DNA of 64,000 bases from Oceanospirillaceae bacterium. Its GTDB lineage: Bacteria > Pseudomonadota > Gammaproteobacteria > Pseudomonadales > Oceanobacteraceae. This document shows positions 1 through 64,000 of this stretch, one piece after another; positions within the stretch are counted from its first letter, which is position 1, and the number at the start of each line of letters is the position of its first letter. A program made the translations under genes and the position numbers. Location of the stretch: assembly GCA_002724925.1 (NCBI GenBank), contig PBQA01000014.1, positions 62,001 through 126,000 on the forward strand. The letters are read 5' to 3'. The notes under the pieces were generated by a model. The model worked only from the letters and a program-made list of their open reading frames with translations. It was not told the origin of the DNA and did no database searches.

Positions 1-93
1 ATTGATGGTGATCGGCTTTTCCGGGGCCGCAACCTTGAGCGTGCAGGCGGTCAGAGGCGCCAGCAAAAGCAGAATCAATAGAGGGTTTTTCAT
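1..93 (-). CDS. YnbE-like lipoprotein, 5' part only (runs off the window)
   Basis: Reverse strand from CAT at 91-93 reads MKNPLLILLLLAPLTACTLKVAAPEKPITIN; lipobox LTAC followed by the VAAPxxPITIN motif typical of YnbE; not in the ORF track because it is truncated. Confidence 0.7.
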   Translation of the reverse strand, partial: MKNPLLILLLLAPLTACTLKVAAPEKPITIN

Positions 94-244
94 GGTCAGA
101 GTCCTTACCTGTCTCAGGCTTACTCTATCTTACGGGGCATGAAGTGGGAACGGTCGGAGGTAAGGTTTGGTATAAGAATCACGAAAAATAAGGGTATTCA
201 CACGGCTCAGAGGCAGAATACTTGCGTTGAATCATGTCCAGTCG

Positions 245-273
245 TTCAAACCCGGACGATTTGTAGCTATAAT
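245..273 (+). promoter_or_regulatory. Candidate sigma70 promoter for the cytochrome c gene
   Basis: TTCAAA (245-250), 17-nt spacer, perfect TATAAT (268-273), about 50 bp upstream of the likely GTG start. Confidence 0.5.
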
Positions 274-325
274 GCGTGCACTAAAATTACGACAAGCCTG
301 ATTGGCACTGGATGAGGACATCTTC

Positions 326-727
326 GTGAAGCAACTGAAAGCATTGATTCTGGCGGCCGCCACTCTGGTCATGGCTCAGGCATACGCCGAGAGCGACGCT
401 CAGATTGAGAAAATCCGCGAGCGTATCGCTCCGGTCGGTGAAGTGTGTGTAGGCGCTGAGTGTGGTGGCGTTGCAGTGGTTGCAGGTGAACCTCGCACGG
501 GTGAAGAAGTTTACAACACTGCATGTACTGCCTGTCATGGTGCTGGCGTACTGGGTGCACCTAAGAAAGGCGATACTGCTGCTTGGGATGATCGCCTGGC
601 CAAAGGTATGGAGGAGACTCTGTACAATGCAATCAATGGTATCAATGCCATGCCGCCTAAAGGTAACTGCGCGACCTGTTCGGATGATGAAATCCTGAAC
701 GCGATCAAGTACATGGCAGGACGTTAA
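326..727 (+). CDS. Cytochrome c5-like c-type cytochrome (secreted)
   Basis: Signal peptide after GTG start at 326 (track starts at upstream TTG 302); CTACH haem motif, MPPKGNC segment. Confidence 0.85.
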   Translation: MKQLKALILAAATLVMAQAYAESDAQIEKIRERIAPVGEVCVGAECGGVAVVAGEPRTGEEVYNTACTACHGAGVLGAPKKGDTAAWDDRLAKGMEETLYNAINGINAMPPKGNCATCSDDEILNAIKYMAGR

Positions 728-756
728 GCACCTTAACCATTTGGTTAAGCTCGAAG

Positions 757-782
757 AAAACCCGCTCCGGCGGGTTTTTTTG
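757..782 (+). terminator. Rho-independent terminator
   Basis: AACCCGCTCCGGCGGGTT hairpin followed by a T run. Confidence 0.85.
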
Positions 783-979
783 TGCCTGTATTTTCTGCCG
801 GAATATGTGATTACTGAAGGCCCGTTCGTCGGGAATATTGCATTCAGGATTCTCTGGCGGTGACTGAAATCCGGCTTTGATGTTTTTTTTGTTACTAAAG
901 GTTAGCGTCACTGGCAGGCGTGGAGGGCTTGTCTATAAGTATTCCCATCAAATAAACACCGCTTAAAGAGGGATGTCTT

Positions 980-1252
980 ATGGCACATGATGATCTGCAC
1001 GACGACGAGTTTAACGAACAGGATTCGCACGACGATTCCGGCGAGCAGGAAACAGAGACAAAAGAAGCCGCCTCCACAGATGACGACATTGAGTATGGTT
1101 CTCAGGCTGCTCGCGAAGCGATGCGTCAGGCGATGGCCTCTGATGTGGAAGCGTTTCTCGCCCGTGGTGGTCGAATTCAGGAGGTCGCCGCGGACGTAAT
1201 GGGTGATCCACCACGCAAACCACAGACGAACTACGGTAGCCGTCCTATATAA
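980..1252 (+). CDS. sutA: SutA-like RNA polymerase-associated transcriptional regulator
   Basis: Small acidic N-terminus, then AMASDVEAFLARGGRIQEVAADVMGDPPRKPQTNYGSRPI, matching the recalled SutA C-terminus (FLSRGGKVQEV...DPPKKP..KYGSRPI). Confidence 0.75.
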   Translation: MAHDDLHDDEFNEQDSHDDSGEQETETKEAASTDDDIEYGSQAAREAMRQAMASDVEAFLARGGRIQEVAADVMGDPPRKPQTNYGSRPI

Positions 1253-1266
1253 GACGCAGCCGCTTG

Positions 1267-1312
1267 CCAGCCGTATAGAACGGATAATTCTTTCTATGTG
1301 GCTGGTCGTTTT
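1267..1312 (+). terminator. Possible terminator hairpin after the sutA-like gene
   Basis: CCAGCC...GGCTGG plus an inner TATAGAA/TTTCTATG pairing followed by a T-rich stretch. Confidence 0.35.
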
Positions 1313-1364
1313 CTGAGCGAGTGCTAAAATAGTCTGGCAAGTTGATTCGCAAGGATGCAGAAAC

Positions 1365-2054
1365 ATGACCAGTCATTCCAGAAAATACCGTCGTCGCTTA
1401 CACGCCTTACCTGCCGCACTGGCTCTGTTGGTATTCGCCGCTCTCTGGCTCTACAGTCACACCACCTCTGCCGATGTGCTGCTTTCCGCCAAAACCATAG
1501 ACGACTGGAAAAAAGACTGCCGTCACTGCTCTATCGAACCCCACTATGATGTTATCCAGGGTGAAATCGTGCGCCTCGAGAGCCGTATGGGCCGTGCTCT
1601 GTTGAGCCGTCCGTTTGTCAGTGAAGGTGCAAGGCCCCAGCTAAGCTGGCTGTGGTCGCTGGATCAGTTTGATGAAGAAACAAGTGCGGCGCTGATGCGT
1701 GTGACGGTGGATTTCTCAAGCGCAGAAACCGATCAGACTTATCGCCTGCATTATGTGTGGAATCCGGCCGAACGTACGACGCACCGTGAGATGATCGAAG
1801 AGAATGAGTTTATCTGGGTGGTCAGTGGTGCTCAGCAGGCGCCGCGTCGCTGGTATTCTGTCGAGCGTGACCTGAAACAGGATCTGGGCAGGCTTGCGGA
1901 AGAGATCCCTGAAGATATCTCTGTTACCCGCATCGAAGCCGGTATTGGTGAACCGGATGGGCGTAAGGTCCGTAGCGGTGGTTACATCAGCGAACTGATC
2001 GTCAATTACCTTCCAGAGCCCTTATCGCTTGAACCAGTTGCGACCAGTGACTGA
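1365..2054 (+). CDS. Uncharacterised exported/membrane-anchored protein (possibly DUF3047-like)
   Basis: 229-aa ORF with N-terminal hydrophobic segment; no confidently recognised family. Confidence 0.6.
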   Translation: MTSHSRKYRRRLHALPAALALLVFAALWLYSHTTSADVLLSAKTIDDWKKDCRHCSIEPHYDVIQGEIVRLESRMGRALLSRPFVSEGARPQLSWLWSLDQFDEETSAALMRVTVDFSSAETDQTYRLHYVWNPAERTTHREMIEENEFIWVVSGAQQAPRRWYSVERDLKQDLGRLAEEIPEDISVTRIEAGIGEPDGRKVRSGGYISELIVNYLPEPLSLEPVATSD

Positions 2055-2709
2055 ACTCACCATCGGGCTGACAATCCGCTAACGGCCAGTCAGCCTCCTT
2101 ATCATTGAACCACAAGGTTGTCATCCCGACGGCGCGAGCTGCAGCGACATCCTGCTCCGGGTGATCGCCAATGTGGAGTGCTTGCCGGGGTTCCACGCCT
2201 GCGTGCTGAAGTGCAGCCTCGAACATGTCTGGCGAGGGTTTCGCAGCGTAGTCGTCAGCTTTCAGATGGCGTTCGAACAAATGGGTATGTCCAGCTATAT
2301 CGAGATCAGCATTGCCGTTCGTCAGAGCAATCAGAGTGTACGACTCTTTAAGCTCTGCCATGACGTCGGCAACATTTTCAAACAAGGTTAAGCCTGTACT
2401 GCGTGCCTGATAAAAGGTCGCAAAAGCGTCTTGTGCCATGCGTCGGGCAGTATCGGAATCATGGCCAGACTGAAGGAAAATCCGGCGCAGCAACTGGAAA
2501 CGAAACTCAGACACTTTGCCTGTCAGCTCAGGGTAGGCTGCGGCCAGGTCTTTCTTGTAGGCGTGAAATTTTTCCGGTGGGTAAAAACTGGCAGTGACCG
2601 GAGAATGTTCATTAATCCAGCCAAACATAGCCTGTTCTGCTGCGATCAGCGCATCAGTCGGGTCCCAGAGCGTGTGATCCAGGTCGAAGGTAATGAGCCG
2701 TAAGGTCAT
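2002..2709 (-). CDS. HAD-family hydrolase (YigB-like)
   Basis: ITFDLDHTLWDPTDAL, ALTNGNADLD, HIGDHPEQDVAAARAVGM HAD motifs. Confidence 0.85.
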   Translation of the reverse strand: MTLRLITFDLDHTLWDPTDALIAAEQAMFGWINEHSPVTASFYPPEKFHAYKKDLAAAYPELTGKVSEFRFQLLRRIFLQSGHDSDTARRMAQDAFATFYQARSTGLTLFENVADVMAELKESYTLIALTNGNADLDIAGHTHLFERHLKADDYAAKPSPDMFEAALQHAGVEPRQALHIGDHPEQDVAAARAVGMTTLWFNDKEADWPLADCQPDGEFSHWSQLVQAIRALEGN

Positions 2710-2711
2710 AC

Positions 2712-3383
2712 TCAGCTGACCGGAACCTGCGGCAGTCGCAGCGCCAGTACGTCTGCTATAAAGTCGAGGAATAAGGTATCTACTGAACTGCGGTAGTAGC
2801 CTGGATCTTCACTGGCGACCGTCAGTATGCCGAGATTATCCTTACCACGAATATGTGCCGCGGCAACAGAACGGCAGGCAGACTCTTCGACACCGAGGAG
2901 TTGTGCGATGTCAGCCTCGGGCAGTTGCCCACAGATGGCTCTGTGGCCTTTAAACAGCCGGTGTACCGAGCGCTGGACTTCGCTGCTGTGAATAGCAATT
3001 AATGGTGGCTCAAGCTGGCGTTCAGTGAAATGCAGCATCGCCCAGGCATCCACCGAAAAGTCTTTGCGCAGAGAGTCATCGAGGGCGGCCTGAACATCCA
3101 CCCAGGTGGTTGCTTCGACCAGAGCTAAAACCAGACGCTTACTTTTTTCGAATAACTGATCGTTACGGCGCGCGTTCTCAAGTAAGTCCGACAGGCGTTG
3201 TCTCAGCTCGACGTTGCGTTCACGGTGCACAGCAAGCTGACGCTCAACAAGGCTGGTGGCCGGACCGCTGTTGTGGGGAATCCGCATGCCTGCGAGGAGG
3301 TCATCCTTTCCGATAAAAAAGTCGGGATGATCTTCCATGTAGGCAATTACGTCAGCTTCAGTCAGTCGCGGGGTCTGGCTCAT
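2712..3383 (-). CDS. DUF484 family protein
   Basis: VIAYMEDHPDFF...ERQLAVHRERNVELRQRLSDLLENARRNDQLF typical of DUF484; downstream of dapF. Confidence 0.85.
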   Translation of the reverse strand: MSQTPRLTEADVIAYMEDHPDFFIGKDDLLAGMRIPHNSGPATSLVERQLAVHRERNVELRQRLSDLLENARRNDQLFEKSKRLVLALVEATTWVDVQAALDDSLRKDFSVDAWAMLHFTERQLEPPLIAIHSSEVQRSVHRLFKGHRAICGQLPEADIAQLLGVEESACRSVAAAHIRGKDNLGILTVASEDPGYYRSSVDTLFLDFIADVLALRLPQVPVS

Positions 3384-3403
3384 GTCTGTCTGTTCCTTAG
3401 AGG

Positions 3404-4234
3404 TCAGAGGTTTACTTTACCTTCGAACACCCGTTCAGCCGGGCCTGTCATTTTTACTGCGCCTTCACCGTCCCAGTCGATGAACAGATCACCACCGGGA
3501 AGGCTGACTTTGACGCCCTGATTCAACCAGCCGCGAAGCTGGCCAGAAACTACGGCAGCGCACGCGCCGGTTCCGCACGCCAGAGTCTCACCCGAGCCAC
3601 GCTCAAAAACACGCAGGCGGATGTGATGTGGATTGATAATCTGCATAAAACCTACGTTAACGCGGTTCGGAAATTCCTTGCAGGACTCAACCGCTGGCCC
3701 CCAGGTTTCCACGGGGGCGGTATCAACGTCGTCGACGCGGATAACGGCGTGTGGGTTGCCCATGGATACTGCGCCGAGGTTAATGATACCGACGTCAGGC
3801 ACATCGATGGTGTACTCAGTAGCAAAATCGTCGGCAATAAACGGAATTTTTTCCGGAGTCAGTTCCGGTTTGCCCATATCGACCATGACCTGTCGGTCAT
3901 CGGTCAAATGCAGTTCCATGATACCGCTGGCTGTCTCAACACGAATATCGCGTTTGCCTGTCAGGTTCTGGTCGTAAACGAAACGCGCAAAGCAACGTGC
4001 CCCGTTACCACAATTCTCAACTTCACTGCCGTCGGCATTGAAAATCCGGTATTGAAAGTCGACATCCGGGCGGGTTGGCTTTTCAACGACCAGCAGCTGG
4101 TCGAAGCCGATACCAAAGTTACGGTCCGACAGTTCGGCAACACGCTCCGGGCGAATGTTCGCACTTTGCGTAATCAGGTCAACGACAACGAAGTCGTTAC
4201 CGATACCATGCATCTTGCTGAATTTGAGCCACAT
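3404..4234 (-). CDS. dapF: Diaminopimelate epimerase
   Basis: [45 protein letters not shown] active-site Cys motifs. Confidence 0.97.
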
Positions 4235-4260
4235 ATACTGTCTCTTTATCCGGGCTGATA

Positions 4261-5511
4261 TTAATCGGGTAAGCAGCTTTCGCCGGCGAATAAGGACTCC
4301 ACGGTTTCGCGTTCGCGAACAACAAAGGCATTGTCACCATCCACCATGATTTCAGCGGCACGGCCACGGCTATTGTAGTTTGATGCCATGACAAAACCGT
4401 AGGCGCCTGCGGACATCACAGCCAACAGGTCGCCAGCAGCAATGTTCAGTGCGCGATCTTTACCCAGAAAATCTCCGGTTTCGCAGACTGGGCCGACGAG
4501 GTCGTACGTGCGCTCTGGCTCAGCGGAGGTTTCCGATACCGGAACGATTGCCTGCCATGCACTGTAGAGTGCTGGGCGGATAAGGTCGTTCATTGCACCA
4601 TCAATAATCGCGAAGTTCTTATGCTCGTTGAGTTTCAGAAACTCGACCTGAGTCAGGAAGACACCGGCGTTGGCGGCAATAGAACGGCCCGGCTCAAAAA
4701 TCAGCTTGAACGTGCGATCACCCAGTCGCTCTTTTACGGCAGCAATGTACTCTGCCGGTGTCGCTGGCTGTTCGTCCTGATAGCGCACGCCGAGGCCACC
4801 GCCGAGATCGAGGTGCTCAATAGTGATGCCACGTCCGCTGAGCTCGTCGACAAGCGCGAGTACCCGGTCAAGGGCATCAAGGAATGGATCAATCTCAGTC
4901 AGCTGGCTACCGATGTGGCAGTCTACGCCCTTAACGTCGAGACCTGGCAGGCCAGCGGCCTTTTCATAGATACGCACAGCATCATTGATATCAATACCAA
5001 ACTTGTTGTCTTTCAGACCGGTAGAAATATAGGGGTGGGTCTGTGCGTCCACATCCGGGTTTACGCGCAGTGAGACGGGAGCTGTTTTGCCCAACTCAGA
5101 CGCTACGGCGCTCAAACGCTCAAGCTCTGCTTCTGACTCAACATTAAAACAATGTACACCCACTTCGAGGGCGCGCTGCATTTCATGAGCTTGTTTGCCT
5201 ACCCCAGAAAAAACCACTTTCGACGGATCACCGCCAGCTGCGATCACACGCTCCAGCTCACCGATACTGACGATATCAAAACCAGCGCCCAGCCTTGCCA
5301 GTGTGTTCAGAACGCCGAGGTTGGAATTCGTTTTGACCGCGAAACACACCAGGTGAGGCCATTCACCCAACGCGTCGGTGTAGGCGAGGTAAGCTTGTTC
5401 GAATGCGCTGCGTGAGTATACGTACAGGGGCGTGCCGTGTTCTTTGGCCAGTGCGGCCAGAGAGACGTTTTCGGCATGCAGGCTGCCGTTCTGGTATGAG
5501 AATGCTGACAT
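4261..5511 (-). CDS. lysA: Diaminopimelate decarboxylase
   Basis: [42 protein letters not shown] motifs; start set at MSAFSYQNG (track ORF extends upstream into lptM). Confidence 0.96.
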
Positions 5512-5515
5512 GGGC

Positions 5516-5635
5516 TTACTGCTCTTGTTCTTGTTCGGAATCTGGGAGATAAAGCGGACCTTTCTGACCACAGGCACTGACACCGGTTGCGAACAACACA
5601 ATCAAAGACACACAGGCGATGGTTTTCAGGTTCAT
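5516..5635 (-). CDS. lptM: LPS translocon maturation chaperone LptM (YifL/LppL-like small lipoprotein)
   Basis: Reverse strand reads MNLKTIACVSLIVLFATGVSACGQKGPLYLPDSEQEQEQ*; CGQKGPLYLP signature directly upstream of lysA; absent from ORF track (39 aa). Confidence 0.92.
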   Translation of the reverse strand: MNLKTIACVSLIVLFATGVSACGQKGPLYLPDSEQEQEQ

Positions 5636-5680
5636 AGCTACCTCCCACAGAATGCCACGCATTATACGGGCAATGGTGTG

Positions 5681-8476
5681 CTATGTCTGCGCCTGAGCGC
5701 GCCCTTTGCTGTGCGGGGGCTGGGCCTTAGGTGTGCTGGTAGTTGGTGGGGAGTTGAGCAGGTGTTCCAGACGTTGCCTGAACTGCAAATGGCGGATCAG
5801 GTGTTGATTATCGTCGATAACAATATCGCTCAGCCAGACTGGCTGCGCATGATCTTCTGTACGAGCGTTAATCACTGCCTGACGAGCTTCTACCAGCAGC
5901 TTAGTGCCGAACGTTGCCTGTGACAGCGTGATGTCGTTGACGGAAATCTCCAGAACCGATTTAGCATGTGAGTGAGCACATACTTCAATGGCAGCGGATT
6001 CTTTTGCTTCCATGGGAATGCGGCGGCGTTGGGCGCTGAAAGATAGAGTCTCACCGTCAAGCAGAAGTTCGCTCAGATGCAGGGGCCAGAGGGGCTGCTG
6101 TGATTCATCAGCCCAGCGTTGATTAAGTCGACGGATAAACCGCAATACGGGCACCAGGGTTGAGCGAATATCTGTATCACTCTGTTCCTGATAATGCAGA
6201 GAACCAAACTGGTCCATCACGTACAGAAACACTTTGCCTTTCTGACGCCAGTACCAGACGTGCCACTCGTCGCCCTCGCTTTGTTCCAGAATCAGGCGCA
6301 GTGGGCTACTGGGTAGCGCATGACGGTCGAGCTGCCAGCGCCGGAAGCGGGGGCGCGGGCGGGCCAGGAGTTTGATCAGTGCTTTAAGGCTTTCTGCATG
6401 GTGACTGACGACCTCTCGCCGGCGGTATTCAATCAGATGAAAACTGTCGCCGGTCTGAAGTAAGTAGGGCGCTGGCTTCGCCTGCGACAGGTGATCAATC
6501 AGATCATTAAGTAACTGTTCAAGACGCTTCTGGATTGCGACTGACCGCACCTGACAGTGACAGTGGATACGCCATTCTGGCCAGGCCTGAGTGTCGGCCT
6601 TACTGCGAAAATTCAGTACCTGCAGCATTGCTTCATGCACGGTGTCGGCGCCGGTGTAATAACTGACCTGCCACTCTCCCCAGCTGGTGATGGTCAATAA
6701 CTCAACAGACTGAACCAGGTTTTCGCGGCTTGAGCTGAAGCCCAGGGCGTCGTCACGGTTGCTGATTTTCTGCATGCCGCGTCGCGACAACGACTGTTGA
6801 GGATTTACCCCGGGATTAACGAACAAATGCCAGCGCAGTGGCGTCTGATCGTTTTCAAAGTCGATACTCTTTTTCCCCGGCAGGGGGATTTCCATAATGT
6901 CCTGCAGCAGAGACCTGAGTTCGTATTGGGTCACTGGGTTATGCGCCGGATACAGGGCGACATGGGAGTGGCTGGTGAGCATGCCGTTACGCCGGGCAAA
7001 CACCAGCGCTTCAATGATTGAAGGAGTCTGCATCAGTACGGCGCTGTCGTCTCCCGGGCGCCAGCTGCCGGGGATCAGTTGCCAGATGCCGTCTTTGAGG
7101 TTAAGGGTCAGCTTTTCCTCTTCCATATCGCTACGGATTTTCGGGTTAATGTCGATGATCTTGCCCGGCTCGGCTCTGAACGCTGCGAACAATTGGTTGC
7201 CGAGTACTTTGAGGTCGCGCTCTTTAATGTGCAGGGATTGCGCGTGCTCCTGCGAAAACGTAGCGAGCGCGCGGTAGCTGTTCAGCATTTGCGTTACCAG
7301 TGCATTACGCTCGTTCATCACTTTGCGTGCGGGCCAGCTCTGGCGACTGTCCAGATCATCGAGGTAGGTATAGGTCCAGCCCCATTCCTTTACCTGCTCT
7401 TCGAGTGCCTTCACCCGGCGTTGTTGGTGTTGGTTGCCGACCAGTCTTGTTAGTTGAACGCCTGACTTGAAGTAGAAAGCTCTACGCATAAGATCGCGAA
7501 GGTCGCTTTCCTCCTCTCCGAGGTGAGATTCCAGGCGACGTAGCATCAGCAGGTAAGGATCTGTGTTCAGCAGGTCGGCGCCACCGTCCTGAACCTGTTT
7601 GCGGAAATCCCAGGCGAGCGGTCGGATATCAGGATACGCGGAAGCATACTCACGGTTGAGCAGAAGTTTCAGCAGTGACTTGTATGGATTGCTGAGCCCT
7701 TTGTTGAGTTGCCACAGGCCAGCGCCAACGAATTCTCCGGCGGGAATGGTCGGCAGACTGCCGACATCCAGCCACTCGGCGACATCAATCAGGTGGTTGT
7801 CCGTAAGTCTGGTCCAGTAGCTGTCGGCCTGATATTCCAGATCCTCAGGGGTTAACCACCAGCGTGGAGTTTTACCGGCTAACCAAAGAGCACTGCGGTA
7901 GAACTCATCCAGTAACAACAGGTGCTGGCTGCTGCCGCAGTCTTCGCCATCCGCGGACTGGCTTTGACCGTCGCGAAAGTCTTTGAGGTTCATCAGAAAA
8001 AAGTGGACTTCTGTGCCTTGTGAGTCTGCCCACTTTTCGATGCGCGTACACTTCTCCTGCAGATCGCTGATCTGCTGATCCGTTAGCAGCTCGTCGTGGC
8101 ATAGCCAGACATCAAGGTCGCTGTTGCGGCTTTGGGCAACACTGCCCAGGCTGCCCATCAGGAACACGCCTTCAATACACCGTTGGCCCGGATCTCTGGG
8201 AATCTGTGCGCCCCGGGCGAACTGGTGCAGTGCTGAATGATGCTCAAGCGTAGGGGTGTACCCAGTGATCCCGCAGGGAGTGTGCGGTGCAACATAGCCC
8301 GGCAAACGAGAACCATTGCAGTGCAGCAGGAGCGGCAGAACGTCCAGCACGGCCTGCTGTCGGGGGGATAGTTGTTCTCGCGCGGAAGCCAGCTTCTGAG
8401 CGTTGAGGTCAAGAAAGTTCTGACGCCAGCGATTCAGAGTGCTCTGGTCCGGGGTAGGGTTGGCCGGGTTCATCAC
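5681..8476 (-). CDS. cyaA: Class I adenylate cyclase
   Basis: LMGSLGSVAQSRNSDLDVWLCHD nucleotidyltransferase motif; 931 aa; upstream of lptM-lysA-dapF. Confidence 0.92.
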   Translation of the reverse strand: MMNPANPTPDQSTLNRWRQNFLDLNAQKLASAREQLSPRQQAVLDVLPLLLHCNGSRLPGYVAPHTPCGITGYTPTLEHHSALHQFARGAQIPRDPGQRCIEGVFLMGSLGSVAQSRNSDLDVWLCHDELLTDQQISDLQEKCTRIEKWADSQGTEVHFFLMNLKDFRDGQSQSADGEDCGSSQHLLLLDEFYRSALWLAGKTPRWWLTPEDLEYQADSYWTRLTDNHLIDVAEWLDVGSLPTIPAGEFVGAGLWQLNKGLSNPYKSLLKLLLNREYASAYPDIRPLAWDFRKQVQDGGADLLNTDPYLLMLRRLESHLGEEESDLRDLMRRAFYFKSGVQLTRLVGNQHQQRRVKALEEQVKEWGWTYTYLDDLDSRQSWPARKVMNERNALVTQMLNSYRALATFSQEHAQSLHIKERDLKVLGNQLFAAFRAEPGKIIDINPKIRSDMEEEKLTLNLKDGIWQLIPGSWRPGDDSAVLMQTPSIIEALVFARRNGMLTSHSHVALYPAHNPVTQYELRSLLQDIMEIPLPGKKSIDFENDQTPLRWHLFVNPGVNPQQSLSRRGMQKISNRDDALGFSSSRENLVQSVELLTITSWGEWQVSYYTGADTVHEAMLQVLNFRSKADTQAWPEWRIHCHCQVRSVAIQKRLEQLLNDLIDHLSQAKPAPYLLQTGDSFHLIEYRRREVVSHHAESLKALIKLLARPRPRFRRWQLDRHALPSSPLRLILEQSEGDEWHVWYWRQKGKVFLYVMDQFGSLHYQEQSDTDIRSTLVPVLRFIRRLNQRWADESQQPLWPLHLSELLLDGETLSFSAQRRRIPMEAKESAAIEVCAHSHAKSVLEISVNDITLSQATFGTKLLVEARQAVINARTEDHAQPVWLSDIVIDDNQHLIRHLQFRQRLEHLLNSPPTTSTPKAQPPHSKGRAQAQT

Positions 8477-8551
8477 TTACTGCACAACGTGGGTGTGTAT
8501 CTCAGTATAGATGGCCCGGCATTTTTCGCCGTTTTACTGTTTCTGTCAGAA

Positions 8552-9817
8552 TCAGCTTATCCGGCAACCCTCCAGAAATACCTGCGCTACCTTGCCCGAC
8601 ACCGTTCGGTTTAACAGAGGGTGGTTATGACCACCAGAGGCAATTTCTGAGGCAGAGAGTGTGTATTCACCCTCTGGATCGTACAGCACCGCATTAAAGT
8701 CAGCGCCTTCCGTCAGAGACTGCGGAAGCCCGAGGACATTCGCAGGTGTGACGGATATGGCTCGCACCAGTTGCTCTACGGTCAGCTCTTCGCGCGTCAC
8801 CAGCGTCATCGCCTGCGGTAGAAAAGCGTCATACTGACTCATGCCGGGCTCGGCATCAGAAAACGGTGCTTTCTTGGCCGCCAGCTCATGAGGGCTGTGG
8901 TTTGAACTGATGGCAAGTTCACCGCGGGCAACGGCTTGCACCAGTGCCTCTCGATCGCGCTCGCTGCGTAACGGTGGCTGTACGTTGTACAGGCTGTTGT
9001 AGCCGGTAACAGCTTCGTGGGTAAACAGCAGGTTCGCCAGTGGTGTATCGGCGGTTACCCGTAAGCCATTTTCCAGCGCCTGTTGTAGCATGCTGACACT
9101 GCGTCGACAGGTGATCTGGCTGATGTGAGCGCGAACACCAGTCTGCTCTACCAGCAGAAGAATCTGTGCCAGAGCAATAGTTTCAGCGGTCTCGGGTATC
9201 CCCGGTAAACCCATGCGGGTGGCCACCGGACCTTCGTGCATGCAGCCACCATCTGACAGGCTGAGATCATTGGCATTCAGGAATAACGGAATATCGTAGG
9301 TCGCTGCGTATTCCATCAGGCGTCGCAATACATAGCTGTTTTTGATCGGACGACGGGCGTTGCTCATGGCGACCGCGCCTGCTTCAGCAAGGGTGTACAT
9401 GCTGGCCAGTTGCTCGCCTGCGAGGTCCTGTGTCATGGCACCCAGTGGCAGTACGCGGCTGAACCCGGCTTTACCGGCTTTTTCCAGAATAAGCTTGATC
9501 ACAGCGGAGGTATCGGCGACCGGCTTGGTGTCCGGTAAGCTGCAGATGTGCGTGAAGCCACCGCGGGCGGCCGCTTCTGTTTCGCTGGCAATGCTGCCTT
9601 TCTGGCTGTAACCCGGTTCGGGCAGATGACCACCGAGATCAATCAGCCCCGGCATTAACCATTGGCCGGTGGCATCGATCGTATGTTCAATTTCACCGGC
9701 GTCTGGTCGACGGCCGACTGTAGCGATCCGACCATCGGCAACAAATACGTCTGTGACTTCATCGGTTTGAGTCTGAGGATTGATTACCCGTGCATTGGCA
9801 ATATGCAGATATCTCAT
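8552..9817 (-). CDS. Dihydroorotase-like protein, predicted non-catalytic (PyrC'/PyrX type)
   Basis: Dihydroorotase fold motifs with GLIDLGGHLPEPG instead of a DxHxH-type motif, MSNARRP and SSNHSPH; overlaps pyrB. Confidence 0.88.
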   Translation of the reverse strand: MRYLHIANARVINPQTQTDEVTDVFVADGRIATVGRRPDAGEIEHTIDATGQWLMPGLIDLGGHLPEPGYSQKGSIASETEAAARGGFTHICSLPDTKPVADTSAVIKLILEKAGKAGFSRVLPLGAMTQDLAGEQLASMYTLAEAGAVAMSNARRPIKNSYVLRRLMEYAATYDIPLFLNANDLSLSDGGCMHEGPVATRMGLPGIPETAETIALAQILLLVEQTGVRAHISQITCRRSVSMLQQALENGLRVTADTPLANLLFTHEAVTGYNSLYNVQPPLRSERDREALVQAVARGELAISSNHSPHELAAKKAPFSDAEPGMSQYDAFLPQAMTLVTREELTVEQLVRAISVTPANVLGLPQSLTEGADFNAVLYDPEGEYTLSASEIASGGHNHPLLNRTVSGKVAQVFLEGCRIS

Positions 9818-10806
9818 CAGGCAGGCTCCTCACTGTTTACCGGTGTTTGCTGGCCACTCATAGCCATGGCCATCACGGCCATCCGCACGGCAATGCCATA
9901 ACTGACCTGGTTCAAAATGACGGACTGATTGCCGTCGGCGACGGCCGATTCAATTTCAACACCGCGGTTGATCGGGCCCGGATGCATAACGATGGCATCG
10001 GGTTTAGCAAACGCGAGCTTTTCTTCGGTCAGACCGTATAGTTTGAAAAATTCGCCTTCCGATGGAAGCAATGCATTCTGCATGCGTTCTTTCTGCAGGC
10101 GCAGCATGATGACCACGTCGCAGTCGGCGAGCCCCGCTTTCATATCGTAATAAGGAACGGCGCCCATGCTTTCGATATCAGAAGGTAGCAGGGTTCCGGG
10201 GCCAATGACTCTGACTTCGGCAGCGCCTAGCGTGCGCAGGGCGTGGATCTGAGAGCGGGCAACCCGTGAATGCAGAATATCGCCGACAATAGAAACGATT
10301 TTTCCTTCGATATCGCCTTTGTGACGGCGGATTGTGAGCATATCAAGCATAGCCTGAGTCGGGTGCGCGTGGCGACCGTCACCGGCATTAATAATGGCGA
10401 CGTTTGGCGTTACCTGTTCGGCAATGAAATGGGCGGCGCCTGAGTCTGAATGGCGTACAACGAACATGTCGCTGTACATGGCCTCAAGATTCCAGAGGGT
10501 GTCCATTAAGGTTTCCCCCTTAGAAGTCGCCGAGCGCGCGATATCGAGGTTGAGAATATCCGCCGACAGACGTTTCGCTGCGAGCTCGAAGGTTGAACGG
10601 GTCCGGGTGCTGTTTTCAAAAAACAGATTGACGACGGTTTTACCGCGCAGCAGAGGAACGGTTTTTACTGCTCTCTCCTGTGTGCTGATAAATGAGTCCG
10701 CGGTGTCTAAAATTTCTGTGAGTAGCTCGCGGCTCAGGCCTTCAGTCGTCAGGAAGTGCTTAAGGCGTCCGTCTTCGGTGAGCTGGACTGTGTTGGGATC
10801 AGTCAT
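9817..10806 (-). CDS. pyrB: Aspartate carbamoyltransferase catalytic subunit
   Basis: [45 protein letters not shown] motifs. Confidence 0.97.
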
Positions 10807-10819
10807 GTGGTGTTCCTGT

Positions 10820-11317
10820 TCAGGCCAGAGTCAGAACTAAAGGGCGCGGGCCGGTCAGCTTGACCAGCTGGCCATCATTTAATGCCAGAGTCGCTCCGCA
10901 GAGGTCTGGCTGAATCGGTAATTCGCGACGACCGATATCCAGCAGACATATAAGGGTAATGCTGGCTGGGCGGCCATAATCAAACAGCTCGTTCATGGCG
11001 GCGCGTATGGTTCGGCCGCTCATGATGACGTCATCGATCAGGATGATGTGTCGGTCTTCAATGGAGTCCGGCAGCTCTGACCCCTGAACCTTCGGGTGCA
11101 GGCCGTGACGAGTGAAGTCATCGCGGTAGAAACTGATATCAAGTGTGGCGACGTCGTCGGCACATTTCAGTGTGTCATTGAGACGTTCTGCAACCCAGAC
11201 GCCGCCCGTTCGGATACCGACCAATAAGGGGTTGTCGAGCTGGCGCTCGCTAATCAGCTCACTGACTTGCTCAGCCAGGTCTTGAGTAATGTGTTCTATG
11301 TCCGGCAGATTCATCAT
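10820..11317 (-). CDS. pyrR: PyrR bifunctional regulator/uracil phosphoribosyltransferase
   Basis: [16 protein letters not shown] and [26 protein letters not shown] motif; start set at MMNLPDIEH overlapping the ruvX stop. Confidence 0.92.
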
Positions 11318-11772
11318 TAGTCTCCTGCTTTCGGGTGTTCTGACATCCAACTTTCCAGAATCAGGCAGGCAGCGAGGCCGTCTACCGAGTAGTCACCAAA
11401 GTTCTGATGCCCAGAATCTTCAATGACCATGCCTTTCGCTTCGTAGCTGGTCAGGCGCTCGTCCTGCGTGTACGAAGGGCGATGGAAACGACCTTCCAGA
11501 CGGCGGGAGAATTTTGCCGCTCTCCGGCTCATTTCTGAAGGGGTGCCGTCCATATTGAGTGGCAAGCCAGTGACAAAGGCGTCAGGTTGCCATTCTTTAA
11601 TAATGCGCTCCAGAGAGTCCCAGTCGGGTACGCCGTCTCTGGCTTTGATGGGCTCCAGAGCATTGGCACTGTCTGTCAGGCGCTGGCCAATAGCAATGCC
11701 GATGCGTCGGGTGCCAAAATCAAACCCCATGACGGAAGTGATACGATCAGGAATCTGAGGAGTATCAGGCAT
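11317..11772 (-). CDS. ruvX: Holliday junction resolvase-like protein RuvX/YqgF
   Basis: VMGFDFGTRRIGIAIGQ, TGLPLNMDGTPSEMSRRAAKF, DERLTSYEA; start set at MPDTPQIPDR. Confidence 0.93.
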   Translation of the reverse strand: MPDTPQIPDRITSVMGFDFGTRRIGIAIGQRLTDSANALEPIKARDGVPDWDSLERIIKEWQPDAFVTGLPLNMDGTPSEMSRRAAKFSRRLEGRFHRPSYTQDERLTSYEAKGMVIEDSGHQNFGDYSVDGLAACLILESWMSEHPKAGD

Positions 11773-12322
11773 GGCCTGACTCATCACTGAGGAATTCGGC
11801 ACTGACACCCAATTTACTGAGTGCAACATCATAAAGGTCGCGCTGGTCGAGGCGAAAAAGAAGGTCGGGAGTTGCCTCCAGTGTGAGCCAGGCGTTTTCG
11901 CGCAGCTCTTCGTCCAATTGGCCTGCACTCCAGCCGGCGTAGCCAAGACCAAGCATGTAATTCTGAGGTCCTGTTCCTTGAGCAATCGCACGCAGAATAT
12001 CCTGAGACGACGTCAGGTGGGTTTTCTCTGTAATATTCATGGTGGCGCCCCAGTCTCCGGTTTCTTCGTGCAGAATAAAACCTTGCTCCGGACTGACTGG
12101 TCCGCCCTGAAGGATGGTAGGCGTAATGTGGCTACGACGATCAATATCCAGCTGTTCGCAGATATCACTGAACTCAATACTGGAGGGCTTGTTCAGTACC
12201 AGCCCCATCGCGCCATCCGCGTTGTGTTCGCATAAGTAGGTGACCGTGCCGCCGAACCAGGAGCCATCAAGGCCGGGCATCGCAATCAACAGGTGGTTAC
12301 GCAGGCTGTTCAGTTCAAGCAT
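11765..12322 (-). CDS. algH: AlgH/YqgE family protein
   Basis: LRNHLLIAMPGLDGSWFGGTVTYLCEHNADGAMGLVLNKP signature. Confidence 0.94.
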   Translation of the reverse strand: MLELNSLRNHLLIAMPGLDGSWFGGTVTYLCEHNADGAMGLVLNKPSSIEFSDICEQLDIDRRSHITPTILQGGPVSPEQGFILHEETGDWGATMNITEKTHLTSSQDILRAIAQGTGPQNYMLGLGYAGWSAGQLDEELRENAWLTLEATPDLLFRLDQRDLYDVALSKLGVSAEFLSDESGHA

Positions 12323-13200
12323 CAGTTTGACCCCGAGAGGTAACGGTCACCGGTGAATTGCCAGGTGCGGATGATTTCCAGTCTATCCATTTCGCGCCGC
12401 ATTTCGTTGGTAAATGGGGCGAACGGAGCAGCAAGGCGGACAATTCGTGTGGCAGCTTCATCGAGTACTCTGCGGCCCGAAGACTCAAGCACTGCGAGCT
12501 CATGGATGCTGCCATCAGGGTTGATGGACACTAAGATCCGTAAACGGCAATTGTCGTAGCAGTTTTCAGCTTCCTGTGGATAGTTAATGGCACCCATTCG
12601 CTCAATTTTCTGACGCCATAAATTCACGTAGTAAGCGTCGGTCGCTTTCATTGTAGATGCAGCGGTCAGACGATGAATACGCGGCATTCGTGCGTACATT
12701 TGGCGTTCGGTATCCAACTTAGCCTGCAGGCTGGCGATTTCGAGGCTGCGCTCAAATAAGCTTTGTTGAGGGCCGTCCGGAATATCTGGGGCAGGCGGTT
12801 GTTGTTCTGCAATCTGCTGTTGCTGTTTATCAGGACTGCGGGTGGTTGAAACAACTTGGGTATGCTGGCTGTCCTGCAGGCGCGGAGCCGTTGGCATCTG
12901 TTCTTCGCGTACGTTCTCACGGATGTCGTTGGCGTGGAAGTCGGCTTCAACGTCCGTGGTCTGCATCTGCGCTTCGTCCAGAGTGCCGCTGCCCTGTTGG
13001 TTTTCCTGGGCAAGAAAGTCGGCATCTTCGGGCGCTTCATCACTGCGGTAGCCTGCCAGGGTGACGTCCAGTGTCGAACTGAAAGCCGGGCTTTCCTGCG
13101 CACTGAAACTGATGCCCAGCACTAGCATGGCGTGCACCATGAGCGCGACGAAGATCGCGAACATCATGCGGTCATTGCTTGATACGGTCTGGGCACTCAT
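12322..13200 (-). CDS. TonB-family energy transducer (TonB3-like by position)
   Basis: N-terminal TM anchor, linker, C-terminal CRLRILVSINPDGSIHELAVLESSGRRVLDEAATRIVRLAAPFAPF TonB domain; sits between gshB and algH next to pilG as recalled for P. aeruginosa tonB3. Confidence 0.85.
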   Translation of the reverse strand: MSAQTVSSNDRMMFAIFVALMVHAMLVLGISFSAQESPAFSSTLDVTLAGYRSDEAPEDADFLAQENQQGSGTLDEAQMQTTDVEADFHANDIRENVREEQMPTAPRLQDSQHTQVVSTTRSPDKQQQQIAEQQPPAPDIPDGPQQSLFERSLEIASLQAKLDTERQMYARMPRIHRLTAASTMKATDAYYVNLWRQKIERMGAINYPQEAENCYDNCRLRILVSINPDGSIHELAVLESSGRRVLDEAATRIVRLAAPFAPFTNEMRREMDRLEIIRTWQFTGDRYLSGSN

Positions 13201-13247
13201 GGTCTGTCAGGGTCTCCGTCGTTGTGCGCGCAAGTCTGCTCTCACCT

Positions 13248-14213
13248 TCAGGAATTGTCCACACTGGAACGGCGGATTTCCAGTAGTGTATCGATCAGTT
13301 GTCCGGCGACGTCGATACCGCTGTCGCGCGAAATTTCCCGCACGCAAGTCGGGCTGGTGACGTTGATCTCTGTCAGGCAGTTGCCGATGACGTCCAGGCC
13401 AACAAAATACAGGCCGCGTTTTATCAGCTCAGGACCGATGATGCTGGCGATGCGGCGATCGTCTTCCGAGAGCTCTTGCGTGACTCCGCGTCCGCCGGCG
13501 GCCAGGTTGCCGCGTGTCTCGCCTTGCGCAGGAATGCGAGCGAGGCTGTACGGAACGGGCTCGCCATTAATCATCAGAATGCGCTTATCGCCCGATGTGA
13601 TTTCAGGAATGAATTTCTGCGCCATGATCTGTTGTGTGCCGTGAGCGGTCAGAGTTTCGATAATGACGCTGACGTTAGGGTCATCCTTTTTGAGTCGGAA
13701 GATGGAGGAGCCACCCATACCGTCGAGCGGTTTAAATATTACGTCTTCGTGCTCTGCGTGAAATGCCTTCAACAGGTCGGCACGTCGCGCAACGATGGTC
13801 GGTGACATAAGGTCAGGGAAGGCTGTAGCGAATACTTTTTCGTTGCAGTCACGCAGGCTTTGAGGACGGTTAGCAACAAGAACACCTTCCTCTTCGGCAC
13901 GTTCAAGAATGTAGGTGCTGTAGATAAACTCGCTATCAAACGGTGGGTCTTTGCGCATAATGATGATGTCGAGTTCCGCCAATGGACGGTCTTCGAAGTC
14001 ACCCAGATCAGCCCAGTGTTCTGGATTCATCGCCACGTTTAAGGGCGCCATGCGGCCATATGAGCGGCCTTTCTGAATAGAGAGATCAGGTTGTTCCATG
14101 TACCAGAGTTCGCAGCCTCGTTCCTGTGCTGCATTTAACAACGCGAGGGAAGTGTCTTTCTTGAAGTGGATGTCCTGAATAGGGTCCATGATTACGCCAA
14201 GTCTTATAGTCAT
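13248..14213 (-). CDS. gshB: Glutathione synthetase
   Basis: MDPIQDIHFKKDTSLALL, MRKDPPFDSEFIYSTYILE, FKPLDGMGGSSIF motifs. Confidence 0.97.
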   Translation of the reverse strand: MTIRLGVIMDPIQDIHFKKDTSLALLNAAQERGCELWYMEQPDLSIQKGRSYGRMAPLNVAMNPEHWADLGDFEDRPLAELDIIIMRKDPPFDSEFIYSTYILERAEEEGVLVANRPQSLRDCNEKVFATAFPDLMSPTIVARRADLLKAFHAEHEDVIFKPLDGMGGSSIFRLKKDDPNVSVIIETLTAHGTQQIMAQKFIPEITSGDKRILMINGEPVPYSLARIPAQGETRGNLAAGGRGVTQELSEDDRRIASIIGPELIKRGLYFVGLDVIGNCLTEINVTSPTCVREISRDSGIDVAGQLIDTLLEIRRSSVDNS

Positions 14214-14546
14214 TGCGTCTCCGCTGCGTGGTCAGTCATCTGAGTGACAGGAATAATTAATCGTCGGATTGTAACGTATCCGATTTGGCTTTTTCAGCGT
14301 TTTGTCGAGCCTTTGTCAGTGACAGTGTGTTGCATCAGGCAGGGTTCCCGGTATGCTCTCTAGCCTGCCCGGGCGGAGTGTGATACAAAAGCGGAGCGTC
14401 CCGGTGGCCCCGGGGAAACGACTGATTTTCTGTATTCTTTGCAGGACAGTCGGGGGCTCTTGCCGGTCTGAGGGTTGAGTCACAGAACTCTTTGGCCAAT
14501 CAGAGTAAAACAACAACAGATAATTGGATGGTGAAAGGCCTGTCGT

Positions 14547-14927
14547 ATGGACGATAATTTTCAAGATGTAAAGGTCATGGTGATTGACGACAGTAAGACA
14601 ATCCGTCGTACTGCCGAAACCCTGCTGAAAAAAGTTGGCTGCGAAGTCATTACAGCCACTGACGGTTTCGATGCCCTGGCTAAAATCGCCGATACCGACC
14701 CGGATATTATTTTCGTCGATATCATGATGCCGCGACTGGACGGCTATCAGACCTGCGCCCTGATCAAAAATAATTCCAAGTTTAAGTCTACCCCAGTCAT
14801 CATGTTGTCGAGTAAAGACGGCCTGTTTGATAAAGCCAAAGGTCGTATTGTTGGGTCTGATGAGTATCTGACCAAACCATTCAGTAAAGAAGAGCTGCTC
14901 GGTTCTATCCGTCAGCACGCGAAATAA
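14547..14927 (+). CDS. pilG: Twitching motility response regulator PilG
   Basis: Single REC domain VMVIDDSKTIRRTAETLLKKVGCEVITATDG...DIMMPRLDGYQTC; first of pilGHIJK-chp. Confidence 0.95.
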   Translation: MDDNFQDVKVMVIDDSKTIRRTAETLLKKVGCEVITATDGFDALAKIADTDPDIIFVDIMMPRLDGYQTCALIKNNSKFKSTPVIMLSSKDGLFDKAKGRIVGSDEYLTKPFSKEELLGSIRQHAK

Positions 14928-14943
14928 GTAAGGGGTAAGTAGC

Positions 14944-15318
14944 ATGGCGCGCATTCTTGTGGTGGATGACTCACCAACGGAAACCGAGGCTTTCCGGGCG
15001 GTGCTCGAGAAAAACGGCCACGAAGTGTTGAATGCAGAAAACGGTGCTGATGGTGTCGCGGTTGCTCGTCAAGAGCTTCCGGATCTTGTTCTGATGGATA
15101 TTGTTATGCCTGGCCTGAATGGCTTTCAGGCAACCCGTCAGCTAACGCGGAGCCCTGAAACCAAGAATATTCCCGTTGTGATCGTGACCACCAAAGATCA
15201 GGAGACCGACAGGGTTTGGGGTAAGCGTCAGGGGGCCTCAGGCTATTTGGTTAAACCTGTCTCTGAAAGTCGTTTGCTGTCAGAGATCAACGCTTTGATC
15301 GGCACTGAAGAAGGCTGA
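14944..15318 (+). CDS. pilH: Twitching motility response regulator PilH
   Basis: ILVVDDSPTETEAFRAVLEKNGHEV...LMDIVMPGLNGFQATRQL. Confidence 0.95.
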   Translation: MARILVVDDSPTETEAFRAVLEKNGHEVLNAENGADGVAVARQELPDLVLMDIVMPGLNGFQATRQLTRSPETKNIPVVIVTTKDQETDRVWGKRQGASGYLVKPVSESRLLSEINALIGTEEG

Positions 15319-15322
15319 AGGC

Positions 15323-15847
15323 ATGACACCATTTGCTCTGCTCACCGCGATGGAAAATCGCAGCCGACGTTTTGCGTCGCCGCTGCCTCAGCAGGTTGAA
15401 ACTGTATCGACCTGGCGCGGAATCGGATTTCTGCTAGGTAATGAGCAATACGTCGCCAATATGGCGGATGTCGTGGAAATTCTGCAGATGCCAAAAGTAA
15501 CCCGTGTGCCTGGCGTCAAAAACTGGGTGCTGGGTATAGCCAACGTCCGTGGACGTATGGTGTCTGTTATGGATCTCAATGGTCTGCTTGGTCAGCCATC
15601 CCGTGGTAACTGGCGTAGCCAGCGGGTGTTGGTGATTGAGCAGGATGAATACCTTACCGGCCTGCTCGTAGACGCAGTGCTTGGTATGCAAAGTTTTCCG
15701 GTAGACCGGGAGGTGCCTGTGCCGCAGGTGCCTGATGCTCTCGCGCCCTTTGTTGCGAAAGCTTTTGAACGCGATGGCAGGAACTGGCCAGTCATGGAGT
15801 TTGGTGAGCTGTTGAGATCACCTGAGTTTATGAATATCGCCGTATAA
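15323..15847 (+). CDS. pilI: CheW-like protein PilI
   Basis: CheW domain WRGIGFLLGNEQYVANMADVVEILQMPKVTRVPGVKNWVLGIANVRGRMVSVMDL; position. Confidence 0.93.
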   Translation: MTPFALLTAMENRSRRFASPLPQQVETVSTWRGIGFLLGNEQYVANMADVVEILQMPKVTRVPGVKNWVLGIANVRGRMVSVMDLNGLLGQPSRGNWRSQRVLVIEQDEYLTGLLVDAVLGMQSFPVDREVPVPQVPDALAPFVAKAFERDGRNWPVMEFGELLRSPEFMNIAV

Positions 15848-15923
15848 ACACGGAACGGAAAATAATAACAATTTACTGGCCCGTCGGGTCGGATAAGCAT
15901 GCAGCGAGTTTGGAGAGGACGGC

Positions 15924-18005
15924 ATGAGTGGAAACACAGTAAATCAGGGGAAAAAGAGTAACTTCAGTGCCATTGTTCTGATGTTCGTTTTCCTGATCGG
16001 TTTCATTGGTATCACCATTGGGGTCAACATTCTGGCCACAAAAGATGAACAGTATCTCGAGCACTCGGGTGAGCTACGGGTTCTGTCACAGGAATTGGCG
16101 AAAAACGCAGTGGAAGCCGCAGGCGGTAAGCCTGACGCATTTACTCAGCTGCGTCAGGCCCGTGATAACTTCGATAAGCGTTGGGGATATCTCGCTTCCG
16201 GTGATAGTGCAACGAGCCTGCCTCCGTCAGAAGATGCCGCGCAGTCGGGTGTTCAGGAAACCTGGAGCAGCGTACGTGAAGATGCTGACCAGATTATTCG
16301 CTCTGAACAGATTGTTCTCTCGGTTCACGAAGTGGCCGAACTTCTTTCTGAAACGATTCCTCAACTGCAGGTTGAGTACGATGAGATCGTTGATATTCTG
16401 CTTGAAAGTGGCGCCCCTGCTGAGCAGGTTGCAGTTGCCCAACGTCAGTCCTGGCTCGCGGAACGTATCGTCCGCTCAGTAAACAAGGTACTGGCAGGTG
16501 GTGATGACGCAGTGATGGCGGCGGACGCTTTCGGTCGTGACGCCTCGCTGTTCGGTCGGGTACTGAACGGTATGATTCAGGGCAACATCGCCATGAATAT
16601 TTCTCAGGTAACGAACGAAGAAGCGGTGTATGCGTTGGCTGAAGTCGCTGAGCTGTTTGAATTTGTATCGGGCTCTGTTGACGAAATTCTGGAAACCTCT
16701 CCTGAACTCTTCCAGGTTCGTGAAGCCTCCGACAATATCTTCCAGAATTCTCGTGTTCTGCTTGAACAGACCTCTGTTCTGACCAATGAAATTCAGAATA
16801 ACGCTGAAGAACGTAACATGATTCAGCTGGGTGGTTATGTTCTTGCGTTTATTGCACTGCTGTTTGCGTATATCTATTTCCGTACAGAATCTAAGAGCGC
16901 CCGTGAGCGCGAGGAAGATGCTCAGCAGCGAGAGCAGGATACTCGTCAGACGAATGAACAGAACCAGGTTGCGATTCTGCGTCTTCTTGATGAAATTGCT
17001 GACCTTGCAGACGGTGATCTGACAGCGTCCGCGACCGTAACCGAAGACTTTACCGGCGCTATTGCCGACGCGATTAACTTTGCGATCGACCAGATGCGCG
17101 TACTGGTATCCTCGATTAATGATACTGCGGTACAGGTATCGTCGGCGGCTCAGGAAACTCAGGCGACAGCGATGCATCTTGCTGAAGCATCTGAACACCA
17201 GGCCCAGGAAATTGCCGGTGCCTCTGCAGCGATCAACGAAATGGCGGTGTCGATTGACCAGGTATCCGCCAACGCCTCTGAATCATCTGCGGTTGCGGAG
17301 CGGTCGGTTGCGATCGCGAACAAAGGCTCTGAGGTTGTACAGTCGACGATCAGCGGCATGGATAACATCCGTGAGCAGATTCAGGAAACGTCTAAGCGTA
17401 TTAAACGTCTGGGTGAGTCGTCCCAGGAAATTGGTGACATCATCTCCCTGATTACCGACATTGCTGACCAGACCAACATTCTGTCTCTGAACGCGGCTAT
17501 TCAGGCATCGATGGCGGGTGACGCCGGTCGGGGCTTCGCGGTAGTTGCGGACGAAGTACAGCGTCTGGCAGAACGTTCTGCGGCGGCGACCAAGCAGATT
17601 GAAGCTCTGGTTAAAACGATTCAGAACGATACCAACGAAGCCGTTATTTCGATGGAACAGACCACCACCGAGGTAGTTCGTGGTGCCCGTCTGGCACAGG
17701 ATGCGGGTGTGGCGCTGGAAGAAATCGAAAGCGTATCAAACAACCTCGCAGAGCTGATTCAGAACATTTCCAACGCCGCACGTCAGCAGGCGTCGTCAGC
17801 GGGTCATATTTCCAACACGATGAACGTGATTCAGGAAATTACGTCTCAGACCTCAGCCGGTACGACCGCGACTGCGAAGTCGATTGGTAACCTCGCTGAA
17901 ATGGCGAATATGCTGCGTGAATCTGTTGCCGGCTTTAAGCTGCCTGAAACAGTGAGCGACGCAGAATTTCATGAAGAAACCGAAGAAGAGCAGAGCACTC
18001 TCTGA
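15924..18005 (+). CDS. pilJ: Methyl-accepting chemotaxis protein PilJ
   Basis: Two TM segments flanking a PilJ-type sensor region; MCP hairpin [44 protein letters not shown]. Confidence 0.95.
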   Translation: MSGNTVNQGKKSNFSAIVLMFVFLIGFIGITIGVNILATKDEQYLEHSGELRVLSQELAKNAVEAAGGKPDAFTQLRQARDNFDKRWGYLASGDSATSLPPSEDAAQSGVQETWSSVREDADQIIRSEQIVLSVHEVAELLSETIPQLQVEYDEIVDILLESGAPAEQVAVAQRQSWLAERIVRSVNKVLAGGDDAVMAADAFGRDASLFGRVLNGMIQGNIAMNISQVTNEEAVYALAEVAELFEFVSGSVDEILETSPELFQVREASDNIFQNSRVLLEQTSVLTNEIQNNAEERNMIQLGGYVLAFIALLFAYIYFRTESKSAREREEDAQQREQDTRQTNEQNQVAILRLLDEIADLADGDLTASATVTEDFTGAIADAINFAIDQMRVLVSSINDTAVQVSSAAQETQATAMHLAEASEHQAQEIAGASAAINEMAVSIDQVSANASESSAVAERSVAIANKGSEVVQSTISGMDNIREQIQETSKRIKRLGESSQEIGDIISLITDIADQTNILSLNAAIQASMAGDAGRGFAVVADEVQRLAERSAAATKQIEALVKTIQNDTNEAVISMEQTTTEVVRGARLAQDAGVALEEIESVSNNLAELIQNISNAARQQASSAGHISNTMNVIQEITSQTSAGTTATAKSIGNLAEMANMLRESVAGFKLPETVSDAEFHEETEEEQSTL

Positions 18006-18030
18006 GGGCTCTGACGCAACGGTCTGATAC

Positions 18031-18921
18031 ATGAGCCAGTCAATCCGCAATGGTCTGAGTACGGTCCCTGAACTAGACGATGTACAGTTTAATCGTTGGC
18101 AGGGATTGCTGGAGGAGCGCACAGGGATGTTTCTGCCCCAACAGCGGCGCTCTTTCCTACAGACCAGCTTGGGTCTGCGCATGCTGGAACTTGGCATTCG
18201 CGACTATGGTGAGTACTACGAAAAGATTCAGGACGGCCCTTCTGGTGTGATGGAGTGGTCGACACTGGTCGACAGGCTCACTGTTCAGGAGACGCGTTTT
18301 TTCCGCGACCCCGATGCTTTGCAGCTGGTCGTTGAGCATATGCGCCGTCAGCGTCCGCGCCTTCAGGCCCGTGAGGAGACAATGGAGTTCTGGAGTGTTG
18401 GTTGTTCCTCTGGAGAGGAAGCCTACACACTGGCGATGCTTGCCGAAGAGAATCTCGCATCGACCGGTCTGAAGTACTCCATTACTGGTACCGATATCTC
18501 AACCATTGTACTGCGCAAGGCTCGCAGTGGCCGTTACCCGTTGCGGGCGCTGGAGCGTATTCCGGTTGAATACCACAATTGGGCTATTGCTCCGCTGTCT
18601 TCTCAGCAGGTAGAGGTTGCTGCTCAGTTGCGTCGCCGCTGCTGCTTCAGCCAGGTCAATATTCTTAATCTCAAGAGTTGTCCGCTACAGTCGCAGCACG
18701 TGATCTTCTGTCAGAACGTTCTTATTTATTTTCGTCGCTGGCGTCGGCGGGAAATTCTTGATGCTCTCGCGCAACGTCTTGCGCCGGGAGGCTTACTGGT
18801 TATCGGGCTCGGTGAAATGGTGGACTGGGAGCATCCGTTATTAGAATCGGTGCACAGCGGTCAGGTGACCGCGTTTGTCCGCAAACAATCCACATCGACA
18901 GGGGAGAGTGCAAGGCGATGA
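18031..18921 (+). CDS. pilK: CheR-type methyltransferase PilK
   Basis: CheR motifs VQETRFFRDPDALQ, FWSVGCSSGEEAYTLAML, VIFCQNVLIYF. Confidence 0.92.
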   Translation: MSQSIRNGLSTVPELDDVQFNRWQGLLEERTGMFLPQQRRSFLQTSLGLRMLELGIRDYGEYYEKIQDGPSGVMEWSTLVDRLTVQETRFFRDPDALQLVVEHMRRQRPRLQAREETMEFWSVGCSSGEEAYTLAMLAEENLASTGLKYSITGTDISTIVLRKARSGRYPLRALERIPVEYHNWAIAPLSSQQVEVAAQLRRRCCFSQVNILNLKSCPLQSQHVIFCQNVLIYFRRWRRREILDALAQRLAPGGLLVIGLGEMVDWEHPLLESVHSGQVTAFVRKQSTSTGESARR

Positions 18922-21900
18922 GTCAGGACTACATCGCCCTGGAATGGGTAAAAGGGGAAATTCAGGATACGCTGCAACAGGCTCAGCAGGCACTTGAAGC
19001 GTACGTTGAACACCCCGAAGACAGAAGCCGTCTGCGCTTCTGTTTAAGTTACCTGCACCAGGTGCATGGAACATTGCAGATGGTGGAGTTCTACGGAGCT
19101 GCGCTGCTGGCTGAAGAGATGGAAGCGGTTGCTCTGGCGTTGACCGAGGGTTCCCTGAGCAATGAACAGGACGGCCTTGAAGTCCTGATGCAGGCGATTA
19201 TTCAGCTTCCTCATTATCTGGAGCATGTGAAGGTCGGGCGTCGGGATCTGCCCGTCGTGTTGTTGCCCATTCTGAATGAACTACGCTCGACCCGAGGCGA
19301 AAACTTCCTGTCTGAAACATCATTGTTCACGCCTCATGTCGAACACAATGCGCCATTAACCGGAGCGCAGAAAAATCTGTTTACGCAACCCAACTTCTCG
19401 CCATGGTTGCGTAAAACACGGCAGATGTTGCAGACCGCAACCTTGCAGCTGCTGCAGGATCGTGACCCTGATCTCGCAAAGCACTACATCAACAAGCTCT
19501 TCGCCAAATTAAATAAGTCCATGGGAGGTACACCTCAGGGGATTGTCTGGCTGCCAGCGTTGGCGTTCAGTGAATGGTTACTGAAACAGGAAAGCTTGCC
19601 GAAGAGTGCAAAGGTTCTGCTGCGTCAGCTTGATCAGCTTTTGAAAACCGGCCTTGATAAAGGTGTTGCGGCGATAAATCGTCCGCCCGCTGAAGAGCTG
19701 TTGAAAAATCTGCTGTTTTACGTGGCCCGTACCGATGTACGTGGTGATGCTATTCGCCTGGTGCAGAAGCGTTTCAGGCTGGCTGAAGCTCTGCCGAATG
19801 CGGAAGATGCTGAAGACCACGCCATGGGCGCAGGCTCTGATGCTGTATCGGGTGCATTAACTGCTCTGATTGAAGAAATTTCTACTGTTAAGGATGAGCT
19901 GGATCAGGTCGTCCGTGGTTCTGCAGAACGCGAACCCGCTCTCACGTCGATCCGAAGTACTGTCCGTCAGGTTGCCGATACGATGGGAATGTTGGGGCTG
20001 GGAATGCCGCGACGGGTGATGCAGGAGCAGGAAAGCGCGATTGTTTCGCTATTGGAAGCAGAGGCCAGTGACGAGCAGGACAGTAAATTGCTCGATGTTG
20101 CAGGCGCACTTCTGTATGTCGAGGCAACACTCAATGGCATGATCCGCGATGGCGATACCAGCAAGTCGGTGAGCGACAGTGCGATGTCTGATGCTCAGCG
20201 TGCAGTATTGCGTGAAGCGCGGAATGTACTGGAGCAGGTGAAAGACGGCGTCGTCTCTTACATTGCTCACCAGTGGTCAACCGAGAAATTACAGGAGGTT
20301 CCATCCCTTCTGCATTCGATTGAGGGGTCATTGAATATGATCCCAATGCCGCGCGTTGCGGTATTGCTATCTGACCTTTCAACCTTTGTACAGCAAGCGT
20401 TACTGGCCGACCGCCCAGCCCCTGAGTGGGGTGTGATGGATATGGTCGCCGAAGTTCTCAGCGGTGTTGAGTATTACCTTGAGCGTTACTCAGATGAAGC
20501 AACTACCACCGATATCGCCATTATTGAGCGTGCAGAGAATACGCTCAGTAAGTTAATGGAGCGCTGCGGTATTGAGGCGGCGGCGTCTGAAGATCTCTCA
20601 AATGTTGAGCTACCGGAAGGTTTTGCCGATGAAGCGGTTGATGTCACCAGCTTCTCTGAAGCGCTCGGTCTTGACGATGAGTTGGTAGAGAGCAACCAGG
20701 ACCTGGCCAAGGATGATGCCGAGACGCCTCCTGTCATTGAGCTTGATGATGAGCTCAATGAAGAACTGGTTAATGAGGTCCCGACACAATCTGAAAGCTC
20801 TGCACAAAAAGATGCCGACGATGACCTCATTGACGATGAGATCATTGAAGTCTTCCTCGAGGAAGCTGAAGAAGTTACCGAAACTCTTGGCGAGTTCTGG
20901 CCCGCTTATCGCCAGAATCAGGACGACAGTGAAGCCCTGACCACGGTAAGGCGCTCTTTCCATACCCTGAAAGGCAGTGGGCGTATGGTGAAAGCAGACG
21001 ATGTCAGTGAGCTGGCATGGTCTGTCGAAAACATGTTTAACCGCGTGCTCGATGAAACGATTTCCGTTAACGATGACATGATTGCGTTCGTTGATCGTGT
21101 GGTCGAGCAGCTCCCCGGCCTGATCGAAGATTTCCGTGCGAAGCGCGCCGCTTCAATTGATGTTCAGCCTTACATGGATTATGCCTTTGCCACCGCCGAA
21201 GGCAACCAGCCGGCGACTCTGCCAGGCTCAGGGGATGATGCGCCGGAGCTTGAAGATCAGGTTTCTGCTGATCTCGATGCAGACGGAAGTCGTCCGGATG
21301 AAGACATGGACGTGTTGGAAGAAACCCTTAATCCGGAGGCTGCAGAAGACGCCGATGCTCAGCAGGAGGCAGAAGATCGCGCCGCGCTGCTGGAAATTTT
21401 TATTGCCGAAGCTGAAGCACATCTTGCGGTTGTCGATGAGTTTGTTAGCGAGTCGAACGAAACGGCCTGTGGCAACCAGATCAGTGATGCTCTGCAGCGC
21501 GCTCTGCACACTCTTAAGGGAAGTGCTCACATGGCAGAGCTGGCTCCGCTCGCCGATGTTGCATCTGTTATTGAAAAATTAACGAAAGAACTTCGTGCAT
21601 TCCGTTTACCGAACACACCGGACCTCGCATCACTGCTCAATGATGCGTCTGCAGCGCTTCGTTCTTATCTGACCGTCGATCAGTTGATGCTGCTTGAGGA
21701 TATGCCAGAAGCACCGCCTTTAATGGAACGTGCCGCTGTCATTGAAACAGAGCAGCTTCAGCCGATGTATCAGGGCGACTCGCAGGCTGGCATTTCGACT
21801 GAGGCGATCAGTCATTTTCTGGCTTCCGGCATGGACTCCCTGATCGAAGCAGATGAACTCCTGCAGACCTGGCAGGAAGAAGATCGTTCGGAAGTGCTCG

Positions 21901-24900
21901 ATACTATTTCGTCAGATCTGGCTTCGGCGGCGCAGGCTGCAGACGATGCTGGTATTCCTGCTGTGAAAGAAATGGCTCTGGCGCTGCATCACTTCTACCA
22001 GGGAGCGGGACAGGCCGCAGCTCACCCTGAGCCAGAATTGGTTGGTTTTATCAGCGACGCTCACGAAGAGCTTCTCAATATGATGGATTGTCTGGCCGCT
22101 GGTCAGGACCTTCCTGATGTGTCGGAGACTGTCCGCCGCGTGCGTGACTGGCAGTTCCCTGAGTCTCAGCAAATCGAAGACCAGCCAGAGCCGCGGTCAG
22201 AAGACCCGGCCGACGAAGAGTCTGCAGAGGTACCTGTCGCTGAATTTTCGGAGCCTCAGGTGCCAGAGTCGTCTGTGGTTGAAGGAATGCTTTCGCAGGA
22301 GGCTGCAGATACACCACCCGTTCCAGAGGTTGATGAAACGTCATTGAGTGAACTGGAACAGGCAGACATCGAAGAGCAGGAAGACGATCTGATTCTCGAT
22401 ATCTTCCTGGAGGAAGCGGAAGAAATTACCGAAGCTATTGAAGCCATCATGCAGAAGTGGGAAAAAACACCCGACGACCTTCTGCCAGTGGCCGAGCTTC
22501 AGCGAGAGCTGCACACCCTGAAAGGTGGCGCTCGAATGGCTGAGCTGCCTGAAGTTGCTGACTTGTGCCATGAACTGGAAACACTCTATGAACGCCTTAA
22601 CGACGGCGTTATTGATCTGTCCGAAGATACGCTGCCGCTAGCGCAAAGTGCGCACGACCTACTCTTTACCCAGTTGCAATCGGTCAGGGAGGGCAAGGGC
22701 CCGGAGAATCCTGAACGTATGATTGAAGCCTTGAAGGTAGCATCGCAGCGTAGTGGGACTGAGCAGGCACCTGTTGAGGAAACGGAGACTGCAGATTCAC
22801 GAGCCTACGCGGTTCAGTCTGAAACTGCCGATGAAAGCGATCGTGAAATTGTTGGCATCTTCCTCGAAGAAGCTGGTGAGTTGATGGAAGCGCTGGATGA
22901 GGGTGTCGAGGCATGGCGCACCGAACCGGCATCGACTCAAGGTGCTGACGAGCTGTTGCGTGTTCTTCATACCTTGAAAGGCGGTGCTCGTCTTGCCGGG
23001 TTGTCTGTCATTGGTGACACTGCGCATAACTTCGAATCGGATATTCAGAAGGCGTTGTCACGTGAAGCGCGATTCGATGACACCTTCTTCAGACACATCC
23101 ATGAACGACAGGAAAATCTGCAGTCAAAAATTGACGATGTCGCAAACCTGCTCGACAGTGACGGCGTCCTGGTACTGGGCGAGAAGGAGCTGGTGGTCGA
23201 TTCACCTGTTTCTGCTCAGGATGTGGTTAGTGATGTTGATACGCTCTCCAGCAGTGATTCTTCACTGACAGAAGAGCTGGGTGAAGAAGCGTCAGCCGAT
23301 GCTGAAACTGAAAACTCGCAGCTGGCCGTCGTGCCACTTCCCGGCAAAGAAATTGAGACGGCGCCAGAGCGCACACCACCGGCTATGGCGCAGCAGCGCA
23401 AAGCACCGACCGAGCTTGTAAAGGTATCGGCCGATCTGCTGGACAGCCTGGTAAACCTCGCTGGCGAGACCGCCATTGGGCGCGGTCGTCTGGAAGAACA
23501 GGTCAGCGATTTTGCTGGAACCCTGACGGAAATGGATCAGACGCTGGACCGGATGCGCGATCAGCTGAGACGTCTGGATATTGAAACCGAAGCTCAGGTG
23601 ATCTTCCGCCAGGAGCGTCATGGACCAGATTACGAAGACTTTGATCCTCTGGAGATGGACCGCTATTCGGCAATGCAGCAGCTTTCGCGAGCATTGATGG
23701 AGTCTGCATCTGACCTTATCGATCTTAAGGAAACCCTGTCGGGTAAAACCCGTGACGCAGAGACGCTGTTGCTCCAGCAAAGTCGTGTGAATACCGAGCT
23801 TCAGGAAGGTCTGATGAAGACTCGTATGGTTCCGTTCCAGCGCATGGTGCCGCGTCTGCGTCGTATTGTTCGTCAGGTGAGTCTTGAGCTGAATAAACAG
23901 GTCGAGCTGCGAGTTAATAACGCCGACGGTGAAATGGATCGAACCATCCTTGAGCGTATGATTTCGCCTCTTGAGCACATGGTTCGGAATGCGGTTGACC
24001 ATGGTATTGAAAGTGGAGAGCAGCGCCGGGCAGCGGGTAAACCCGAGAAGGGCAGCATTGAACTTGATATCCGACGTGATGGCGGTGACGTGGTTCTGAC
24101 CTTACGTGACGACGGACAAGGGATTAACCTGGATGCTGTTCTCAAGAAAGCGCGAGAGCGTGGCATGGTGCCGGAAGGCGTCGAGCCGACCGAACACGAC
24201 ATTCTGCAGTTTATTCTGCAGCCCGGTTTTTCGACCGCAGAAGTCATCACTCAGATTTCTGGTCGTGGTGTCGGCATGGATGTCGTTAGCAGCGAAATTA
24301 AGCAGATGGGCGGTAGTGTAGAAATTCGCTCTGAAGCGGGTTCAGGCAGTGAGTTTGAAGTGCGCCTGCCATTCACCGTATCTGTGAACCGCGCACTGAT
24401 GGTACGTATTGGTGAAGACCTCTATGCGGTACCTCTGAATAACATTCAGGGCATTGTTCGTGCTTCTGTCGCTGAACTGCAAAACCTGTACGATCAGCCA
24501 GAGGGCGAGCGCTTCTTTAACTACGCTGGCCGCGATTATCAACTGGGTTATCTGGGGGCTATGCTCGATGAGCATTCGCACCCGAAAATATCAGGGCAGC
24601 ATATGCCGTTGCCTCTGCTACTGGTTCGCGGCCAGGTTCCTTTTGCGTTGCAGGCCGATGCGCTGCTTGGCTCCCGTGAGATCGTGGTGAAGAGCCTCGG
24701 CCCTCAGTATGCCAGTGTGCGTGGCATTTCTGGTGGTACGATTCTCGGTGACGGTAGCGTCGTTATTATTCTCGATCTGCCAGCCATGATCCGGACCTAC
24801 ACCAGCCTCGAGTATCAACAGGCGAAAGCGCTGGATAATAAAGCGGCAGAAGCGCGTCATGAACAGGAGCGCAGGCTGCCTAAAGTACTGGTTGTTGATG

Positions 24901-25250
24901 ACTCGGTGACCGTACGTAAGGTGACTACGCGTCTGCTCGAACGCCATGGTATGGAAGTAATGACCGCGAAAGACGGTATGCATGCGATGGAAGTCTTGCA
25001 GGATGTGAAGCCTGACGTGATGCTGCTCGATATTGAGATGCCGCGCATGGATGGCTTTGAGGTCGCCTCTCTGGTACGTCACGATGAGCGCTTAAAAGAT
25101 CTGCCGATCATCATGATCACTTCGCGGACGGGTGATAAGCACCGTGAGCGCGCAAGAAGTATTGGTGTGAATGAATACATGGGTAAGCCCTTCCAGGAAG
25201 AATTGCTTCTGGAAAATATCAATGCCTTCCTGGGACATGAGGTTTACTGA
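18918..25250 (+). CDS. chpA: Multi-Hpt CheA-type hybrid histidine kinase/response regulator (PilL/ChpA)
   Basis: 2110 aa; four canonical Hpt boxes (FHTLKGSGRM, LHTLKGSAHM, LHTLKGGARM, LHTLKGGARL), CheA N-box LEHMVRNAVDHGIESGEQRRAAGK, CheW-like region, C-terminal REC VLVVDDSVTVRKVT. Confidence 0.95.
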   Translation: MSQDYIALEWVKGEIQDTLQQAQQALEAYVEHPEDRSRLRFCLSYLHQVHGTLQMVEFYGAALLAEEMEAVALALTEGSLSNEQDGLEVLMQAIIQLPHYLEHVKVGRRDLPVVLLPILNELRSTRGENFLSETSLFTPHVEHNAPLTGAQKNLFTQPNFSPWLRKTRQMLQTATLQLLQDRDPDLAKHYINKLFAKLNKSMGGTPQGIVWLPALAFSEWLLKQESLPKSAKVLLRQLDQLLKTGLDKGVAAINRPPAEELLKNLLFYVARTDVRGDAIRLVQKRFRLAEALPNAEDAEDHAMGAGSDAVSGALTALIEEISTVKDELDQVVRGSAEREPALTSIRSTVRQVADTMGMLGLGMPRRVMQEQESAIVSLLEAEASDEQDSKLLDVAGALLYVEATLNGMIRDGDTSKSVSDSAMSDAQRAVLREARNVLEQVKDGVVSYIAHQWSTEKLQEVPSLLHSIEGSLNMIPMPRVAVLLSDLSTFVQQALLADRPAPEWGVMDMVAEVLSGVEYYLERYSDEATTTDIAIIERAENTLSKLMERCGIEAAASEDLSNVELPEGFADEAVDVTSFSEALGLDDELVESNQDLAKDDAETPPVIELDDELNEELVNEVPTQSESSAQKDADDDLIDDEIIEVFLEEAEEVTETLGEFWPAYRQNQDDSEALTTVRRSFHTLKGSGRMVKADDVSELAWSVENMFNRVLDETISVNDDMIAFVDRVVEQLPGLIEDFRAKRAASIDVQPYMDYAFATAEGNQPATLPGSGDDAPELEDQVSADLDADGSRPDEDMDVLEETLNPEAAEDADAQQEAEDRAALLEIFIAEAEAHLAVVDEFVSESNETACGNQISDALQRALHTLKGSAHMAELAPLADVASVIEKLTKELRAFRLPNTPDLASLLNDASAALRSYLTVDQLMLLEDMPEAPPLMERAAVIETEQLQPMYQGDSQAGISTEAISHFLASGMDSLIEADELLQTWQEEDRSEVLDTISSDLASAAQAADDAGIPAVKEMALALHHFYQGAGQAAAHPEPELVGFISDAHEELLNMMDCLAAGQDLPDVSETVRRVRDWQFPESQQIEDQPEPRSEDPADEESAEVPVAEFSEPQVPESSVVEGMLSQEAADTPPVPEVDETSLSELEQADIEEQEDDLILDIFLEEAEEITEAIEAIMQKWEKTPDDLLPVAELQRELHTLKGGARMAELPEVADLCHELETLYERLNDGVIDLSEDTLPLAQSAHDLLFTQLQSVREGKGPENPERMIEALKVASQRSGTEQAPVEETETADSRAYAVQSETADESDREIVGIFLEEAGELMEALDEGVEAWRTEPASTQGADELLRVLHTLKGGARLAGLSVIGDTAHNFESDIQKALSREARFDDTFFRHIHERQENLQSKIDDVANLLDSDGVLVLGEKELVVDSPVSAQDVVSDVDTLSSSDSSLTEELGEEASADAETENSQLAVVPLPGKEIETAPERTPPAMAQQRKAPTELVKVSADLLDSLVNLAGETAIGRGRLEEQVSDFAGTLTEMDQTLDRMRDQLRRLDIETEAQVIFRQERHGPDYEDFDPLEMDRYSAMQQLSRALMESASDLIDLKETLSGKTRDAETLLLQQSRVNTELQEGLMKTRMVPFQRMVPRLRRIVRQVSLELNKQVELRVNNADGEMDRTILERMISPLEHMVRNAVDHGIESGEQRRAAGKPEKGSIELDIRRDGGDVVLTLRDDGQGINLDAVLKKARERGMVPEGVEPTEHDILQFILQPGFSTAEVITQISGRGVGMDVVSSEIKQMGGSVEIRSEAGSGSEFEVRLPFTVSVNRALMVRIGEDLYAVPLNNIQGIVRASVAELQNLYDQPEGERFFNYAGRDYQLGYLGAMLDEHSHPKISGQHMPLPLLLVRGQVPFALQADALLGSREIVVKSLGPQYASVRGISGGTILGDGSVVIILDLPAMIRTYTSLEYQQAKALDNKAAEARHEQERRLPKVLVVDDSVTVRKVTTRLLERHGMEVMTAKDGMHAMEVLQDVKPDVMLLDIEMPRMDGFEVASLVRHDERLKDLPIIMITSRTGDKHRERARSIGVNEYMGKPFQEELLLENINAFLGHEVY

Positions 25251-26282
25251 GTGGCCAGCCCAAAAGTCGCTGTGATAAACAGCGACCTTTTGCAGCAACG
25301 CATACTGGCAGAGTCTCTGCAGCGGCTGGGGTTTGAAGTAATCCTGAATATCCCCGCTGCAAGAATGACTCTGGCGGCGATAGAGCAGACTCATGCCGAT
25401 GCATGGTTGGTTACCTTTCGTGATGATGACGACGTTTGTGGCGAGAGTTTTGACGCTTTACTGAGCGGTGAAGCGCCAGTTCTGGTGGGATTGGACGATG
25501 CGCCAGATAATCATTGCACCAGCTTTTTGCGATGGGAAAAGAAGCTACTGACAAAGCTTCGGGATCTGACGGATACGCCAGCACCAGCGGCAGAAGTCAG
25601 TCAGATGCCATGGGAACAGAAGCAACACAGGGAGATTCCGCTTCCTGATGTATTTGCCGATGGCGCTTCGAAGCTTCCTTTGCAGATTTTTGTACTTGGA
25701 GCGTCCCTCGGCGGCCCGGAAGCCGTGAAAGAATTTCTTGATGTGCTTCCAGCCGGATTGCCGGTAGCGTTTGTGTACGCTCAGCATATTGATGAAAGAT
25801 TTGAGCAGGCTTTGTGTCAGGCGGTTGGGCGTCATTCTGCGTATCAACTTAAAAATGTCGAGAATGCAGCGGTACTGGCCGCTGGAGAAGTGCTGATTGC
25901 GCCGGTATCAACGACCTTCGACCTGGTTGGTATGGATCGAATCAGTGTAGGGAGTACATCCTGGGATGGGCCTTACGGACCGTCCATTGATGGCGTGATC
26001 GACGTGGTGTTTAATCACGCCCGGCAGCGTTTCGGTTGCATCCTTTTCAGCGGCATGGGTAGTGATGGAGCCGAGAGTATCTCGGCGCTGCCGCAAGGCA
26101 CAGATATCTGGGTTCAGGCGCCCGAAGGGTGTGGAAACGCATCCATGCCTGAAAGTGCGATTCAAACAGGCAGGGTCACCTTCGTCGGTGATTCGTACCA
26201 GTTAGCGTTAAAGCTGGTTGAACATCTGAAAGAGAAATGGACAGAGAATTATGAGCGAAAACCAGATCACCAGTGCGGATAA
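25251..26282 (+). CDS. chpB: CheB-type methylesterase ChpB
   Basis: GASLGGPEAVKEFL, YAQHID, LFSGMGSDGAESI; degenerate N-terminal region; position after chpA. Confidence 0.88.
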   Translation: MASPKVAVINSDLLQQRILAESLQRLGFEVILNIPAARMTLAAIEQTHADAWLVTFRDDDDVCGESFDALLSGEAPVLVGLDDAPDNHCTSFLRWEKKLLTKLRDLTDTPAPAAEVSQMPWEQKQHREIPLPDVFADGASKLPLQIFVLGASLGGPEAVKEFLDVLPAGLPVAFVYAQHIDERFEQALCQAVGRHSAYQLKNVENAAVLAAGEVLIAPVSTTFDLVGMDRISVGSTSWDGPYGPSIDGVIDVVFNHARQRFGCILFSGMGSDGAESISALPQGTDIWVQAPEGCGNASMPESAIQTGRVTFVGDSYQLALKLVEHLKEKWTENYERKPDHQCG

Positions 26283-26730
26283 TAAGCCTGAACAGGTCGA
26301 CTGCCTGCTGGTGCCGTTGAAGGATCGTAATCTTATTCTGCCGAACGTGACGGTAGCCGAGGTTATTCCGTTTTCGCACTTGCTGACGACAAATGCCAGC
26401 ACAGACTGGGTACTGGGTCGCCTCGACTGGCGTGGAACTCTGGTTCCGGCTCTGTGTTACGAACTGATGAGCGGTCAGGCTGCGCCGGCGCCTAACCCTG
26501 ATGCGCGCTTTATTATCGTGAATGGGGTCAATGCTAATCCTCAGATGCCTTTCTATGCCATCCTCGTGCAGGGTATTCCTCGATTGATGCACGTCGGTGA
26601 AAACGATCTACAGGAAGTCGAAGCCATGGGCATGGGGCAGTTTGATAAGGTCGCAGTGACGTTTGAGGGGGTTACCGCGATGATCCCGGATCTGGAACGG
26701 GTTGAGAATGAGGTGCTCATCACTATCTGA
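26251..26730 (+). CDS. chpC: CheW-like protein ChpC
   Basis: CheW-like domain, overlaps the chpB 3' end. Confidence 0.82.
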   Translation: MSENQITSADNKPEQVDCLLVPLKDRNLILPNVTVAEVIPFSHLLTTNASTDWVLGRLDWRGTLVPALCYELMSGQAAPAPNPDARFIIVNGVNANPQMPFYAILVQGIPRLMHVGENDLQEVEAMGMGQFDKVAVTFEGVTAMIPDLERVENEVLITI

Positions 26731-26805
26731 CTTTGCCCTTTCAGGTTTCCGCAAACCGGTGCTTGCTGTATAGTCAGCCGCTGCAATAAACAGAGAATCC
26801 GGACG

Positions 26806-27624
26806 ATGTTCCAGCTATTACGCCGCCGTCTGCAGGGCCGGAAAGCAGCAATAGATATCCAACCTTTTAGCCGTTCACCGGCTGAGATTCCTTACCGTCA
26901 GGCCAAAGCGATTGTGACCCATGTCGCCGCGGATCGCTGTCGCAGTAATTTTCTTGGGTTTCCTGTCCAAGACAGTCCATTTGTGCAGATTCTCATCCAA
27001 GACCATTCTAGGTATGAGGGCAGTGCTCTAGAAGCCTTTTATCAGACATTTCAGCCTGAAACGGTTGGGGAACTTCTGGGGCTGAAGATCAGTGCAATTG
27101 CGTCGATGCCAGCGATGTCTGCGGTCATGCCGTGGTGGAACCGTCACCCGGAGCAACGCCTTGAGCAGGTAGCCGTAAAGTCGGGCAGCGGACGTTTACT
27201 GGGTAAGGAAGCGATTAAACTGGGTGCTTCAGAGCAGACTGACTTTGGCTGGCAGTATTATGGCCCAGTGAGTGCTCCTGTCGGAAAGATGGAGTATGAG
27301 CGACAGGTTTCTGTATTCCAAAGTATTCGGGATAAAGGCTTCCAGCCGACTTCAGCAACGCAGATTCACGGTGAATTTCTGGTCAATGGAGAGGACTGGG
27401 TGTGGGTGAATATTGGTGGAAAACACCGTCTGAATTCTTTGGTTGCGCTGGGTAATCCGGAGATTCAGGTGTCTGCGAAAGGCAAGTATGGTCCGGTGAT
27501 CATCCGCCGTAGTGAGTCTGCTATCTGGCCGAATGTTCAGAACGGGCTGTTTGACGAAGCAGAAGCTCTCGAATTATTCGATCGTATACTTGCGGGACGT
27601 GGCCCGGAGATGAAAACGCAATGA
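26806..27624 (+). CDS. Hypothetical protein with C-terminal ParB/sulfiredoxin-like motif, first gene of the glycan cluster
   Basis: SIRDKGFQPTSATQIHGEFLVNGEDWVWVNIGGKHRLNSLVALGNPEIQV resembles ParB/Srx G-HR-AL-ALG pattern; overlaps next ORF. Confidence 0.55.
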   Translation: MFQLLRRRLQGRKAAIDIQPFSRSPAEIPYRQAKAIVTHVAADRCRSNFLGFPVQDSPFVQILIQDHSRYEGSALEAFYQTFQPETVGELLGLKISAIASMPAMSAVMPWWNRHPEQRLEQVAVKSGSGRLLGKEAIKLGASEQTDFGWQYYGPVSAPVGKMEYERQVSVFQSIRDKGFQPTSATQIHGEFLVNGEDWVWVNIGGKHRLNSLVALGNPEIQVSAKGKYGPVIIRRSESAIWPNVQNGLFDEAEALELFDRILAGRGPEMKTQ

Positions 27625-28637
27625 GAGTTGCCGTTATAAATGATACTCGTCCGACCCACCATTTTGGTTGCATGCTGGTTATGGAAAACCTCCTTCGCTT
27701 ATTGAGTGAACAAGGGGTGGAAGTGGTCTGGACCTGGCCAGTCAGCGTTGACTGGCGTCGCCATAAAAAACGGATACTGAGTATGCCACCAGTTGACGCC
27801 ATTATTATTAATGGTGAGGGCACAATTCATCATAACGATAGCCGCCGCTTTTCTCAGGCATTGGTTGATATGGTGGACTTCGCTGCGGAAACATTAAAAA
27901 AGCCCTGTTATCTGCTCAATGCCACTTTGCATAAAAATTCCGCTGCTGCCTATCAGAGCCTGGGAAGAGCACGCGCCATTTATGTGCGTGATCGCGGTAG
28001 CCTGAAAGAATTGCAGGAATTCGGGGGACTGACTGGTGCCTATGTTCCGGATCTGACATTTGCATCAAATGCTTCGCATAGCAGCAATCAAAGCAACTCT
28101 GATCGAACCCTGGTGGTTGATAGTGCTGTTAAGGAGGATAGCCGTTTTCTTGAGGCCTATGCCAATGAGAACGGCTTTGATTTTCGCTCTATGGTCGTTG
28201 CCCGTCCATCTAATGCCCGTTTTCTTCGCAGTCCAAGACCTTGGGTAAAAAATGTCATTAAGTGGCTGAAATCGGACAGGAAACTGGCAACGGATGCAGG
28301 AAGTTATATTCGTTATCTTAAGGGCTACGGAATGGTTATTACCGGTCGCTATCATACGGTGACCATGTGCCTGAAAAACAGAATTCCCTTTGTCGCGCTG
28401 GAGTCCAACACACCGAAGGTCAGATATCTGCTTACTGATGTTCTTGGTGAAGCAGGCCGGTCGTTGACAGTAAGTAGCTTGACATCTGCTATTCCGGAAT
28501 GCCTGGAAAGTTTCAGTGAAAAGGAACTTGAGGCTATTGCTCTATTTACCGCGGATGCGGAAATTGCAATACAGTCGATGATTGCAGATATCTGCAAGGA
28601 CATCCGTCGTGGTGCAGAAGGACGATACGAATACTGA
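27621..28637 (+). CDS. Polysaccharide pyruvyl transferase family protein
   Basis: IIINGEGTIHHND, AIYVRDRGSLKEL, GYGMVITGRYHTVTMCLKNRIPFVALESNTPKV. Confidence 0.8.
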   Translation: MRVAVINDTRPTHHFGCMLVMENLLRLLSEQGVEVVWTWPVSVDWRRHKKRILSMPPVDAIIINGEGTIHHNDSRRFSQALVDMVDFAAETLKKPCYLLNATLHKNSAAAYQSLGRARAIYVRDRGSLKELQEFGGLTGAYVPDLTFASNASHSSNQSNSDRTLVVDSAVKEDSRFLEAYANENGFDFRSMVVARPSNARFLRSPRPWVKNVIKWLKSDRKLATDAGSYIRYLKGYGMVITGRYHTVTMCLKNRIPFVALESNTPKVRYLLTDVLGEAGRSLTVSSLTSAIPECLESFSEKELEAIALFTADAEIAIQSMIADICKDIRRGAEGRYEY

Positions 28638-28638
28638 T

Positions 28639-29643
28639 ATGAAAAGAAACTGGCTCAGGACGGCCAGGGCAATCGCCCGAGTTCATAGTATCTGTAATGA
28701 AAATTCGATCAATCCGCGCATACTGCTGGATGTACTCGGTGAAGCATCGGGTCAGTTACGAATTACAACTCTTAATCTTGAGTATGCCGAATTAGGTGGA
28801 GTGAATAATCAGGGCATGTTTCTCCATTATGGTGATTCAGGTCGTACACCGCTTGCTCTTTCTAAAATACAGGCACCGGAGTTAGCAGAGAGAGAATTCC
28901 GCTTTATCCGCTGGTCACATGATCAGGGTGAAAAGTTGACGGCAGCGCCAGTGTATTACCGCCAGCTCAGCAGCGATCTGGCCGTTACCAGCAGTACATT
29001 TCTGAAACAGCCTTCTCGATACCTGCCGTCCGTTATTCATGCACTACATTGGCGCCTTATGCAGGTGGACGATTATGAGCATGCTTTAGGGGATAGGCGT
29101 ACTTTACGGGCTCAGGTTCGTCCCGATACGAATATACGCAAAGTACTTCATCATCTTGTCAGTGAAGAACATGCCGGAAAAGCGCTGGCGTTTATAGAAG
29201 GTTTTCTCGAAGAACGAAGAGGGGTGTTGGGGCAGCGTATTCGTGAGCGAATTACGTTGGTTGCGCGTACAGTGATGCGTAACTGGGAGGCGTTGTTTGA
29301 GCGTGAGGTAGGTCTGGTCCATGGTGATTTTAAACGCCAGAATATTCTTTCTGTATCGGATTTTGATTATCGCCTGATTGACCTTCAGTACTATCTGGTA
29401 GGCATCCGTAGCTGGGATCTGGCTTTTTACTACTCCAAATACGACGAAGGGTTTACCTACGCCCTGATGGATTATCGTGGCGCAAACCGCATTCTGCGTA
29501 CGTCAGATGAATCTCTGTTTGTGTTCCTGTACCTCATAGCCTCTTCACTGAAAATTAAGCCAAAACATCGCGAGCAGGTAATGATAAGAAAGCTTCTTCC
29601 TGCACTCAGCTACTTTGAACACCAGGGAACCTATGCAGCCTGA
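28639..29643 (+). CDS. APH/kinase-fold phosphotransferase (glycan-cluster kinase candidate)
   Basis: GLVHGDFKRQNILSVSDFDYRLIDLQYYLVGIRSWDLAFYYS (HGDxxxxN and metal-binding D motif); start set at MKRNWLR. Confidence 0.65.
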   Translation: MKRNWLRTARAIARVHSICNENSINPRILLDVLGEASGQLRITTLNLEYAELGGVNNQGMFLHYGDSGRTPLALSKIQAPELAEREFRFIRWSHDQGEKLTAAPVYYRQLSSDLAVTSSTFLKQPSRYLPSVIHALHWRLMQVDDYEHALGDRRTLRAQVRPDTNIRKVLHHLVSEEHAGKALAFIEGFLEERRGVLGQRIRERITLVARTVMRNWEALFEREVGLVHGDFKRQNILSVSDFDYRLIDLQYYLVGIRSWDLAFYYSKYDEGFTYALMDYRGANRILRTSDESLFVFLYLIASSLKIKPKHREQVMIRKLLPALSYFEHQGTYAA

Positions 29644-30718
29644 GAAACAACGTCGTATCGGAATTATGGTGACAAGCCTGATGGGCGCCGGTACCGAAAA
29701 AACCATACTTACACTGGCAGAAGCTCTGGTCAGGGAAGGCGCTCTGGTCGACCTCTACGTCCTGCGCGATCATCGCGATTACACCCCTCAGGCGGGGGTG
29801 AACTGTATCTGGCTGAAAACGTCGTCAAATCGCGAGGCCAGAATCCGCCTGAAGCAGAGCATTTCTGAGAAGGGTAAGGATTACTACGATCTGTTTGTTA
29901 TCAGTAATGCTAAATACTACCCGGTGGTGCCGGTCACGAATAAGGTCTGCTCTGTACACATAACGCCGACAGCGTGGATTACCGATGGTCCTCGCTGGAA
30001 GTTCTGGAGTCGCGCGAGAAAAATCCGCAATCTCCGCAAGAAGTTTGCCGCGCGCCCTGTGATTGCTCTGTCAGGGGGCATCAGAAATGATCTGGTTAAT
30101 AATCTGAAAGTGCTTCCTGAAAATGTGAGGCAGATTGTTAACCCTTTCGACCTTAAGGCGATACGAACAGCTGCCGAGTCTGATGGCAACCTGCCGGAAG
30201 GCCGTTATATTGTATCCATCGCCTCTCTGAATGTTCGAAAGCGCCATGCAGATACAATTCGGGCACTGGGGTGTATGCAGAACACAGAGGTTTCACTGGT
30301 ATTAGTGGGCCGGGGGGAAGATGAGAATAATCTTAGGGCATTAGTCAATGAAATGGGCCTGCAGGAGCGAGTGATTTTTTGGGGCTGGGATGGGAATCCA
30401 TATCGTCTGCTTAAAAATGCAGCGCTTTCAGTTCTTGCTTCTGAGGCTGAGGGTTCTCCGCGAGCTTTGATTGAGTCTCTTCTTGTCGGTACTCCAGCCG
30501 TCGCGACAGATTGTCCATCAGGACCTTCTGAAATACTGATTGATGAACTGGCGCCGTTTTTGGTGCCAGTGGGGGACGTGAGTGCTCTGGCGACCGCGAT
30601 GGATCGAGCGCTGTGTGAGTATCCGAAAATTCCCGCCTGGATTGAAAAGCGCTTCGATTCTGCTGAGGTCGCCAAATACTACCTGGCGTTATCTGAAGAG
30701 GGTGTATCCAAACGGTAA
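29633..30718 (+). CDS. Glycosyltransferase family 4/1-type
   Basis: IGIMVTSLMGAGTEKTILTLAEAL, VSIASLNVRKRHADTIRA, SVLASEAEGSPRALIESLLVGTPAVATDCPSGPSEIL. Confidence 0.9.
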   Translation: MQPEKQRRIGIMVTSLMGAGTEKTILTLAEALVREGALVDLYVLRDHRDYTPQAGVNCIWLKTSSNREARIRLKQSISEKGKDYYDLFVISNAKYYPVVPVTNKVCSVHITPTAWITDGPRWKFWSRARKIRNLRKKFAARPVIALSGGIRNDLVNNLKVLPENVRQIVNPFDLKAIRTAAESDGNLPEGRYIVSIASLNVRKRHADTIRALGCMQNTEVSLVLVGRGEDENNLRALVNEMGLQERVIFWGWDGNPYRLLKNAALSVLASEAEGSPRALIESLLVGTPAVATDCPSGPSEILIDELAPFLVPVGDVSALATAMDRALCEYPKIPAWIEKRFDSAEVAKYYLALSEEGVSKR

Positions 30719-31950
30719 GCTGAGAATTGCAGAAGCAGGAAGATGACTGACAACATAAGTGTGAGTGAGGTCGCCCGAATTGACGGAGTGTTAGTCAGTC
30801 CGTTGAGTAAATAGACAGTCGACACCGCAAGCACAGACTGTGCGACGATATTCCTCTTATTTCTAAGGGCCCATGCTAGTGGGTATACGGTAAATGCCAT
30901 AAATAGTAGCCCGAGCGGGATGCCCATCCAGGTCATAGCGTTTATAAAATCATTATGAAGGTGGATGAAGCTGGTTGCTCGTGGGTGCATGTAGTCCTTT
31001 AACTCTAGGTTCTTTGCTTTAAAATGATCATTCTGCTGTCCGATACCAACCCCGCTGATGGGGTGTTCAATAATCAGGTCTTTGGCTCCCCTCCACATTT
31101 CAAATCTCAATCCCATTGAACTGCTTTTTACGTTGGAGGATATATTTGAAAGACCGTCACTCAGTCTGGAAAACATAGAGGACTGCATTACTGCAAATGT
31201 GGTAACCGAACTGAGTAAGATGACTATTACTACGGTTTTAATCCAGCCTATATACTTCAGGCCTACTAGAGTAATGGTAAACAGGGAAACAACCAGTATT
31301 GAAAGCAGTGGTCCGCGACTGCCACTCAGAATAATTGCCCATATTCCCAAAACACTTGCGAGAAGACTGACAACAAGCAGGATTGGATGCCTGAGGGGCT
31401 TCATAGTCATCATAGACATAATTACGGTCGCACTTAATATAGCCAGATTGGTTCCGTAAATTATCTGAAGTGAAATATTGCCACTGGTTCGGTAGCTCGG
31501 TGAACTGTGTGCATACTGGTCAATAACTCCGGGAATTGCCATGCATGCAACCGAAACTGGTAAAGCCCAGCGAAATAATTGAAAGGTAAGCTTGTCTACA
31601 GTAGCAACAGGCAGAATCAGGGCAAAGCATATCGCAGGGGTCACGAAGTCTTTTCTGAATCGATCTGACATTAAAGTTTCAGATAGAGATGTTTCCACCA
31701 GAACTATCGAGGCAGATAAGAGCAGAAGAATACTCAAGATTATGCGGGGATCTTTCAGGTCAAATTTTACCGGTAGATTATTTTTCGCGGTAAAACACTG
31801 CACCCCAACACGTAGCCAGGTAACCAGCGCAACGAGTGCAGACAGGTGGAGTAGAGTCTTGGTGATCTGGTAGTTCAAACCATAGGCAATAAGACCTGCC
31901 AGCATCAGATACGAAATCAGCCTGCCACTTGAAGTGAAAGTGTGGTTCAT
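30679..31950 (-). CDS. O-antigen ligase/polymerase-like membrane protein (Wzy/WaaL family)
   Basis: Polytopic; AIILSGSRGPLLSILV, HPISGVGIGQQNDHF, FIHLHNDFINAMTWMGIPLGL. Confidence 0.85.
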   Translation of the reverse strand: MNHTFTSSGRLISYLMLAGLIAYGLNYQITKTLLHLSALVALVTWLRVGVQCFTAKNNLPVKFDLKDPRIILSILLLLSASIVLVETSLSETLMSDRFRKDFVTPAICFALILPVATVDKLTFQLFRWALPVSVACMAIPGVIDQYAHSSPSYRTSGNISLQIIYGTNLAILSATVIMSMMTMKPLRHPILLVVSLLASVLGIWAIILSGSRGPLLSILVVSLFTITLVGLKYIGWIKTVVIVILLSSVTTFAVMQSSMFSRLSDGLSNISSNVKSSSMGLRFEMWRGAKDLIIEHPISGVGIGQQNDHFKAKNLELKDYMHPRATSFIHLHNDFINAMTWMGIPLGLLFMAFTVYPLAWALRNKRNIVAQSVLAVSTVYLLNGLTNTPSIRATSLTLMLSVIFLLLQFSAYRLDTPSSDNAR

Positions 31951-32936
31951 ACAATTCTTACCTCAATTCCAATTTTATCCATTAGTTCTGTCAGGCTATT
32001 TGTTTTTTCTGCGAGACATACGACCTTAAGCTGTGGGCGCAGCCAGCGAGCTGTCAGCAGAGCACTGGATATATCGCCGATAACGCAGCATCCCGGTTTT
32101 AATCCGCCCAGGAGTAGCTCGAAAGGAATTTTTGCGTTGACCTCTTTCATCCATCCGGCATTCTCGGTTGTTGCGGACTCTGAGCGTGGGTGGCGCTTGA
32201 TACCGCAGTTTACATGCTGACTCCCTTCCTGTAGCAGTAGTTGCTCAGTCTTTTCCGAACGTACAGATTCGTGAGGAAGGATGATTAATGCATTCAGCTC
32301 TGCTATTTCTGATAGCGTGTCAGAATAATCAGCGCCCAGTGAGGCGAAAGCTGGATGTGAGAGTAGATCCGGGATCTGCCGGACCTCTTTTTTCCGGAGC
32401 TGGGGCACTGCGTGTTCCGGAAATGCAAGGTGAGCCATCTGGATCCAGTCAGATGCACCGATTGTCTCAGGTTGTTTCCACCAGAATCCATAGGTAAGCT
32501 TTTTGAGAAGATTGTCTATGATCCCATCACTCAACCAGCCGGTCTTTCTGCCAATGTAAGAGTAGGTGCCGTCGTCAATGTAGTGACCTTTCACTGTGGA
32601 TGGCAGATGGGCCATAAGCCATTGAAACTCTATACGGCGGTCATTTCCGGTATACAGATCTGTTACGTCCAGACTCATGGCCTGCTGGGTAAGTTGCTCC
32701 AGAATGTTTTTGCGCTGCTTCTTGGCGTCGAGACTTTTAGCTTGAAAGGTAGCCAGGCGAATTTCTTTGAAAGGCGAGCCACTCCATGACAGGACTCTCT
32801 TAATAAATTCCGAGCTTTCATGAGGTTGATCAATCAGCCATAGGTCGCTGATATCCTCTTTGGGTAGTTCAAGAGCAATCATACTGGCAATCACAATATT
32901 AAATGGGGTAGACGCCAGAAAAAGGTGATGGGCCAT
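31947..32936 (-). CDS. Putative glycosyltransferase, polysialyltransferase (POLYST/GT52)-like
   Basis: FLASTPFNIVIASMIALE N-terminus, GHYIDDGTYSYIG; overlaps the Wzy-like gene. Confidence 0.5.
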   Translation of the reverse strand: MAHHLFLASTPFNIVIASMIALELPKEDISDLWLIDQPHESSEFIKRVLSWSGSPFKEIRLATFQAKSLDAKKQRKNILEQLTQQAMSLDVTDLYTGNDRRIEFQWLMAHLPSTVKGHYIDDGTYSYIGRKTGWLSDGIIDNLLKKLTYGFWWKQPETIGASDWIQMAHLAFPEHAVPQLRKKEVRQIPDLLSHPAFASLGADYSDTLSEIAELNALIILPHESVRSEKTEQLLLQEGSQHVNCGIKRHPRSESATTENAGWMKEVNAKIPFELLLGGLKPGCCVIGDISSALLTARWLRPQLKVVCLAEKTNSLTELMDKIGIEVRIV

Positions 32937-32947
32937 GATCAGTGATA

Positions 32948-34075
32948 TCAGCGTATGAATGAAAGAATACGGGAAGCCATTGAGTCCAGATGGTGGTCGT
33001 CAGGGTTCTGCCAACTTCCCGGTACAATGTGCTCATCTCTTATATGTGTCAGAAAAGCATTACGTAGGGCCTGATCAGGCTGCCAGTCTGCTACGTTTCT
33101 GAGGGCATTTTCGAGCCCCTGCTGCCCTTTTGCTTTGAGTGTCAGACCTTCAATTCCATAGAATGCCTGACCGAGAATGATAAGTTTTTTGTTCATCAGG
33201 ATAGCCTCCATCCCGACTGAAGAGTTTATGGTACACACGGCATCTGCATGACCGATCAATACTGGCGTTGGAGTATCGGTTTCAATATGCAGTTTTCCTT
33301 TGCGTGAATTGATTTTTTCAATCAGGTCACTGTAATCCTGCTCACAGGCTGGGTGAGGCTTAAAAACAACGTGTGGCATCTTATCCCCGAGTGTTTTTTC
33401 GGCTTGTTCAAAGTGCTTCACCATATCAAACATGTTTTTAAGCCAAGGGGAGAACAGTACAATCTGGCTATCTGTATTCACTTGAAAGGGAACGAATATA
33501 TATGAGTCCGGAAGTTTATCCGGGCGTGAAACTGGACAGGGTGTAACCGAAAATTCCTTGCAGTGTGTCTTGTAGTAGGCTGGTTCACGCGGTACGGAGT
33601 TTAGATAATTGATGCCTTGAGGATCCAGCGTGGTGGTCCCAGGGAAGAGTCCGCGTTCAATATACATGGTGGGTATGCCAAGGTCCCGGGCAGCTATGAC
33701 AGCAATCCGCTGACGGAACTTCAGGCCATTCCAGATCACAAGGTGAGAAAATTGCCGACTCTTAAGCGTGTGATAATAGATGCTGTATAGAGCCCGTGCT
33801 TCTATTAATTTAAGGGGAAATAAAATATAGAACCGCTTCCCACCTGAAGCGACGGAGGCGGGACTATTCTGTTTGGTATGTAGGAAGTCGATTGCCACCC
33901 GAATTAGTGACGACCCGGGAGCCCGGAATAGCGTGATTAACCATGCGGGTGTCTGCCAGAGATTTTTGTACCACAGTACCGATGTCTCACTAGCACCAGA
34001 GTGCCTCAGGTAGCCACTGAGTTTATTGGCATAATGACGATGGGTTTTTCGCGCGGCAAATATCGCGATCTTCAC
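32948..34075 (-). CDS. Capsular polysaccharide biosynthesis protein (KpsS/KpsC-like)
   Basis: YIERGLFPGTTTLDPQGINYLNSVPR, VVFKPHPACEQDYSDL, CTINSSVGMEAILMNKKLIILGQAFYGIEGLT. Confidence 0.78.
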   Translation of the reverse strand: MKIAIFAARKTHRHYANKLSGYLRHSGASETSVLWYKNLWQTPAWLITLFRAPGSSLIRVAIDFLHTKQNSPASVASGGKRFYILFPLKLIEARALYSIYYHTLKSRQFSHLVIWNGLKFRQRIAVIAARDLGIPTMYIERGLFPGTTTLDPQGINYLNSVPREPAYYKTHCKEFSVTPCPVSRPDKLPDSYIFVPFQVNTDSQIVLFSPWLKNMFDMVKHFEQAEKTLGDKMPHVVFKPHPACEQDYSDLIEKINSRKGKLHIETDTPTPVLIGHADAVCTINSSVGMEAILMNKKLIILGQAFYGIEGLTLKAKGQQGLENALRNVADWQPDQALRNAFLTHIRDEHIVPGSWQNPDDHHLDSMASRILSFIR

Positions 34076-34115
34076 AGTGAATGTCCTTTATCTTTGCCGC
34101 GCCATTGTTTTCTGA

Positions 34116-34946
34116 TCAGATCAGATTCCGCCAGACGCGCAGGCTGGCCTCAGATTGGTTCAGGGTATAGAAATGAATACCCGGTGCGCCGCCTTCGAGC
34201 AGGCGATGGCACATTTCAGTGACGACTTCCTCACCAAACTGCTGGATTGATTCTGTATTGTCACCATAGGCTTCCAGCTGTTTACGGATCCAGCGTGGAA
34301 TCTCAGCACCACATGCATCTGAGAAGCGTGCCAGTTTGCTGTAGTTAGTTATTGGCATAATACCGGGAATAATTGGAATATCTACACCCATGTCACGAAC
34401 CCGGTCAACAAAGTAGAAGTAGCTGTCGGCATTGAAGAAGTACTGAGTAATCGCACTGTCCGCACCTGCCTTCACTTTGTTTACAAAGCGTTCGAGGTCG
34501 CTTTCAAAACTGGTCGCCTGTGGGTGCATCTCTGGGTATGCCGCGACTTCTAAGGTGAAGTGGTCACCGGTTTCTTCACGGATGAATTCAACCAGCTCAT
34601 TGGCGAAACGCAGTTCGCTGCTGGCCAGGCCTGCGCCGCTGGGCAGGTCGCCACGCAGAGCAACGATGCGGTCGATGCCCAGGTCTTTGTACTCGTTCAA
34701 CAGTGAGCGCAGATCTTCTTTGCTGTCGCCGACGCATGACAGGTGAGGCGCGGCAGCAATACCACGTTCCTGAATGGCTTTGACGATGGCATAGGTGCGG
34801 TCGCGGGTAGAACCACCGGCACCGTAGGTCACCGAGAAAAACTCTGGATTAAAGGCAGCGAGTTCGTCGCGCACTTTCAGTAGTTTTTCTGTCCCTTCCT
34901 CGGTTTTGGTCGGGAAAAATTCAAAACTTAAGGTCGTCATTTTCAC
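34116..34946 (-). CDS. metF: Methylenetetrahydrofolate reductase
   Basis: LSFEFFPTKTEEG, SVTYGAGGSTRDRTYAIV, AHPEMH-like AAYPEMHPQA, ITQYFFNAD. Confidence 0.96.
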   Translation of the reverse strand: MKMTTLSFEFFPTKTEEGTEKLLKVRDELAAFNPEFFSVTYGAGGSTRDRTYAIVKAIQERGIAAAPHLSCVGDSKEDLRSLLNEYKDLGIDRIVALRGDLPSGAGLASSELRFANELVEFIREETGDHFTLEVAAYPEMHPQATSFESDLERFVNKVKAGADSAITQYFFNADSYFYFVDRVRDMGVDIPIIPGIMPITNYSKLARFSDACGAEIPRWIRKQLEAYGDNTESIQQFGEEVVTEMCHRLLEGGAPGIHFYTLNQSEASLRVWRNLI

Positions 34947-35039
34947 TTCTCTTAATCTGGCAGAGAGAGCCCCTCTCTCACCAATTATTTTGTTCCAAGC
35001 TTACGCGCTGCTCACTTCCTACAAGCTTCCGGGGAGCGT

Positions 35040-35125
35040 TAGCGAAGCAGGCAGAGCAAGGCGAAAAGTGGCGTGAAAACGCAGCTTACTGGGTGTAAGT
35101 GAGTATTTCGCGCCGCTTTTCAACA
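35040..35125. repeat. Dyad-symmetric intergenic element (REP/MITE-like)
   Basis: 27-nt imperfect arms 35063-35089 and 35095-35121 (19 of 27 complementary) around a 5-nt loop, flanked by repeat-like GCGAAGCAGGCAGAGCAAGGCGAAAAG sequence. Confidence 0.6.
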
Positions 35126-35159
35126 AAGCTATGCCAATGCAGCTAGCTCCGCTCAAACA

Positions 35160-36542
35160 TCAGTACTTGTACGCTTCTGGCTTGTACGGACCATCTACAT
35201 CGACATCAATGTACTTCGCCTGAGTTGGAGTCAGCTTGGTAATCACACCACCAAAGCCTTCTACCATATCTTTCGCCACTTCTTCGTCGAGTTTCTTTGG
35301 AAGAACTTTAACGTAGATGCTTTCTTTTTTCTCGGCTTCCATCATGTCGGCGAACTTGCGTTCATACAGATAGATCTGCGCCAACACCTGATTAGCGAAT
35401 GAACCATCCATGATACGTGATGGGTGGCCAGTCGCATTACCAAGGTTCACCAGGCGGCCTTCTGACAAAAGCAGCAGGTGATCGTCAGTCGCTTTGTCAC
35501 GATACACCTTATGCACCTGCGGCTTGATCTCGTCCCATTCCCAGTTCTCACGCATGAACGCGGTATCGATTTCGTTATCGAAGTGACCGATGTTACAGAC
35601 GACGGCGCCGCTCTTCAGCTTCTGAAGCATGAACTTGTCGCAGACATTCACGTTACCGGTGGTCGTCACGATCAGATCGGTTTTACCCAGCAGATCGCCG
35701 TCGACAGATTCCAGCGTGCCTTTGTTTTCTCCGTTGATGTACGGAGAAACCACTTCGAAACCATCCATACAGGCCTGCATAGCACAGATAGGATCGATCT
35801 CAGTGACCTTAACAATCATGCCTTCCTGACGCAGAGAAGCGGCAGACCCTTTACCTACATCACCGTAGCCGATGACCAGTGCTTTCTTACCCGACAGCAG
35901 GTGGTCCGTCCCACGCTTGATAGCGTCGTTCAGCGAGTGGCGGCAGCCGTATTTGTTGTCGTTCTTAGATTTGGTCACAGCGTCATTTACGTTGATCGCA
36001 GGGACTTTCAGGGTTCCTTCTTTCATCATTTCCAGCAGGCGGTGTACACCCGTGGTGGTTTCTTCAGAAATACCGTGAATCTTGTTCAGCATCTCTGGAA
36101 AGTCGTTGTGAACCATTTCGGTGAGGTCGCCGCCGTCGTCGAGGATCATGTTGGCATCCCACACCTGATCTGTGTCTTTCTCAGCCAGAATGGTCTGCTT
36201 AATGCACCAGAGGAATTCTTCTTCAGTTTCACCTTTCCAAGCGAAGACAGGGATGCCCGCCGCAGCGATAGCAGCCGCCGCATGATCCTGAGTTGAGAAA
36301 ATATTGCACGAAGACCAGCGTACATCAGCGCCCAGGTCCACCAGAGTCTCAATCAGAACGGCGGTCTGAATGGTCATGTGGATACAACCCATGATTTTTG
36401 CGCCCGCCAGCGGCTTGTCATCGCTGTACTTACGACGCAGTGCCATCAGAGCCGGCATTTCGTCTTCGGCGATTTTAATTTCTTTACGGCCCCAGTCGGC
36501 GAGGCTCATATCTGCAACTTTGTAATCAGTAAACTGGGTCAT
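35160..36542 (-). CDS. ahcY: S-adenosylhomocysteine hydrolase
   Basis: [50 protein letters not shown]. Confidence 0.98.
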
Positions 36543-36617
36543 CTTTTTGCCCTTTTGCTGTTACGGTCGCCGGGGAATACCAGCGACCTGAAAATAAATT
36601 TGAGATTTAGTGCGCGA

Positions 36618-37829
36618 TTAAACGCCTGCGGCGGTTTTCAGTGCATCCACCTTGTCAGTGCGCTCCCAAGTGAACGCAGTGAAGGTTTTGCTTTTCGCTT
36701 CACCGTTGTCTTTGTATTCGTAGGTCATTTCGAACGGTTCACGGCCAAAGTGGCCGTATGCCGCCGTTGCCTGATACATAGGGTTCAGCAGTTCCAGCTG
36801 GTTCTGGATGGCATATGGACGCAGGTCGAACACCTCGCGGATCACTTTCGCCAGCTCGATGTCGCTGATCTTGCCAGTGCCGAAGCTGTTAACCGACACA
36901 GACGTCGGCTCAGCAACACCGATGGCGTACGACACCTGAATTTCACAGCGGTCAGCCAGACCCGCAGCAACGATGTTCTTGGCGACATAGCGGCCCATGT
37001 AAGCCGCAGAACGGTCAACTTTTGATGGATCTTTACCAGAGAACGCACCGCCACCGTGACGGGCCATACCGCCGTAGGTATCAACGATGATCTTACGGCC
37101 AGTCAGGCCCGCATCACCCACAGGACCACCGATCACGAAGTTGCCGGTCGGGTTGATGTGGTACAGCGTGCCTTCATGCAGCCATTCAGCGGGCAGTACT
37201 GGCTTGATGATGTGCTCCAGCACTTCAGCGCGCAGTTCTTCCAGAGAGATGCTTGGATCGTGCTGCGTTGACAGTACAACCGCATCCACTTTCGGACTGT
37301 CGCCTTCCCAGTTGATGGTGACCTGAGATTTTGCATCCGGACGCAGCCAAGGCAGGGTGCCGTTACGACGCAGTTCCGACTGACGCTGCACCAACAGGTG
37401 CGCGTAGTACACAGGCGCTGGCATCAGGTTCGGGGTTTCGTTGGTCGCGTAACCGAACATCAGGCCTTGGTCGCCCGCGCCCTGATCTTCAGGCTTAGCA
37501 CGGTCAACACCCATGTTGATATCAACAGACTGCTTACCAATACCGTTCAGTACGGCACAGGTCGCGCCGTCGAAGCCGACATCAGAGCTGTTGTAACCAA
37601 TGCCTGTGATGACATCGCGCACGATTTCTTCGAGGTCGACGTAGCAGGAGGTGGTCAGCTCACCGGCAACCACGGCCATGCCCGTTTTCACCAATGTTTC
37701 AACAGCAACACGGGCGTAAGGATCACGAGCAATGATGGCATCCAGTACCGCGTCCGAAATCTGGTCAGCGACTTTGTCCGGGTGACCTTCAGAAACAGAC
37801 TCTGAAGTAAAAATTGAATATTCGCTCAT
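36618..37829 (-). CDS. metK: S-adenosylmethionine synthetase
   Basis: [56 protein letters not shown]; start set at MSEYSIF. Confidence 0.98.
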
Positions 37830-37853
37830 TTGCGACTCCTCAAAAAAATGCAC

Positions 37854-38849
37854 TCAAGCATGAAATAAGCGGAACTGGATCTGAAACCCGTTCCTTAAAC
37901 CGGAATACTGGCTTTGTCCTTCCTTCAGCCCGGCTTCTTCAGCCCACTGACTGAGATCGGCAGGTTCAAAGCCAAGCCATAAATCTCCACACGACTCACG
38001 CGCCCACACTTGTTCGTGTCGACACAGATCGGTTACTAAAAACGTGCCACCAGAATGCAGAAGCTGAGCGACATCGTTAAAAATACTTTTGGGTGACGGC
38101 ACATGGTGCAGCACCATATTGGCAACAGCGAAGTCATAGCTGCCTGCTTTCTCTTGTGACTCCAGCAGGGTCCGTGTATCTCCCTGTACGAGTGCCACGT
38201 TGCTCAGTTGCTCGTTTGAGCAGAACGTTTCTGCTTTTGAGAGCAGGTCTGGCGATATATCCAGGCCGGTTACGCCGTTAAATCGCTTGCTCAGCGGTTG
38301 CAGAAATGCTCCCTCGCCAGGGCCGATTTCCAAAGCGTAGCCACTATTTGAGCCCTGACCGGGACGGTAGCCCAGCGAGTCAAGAATGGTCGCCAGTGCA
38401 TCACCGTATTGCTCGTACGAGGCGATCAGATCCTGCTGCTCCCGAAAGTCATCGGCGTGTCGCGCGAAAAAACCGGCGCAAGCCTCTGCTCGTTCAGCAA
38501 GTACGCCCGATACCGCCGGGCTGAGATCAACATCATCATGCGCAGCGTCCATGGTGCGGAACAAACTACGCAGCCAGTTACTGAAAGCATCGTCGCCCGT
38601 ATTCAGGGGCCGGCGATAAAAGATACTGTTGCCTTCGCGCTGATTACTGACTAACCCGGCCTGCGACAGCACTTTCAGGTGGTGACTCATGCTCGACTGC
38701 TTGATATCGAAGATCTGACAAAGCTCAAGTACACCGAATGCACCCTGCCCCAATAGTTTCATGACTCCCATGCGCAGAGGGTCTCCTGCGGCTTTAGATG
38801 CCAGAGCCAGTCTGGCTAAGGTCAAATCATGGGTAGTCGGATCATTCAT
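37854..38849 (-). CDS. ArsR-family HTH regulator fused to SAM-dependent methyltransferase domain (SahR-like candidate)
   Basis: HTH LGQGAFGVLELCQIFDIKQSSMSHHLKVLSQAGLV; methyltransferase ALEIGPGEGAFLQPLSKRFNGVTGLDIS; immediately upstream of metK; start set at MNDPTTHD. Confidence 0.88.
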   Translation of the reverse strand: MNDPTTHDLTLARLALASKAAGDPLRMGVMKLLGQGAFGVLELCQIFDIKQSSMSHHLKVLSQAGLVSNQREGNSIFYRRPLNTGDDAFSNWLRSLFRTMDAAHDDVDLSPAVSGVLAERAEACAGFFARHADDFREQQDLIASYEQYGDALATILDSLGYRPGQGSNSGYALEIGPGEGAFLQPLSKRFNGVTGLDISPDLLSKAETFCSNEQLSNVALVQGDTRTLLESQEKAGSYDFAVANMVLHHVPSPKSIFNDVAQLLHSGGTFLVTDLCRHEQVWARESCGDLWLGFEPADLSQWAEEAGLKEGQSQYSGLRNGFQIQFRLFHA

Positions 38850-38874
38850 GTTAGCCAGTATAGTGATTTTGAAT

Positions 38875-38900
38875 TCTATATCAATTTTTTTTGATATAGA
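38875..38900. promoter_or_regulatory. Perfect palindrome, candidate operator of the ArsR-methyltransferase
   Basis: TCTATATCAA-TTTTTT-TTGATATAGA: 10-bp perfect inverted arms, 6-nt spacer, 26 bp upstream of the inferred ATG. Confidence 0.65.
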
Positions 38901-39024
38901 TCTGTATCCCTTTGTAAATGACCGTTGAGTTAGCATTGCGTCCAGATCAGACCTGTTTGGCCGCATACAAACTTGTATGATGGACACCTGTATATCTCAA
39001 TGCCACGGACATCAGGACGCCTCG

Positions 39025-39804
39025 ATGACAGCCAATACACCGCTTACTCTCTTCACAATTAATATGTCTCACTACAGCGAGAAAATCCGCTGGCTGCTCG
39101 ACTATGAAGGGATTGCGTACAACGAGATCGCACTGACGCCTGCAGTACATACCTTGCCCATGCTGATTAAAGGTAAGCGTGCCGAAACAACTGTGCCTCT
39201 GGTGCAGCGGGGTGAAACCTGTGTGCAGGATAGCCCACGCATTGTTGGTTGGCTGAACAGTGAATTTGGCCCATTGAAGACAATGCCGGCGGCATACGAG
39301 CAAGAGATTGTCGCTATTCAGCAGCGGTTTGATGCGATAGGTAAGCCGGTTGCTCGCTACCTTTACCTGCCTGGGTTTGCGCATGATGCTCTGATCAAAG
39401 ACATCTGGACGCAGTTCTCGAAGCCTTGGGAAGAAGTCTTCGTGCGGACCTTTTATCCGGTTATTAAGCCTGTGTTCAAAGTGAAGCTGAAAATTAACAA
39501 AAAGGACGTCGCCCGTGCAGAGCAGAAGATTGATGCCGAAATCCGTTGGTTGGAAGAACGTATTCAGCAGGCAGGAGAATATCTGGTAGGAGATCAGCTG
39601 ACAGTGGCGGATATCACAGCTGCTTCTTTACTGGCGCCATTAGCCTGTCCAGAACAGCATCCTATTTATAGTACTGCTGAATTCCGCGAAAAAATGGCGG
39701 GTCCGGCCCAGCAGTGGTCTGATAGTCCAGCGCTACAGTGGGTCCGGGATATATACGAAAAGCACCGTGGTGTAATTTGGGCAAAGCCACCGGTGGCCGC
39801 CTGA
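39025..39804 (+). CDS. Glutathione S-transferase family protein
   Basis: LTLFTINMSHYSEKIRWLLDYEGIAYNEIAL, TVPLVQRGETCVQDSPRIVGWL, GDQLTVADITAASLLAPL. Confidence 0.85.
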   Translation: MTANTPLTLFTINMSHYSEKIRWLLDYEGIAYNEIALTPAVHTLPMLIKGKRAETTVPLVQRGETCVQDSPRIVGWLNSEFGPLKTMPAAYEQEIVAIQQRFDAIGKPVARYLYLPGFAHDALIKDIWTQFSKPWEEVFVRTFYPVIKPVFKVKLKINKKDVARAEQKIDAEIRWLEERIQQAGEYLVGDQLTVADITAASLLAPLACPEQHPIYSTAEFREKMAGPAQQWSDSPALQWVRDIYEKHRGVIWAKPPVAA

Positions 39805-39896
39805 CGTTAAAAGCTTTCGCGTTAACACTCTGTTTGCTAACGCACTGGTATGATGGTTAACTACTGGCTGTTTATACAGCTTAAGCGTTCGCCATC

Positions 39897-41807
39897 ATGC
39901 GCCTCTTCATAGCCGAAAAACCCAGCCTTGCCCGTGCCATTGCCGAGGTTCTTCCCCGCCCACATAAAAAAGAAGAAGGCTGCATTCGTGCCGCCAATGG
40001 TGACGTCGTCAGTTGGTGTATCGGGCATCTGCTCGAGCAGGCAGAGCCGGAGGCCTACAACCCCGTCTTTAAAAAGTGGCAGCTGGACCATCTGCCGATC
40101 TCACCTGACGAGTGGCAGCTTCAGCCCAAACCTAAAACCCGGAAGCAACTGAGCGTTTTACGAAAACTGGTCAAGGAGGCCGATCAATTGGTTCACGCGG
40201 GCGACCCGGACCGCGAAGGTCAGCTGTTAGTGGATGAGGTGATTGATTACCTGAAAACGCCACAGACTAAGCGCCGTAATGCCCAACGCTTACTGGTTAG
40301 CGACCTGAATCCATCGGCAATCAAGCGTGCTATGGGTGAGCTGCGTAGCAACAGCGAATTTATACCGCTCTCTGTCTCTGCGCTGGCGCGCAGTCGTGCG
40401 GATTGGTTGTACGGCATAAATCTCACGCGAGCCTGGACGATTAAGGGCCAGCAGGCGGGCAATCGTGGGGTGCTCTCGGTCGGTCGGGTGCAGACACCTG
40501 TACTGGGGCTGGTGGTCCGCCGTGATCAGGAAATCCGCAATTTCGTCAGCAAGCCTTTTTATGAAGTACAGGCCTCAATACATCTTAATGAGGGGGCGCC
40601 GTTATGCTTCCATGCGCGCTGGCAGCCGAGTGAGGCCTGCCGGCCCTATCAGGATGAAGATGGACGGGTGTTGAACCCAAAACTTGCGCAGAACGTGGTA
40701 AACCGGATTCGCCAGCAGCCAGCGCAGGTAAAAGCGTTTGATAAAAAACCGGGTAAGCAGAATGCACCTTTGCCTTATAACCTGTCTTCTCTACAGATCG
40801 ATGCCGCAAAAGCCTTCGGTATGGCAGCGAAAACAGTACTGGATATTTGTCAGAGCTTGTATGAGAAGCATCAGCTGATTACCTACCCTCGTTCCGATTG
40901 CCGATATCTCCCTGGCGACCACCACAAGGAAATGCCCCAGATTAGCGCCGCAATCCGTTCTGTACTGACGGATGCTGAAAAAATGATTCAGTACACAGAT
41001 AAATCACGAAGATCTCCGGCGTTTAATGACAAAAAAGTCGGAGCGCACCACGCTATTATTCCTACGTCGAAAAAAAATTCCGGACATTTAAGCGACTCTG
41101 AAACGAAAATTTATCGTCTTATCGCCCGGCAGTATCTGATGCAATTCTGTGATCTGTACAGCTACTCAGATACTCGTATCAATCTTGAAATTGCTGGTGG
41201 ATCATTCTCCGCGCGGGAGCGGATCACGCTGACGGAAGGCTGGAAAGCGCTTTTGCCGGCGAAAGATAAAAAATCTTCGCCGCTTCCGGATCTTTCAGTG
41301 GGGCAGACGGTGTGGAGTGGCGAACCTGTGTTCGAAGAGAAACACACAGAGCCACCAAAGCACTATACCGATGCCACCCTGCTTGCGGCGATGACGGGCA
41401 TTGCTCGCCATGTAAAGGACGCCGAACTGCGTAAAGTGCTTAAGGATACCGATGGTCTGGGCACCGAAGCGACCCGTGCCAGTATCATTGAGCTTTTATT
41501 CAAACGTAAGTTTTTACAGCGCACGGGCAAAAGCATTCAGGCAACAGAGACTGGGAAACAATTGATTTCGGTTTTGCCAGAATCCTGTTCACACCCCGAT
41601 ATGACTGCGCTTTGGGAGAAACAACTGAATGACATCAGCGAGGGGCAGGGTAGTTATAACGGTTTTATGCAGCCGTTGAATCAGGAGCTTGACTCACTTG
41701 TGACCGCTGCGCGAGTAGCGACTATGCCTGCGATGACATCGAATAACCCGGGCGGAGGTAAAAGCACTTTCCGGCGCAGAAAGAAAAAGACAAAGAAACC
41801 TGCTTGA
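39897..41807 (+). CDS. topB: DNA topoisomerase III
   Basis: MRLFIAEKPSLARAIAEVLP, DPDREGQLLVDEVIDYL, SVGRVQTPVLGLVV, ITYPRSDCRYLP, GLGTEATRASIIELLFKRKF. Confidence 0.96.
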   Translation: MRLFIAEKPSLARAIAEVLPRPHKKEEGCIRAANGDVVSWCIGHLLEQAEPEAYNPVFKKWQLDHLPISPDEWQLQPKPKTRKQLSVLRKLVKEADQLVHAGDPDREGQLLVDEVIDYLKTPQTKRRNAQRLLVSDLNPSAIKRAMGELRSNSEFIPLSVSALARSRADWLYGINLTRAWTIKGQQAGNRGVLSVGRVQTPVLGLVVRRDQEIRNFVSKPFYEVQASIHLNEGAPLCFHARWQPSEACRPYQDEDGRVLNPKLAQNVVNRIRQQPAQVKAFDKKPGKQNAPLPYNLSSLQIDAAKAFGMAAKTVLDICQSLYEKHQLITYPRSDCRYLPGDHHKEMPQISAAIRSVLTDAEKMIQYTDKSRRSPAFNDKKVGAHHAIIPTSKKNSGHLSDSETKIYRLIARQYLMQFCDLYSYSDTRINLEIAGGSFSARERITLTEGWKALLPAKDKKSSPLPDLSVGQTVWSGEPVFEEKHTEPPKHYTDATLLAAMTGIARHVKDAELRKVLKDTDGLGTEATRASIIELLFKRKFLQRTGKSIQATETGKQLISVLPESCSHPDMTALWEKQLNDISEGQGSYNGFMQPLNQELDSLVTAARVATMPAMTSNNPGGGKSTFRRRKKKTKKPA

Positions 41808-41866
41808 GTAAGAAGATTGGCTGTTACTTCTTTCTGGGCTATCTGGCTGTTGAAGTTCTATCAGGC

Positions 41867-43180
41867 TCAAATCAGACGGCGGCTGCGTGCATGCGCTTCC
41901 AGCTCATCTCTGAAGGCCGGGTGCGCTATATCAATCAGTGCCCGGGTGCGCTGAGGCAGAGACAATCCTTTGAGGTCGACGCAGCCAAACTCAGTGACAA
42001 CGAAATGGGCATCCATGCGTGTATCAGTCACACACCCGCCGGATAGCTCAGGAACGATGCGGCTCAGCGTCCCTTTTTTTGCAGTAGAGTGGAGGGCGAT
42101 AAACGAGCGGCCGCCATGCGAAGCAAAAGCACCACGGACGAAATCAAGTTGACCTCCGGTGCCAGAAAACGGTGTGCCCTTAATGGATTCGGCGTTGATC
42201 TGACCTGTAATATCGACCTCAATGGCGGAATTTACCGACACCATGTTCGGATTTTTACGTATCACGGATGGATGATTCACCCACGACGCCGGGTAACCAA
42301 CAACCGATGGGTTATCGTCCATAAAGTCGTACATCGCACGATCTCCTATCGCGAGGGTGTAGACATGCTTATGTTGCATCAATCGCTTTTCCCGACCGTT
42401 AATCACACCGTTCTGAATCAGCGCGGCGATGGCTGGAGAAAACAGCTCGCTATGGAGCCCAAGGTTTTTGTGTGAGTCCAGCAATCGGGCGACAGCCGCA
42501 GGCACGCCGCCGACCCCCATCTGTAGCGTATCGCCATCGTGAATGTATTCGGCAACCTGGCGAGCGATCAGCTGGTCAGTTTCAGAGGGGGCGGCTTCAG
42601 TCACTTCGGACAAGGCGCTGTCTGCCTCGATAAGCGCGTCAACTTCTGAGATATGTACTGAGCACTCACCAAAGGTACGAGGCATATTGCGGTTCACTTC
42701 TACGATGACTTTCTTGGCTTTGCGAATAACCGAAGCACCATAATCGGCATTGGTACCCAGGCTGAAATAGCCGTGCTTATCCATTGGAGATACCGTCACC
42801 ATAAAACAGTCAGGCTCAACCTGCTGAGTTAGCAGGCGGCCCACCTGATGAAAGGCACACGGAACGAACTCAACCCAATGCGGGTTCTGAAGTCCGGCGA
42901 TGGCTTTGCGGTCGTGACTGCTTAAAAACAGGCACCTAGGGGTGAACTTACCTTCGAGCTCATTTTTTAACAGAGAGTCTGCCAGCGCTTCGGTGCCGTG
43001 CATGTAATAGACATTGAGTGGCGGTAGCTGATCTTTTGCAAAAGCATGACCCAGAGCTTTCAGCAAGGCAGGTGGCATAGCGACGCTCATGCCGAGAATC
43101 AGATTATTGCTGTCTTTCAGCAGATTAACTGCAGCATCGGGCGATAACCGCTTTTTATCGTATTCCTTTCGCCATTGCAT
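41867..43180 (-). CDS. Acetyl-CoA hydrolase/CoA-transferase family protein
   Basis: GDTLQMGVGGVPAAVARLL, GTGGQLDFVRGAFASHGGRSFIALHSTAKKGTLSRIVPEL, ITEFGCVDLKG-like VVTEFGCVDLKGLSLPQRTRALIDIAHP. Confidence 0.9.
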   Translation of the reverse strand: MQWRKEYDKKRLSPDAAVNLLKDSNNLILGMSVAMPPALLKALGHAFAKDQLPPLNVYYMHGTEALADSLLKNELEGKFTPRCLFLSSHDRKAIAGLQNPHWVEFVPCAFHQVGRLLTQQVEPDCFMVTVSPMDKHGYFSLGTNADYGASVIRKAKKVIVEVNRNMPRTFGECSVHISEVDALIEADSALSEVTEAAPSETDQLIARQVAEYIHDGDTLQMGVGGVPAAVARLLDSHKNLGLHSELFSPAIAALIQNGVINGREKRLMQHKHVYTLAIGDRAMYDFMDDNPSVVGYPASWVNHPSVIRKNPNMVSVNSAIEVDITGQINAESIKGTPFSGTGGQLDFVRGAFASHGGRSFIALHSTAKKGTLSRIVPELSGGCVTDTRMDAHFVVTEFGCVDLKGLSLPQRTRALIDIAHPAFRDELEAHARSRRLI

Positions 43181-43872
43181 GATTCCCTCCTGCCCTCTTC
43201 AGCACGTTGATGAACTGAGCATGTTCTTTATTACATCATCTTGATGCTGGAAGGCTGCCTGGTGTCAGATTTTAAGCCAAACTAAAGTACATTCTCGTCA
43301 AACTGCAGCACAATCACAGACAATGACTCACTCATTAAAAACAGTGGTGCGGTTGCGATAACACGTATCAAGCCCTTTGAATGGCTCTTGAAGAAGTGGC
43401 ACTCCTGCCATGGAGTTCACTCATAACTTACAGATCGCTCATAGAGAGCTTGATAGTTTATTGAATCATCAGAAACGAAAACAATGTCAACAAGATTACG
43501 GGCGCCACAACTGGTTTGTTGAAGGATTGGTTATTGAAGGATTAGCTGGCTTTAGAGGAGGAAGCAATCGCTGATTCTGATACCCAAATATGTGCATTCT
43601 CTGACAGTATCTTTCTTTGCTTGTGGGCTTTTTTAGGTTGAGCGGATGAGAAATTTGCTTCTGAAACATCAGTGCTAGGGGACACGCTTTGGAATGGCGG
43701 TTCAACTCAGATACGGACGGTATCTTCTGGGGAATATGGTGAATGTGTTACCCAGATAGACTTTGTGACGGGCGGTACGACTATAAAGTCGACAATCTCT
43801 TGTCTGTTGCCTCCTGACAGTGATGGGCGCTGGCAACGTGGTATAGTGCTCCCCACTAATTAAGGAGAATTT

Positions 43873-44691
43873 ATGAATAAGCTTTCAATCATAGCAACTG
43901 GGGTTCTTACAACGACGTTGATTGGGTGTGGTGGCGAAGATGGCTCCACTGCGTCGACTGGTATTGCTCTGGACGCGTCGCTCAAAGGGCCCGCTTCAAC
44001 GCCTGAACTTGTAACTGTGACTTCTGGTACCGTATACCTCAATAGTTTGATTCAGAGTGAAATTGCTGAGGACGGCGTCGAGCGATGGACCTTCGTATCG
44101 GAAGCTGATGGTGAAGTGTTGCTTGCACTTTCATCTTCTGCACAAGACCTCGACCTGGAGGTAGACGGCAACAGTGTTTCAGATGACAGTACCTCTGACT
44201 CTTCACAGGAGTGGATTATCTTCCAGGCTGCCAGTGGCGAGAATTATCAGCTGGAAGTCGAATCCTGGTATGGCAATGGTCCTTATGAATTGCAGGTCAC
44301 GACGCCGAATCGTGAGAGTGTTGGCTTGTCTGAGAACGAATACTTGTATGAGGTTAACGCGACGGTTGAGAGTGAGTGCGATGGTTCAGAGCGTACTTAT
44401 ACTAACTCATACAATATGATCGTGAACTGGGCACAGGGTTATATACGTACCGAAGATAGAACTAATTTCACTAGTGTGGATGGTAATCAAGTAACGATAA
44501 CGTACAGTGAATCTGATAGTGAGCCAGAATATGATTATTCATATGAAATGAGTGGCTCAGTGACTTTGAATGTTAATGAGAGCTCTGGCGAAATAAGTGG
44601 TATGGATATCTGGTCTGATGCCGAAGAGACGGGTGGCTCGAGAATAGAATGCAATTACGAAGAGACACTATCTGGTGTGATTTTACTCTGA
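43873..44691 (+). CDS. Uncharacterised lipoprotein, acidic, Ser/Asp/Glu-rich
   Basis: Signal peptide with lipobox LIGC; beta-rich PPC-like segment FQAASGENYQLEVESWYGNGPYELQV. Confidence 0.75.
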   Translation: MNKLSIIATGVLTTTLIGCGGEDGSTASTGIALDASLKGPASTPELVTVTSGTVYLNSLIQSEIAEDGVERWTFVSEADGEVLLALSSSAQDLDLEVDGNSVSDDSTSDSSQEWIIFQAASGENYQLEVESWYGNGPYELQVTTPNRESVGLSENEYLYEVNATVESECDGSERTYTNSYNMIVNWAQGYIRTEDRTNFTSVDGNQVTITYSESDSEPEYDYSYEMSGSVTLNVNESSGEISGMDIWSDAEETGGSRIECNYEETLSGVILL

Positions 44692-44693
44692 AT

Positions 44694-44726
44694 TAAAAAA
44701 CCCCGGTTAAACCGGGGTTTTTTTAA
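44694..44726. terminator. Bidirectional rho-independent terminator
   Basis: AAAAAACCCCGGTTAAACCGGGGTTTTTTT between convergent genes. Confidence 0.9.
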
Positions 44727-44756
44727 TTTACTCACATAAAAATAAAATCAGAGAAA

Positions 44757-45686
44757 TTATTTACAAGGAGTAATCCACTCAGCATTGAATGGGTTCTTGC
44801 CCGTCACAGTATCAAAGTACATGGTCTGCAGCTTTTCGGTGACTGGGCCACGACAACCCTTACCGATAATGCGACCGTCCAGAGACTGAATCGGCAGTAC
44901 TTCTGCAGCGGTTCCGGTAAAGAAGGCTTCGTCGGCAACATAGACTTCGTCACGAGTAATGCGTTTTTCGCGTACTTCATAACCCAGAGACTGAGCCATT
45001 TCGATGATGGTTTTACGGGTAATACCATCCAGGCATGAGGTCAGTTCTGGCGTGTAAATAATGCCGTCACGAACAAGGAAGAAGTTCTCCCCTGAGCCTT
45101 CAGCAACATAGCCTTCGTTGTCCAGTAGTAGAGCTTCTTCGCAGCCACTGTCGATGGCTTCTCTCAAGGCCAGCATCGAGTTGATGTAGTTGCCGTTCGC
45201 TTTCGCTTTACACATGGTGATATTCACGTGGTGGCGGGTGTAGCTTGAGGTACGGATTTTAATGCCCTGAGTTTTTGCTTCTTCACCCATGTAAGCCGGC
45301 CATTCCCAGGCGGCGACCATGACGTGAACTTTCAGGTTGTCAGCACGCAGGCCCATGCCTTCAGAGCCGTAAAACGCCATCGGGCGGATGTAGGCACTGT
45401 CGAGGTTGTTTTCACGTACTGCAGCACGCTGAGCTTCGTTCAGCTCTTCTCGCGTGTAAGGCAGTTTCATATTCAGAATGTGTGCGGAGCGGAACAGGCG
45501 GTCGGTGTGTTCCTGCAGACGGAAAATCGCCGCGCCCTGATCAGTTTCATAAGCCCGCACACCTTCAAAGACGCCCATACCGTAATGTAGGGTGTGAGTC
45601 AGTACGTGAACTTTGGCATCGCGCCAGTCGACTAACTCTCCGTCAAGCCAGATCAGACCATCACGGTCAGACATGGAAGGTAGCAT
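44757..45686 (-). CDS. ilvE: Branched-chain amino acid aminotransferase
   Basis: HTLHYGMGVFEGVRAYET, CKAKANGNYINSMLALREA, EGSGENFFLV; start may be MSDRDGL at 45674. Confidence 0.96.
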   Translation of the reverse strand: MLPSMSDRDGLIWLDGELVDWRDAKVHVLTHTLHYGMGVFEGVRAYETDQGAAIFRLQEHTDRLFRSAHILNMKLPYTREELNEAQRAAVRENNLDSAYIRPMAFYGSEGMGLRADNLKVHVMVAAWEWPAYMGEEAKTQGIKIRTSSYTRHHVNITMCKAKANGNYINSMLALREAIDSGCEEALLLDNEGYVAEGSGENFFLVRDGIIYTPELTSCLDGITRKTIIEMAQSLGYEVREKRITRDEVYVADEAFFTGTAAEVLPIQSLDGRIIGKGCRGPVTEKLQTMYFDTVTGKNPFNAEWITPCK

Positions 45687-45764
45687 AAGGACCTCACTCG
45701 TAAATGTAATGTTGTATTCGGTAATTCAGTAAACGTTCAGCAGTCTGCGCTTGCCTAGCAGTGG

Positions 45765-48677
45765 TTACTGCTCAGGTTCAAGCCAGAGTTTCCACAGTCG
45801 GGTCACATCATTACGCCGTGCATCAAATCCGAGTGCCGACACGGAGTCGCTCTCGAGGAGCAGGGATTGTTTCTGCAATGCACGCCGGTGAGTTTCGGCT
45901 CGGTAGGACAGGTAGGTTTCCTGTAGGGTCTGACAGTCTTGTGGAGCCATCAGACCGGCCTTCGTTAAGGCATCCAGCAACCGCATGTTATCGGTGACCT
46001 GAATAAGCTCAGGATGCTGGTGTGACCAGGCCAGTACGCCATATTGAACCAGAAACTCGATGTCAACAATACCCCCTTCATCTTGTTTCAGGTGAAACTG
46101 CTGGCCGTTCGTATCTTTAGAGCCAAGATTATCCCTCATTTTTTGCCGCATGGCTCGCACTTCTTCGCGCAGTTCAGGAATATCTCGTTGTGATGTCAGG
46201 ATTTTCTGACGGATGTCATTAAAGCCTGCCTCCAGCTCACTGGACCCGCTGATTACGCGTGCGCGGACCAGCGCCTGATGCTCCCAGGTCCAGGCATGGT
46301 TCTGTTGGTATTCTTTGAAGGCGTTAAGAGACGCTACGATCATGCCGGAGTTACCTGACGGACGAAGGCGCAGGTCGACTTCGTACAGGTCACCTGATCG
46401 TGTCTGCGTACTACAGAAGTGGACCATGCGCTGACCCATGCGGGTATAGAAAACGCCGTTGTCGAGGCTGCGTTCACCTGTGGTGTAGCCGCCTGCGTGC
46501 CCGTTATGAATAAAGACCAGATCAAGGTCTGAGCTGTAACTCAATTCCATCCCGCCCACTTTGCCATAACCCACAATGAGAAACTCGGGGGTATATACGG
46601 GCTCTTTGTTCGCGTCAGTCGGATAGCCATACTTAGCGACCATCTGCTCGAACGCCAGATTCTGCACCATGGTCATGGTGGTTTCTGCCAGACGGGTGAG
46701 GTAGTCGCTGATTTTCATCAGAGGCAGTTTGTTCATTACTTCGCAGGCTGCTGCGCGGAGTTTGTGAGCACGCACAAACTGTCGCATCTGCTCCATCTGC
46801 TGTTCGAGATCATCGGCTTCGATGCGCAACAAACGGAGATGCAGTTCTTCCTGCAGTTCACTCTGGTCGGGCAGTCGATACAGAGATTCCGGCACCAGAA
46901 GCTCGTCGAGAAGAAGTGGTGTTCGGGTAATGAATTCTGCGACCCAGCTGGATGCCGAACAGAGTTTAATCAGTTGCTCCAGCGCCTGTGGGTTTTCACT
47001 GAGCAGAACGAGATACGCTGTGCGTCTGAGTACCGCTTCGAGCAGAGGGATGATCCGCTCAAGTGTTTCTTCGGTGTTGTCTTGCGCCCAGACCTGCTCC
47101 AGTAACGAAGGCATCAGTGCTTCAAGGCGTTCGCGGCCTATCTGCTGCATATTGGTCACCGGGCGTGATTCACGGAAGGTATCGATGCGCTCGCGCACGG
47201 CAGATTCACCAGCACACGGATACTGCTCAAGGAAATCTCTGGCGGCCTCTTCGTTCAGTTCGCCATGCCAGAGGTCGAGCCAGACGAGGTCGGCTTCTTT
47301 GTCATCCTGCTCGTCGTCGTGCGCTACGATTTGTGCGAAATGGTGGCCGACAATGCTTCGGTGCTGATTCAGCAAAGTGACGAAGGCTTCCCAGTCGTCG
47401 CATTGCATTGAGACCGCTATGCGTGTCTGATCGCTTGGGTCTGTGGGTAGTTCCTGCGTCTGCTCATCCCGTAAGCTCTGAATTGCGTGCTCGGTATCAC
47501 GCAAAAAGAAGTAGGCGCTTTTCAGCTCTTCGGTGGCACCCGACGGCAGGTAGCCCTCAGCAGCGAGGATATCAAGGACATCGGCGAGTTCCCGTATCTG
47601 AAGATGTTTTTCCTGGCCACCACGGATCAGCTGAAACGCCTGTACGATAAATTCGACTTCGCGTATGCCGCCCGGGCCCAGCTTCACATTGTTGGTTAGT
47701 CCACGTCTGCGCACTTCTGCATTAATCATGGCTTTCATTGAGCGCAGCGACTCGAAAGCACTGAAGTCTACGTAAACGCGATAGGTAAATGGCCTCAGAA
47801 TATCGAGCAGTTCTTGCGCCTCAGGCGTTTCTTCTCCGGTCATTACCCGGGCTTTCACCATGGCGTAGCGTTCCCAGTCGCGCCCCTGGCTTTGGTAATA
47901 CTCATCTATAGAAGCGAAATTCATCACCAGAGGGCCACTCTGACCGTAAGGGCGCAGGCGCATGTCAGTACGGAAGACAAAGCCATCGACGGTTTGCTTA
48001 TCAAGCGCCTGAATCAGTTTCTGGCCAAGCTTAATAAAGAATTCCTGATTACTGATGACCTTCGGCCCCGTGGTGTTGCCACTGTCGGGGTAGGCGAAAA
48101 TAAGATCAATATCGGAGCTTAGATTCAGCTCCCAGCCGCCGAGCTTTCCCATACCAATGACAAGGAGGTGCTGCTGTTCGCCGGATTCTTTACCCACAGG
48201 CTGGCCATGGCGGGATTCAAGTAACGGCGACAGGAACTGAATACTGCGGACGACACAGAGGTCGGCGAGTTGAGAAAGCGCTTTCGTCGTTTCCAGTGTT
48301 CTGGCTGTTTTCAGTGCATCCCGCCAGATGATATGTACCATAGCGCGGCGTCGTAGTTTGCGCAGTGCCGCGTGCCACTCATCTTCTGTACTGGCCTCAT
48401 GCGCGAGTTGATCGAGCCAGTCGTTCATAGTCTTTGGGGTAATCTGAATATTGATCGACCCGTCGCTCACGGCGGCGCATAAGTGTTCATGATCACGAGG
48501 GAAGGCATCGGCGACATAGTCGCTGAGAGCAATCACGGTTTGTAATGCCGTTTGTTGCTCTTCGTTCAGGCCTGTAAAAAAATCGGACCATTGCCATCCC
48601 ATTCGCTCTGCCAGAGATGCAAGCTGAGGCTCGGTTGCTTGCCAATGAGGTAGGAGTGAGGAGGGGAGCATATGCAT
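45765..48677 (-). CDS. glnE: Bifunctional glutamine synthetase adenylyltransferase/deadenylase
   Basis: Two nucleotidyltransferase cores: GMGKLGGWELNLSSDIDLIF and GYGKVGGMELSYSSDLDLVF. Confidence 0.96.
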   Translation of the reverse strand: MHMLPSSLLPHWQATEPQLASLAERMGWQWSDFFTGLNEEQQTALQTVIALSDYVADAFPRDHEHLCAAVSDGSINIQITPKTMNDWLDQLAHEASTEDEWHAALRKLRRRAMVHIIWRDALKTARTLETTKALSQLADLCVVRSIQFLSPLLESRHGQPVGKESGEQQHLLVIGMGKLGGWELNLSSDIDLIFAYPDSGNTTGPKVISNQEFFIKLGQKLIQALDKQTVDGFVFRTDMRLRPYGQSGPLVMNFASIDEYYQSQGRDWERYAMVKARVMTGEETPEAQELLDILRPFTYRVYVDFSAFESLRSMKAMINAEVRRRGLTNNVKLGPGGIREVEFIVQAFQLIRGGQEKHLQIRELADVLDILAAEGYLPSGATEELKSAYFFLRDTEHAIQSLRDEQTQELPTDPSDQTRIAVSMQCDDWEAFVTLLNQHRSIVGHHFAQIVAHDDEQDDKEADLVWLDLWHGELNEEAARDFLEQYPCAGESAVRERIDTFRESRPVTNMQQIGRERLEALMPSLLEQVWAQDNTEETLERIIPLLEAVLRRTAYLVLLSENPQALEQLIKLCSASSWVAEFITRTPLLLDELLVPESLYRLPDQSELQEELHLRLLRIEADDLEQQMEQMRQFVRAHKLRAAACEVMNKLPLMKISDYLTRLAETTMTMVQNLAFEQMVAKYGYPTDANKEPVYTPEFLIVGYGKVGGMELSYSSDLDLVFIHNGHAGGYTTGERSLDNGVFYTRMGQRMVHFCSTQTRSGDLYEVDLRLRPSGNSGMIVASLNAFKEYQQNHAWTWEHQALVRARVISGSSELEAGFNDIRQKILTSQRDIPELREEVRAMRQKMRDNLGSKDTNGQQFHLKQDEGGIVDIEFLVQYGVLAWSHQHPELIQVTDNMRLLDALTKAGLMAPQDCQTLQETYLSYRAETHRRALQKQSLLLESDSVSALGFDARRNDVTRLWKLWLEPEQ

Positions 48678-48915
48678 AAACCTGTGTTGTTATCTGACTG
48701 ATTGTCTGGCCGGGAGCCTGAATTAACTGTAGCCGCAAAGGTGTACCTGTGAAAAGGGTACACCGAAGTGACTATAGGAACAGGGCGATTATAGAAATAG
48801 ACACCCGCATTCGGGAACCCGATACTGTCAGCGGGGTCGATATAGCCTCTGTTATTGCCTACAAAAATTGTGACCACCTATTTTTATCAAGTGTTTTGCC
48901 GGAGCTATTGAACGG

Positions 48916-51333
48916 ATGTCAGGGAAACCTACCAACAAGCCAACCGAAGAAAAGGCAGCGTCTAAGAAATCCATGCCTAAGAAATCAGTACCTAAGAAAT
49001 CAGTACCTAAGAAATCAGTAACTGATAAAAAAACAGGGAAGCCGCCGAGAAAACAGGGCACGGAGAATCCGGGAGTAGCAAAGCCGCGCCGCTGGAAAGC
49101 GACTCTGTTTGGCTTGTTTTCGGTATTGCTGGTGGTCTTCGCTGCCTGGCTGATCTATCTCGATGCTGAAGTGCGCAGAGCCTTTGATGGCAAAAAATGG
49201 GCGTTACCTGCAAAAGTATACGCTCGTCCTCTCGCCCTGTATCCAGGGCTTTTGCTGTCGCCAGAGCAGTTACAGGCTGAGCTGCAGTGGTCGGACTACA
49301 GGCAAAGCGCGACGGCTGATCGGCCGGGTACGTACCAGAGAGTCGGGAATACATGGCGTATATACCGCCGGGGGTTTCCATTCTGGGATGGTCCGGAGCC
49401 GAGTCGGATTATTGAGGTGACACTGAGGTCAGAGCGTGTCGAAAAGGTGTCTGACCAACAAAGCGCACAGGCTCTGGTACGTCTTGAGCCTCAGTACATT
49501 GGTGGCATTTTCCCTGTTCATAATGAAGACCGCGAACTGGTGCGCCTTGAAGATGTCCCGCCAGTGCTCGTGGCCGCATTGATTATTACCGAGGATAAGC
49601 GATTCTTTGAACATTGGGGGATATCCCCAACCGGCATTGCCCGGGCGATGGTGGCCAACGTCAATGCCGGGCGCATGGTGCAGGGCGGATCAACGCTTAC
49701 TCAGCAGCTGGTCAAAAATTTCTTTCTTACCAATGAGCGATCACTGAGCCGTAAGGTTCAGGAAGCCTTTATGTCGTTGCTGTTGGAGTTGCACTACGAC
49801 AAAGAAGAAATTCTTGAAGCGTATATTAATGAAGTTTATCTCGGGCAGTCCGGGCGGCGCAGTATTCATGGCTTCGGATTAGCGTCGCGTTTTTATTTTG
49901 GCAAACCCTTGAGGGAACTGGATAACGCCGAAATCGCAACTCTGGTCGGGTTGGTGAAAGGGGCGTCATTTTATAACCCGCGTCGCAATCCGCAACGCTC
50001 GAAAGATCGTCGGGATTTGATCCTTGGCCTGATGGCTGAAAATCAGGTAATTACCGAAGCAGAAAGCCTGCGTGCTAAACGCAGCCCTTTATTAACCGCG
50101 TCACCGAAACGAGCAGGTCAGCGGGAGTATCCCGCGTTTCTCGAACTCGCAAAGCAGCAGTTACAGCAGGATTATCGTCTGCAGGATCTGCAATCAGAAG
50201 GACTGAGGATTTTTACAACACTCGATCCGTGGGTGCAGAGCGCGGTTGAGAGCTCTGCGGAGGCGCATCTTTCGTCAATAGAAACACGTGCTCCGCGACT
50301 GAAAGGCAAGCTGGAAACGGCAGCGGTGATCACCAGTGTGGATGGTGGCGAAATTCGCGCATTGCTCGGTGGGCGTGACGCGTCTTTCTTTGGTTTTAAC
50401 CGGGCGTTAAATGCGAAAAGGGCTGTTGGTTCTCTCGCTAAACCAGCAGTCTACTTAGCGGCTTTGCGCAGCGGTAACTATCACTGGGGTACTTTGGTTG
50501 ACGACAGCCCGGTCACAGTAGAGGGGCAGGATGGCAGTCTCTGGCAGCCGAAAAACTACGATAAAAAAAGTCACGGGATGCTGCCTATGCAGGAGACTCT
50601 GCAGCGATCACTGAATCAGGCAACTGCTCGTCTGGGCATGACGGTTGGGCTGGAGAAGGTTGTTGATGAACTGGTCCGCTTAGGTATCCGTGATGATCTT
50701 ACGCCATATCCTTCGCTGCTACTGGGTGCGATGTCGTTGTCGCCATTCGAGATGACTCAGATGTATCAGACCATAGCGTCAGAAGGCTTTCTGATGCCGC
50801 TACGAACGATTGATGCGGTCACGACTGCAGAAGGGGATATGCTTTCATCTTATGCAATCCGCGGTCAGCAGGTGTATGACCCGGTGACGATGGAATGGCT
50901 CACGTCAGGTCTTAAGGCCGTCGTTCGCGAAGGTACCGCACGGAGGCTCAATGACCTGCCGCAGCCACTCGCGGGCAAGACAGGTACCAGTGATGAGCAA
51001 CGGGATGCCTGGTACGCTGGATTTGATAATCGTCACTTGGGCGTCATTTGGGTGGGCATGGATGACAATACCCCAATGCCATTCACAGGCAGTAGCGGAG
51101 CATTACCCATCTGGCAGGAATCGTTCAGGAGAATGGGAACGGAACCGCTGGCTCCGTCGAGAAGTCTGATAGAGATCCCTGTGAACCCGCAAGGGCAATT
51201 ACTCGAAGACGGTTGTTCTGGTAAGGTGTATGCATTCCCCGCGTCGTGGCAGGCACAAGACAGGATTGCCTGTGAGTCAGGGGTCCAAAGTATCGGTAAA
51301 GGGATTCGCTCATGGTTCGAACGATTGTTTTGA
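48916..51333 (+). CDS. mrcB: Penicillin-binding protein 1B (bifunctional transglycosylase/transpeptidase)
   Basis: ALIITEDKRFFEHWGISPTGIARA, GGSTLTQQLVKNFFLT, SLAKPAVYL (SxxK), AGKTGTSDEQRDAWYAGF. Confidence 0.95.
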   Translation: MSGKPTNKPTEEKAASKKSMPKKSVPKKSVPKKSVTDKKTGKPPRKQGTENPGVAKPRRWKATLFGLFSVLLVVFAAWLIYLDAEVRRAFDGKKWALPAKVYARPLALYPGLLLSPEQLQAELQWSDYRQSATADRPGTYQRVGNTWRIYRRGFPFWDGPEPSRIIEVTLRSERVEKVSDQQSAQALVRLEPQYIGGIFPVHNEDRELVRLEDVPPVLVAALIITEDKRFFEHWGISPTGIARAMVANVNAGRMVQGGSTLTQQLVKNFFLTNERSLSRKVQEAFMSLLLELHYDKEEILEAYINEVYLGQSGRRSIHGFGLASRFYFGKPLRELDNAEIATLVGLVKGASFYNPRRNPQRSKDRRDLILGLMAENQVITEAESLRAKRSPLLTASPKRAGQREYPAFLELAKQQLQQDYRLQDLQSEGLRIFTTLDPWVQSAVESSAEAHLSSIETRAPRLKGKLETAAVITSVDGGEIRALLGGRDASFFGFNRALNAKRAVGSLAKPAVYLAALRSGNYHWGTLVDDSPVTVEGQDGSLWQPKNYDKKSHGMLPMQETLQRSLNQATARLGMTVGLEKVVDELVRLGIRDDLTPYPSLLLGAMSLSPFEMTQMYQTIASEGFLMPLRTIDAVTTAEGDMLSSYAIRGQQVYDPVTMEWLTSGLKAVVREGTARRLNDLPQPLAGKTGTSDEQRDAWYAGFDNRHLGVIWVGMDDNTPMPFTGSSGALPIWQESFRRMGTEPLAPSRSLIEIPVNPQGQLLEDGCSGKVYAFPASWQAQDRIACESGVQSIGKGIRSWFERLF
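48962..49020 (+). repeat. 15-bp tandem repeat in mrcB 5' region
   Basis: CCTAAGAAATCAGTA-type units encoding PKKSM/PKKSV/PKKSV/PKKSV in the cytoplasmic tail. Confidence 0.85.
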
Positions 51334-51686
51334 TTGCAGTGGCTGGCTTTCTGGCTGCATGTGCGACGCCATCATCGCAAGAGGGGGCCTCTCAGGATTA
51401 CGGCCAGTATCAGGATGGCACTGATCATCCCGCGGTAAAAATGCTGTTTGGTCAGGCAGACGATGCTGCTCAGGCAGGCAACTGGAGCGCCGCGCTGACA
51501 TACCTTGATCAGGCGCGACGGATTGAGCCCAGAAACCCCTACGTTTTATATCGACAGGCAAAAGCGTATGCAGCCGCTGGTGACAGTGCACGTGCACGTC
51601 AACTGCTTGAACGGGCGCGAGTGTTCGCTAACGAAGATGATGAAATGCTGAGTTATCTCTTGTACGAGCTGGAGTTTCAGCTATAA
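51312..51686 (+). CDS. TPR-containing lipoprotein
   Basis: Lipobox LAACA; NWSAALTYLDQARRIEPRNPYVLYRQAKAYAAAGDSARARQLLERA; overlaps the mrcB 3' end. Confidence 0.8.
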   Translation: MVRTIVLIAVAGFLAACATPSSQEGASQDYGQYQDGTDHPAVKMLFGQADDAAQAGNWSAALTYLDQARRIEPRNPYVLYRQAKAYAAAGDSARARQLLERARVFANEDDEMLSYLLYELEFQL

Positions 51687-51720
51687 AAAACGGCCACTGG
51701 TTCGTGGCCGTTTTTATTAT
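51683..51720. terminator. Rho-independent terminator between convergent genes
   Basis: AAAAAACGGCCACTGGTTCGTGGCCGTTTTTATT hairpin. Confidence 0.88.
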
Positions 51721-51733
51721 TTTCGGGGCGCTC

Positions 51734-53230
51734 TTAGTGCGTTTTAAAGTTAGCCAGTAAATTCGCGAGCTTACCAGCCATATTGGCTAACTCACCCGTT
51801 TTCGATTTCGAGGCCTGTGCCAGTGCAAGATTAGAATCTCCAATTTCACGGATTGATATAATATTGCCATTGACCTCGTTGACCGCCAGATTCTGCTCTC
51901 GGATAGCCTGTGCAATTTGCTGATTCATCGTACTCATTGATTCTACCGCTGATTTAATCAGCGTCAGTTGCTCATCAATATGCCCTATCTGGCTGACGCT
52001 TTCGCCAACACCGCTGAGTGATGTTTCCATGGCGCTGACTGCCTCACTTGAGCCCTTCTGCAGTTGTTCAATCATTCGTTGAATTTCTTCGGTACTCTCG
52101 TGCGTACGTGACGCAAGGGTGCGAACTTCATCGGCAACAACAGCGAAGCCACGCCCTTGTTCACCCGCACGGGCAGCCTCAATTGCGGCATTCAGTGCTA
52201 AGAGGTTCGTTTGTTCTGCAATGCCCTGAATTACAGATAACACAGAGCCGATATTGTTACTTTCTGAGTCCAGGTTTTCGATCACCGTATTCGCAGTCTT
52301 AATATTTTGCTCCAGGCGTTCGATACTGGTTCTTGCGGCGCGGATTTCTTTATCGCTGGCAGAAGAAACTTCGGTTGCAGACGTTGCAGATTCGGCTGCT
52401 TCATCTGAGAACCGGTTTATTTCCTCCATCGCGCTGGTCATCTCCTGAGTCGCAGAGGCAATCAGGTCAGTTTCGTCGCTTTGCTTACTTGATCCCATCT
52501 CGACGGTTTTGCATGATTTATCAAAGTCATCGCTGATCCCCGAAATCTCGCATGACAGTTCTCGTGCTTCATTGACGAGTTCATTGACCTGAAAGAAGAA
52601 GGTGTTAAATGTATGGCCAAAAGAAGACTGAGGTTTATCGAGTTGATAAGACAGGTCAATCTGCCCTTCTTTCTGCAGATGCTCACCAATGCTGAGTAGC
52701 TCCACACTCTGAAGAAACTCCGCCCAGCTTTTACGGGATAGATAAACAAGTATGCCAGCTTCGAAAACGACGAAAGCGGCGTGTAACAATACAATCTCCA
52801 GACCTGCGTGGTACTCAAAGATGTATACCCCAGAACCCATTTCCTGAAGGTAGTTGAACACCAGATGATGGACGGCGATCACGGCCGCTGCAGTGATGAT
52901 AGTGAGATGGTCGCGGTAGTAGAGGAGTGCAGCAAGCAGCGCGAAGATACCAAAGTGCATTTCTATAAGGCCATGCGCCTGATGAATATGCAGAGCGGAA
53001 AAAACCATCAGCGAGGCCGCAAATGAGATACGTGTTAAGCGGTGGCCTGGCAAGGCCTTGCTGATCATTGCAGGTACAGCAACCGCAGGAACGCCGACCA
53101 GAAACGCCTCCGCCCAGGTGTTGTTCCAACTGGCCAGTGCGAACGAGAGCGCGAGTAAAGCAACGCTCAGTGTCAGAAAAAACCGGTCCGCATCTTGATA
53201 GAATTTTTTTATTGCAGGGGGTTGGTTCAT
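51734..53230 (-). CDS. Methyl-accepting chemotaxis protein with polytopic N-terminal sensor domain
   Basis: MCP hairpin [44 protein letters not shown]; several TM helices with conserved-looking His residues; start set at [10 protein letters not shown]. Confidence 0.9.
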
Positions 53231-53378
53231 AGCAGTAACCACATTCCTTATATTGGTATCTGCTTTGAGTGTAGACAAGGTTCAGAGGCTTGCTACCCGC
53301 AATAACGACCGGTTTATCAATAACTCGGTCTGATTTCTTATACGGGAGTTGTACAAAGTATGGTCAACGTCTGTGCGG

Positions 53379-53996
53379 TTACTTCTTAACCTGCTGGCGA
53401 TGATGAAGGCTTGTTTGATAGAGCAGGATCACCAGAGGAATCGCAAGGTAGGTCAGTTCTACACTGGATCTGAGTCTCTCGTAAGAAAAACGTTCGTAGC
53501 CATGAGTGAGGTAAGTGAAGGTTACGATTCCCCACAGAGAGGCCACCAGAAACTTCTGTCCCATAAATAATCGAGGCTTGAGTGACCAGGCCAGTAGTGA
53601 GGCAGCGCCAATAACAGCGCTGATTGCGGGGATAAACTCCGCGACACCGCTGCGGCGTGCCAGCTCAAAGACAACACATAAAACGAGTAAAATCCGGCCC
53701 CAGATTACCCTGTCCCAGTAACAGTATTCGCCTGCTCCCATTACCTGGGCTGCTTGCATAGTTCTCACGAGAACGACCAGTGGAAGCGCGGCGTACCACG
53801 CCAGACCATACAGAAGTGTTTCAGCGGCATCATTGCCGGTGGCGGCGCCGAATATTTCGCCGCCAGCAGCAACCGCGATAATCAGGCCGGCTGCAAAATC
53901 AGCCGCCTTTTCACCAGACCACTCTTTCTGAGATGAAGGTCGTGCGCTCCAGCAAAAGAGCGCAGAGACCAGAAGTAGAAGCAGGCTTCCTGTCAC
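53379..53996 (-). CDS. Uncharacterised integral membrane protein
   Basis: 205-aa polytopic ORF, overlaps the hemL 3' end by 4 bp. Confidence 0.65.
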
Positions 53997-55288
53997 AGGG
54001 TCGCCATTACGCGGTCAGCCGCCGCGATAGTGTCGTCGATATCCTGCTCTGTGTGCGCAATGGACATAAAGCCCGCTTCGAATGATGACGGCGCAAGATA
54101 CACACCTTCCTTCAACATGCCATGGAAGAATTTATTAAAACGCTCGCCATCGCAGTGGTCTGCGACATCACGGAAGCCGTTAATTTCGTTTAGCTCTGTG
54201 AAGAACAGGCCAAACATAGAGCCTGCGCTGGTGGAGGTGAACGGAATACCGTGCTTATTTGCCGCTGCTTTAAAGCCGTCCAGCATCTGATTTACCCGCG
54301 CGGTCAGCTGGTCATAGAACCCTGGCTTCTGGATAGCTTTCAGCATCGCCAGGCCCGCAGCCATCGCCAGTGGGTTGCCCGACAGAGTACCCGCCTGATA
54401 CACAGGGCCAAGCGGCGCCAGATATTCCATGATCTCGCGCTTGCCACCAAAGGCACCAACGGGCAGACCGCCACCAATGACTTTACCCAGGCAGGTCATG
54501 TCTGGGGTGATATCGTAGTATTGCTGCGCCCCCCCAAGAGATACGCGGAAGCCACTCATTACCTCATCGAAGATAAGTACGATACCGTGCACTGTGCAAA
54601 GCTCGCGCAAGCCCTGAAGGAAGGACTTTGAGGGTGGAATGCAGTTCATATTTCCAGCGACTGGCTCGATGATAACGCAGGCAATTTCGTCGCCCATTCT
54701 GGCGAAGCATTCTTTGACATTATCGAGGTCGTTGTAATCGAGAGTGATGGTATTTTCAGCAACACTGGCAGGAACACCCGGGGACGTGGGTACGCCCAAA
54801 GTCAGCATACCGGAGCCCGCTTTTACCAGCAGTGAATCTGCGTGCCCGTGGTAACAACCTTCAAATTTCACCAGCTTGTCGCGCCCGGTAAAGCCGCGAG
54901 CAAGGCGGATGGCGCTCATGGTCGCTTCAGTACCGGAGTTAACCATACGTACCATATCCATTGACGGGATCAGTTTACAGACTTCGTTCGCCATCTCGAT
55001 TTCAATATGCGTTGGCGCACCAAAGCTAAGGCCTTTGTCCATCCGCGCACGCACGGCGTCCAGAATTTCGTCGGCGGAATGCCCGAGAATCATTGGTCCC
55101 CAGCTACCGACGTAATCAATGTATCGGTTGTTGTCGGCATCGAATACATACGCGCCTTTCGCGTGGTCGAAGAAAATAGGTGTACCGCCCACACCTTTAA
55201 ATGCACGTACCGGAGAATTAACGCCGCCCGGGATGTGTTTCTGAGCAGCTTCAAACAACGCTTCTGACTGAGAAATAGAATAAGTCAT
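53993..55288 (-). CDS. hemL: Glutamate-1-semialdehyde 2,1-aminomutase
   Basis: [70 protein letters not shown]. Confidence 0.97.
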
Positions 55289-55303
55289 AAAAATACCTTG
55301 GAA

Positions 55304-55732
55304 TTAAAACGGTCGGACGACGACGAGAATAACGACGCCGAGCAGAATAAATACCGGAACTTCATTAAACCAGCGATAAAACACATGGGTTCGGGTATTC
55401 CGGTCTTCTTTGAATACGTTCAGCAGGTGACCACAATAAAAGTGGTAAACAACGAGTAGCGCGACCAGCGTCAGTTTGGCGTGCATCCAGCCCTGGCTGA
55501 AGTAAAAGCCGGCGTTCATGAATAACATCCAGAGGCCGAGTGCAATCACCACGACCATGGATGGGGTCATAATGCCCCGGTAGAGCTTGCGTTCCATGAT
55601 TTTGAAGCGCTCTCGTGAAATTTCGTCTGTCGCATCGGCGTGATAAACAAACAGGCGCGGCAGGTAAAAAATCGCTGCAAACCAAGTGACGACAGCAATG
55701 ATGTGAAAGGCTTTCAGCCAGAGGAAGGTCAT
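55304..55732 (-). CDS. hemJ: HemJ-family protoporphyrinogen IX oxidase
   Basis: LWLKAFHIIAVVTWFAAIFYLPRLFVYH, MERKLYRGIMTPSM, HAKLTLVALLVVYH. Confidence 0.88.
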   Translation of the reverse strand: MTFLWLKAFHIIAVVTWFAAIFYLPRLFVYHADATDEISRERFKIMERKLYRGIMTPSMVVVIALGLWMLFMNAGFYFSQGWMHAKLTLVALLVVYHFYCGHLLNVFKEDRNTRTHVFYRWFNEVPVFILLGVVILVVVRPF

Positions 55733-55735
55733 GAA

Positions 55736-57454
55736 TCAGGCCCCTTGTGCCGGACGGTACTGGTAATAGCTTTCGATGTCTTCGCGCGATACAACACCAG
55801 CAAACTGATGTCGTCGCTCATCTCGATACACTATTAACCATTGTAATTGATGTGACTGCATCTGGTCTAAGGCGTCCTGCAGATTCGCTTTCAATGAAAT
55901 ACGTGCCGCCGCCTGGCGATCCGCCGGAATGGTAAAAAGGTCAATCGTTTCTGCGTCCGGGTCTGTTTCCAGCGCTTCTGCGACGGCAGCAGGCCTTATC
56001 AGAGTATCTTCGCCAGCGATCAGGAGCCAGCTCGGGTCTCGCTGCAGAATAAAACCAGCGGCTTCACGTCCGACTTTGCGTTGAACCTCAACGACGGAGC
56101 TTTGCATGGCCTGAGCCACCCAGGTGTTGCGTAACATCTGGCGAACCGGGCTGGGTGTCTGGTATTGAACGTTACCCCCGAGCTGTACCTGAAAAACGGA
56201 CGGTAAACGGAATACCTCGCTGACCACCAGGCTGGCGATTACGACAGAGAGCATGCCCGGCATAATAATATTGGGGTTCGCTGTCAGCTCTAACAGCGCA
56301 ACCAGCGCTGCCAGCGGGGCTCGGAGTACTGCACCCATCATAGCGCCCATACCCAGCATGGTGTAAAAGCCAATGGACAATGGATAGTCCGGCACTAACC
56401 AGACAGAAAGCTGGCCCATCAACCCACCAAGCGCAGCACCGATAAAGAGTACCGGGCCGATAAGACCGGCGGGAAAACTGACGGCTGCTGCCCAACTGGA
56501 TAAGAACATTTTCGCCAGAAGTAAAAGCAGTAAGGTCGTAAATACCACTTTGCCATTCAGCGCATCATTCACTGTGTCGTAACCAATGCCAAGGATTTCC
56601 GGGAGCCACCAACTGATGGCCAGTGTCGCCAGGGTTAAGCCTCCCCAGCGGATGACCAGAGGCAAGTGCCCGAGGCGCTGCAGTATTTTAACCAGGTAAA
56701 TGTATCCGGTAGCGACCAGACCGGCGACGACGCCCAAGAGCATGATGTACGGCACTTCCCACAATGAAGTGAGATTCAGTGCCGGGACATCAAACGCAGT
56801 CTCGTGACCAAAAACCGCACGGCTGACAATGGCACCACTGACTGACGCGAGAATAATAGGAATAAAACCGCGGATGCTGTATTCAAGCAATACCACTTCC
56901 ATGGCGAAAATCACGCCCGCCATCGGTGTGTTGAATGACGCAGAAATAGCGCTGGCTACGCCGGCGGCGGCCAGAATTCGTAAGCGGTGGTGGGCTAATT
57001 CGGTGTGTTGTCCTATCTGGCTCCCTGTTCCTGCGCCTATATGAATAGCGGGGCCTTCGCGACCTACGCTGTGTCCGCTGACCAGTGCGATAACGGCGGA
57101 TATCCATTGCAGAACAATATTTCTGGCAGGCAAGTAACCCTGATGACGCTCCATCCGTAACAGAACATGAGTCACTCCCATGCTTCGCCGGTCTTGTGGC
57201 ACCCAATAAAATAAAAGAATCAGAAGAGCGCCACCGCCCAACAGAAGTAAAGACCGTGCTTCCTGGGACATCCCCTCAAAGTTTTCGGCCGACCCAATAG
57301 GGAAGAATGCGACAAGAGGCAGCTCTATAGCCAAGCGGAAAAGCGTAATCAGGCCTGCACTGACAAGTCCGGTTAACAGAGCAAGACCAGCCAATCCAAT
57401 CTGGTTATCAGACAGCGTGATCATGTTTTGCCAGAGTTGGCGTAACGGGGTCAC
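55736..57454 (-). CDS. ClC-family chloride channel/antiporter with C-terminal CBS-like region
   Basis: SGHSVGREGPAIHIGAGTGSQIG, FNTPMAGVIFAMEVVL, SFPAGLIGPVLFIGAALGGL; start set at GTG (VTPLRQLW). Confidence 0.9.
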   Translation of the reverse strand: MTPLRQLWQNMITLSDNQIGLAGLALLTGLVSAGLITLFRLAIELPLVAFFPIGSAENFEGMSQEARSLLLLGGGALLILLFYWVPQDRRSMGVTHVLLRMERHQGYLPARNIVLQWISAVIALVSGHSVGREGPAIHIGAGTGSQIGQHTELAHHRLRILAAAGVASAISASFNTPMAGVIFAMEVVLLEYSIRGFIPIILASVSGAIVSRAVFGHETAFDVPALNLTSLWEVPYIMLLGVVAGLVATGYIYLVKILQRLGHLPLVIRWGGLTLATLAISWWLPEILGIGYDTVNDALNGKVVFTTLLLLLLAKMFLSSWAAAVSFPAGLIGPVLFIGAALGGLMGQLSVWLVPDYPLSIGFYTMLGMGAMMGAVLRAPLAALVALLELTANPNIIMPGMLSVVIASLVVSEVFRLPSVFQVQLGGNVQYQTPSPVRQMLRNTWVAQAMQSSVVEVQRKVGREAAGFILQRDPSWLLIAGEDTLIRPAAVAEALETDPDAETIDLFTIPADRQAAARISLKANLQDALDQMQSHQLQWLIVYRDERRHQFAGVVSREDIESYYQYRPAQGA

Positions 57455-57641
57455 TATTGACGGTTCCTTTCTGGCCTTATGGTGTGAAGAGTGCAGAATA
57501 CCAGCTATTATACGCATCTTTGCGGCACGGCTGGAAACCCACCCGGACGCCGCTGCCCGGCGGCGCTGATTCGTGATGTTCACCAGGATTTACCGCCGCA
57601 AAAACACATAGAGCATTACTAGAGCACTACGGAGATTGTCT

Positions 57642-58679
57642 GTGATTAAGGTTGGCATCGTTGGCGGTACCGGTTACACCGGTGTAGAACTGTTACGTAT
57701 TCTCGTACACCACCCAGAAACTGAGCTGAAAGTGATCACATCACGCAGTGAAGAAGGTGTCCGAGTCGACGATATGTACCCTAATCTGCGCGGTTACACC
57801 GACCTTGAGTTTACAGTGCCGGATGCTGATGCTCTGGGTGAGTGTGATGTGGTGTTCTTCGCTACACCTCATGGTGTTGCCCATGCTCTTGCAGAAGACG
57901 TGCTGAACTCAGGTGCCCGCGTTGTCGATTTGTCTGCAGACTTCCGTTTGAAAGATGTCCCTACATGGGAAAAATGGTACGGCCAGGAACATGGCGCACC
58001 GGGTATTCTCCCAGAAGCCGTATATGGATTGCCTGAGGTATATCGGAGTGACATTAGCAAAGCACGTCTTGTTGCTTGTCCCGGCTGTTACCCAACGTCG
58101 GTCGAGTTGGGTCTGATTCCATTGATCGAGCAGGGACTGATTGAAGACCAGCTACTGATTGCCGATTGCAAAACAGGGGTGAGTGGTGCCGGACGAGGCG
58201 CGAAAGTCGGCTCGCTGTTTGCCGAGACGGCCGACAGCTTTATGGCCTACGGCACATCTGGACACCGTCATCTTCCGGAAATACGCCAGGAGCTGAAAGC
58301 GGCTGCGGGTGGCAAAGACGTCAATATTACTTTTACACCTCACCTCGCCCCGATGATCCGCGGGATTCTTGCGACCCTTTATGCTCAGGTGCCGGGGCAG
58401 AAGCTTGAAGAGTTGCAGAAAATGTATGAAGAGCGTTACGCAAATGAACCCTTTGTTGACGTGCTTCCCGCGGGCAGTCAGCCAGCGACCAGAAGTGTTA
58501 AAGGCAGCAATGTTTGCCGTCTGGCCCTGCATTATCACGAAGACACAGGTCAGATCATTGTCCTGTCTGCGATTGATAACCTGGTCAAAGGATCTTCCGG
58601 GCAGGCCGTTCAGTGCATGAATATTATGTTTGGCTTTGAAGAAAGCATGGGCCTGCAACACGTTGCTCTGATGCCTTAA
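57642..58679 (+). CDS. argC: N-acetyl-gamma-glutamyl-phosphate reductase
   Basis: [50 protein letters not shown] start preferred over track TTG 57636. Confidence 0.96.
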
Positions 58680-58701
58680 TGATCGGTTCTGGAGGTAGAA
58701 C

Positions 58702-59442
58702 ATGGCAGTAGTTGAAGGCAGTGTTCAGGACGAACTGGTCATTGTACGCCGGGCAAAGGGATATCGTTTCTGGCGGGCCTTCTGGCTCGCTATTCTGATT
58801 CTGGTGACTGCGGGTGGTGGGTACCTGTATGGGTACTTCGACAGCTACACACAGATGAAAGTGTTAAAAGAAGAGAATGGTTATCTGAAAGACGGTCTTC
58901 GTACCAGTGAGAAAACCATTGAAGATTTAAGTCAGCGCGTTGCCGTATTAGAGAAGGGCGGTGAAGTTGATCGTCAGGCCGCTGATGGATTTCGGGATAC
59001 TGTAAAAGATCTTAAGGATCAGGTTTCTGTACTTGAGCAGGAAGTTGCGTTTTACAAAGGCATCATGGCCCCCGGAAGTGCCGATAAGGGGTTACGTATC
59101 AGCCGGATAGACCTTGATGCGATCAGTGCAAATCAGTACAGCTATGCCGTCATGATGACCCAGGTAGTCGATAACACTAACTATGTTCAGGGCGAAGTAG
59201 CCGTCAATGTGATTGGCCTGCGATCTGGTGAGCAGGAAGTTATCGCCCTCCGGGACCTGGATGACAATATCAGTGAGTTGGGCATTCCGTTCCGCTTCCG
59301 GTATTTCCAGGAGCTGAAGGGAATACTGAATCTACCGGATGGCTTTACTCCGCAGCAACTGCAGGTTGTGATGCAATCGCGAGGGCAGAACTCACAACGG
59401 GTGGAAGAAACCCGAAACTGGAATTCCGAGGGAGAGGCCTGA
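58702..59442 (+). CDS. DUF6776-like membrane-anchored coiled-coil protein
   Basis: Single N-terminal TM, coiled coil, C-terminal domain; upstream of bactofilin gene. Confidence 0.65.
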   Translation: MAVVEGSVQDELVIVRRAKGYRFWRAFWLAILILVTAGGGYLYGYFDSYTQMKVLKEENGYLKDGLRTSEKTIEDLSQRVAVLEKGGEVDRQAADGFRDTVKDLKDQVSVLEQEVAFYKGIMAPGSADKGLRISRIDLDAISANQYSYAVMMTQVVDNTNYVQGEVAVNVIGLRSGEQEVIALRDLDDNISELGIPFRFRYFQELKGILNLPDGFTPQQLQVVMQSRGQNSQRVEETRNWNSEGEA

Positions 59443-59852
59443 TGTTCAGTGCTAAGACTAATAACCATATAGATTTTGATACCGTAATCTCGGCTCGCAC
59501 TGAAATCCGCGGCGACGTTACCGTTAAAGGTGCCATCCAGATCGATGGTGTCCTGAAAGGCAATCTGATCGCTGAGCCGGGTTCTAAAGCCTCTGTGCGT
59601 ATCAGTGACAAAGGGCGTGTGGAAGGGCGGATTACAGCCCCAAATGTCATCATCAATGGTGAGGTACATGGTGATATCCATGCCTACGACTACATTGAAT
59701 TAGCGAAAAAAGCCCGCATAACAGGGGATGTCCACTATGCATCAATGGAGATGGTATTGGGTGCTCAGGTAAACGGGCAATTGATTCATGGGTCGGCATC
59801 AGCGAAGGCTGGCACTGGCGTGACTCAACCAGAAATGGCAAAAGTTGACTAA
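59442..59852 (+). CDS. Bactofilin (polymer-forming cytoskeletal protein)
   Basis: TVISARTEIRGDVTVKGAIQIDGVLKGNLIAEPGSKASVRISDKGRVEGRITAPNVIINGEVHGDI beta-helix repeats. Confidence 0.92.
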   Translation: MFSAKTNNHIDFDTVISARTEIRGDVTVKGAIQIDGVLKGNLIAEPGSKASVRISDKGRVEGRITAPNVIINGEVHGDIHAYDYIELAKKARITGDVHYASMEMVLGAQVNGQLIHGSASAKAGTGVTQPEMAKVD

Positions 59853-59913
59853 TTCACTGGGTTAAGCAGATAATCCTACAAGACTTATCCAAAACATCTT
59901 TCCCAAGGTAACT

Positions 59914-60261
59914 ATGACAGCAGTTCAGCAGGCCGCTCCAATCGAACTGACGCAGGCGGCAGAAGAAAAAATCCGTGACCTTCTCGAAGATGAGGGTGAC
60001 GATGAGCTGTGTCTCAGAGTGTTTGTAACAGGTGGTGGCTGTTCCGGCTTCCAGTACGGATTTACTTTTGACGATGAGCAAGCGGAAGATGATGCTCTTA
60101 TCGGCCACCAAGGCGTGCGGGTGCTTGTAGACTCACTTAGCTACGGTTACCTCGTCGGCTCCGTGTTGGATTATAAAGAAGGTCTGGAAGGGTCCCGGTT
60201 TGCTGTTTCTAACCCCGGTGCCTCTTCTACTTGTGGTTGTGGTTCGTCATTCGCAATCTGA
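59914..60261 (+). CDS. erpA: A-type iron-sulfur carrier ErpA
   Basis: [20 protein letters not shown] and C-terminal CGCGSSF cysteine motifs. Confidence 0.95.
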
Positions 60262-60286
60262 CTTGATGCGCATCAGGGAGGTTCCC

Positions 60287-60820
60287 ATGCGAATTGTACT
60301 AACTGCTTTACTCGTATCATGCTCTTTATTCGCCCATGGCAATCAGGACGAACAGAACACATCATCAACAGCTGACGCCAGCTCAGAGGTTGCCCCGGTA
60401 GAGGCCATTCAGGAAGGTGAAGTAACGGCTGAAATCATTCCTGCCTCCGCTGAAGATATTCCTGCACTGTTTCAGGCCCGCATACAGGAGCACTCAGCGG
60501 ATGAAATGCTTGCGCTGCTACAGCGTGCCGAGAAAATTGCTTCGGGTCAGGATGTTTACCGCACTCGCGAGCCAGTGATGCTGGTTCTCTCGGGGGATGA
60601 GATTGAGTTGTTCAAGCGTGACAATTATCGAGACAACAAGGCGCTCGTAGATCTTGCCGCGCGCCTTGATGCATTTAATATCATCGATGTGAAAGTGTGC
60701 CGCCACTGGACGGGGCAAAGAGGTATTGAACTCACTGACTTGCCGCCCTTTATCGAAGGCGTTTCATCCGCTGATCAGGAAAGTAAGCGTCTTGAGAGTG
60801 CGGGCTATGCCTACTTCTGA
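60287..60820 (+). CDS. Exported DsrE-like protein
   Basis: Signal peptide; VMLVLSGDEIELFKRDNYRDNKALVDLAARLDAFNIIDVKVCRHW...PPFIEGV resembles DsrE-family sulfur-relay proteins; start set at MRIVLTALL. Confidence 0.55.
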   Translation: MRIVLTALLVSCSLFAHGNQDEQNTSSTADASSEVAPVEAIQEGEVTAEIIPASAEDIPALFQARIQEHSADEMLALLQRAEKIASGQDVYRTREPVMLVLSGDEIELFKRDNYRDNKALVDLAARLDAFNIIDVKVCRHWTGQRGIELTDLPPFIEGVSSADQESKRLESAGYAYF

Positions 60821-61920
60821 TAGCCGTTGCCCGTACTCCCCGGGTAAATTCCACCGAGAATTCTCTCACCCTGAGCACCGGTAACCGCAGGCAGGTTACC
60901 ACTCAGGTGGTTGACGGTTCGCCAGCCGAGCCAGGCGAAGGCCATCGCCTCCATCCAATCCGGGTGTATGCCCACCGCTTCTGTCGACTGAACATTTAAC
61001 CCACTTGTGTGGGCTTTAATGCGTTCCATAAGGTGGCTGTTTTTCAGGCCGCCGCCACAGACGTAGAGCTCTTTAAGCTCCGGCGCATACCGCTTGATAG
61101 CATCGGCAATGCTGGTGGCCGTCAGTTCCGCCAGGGTGGCAAGAACGTCATCAGGGGAATAGTGGGCAGGAATAGCAAGCTGCTGCAGATTGAAGAGTTC
61201 ACGTCCCGTGCTCTTGGGCGGCACTTCTGCAAAATACGGATGCTTCAGCCACTCATCAAGCAGTTCAGTAATGACCACTCCTCGCGCAGCAGATGCGCCT
61301 CCAGCATCACAGCTGCAACCTGTCATTACGCGGCAGTACTCATCCATTAACGCGTTGCCCGGCCCGGTATCAAAACCGAGAGTCTTATCCTGATCGGCAT
61401 TGATCAGGGTGAGGTTGGCGATGCCGCCGATATTGAGAACCGCGCACGGCTGATGTGCCTGCATGGCAACCTGATGAAACGCCGGTACAAGAGGAGCGCC
61501 TTCACCGCCAGCGGCAATATCTCTGCGTCGGAAGTCAGCGACACAAGTGATGCCTGTGTACTCGGCCAGCCATGACGGATCGCCGATCTGCCAACTGAAA
61601 CCATCCGGCTGAGGTCGGTGCCGCAGGGTGTGCCCATGGCTACCGATAAGGCTAATATCTCTGGCTGAAAGTTCGTTCTTCTCCAGCAGAGAAACCACGG
61701 CCTGGACACCGTACTGCGCAATTAATCGGTCGGCATCCATGATCAATTCAGCACTGAGCGTTTCGCTGACCGCTAATGCCTTGAAGAAGTCTGATACTTC
61801 ATCCGGATAATCAATGCATAACGCATCAATCATGGTTACCTTTTCAGGCGTGATATCAACCAGACAAGCATCCATTCCGTCGGCACTTGTACCCGACATC
61901 AGCCCGATACATAACGTCAT
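60811..61920 (-). CDS. anmK: Anhydro-N-acetylmuramic acid kinase
   Basis: LMSGTSADGMDACLVDI, GSHGHTLRHRP, NIGGIANLTLI, FDTGPGNALMDEY. Confidence 0.97.
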   Translation of the reverse strand: MTLCIGLMSGTSADGMDACLVDITPEKVTMIDALCIDYPDEVSDFFKALAVSETLSAELIMDADRLIAQYGVQAVVSLLEKNELSARDISLIGSHGHTLRHRPQPDGFSWQIGDPSWLAEYTGITCVADFRRRDIAAGGEGAPLVPAFHQVAMQAHQPCAVLNIGGIANLTLINADQDKTLGFDTGPGNALMDEYCRVMTGCSCDAGGASAARGVVITELLDEWLKHPYFAEVPPKSTGRELFNLQQLAIPAHYSPDDVLATLAELTATSIADAIKRYAPELKELYVCGGGLKNSHLMERIKAHTSGLNVQSTEAVGIHPDWMEAMAFAWLGWRTVNHLSGNLPAVTGAQGERILGGIYPGSTGNGYQK

Positions 61921-63203
61921 TGAAATTCTCCGTCCGGGCCTGAAGAAGCACTGAAGTCTGTTAACCAGCTCGTTAGCTTTTCCGACTCTTTCAGGAAGGC
62001 CGCTTTTTCAGAAGATTTTATGGACTCTGCTTTAGGCAGTTTTACCCGCAATGAATCTCTGTGGACGCCGTCGACAAGGAACTCGTAATGAAGATGGGGG
62101 CCGGTGGAGGCACCGGTCGTACCTACGTAACCAATGATCTGCCCCTGCTTAACGTAGCGGCCCACCCGCACGCCACGCCCGAACTTGCTCATGTGAGCAT
62201 ACTTGGTCTGATAGCGCTGGCCGTGTTGTATGACAACAACGTTGCCATAACCGCCATTGCGGCTGGCGAAGGTTACCTTGCCGTCGCCTGCAGCTTTGAT
62301 CGGGGTACCCGTCGGTGCAGCATAGTCGGTTCCACGGTGTGCGCGGATGGTGTTCAGAATCGGATGCTTACGGTTGGGATTGAAGCGTGAGCTGATGCGG
62401 AAGTAGTCGATCGGGTTGCGCAGGAAGGCCTTACGCATACTCGTGCCTTCCGGAGTATAGTAGTTAGCCTGCCCCTGGCTGTCGACGTAGCGGACGGCAG
62501 TTAATTCCCGGTCTCGGTTGTTGAACTGAGCAATCAGGATGTCACCGTAGCCGATCTGTTCGCCATCGAGCTGCACTTCTTCGAAGATGATGCTGAAAGA
62601 ATCGCCTTTGCGGATATCCAGTGCAAAGTCGATATCCCAACCGAAAATGGCAGCGAGTTGGTACAGTATCTGGTCAGGAACACCGGCTTGTGATCCGTCG
62701 TAATACAGAGAATTATCGATCGTGGCCGAGGCAAAGCGAGGGATATAATCTGCTGTCCTTTCAATCAGCTCATAAGACAGCGTGCCGTCGTCTTTGCGTG
62801 CAAGAGAGTGCCGCGCCAGGGGCGAGAGAATAATCTCCAGCTGTGAAATTTTATTACCAGCTGTCCGTACCCAGCGCACGGTCTGACCAACTTTGAGGTT
62901 GATCACATCTCTCGGAACAGCCTTCGCGATATCGATGACATCGACAGCACTGAGACTCTCCCGATCAAACAGAACTGAGAGGCTGTCACCACTCTTTACT
63001 GTTGTCTCCTCCCAGTCGGGTTCAGGCTCCGGCGGGGGAATGTCGGGTTCCGAGACCTCAGGAAGGTCAATCACAAAGGTCTGTTGCTTGGTTGACTCGC
63101 CGGAATCCGGGAGAAGAACCAGAATGAGTAGCAGCAGAATACCGAGCCCGGCACCGATAAGGTGACGTAACGGGAAATACTGTAGTTGCCCGGGCAGAGC
63201 CAT
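61917..63203 (-). CDS. M23-family peptidoglycan endopeptidase (MepM-like)
   Basis: HRGTDYAAPTGTPIKAAGDGKVTFAS, TKYAHMSKFGRGVRVGRYVKQGQIIGYVGTTGASTGPHLHYEFLVDG; start set at MALPGQLQYF. Confidence 0.92.
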   Translation of the reverse strand: MALPGQLQYFPLRHLIGAGLGILLLLILVLLPDSGESTKQQTFVIDLPEVSEPDIPPPEPEPDWEETTVKSGDSLSVLFDRESLSAVDVIDIAKAVPRDVINLKVGQTVRWVRTAGNKISQLEIILSPLARHSLARKDDGTLSYELIERTADYIPRFASATIDNSLYYDGSQAGVPDQILYQLAAIFGWDIDFALDIRKGDSFSIIFEEVQLDGEQIGYGDILIAQFNNRDRELTAVRYVDSQGQANYYTPEGTSMRKAFLRNPIDYFRISSRFNPNRKHPILNTIRAHRGTDYAAPTGTPIKAAGDGKVTFASRNGGYGNVVVIQHGQRYQTKYAHMSKFGRGVRVGRYVKQGQIIGYVGTTGASTGPHLHYEFLVDGVHRDSLRVKLPKAESIKSSEKAAFLKESEKLTSWLTDFSASSGPDGEFQ

Positions 63204-63342
63204 CTTATTATCGAATCCTCGTATGCATTTCGCAGGAAAGTGTAAACAATCACTGGGCATTTTACCCGGTGAACTTGATTTTGCACCTTGATCAGGTATG
63301 TTCAGCTCCCTTTCCGACAACCGAAATGTGAAGATAGCTCCC

Positions 63343-64000
63343 ATGACAGCCGCACTTATTGCTGACCTGAAAGAGCGTGGTCTGCTGAATCAGATCACCG
63401 CTGAAGACGAATTCAATGAACACCTCAACGGCGGTCCTCGCGTTCTTTATTGCGGCTTCGACCCAACCGCAGACAGTCTTCACCTCGGGCACCTGGTGCC
63501 TTTGCTGGTTCTGCGTCGCTTTCAGGATGCCGGACATAAGCCAATCGCATTGGTAGGTGGCGCGACAGGATTGATCGGTGATCCAAGTTTTAAAGCCGCC
63601 GAGCGACAGCTTAATACGGCTGACATTGTCGCAGGCTGGGCCGATAAGATTCGCGGTCAGGTCAGCCAGTTTATCGCCTTCGAAGGTGTTGAAAACCCAG
63701 CCGTTGTTGTAAATAACCTCGACTGGGCTGGAGAAATGAATGTTCTCGACTTCCTGCGTGATGTCGGCAAGCACTTCTCTGTTAATGCCATGATTAATAA
63801 AGAGTCGGTGCAGCAACGCCTGAATCGTGAAGGTGCTGGGATCTCCTTTACCGAGTTCTCGTACGCTCTGCTTCAGGGAATGGACTTTGCCGAACTGAAT
63901 CGTCGTTACGACTGTACTTTGCAAATAGGTGGTTCAGACCAGTGGGGCAATATTGTCGGTGGTATCGATCTGTCCCGTCGCCAGAATGGCGCTCAGACAT
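63343..64000 (+). CDS. tyrS: Tyrosyl-tRNA synthetase, 5' part (truncated by window end)
   Basis: ATG at 63343 reads [19 protein letters not shown]...[31 protein letters not shown]...[18 protein letters not shown]; missing from ORF track because no stop is in the window. Confidence 0.97.

Follow-up and report, generated by a model that had tools for sequence, protein, structure and literature searches.

The interval at 26806-34075 of the window, by which we mean the whole analysed stretch of 64,000 nucleotides from an Oceanospirillaceae bacterium, is ordinary in kind and most likely an LPS outer-core locus, with one undescribed recurrent component, the protein encoded by ORF1. We consider it probable that this stretch represents one allele of an LPS outer-core locus, with ligase, whose position is conserved and whose content varies, and in which the enzymes have the roles proposed below. 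Rather than standing alone as an accessory island, the interval is a variable glycan locus shared across the family, and recognisable LPS-core genes occur there in sister genomes, so that the 'accessory cluster' and the 'undescribed pathway' of the original prediction were overstated. Its suggestions that the genes form operons, and that their products may decorate the LPS core using precursors made elsewhere, gained support.

Gene content of the interval

The ORF listing of the window contains seven ORFs in two convergent blocks between the CheW-like gene (26251..26730, plus strand), which follows a chpB-like gene (25251..26282, plus strand), and metF (34116..34946, minus strand), all present as originally described. 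The plus block consists of ORF1 (26806..27624; 272 aa; ParB/sulfiredoxin-like, unnamed family), pvt2 (27621..28637; 338 aa; polysaccharide pyruvyl transferase family, PF04230), aph3 (28639..29643; 334 aa; APH-type kinase, PF01636) and a GT4 glycosyltransferase gene (29633..30718; PF00534/PF13692), for which the ATG at 29633 was taken as the start. On the minus strand are the genes for a Wzy_C-domain membrane protein (30679..31950; PF04932; 423 aa), a probable WaaL-type O-antigen ligase, for the POLYST/GT38-like transferase pst6 (31947..32936; 329 aa) and for a KpsS-like transferase (32948..34075; PF05159; 375 aa). The curated Pfam cut-offs were exceeded for PF04230, PF01636, PF00534/PF13692, PF04932 and PF05159. 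The family calls made earlier for these five proteins are thus borne out, and the POLYST call is borne out through 20 of 20 homologues. The seven ORFs are real genes, as orthologues in identical order were found in two relatives, with amino acid identities of 77–93% in G002 and 44–68% in G001.

Within each block the genes are tightly packed, and neighbours overlap or stand apart by only a few bases. ORF1 and pvt2 overlap by 4 nt, pvt2 and aph3 are separated by 1 nt, and aph3 and the GT4 gene overlap by about 11 nt; in the minus block, a gap of 11 nt lies between the KpsS-like gene and pst6, and pst6 overlaps the Wzy_C gene by 4 nt. The 3' ends of the two blocks overlap by 40 nt. Transcription may run on from metF into the minus block, since metF is encoded on the same strand and its end lies 40 nt before the KpsS-like gene. 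The G+C content of the interval is 48.1%, among the lowest values in the window (mean 52.1%, sd 1.8%, in equal-size sliding windows over its whole length), which agrees with the AT-rich centre seen by eye in the original prediction. Also as first noted, no Wzx, ABC exporter or nucleotide-sugar gene was found within the interval by the ORF listing and Pfam, nor was an initiating transferase found by the same means. Searches for Rfam matches and repeats gave none.

The cheW-metF interval in related genomes

The corresponding intervals of Thalassolituus/Oceanobacter relatives were located via chpB and metF, fetched and ORF-called. In most genomes of the family, the cheW-metF interval is a glycan locus of 5.6–12.4 kb. 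Among 26 contiguous intervals, pst6 was present in 23, a Wzy_C gene in 20 and a KpsS-like gene in 16. In three genomes of one genus (g3) only 1.6–2.3 kb lies between cheW and metF, without a glycan cluster. The gene types of the minus block are therefore common at this place, and only the ORF1-pvt2-aph3 set is rare (8–9 of 45 genomes).

The nearest relatives by flanking sequence, G003 and G008, share metF (97%), chpB (91% and 89%) and cheW (95%) with the window, but inside the interval they have in common with it only a pst6 paralogue of 36–37% identity and a weak match to the Wzy_C protein. Conversely, chpB of G002 is only 59% identical to that of the window, yet its interval genes are the 77–93% identical orthologues mentioned above. 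Alleles are exchanged at the cheW-metF locus between relatives. The chromosomal place is conserved and the transferase genes in it vary, as is characteristic of outer-core loci.

Sister alleles carry genes for heptosyltransferases (G024, G017 and G063), YrbL-type kinases (G003, G014 and G011), an EptA-like sulfatase-fold protein (G006) and ManC (G015). Most of these families are typical of LPS core or modification, and the interval is therefore read as an outer-core locus. The core-specific genes (heptosyltransferase, core kinases, EptA) are present in sister alleles and absent from the allele of the window; the sole heptosyltransferase gene found in the source genome (3.97 Mb, 38 contigs) is on contig C22, and no waaA gene was located in the assembly. 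The assignment to the LPS core, drawn from sister alleles and from two genomes of another family described below, is thus a probable one. It was originally conceded that the cluster might prove to be a conserved, already characterised LPS-core locus. Comparison of the neighbourhood in relatives showed that the position is conserved and the content is variable, and a search of the literature on Thalassolituus lipopolysaccharide found no paper characterising this locus.

The outer core (OC) locus of Acinetobacter baumannii, between ilvE and aspS (PMC4172580), is similar in its fixed place, its variable glycosyltransferases and the replacement of alleles between close relatives. It differs from the present interval, which has cheW and metF as flanks, a Wzy_C ligase-like gene, a KpsS/POLYST-like pair and the ORF1-pvt2-aph3 set. 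The comparison of intervals among relatives places the probable LPS-core variation of a marine bacterial family at one defined, exchangeable locus, for which natural allele pairs are available.

ORF1 and its partners

ORF1 matched no Pfam family, and its homologues matched no relevant one. When a profile of 14 ORF1 sequences was searched against PDB, SbnI was the sole relevant match (E 1.3e-3), and SerK of NCBIfam was matched by 3 of the 14 members (best E 0.0098). These matches are weak and cover about 30 residues around a GxHR motif. SbnI and SerK (PMC5120207; PDB 6nr6, 5ujd) are serine kinases of the ParB/Srx fold (PMC12704722); no other protein of this fold was matched by the ORF1 profile in PDB or NCBIfam. 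ORF1 shares with both the GxHR nucleotide-binding segment and the strand that follows. The profiles uphold the initial ParB/sulfiredoxin call, and we regard ORF1 as a putative member of an undescribed ParB/Srx-like family, the fold being suggested by these weak matches. Both AlphaFold models were poor, that of ORF1 built with 3 sequences (pLDDT 39) and that of its C-terminal part (pLDDT 44).

The motif of ORF1 is GGKHR at residues 204–208, in which G205, H207 and R208 are invariant in 14 homologues; E163, R166 and W241-P242 are also invariant. The sulfiredoxin motif is GGCHR, with GG as in ORF1. In the profile alignment, the Asp of the SbnI motif DGVHR is missing from the ORF1 homologues, which have G, K or H at this position, and therefore ORF1 was not filed as a serine kinase. 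ORF1 also differs from SbnI and SerK in about 150 extra N-terminal residues and in its location in glycan loci. E163 probably has roughly the same spacing as the catalytic Glu in SerK/SbnI.

ORF1 was found in 8 of 45 family genomes and aph3 in 9, and all eight genomes with ORF1 also have aph3. The probability of this co-occurrence if the two were independent is about 4e-8, a figure that ignores shared ancestry. The one genome with aph3 and without ORF1, G031, is 81% complete. In every fetched case pvt2 adjoins aph3. ORF1 adjoins pvt2 in G000, G001, G002, G011 and G064. In G013 it lies at the opposite end of the locus, and in G016 and G019 it is found elsewhere in the genome, unlinked from aph3. 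The local copy in G019 is a pseudogene, 82.7% identical over 579 nt to the intact copy of G013 and broken by stops, and a second, intact and divergent ORF1 (43% to that of G013) lies 3.08 Mb away. For a tie between ORF1 and aph3, these rearranged cases are a stronger argument than the calculated probability.

In a sample of 392 genomes of the order, ORF1 was present in 12, six of them outside the family, and none was found in the other 398 genomes of the phylum sample. All six distant homologues, from three other families, are among glycan genes. In G376 and G289, which belong to one other family, PvT, pst6 and ORF1 genes lie near both waaA and the gene for a kinase of the Kdo/WaaP family; in G370, ORF1 is beside a Stealth gene and a gene weakly matching the Wzy_C protein of the window; and in G203, G387 and G095, it is in clusters judged by eye to be of the exopolysaccharide type. 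Thus, a putative ParB/Srx-fold family is tied to glycan genes. In a 2025 survey of the ParB/Srx fold (PMC12704722), the word 'polysaccharide' is absent from the main text, and a literature search found no papers linking ParB with pyruvyl transferase. A match of 22.7% in Acetoanaerobium was set aside, as it lies in a larger ORF near which no glycan genes were recognised by eye. No phage match was found.

Enzyme roles and alternative readings

The pvt2 protein belongs to the pyruvyl transferase family by its score against PF04230 (66.3 bits; cut-off 25.3), and its motifs NGEG and RYH are invariant in 11 homologues. The kinase motifs of aph3 (HGDFK..N, ID and K76) are likewise invariant in 9 homologues. 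The pst6 protein of the window itself matches POLYST below the cut-off (E 0.0019), and its 20 homologues all match this family (PF07388; best 3e-14). All 20 also contain the D-D/E-G catalytic, HP and S motifs, which pst6 shares with the GT38 polysialyltransferases and the GT80 enzyme PmST1 (PDB 2c83); the roles of the D/E-D/E-G, HP and S/T motifs in bacterial sialyltransferases of GT38/52/80 have been described (PMC5517516). The overall similarity is low, with PmST1 as the PDB match at E 0.06, and unlike these enzymes, pst6 is present where no NeuB was found. Among the relatives with pst6, 12 yielded no NeuB gene (one of them, G031, is the 81% complete genome), and the NeuB set of the source genome adjoins flagellin. 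CMP-Kdo is therefore the likelier donor for pst6 than CMP-sialic acid, and NeuB-derived sialic acid is disfavoured. The nearest solved relatives of the KpsS-like protein are KpsC proteins, which are beta-Kdo transferases (E 5e-7; PDB 6mgd), and it shares PF05159 with KpsC and KpsS.

From these assignments, we propose that the KpsS-like and POLYST-like enzymes would transfer acidic ulosonic sugars, of which Kdo donated by CMP-Kdo is the most likely, and that the GT4 enzyme would add a hexose. An outer-core sugar may receive a pyruvate ketal from the pyruvyl transferase and a phosphate from the APH-like kinase, with ORF1 as a predicted NTP-binding protein of the ParB/Srx fold and a close partner of this PvT-kinase step. 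The Wzy_C protein, which is polytopic with multiple hydrophobic segments and matches PF04932 at E 1.5e-20, would act as a WaaL ligase joining O-units to the core, the O-units being supplied by a distant Wzx/Wzy locus. The source genome has such a separate Wzx/Wzy O-unit locus with its own polymerase on contig C27, and therefore the Wzy_C protein of the interval is more likely a ligase than a polymerase. The gene content, position, allele exchange, co-occurrence and conserved catalytic motifs were observed directly; the substrates, products, order of the steps and kinase role of ORF1 are our proposals from sequence.

The Wzy_C domain also describes polymerases, and with ORF1 homologues in the three exopolysaccharide-type clusters, it could suggest a locus for O-antigen or exopolysaccharide repeat units, with the Wzy_C protein as polymerase. 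This is unlikely, because Wzx, initiating transferase and nucleotide-sugar genes are all absent from the interval, the C27 locus already provides a Wzx/Wzy set, sister alleles contain heptosyltransferase and EptA-like genes, and ORF1 is near waaA and a Kdo-family kinase gene in G376 and G289. The same domain is common to O-oligosaccharyltransferases, and the chp pilus genes adjoin the cluster, as would suit the glycosylation of pilin or another protein; the LPS-core genes of the sister alleles and the proximity of ORF1 to waaA in another family make this improbable, and among Pfam models of the PglL type, Wzy_C alone was matched. A group 2 (KpsS/KpsC) capsule locus with a polysialyltransferase would account for the adjoining KpsS-like and POLYST-like genes, but it is highly improbable: the only PF05159 gene of the genome is in this interval, and hence the KpsS-like protein has no KpsC partner; it is not in a capsule export cluster, no KpsMTED gene is in the interval, and NeuB was not found in the 12 relatives that keep pst6. 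The outer-core locus remains the preferred reading.

Within the outer-core reading, the simplest role for ORF1 would be that of a second kinase, of the SerK/SbnI type, acting on a small molecule or a glycan. A regulatory role is compatible with the same reading of the locus: ORF1 heads its operon, SbnI is named 'Bifunctional transcriptional regulator/O-phospho-L-serine synthase' in PDB, and many ParB folds merely bind NTPs (PMC12704722), so that ORF1 might be a CTP/ATP-dependent regulator of the locus and not a glycan enzyme. We think this rather unlikely, since no DNA-binding Pfam domain was found in ORF1, E163 and the GxHR motif, both invariant, are suited to NTP chemistry, and ORF1 accompanies pvt2-aph3 even where unlinked, yet is missing from most alleles of the locus. 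Tentatively, ORF1 may found a new ParB/Srx-fold family with a direct part in the assembly of surface glycans; it might, for instance, be an NTP-dependent kinase that works with the pyruvyl transferase and the APH-type kinase to make an unusual acidic LPS substituent. Should ORF1 prove to phosphorylate glycans or small molecules, a fold known above all for DNA segregation would gain a role in cell-surface chemistry.

ORF1 and its relatives

In the family genome G019, the copy of ORF1, the ParB/sulfiredoxin-like protein, at the cheW-metF locus is a pseudogene (L017:9190-9765), and a divergent intact ORF1 is encoded elsewhere in the genome. On an Acetoanaerobium megaplasmid, one part of a 457-aa ORF (L124:9338-10711) is distantly ORF1-like (22.7%); recognisable glycan genes were not found near this ORF.

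The cheW-metF interval in genus g2

Two genus g2 genomes carry a UbiA/HAD fusion inside the cheW-metF interval (L065:2277-5020 and L066:4369-7490), with a FAD_binding_4 protein encoded after it in L065. These genes are reminiscent of decaprenyl-phosphoryl pentose synthesis (UbiA, DprE1-like).

Other glycan genes in the window's genome

Three genomes encode a Wzy_C protein (443-483 aa) next to a metallophosphatase-like protein (219 aa) and a small protein that looks secreted: this genome on its contig C2 (L087:11203-13886) and, in similar form, the genomes at L121:11755-14421 and L122:4585-7400. The trio might form a unit dedicated to oligosaccharide transfer or polymerisation. Contig C2 also holds a second polysaccharide cluster (L087:15200-18790), in which a CysC-like APS kinase, a Wzx-like flippase, a sulfotransferase-like protein and a GT2 were assigned by eye, suggesting a sulfated glycan. 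On contig C23 (4000-23900; L114), a nonulosonic-acid-type pathway, with NeuB immediately ahead of flagellin, probably serves flagellin glycosylation.
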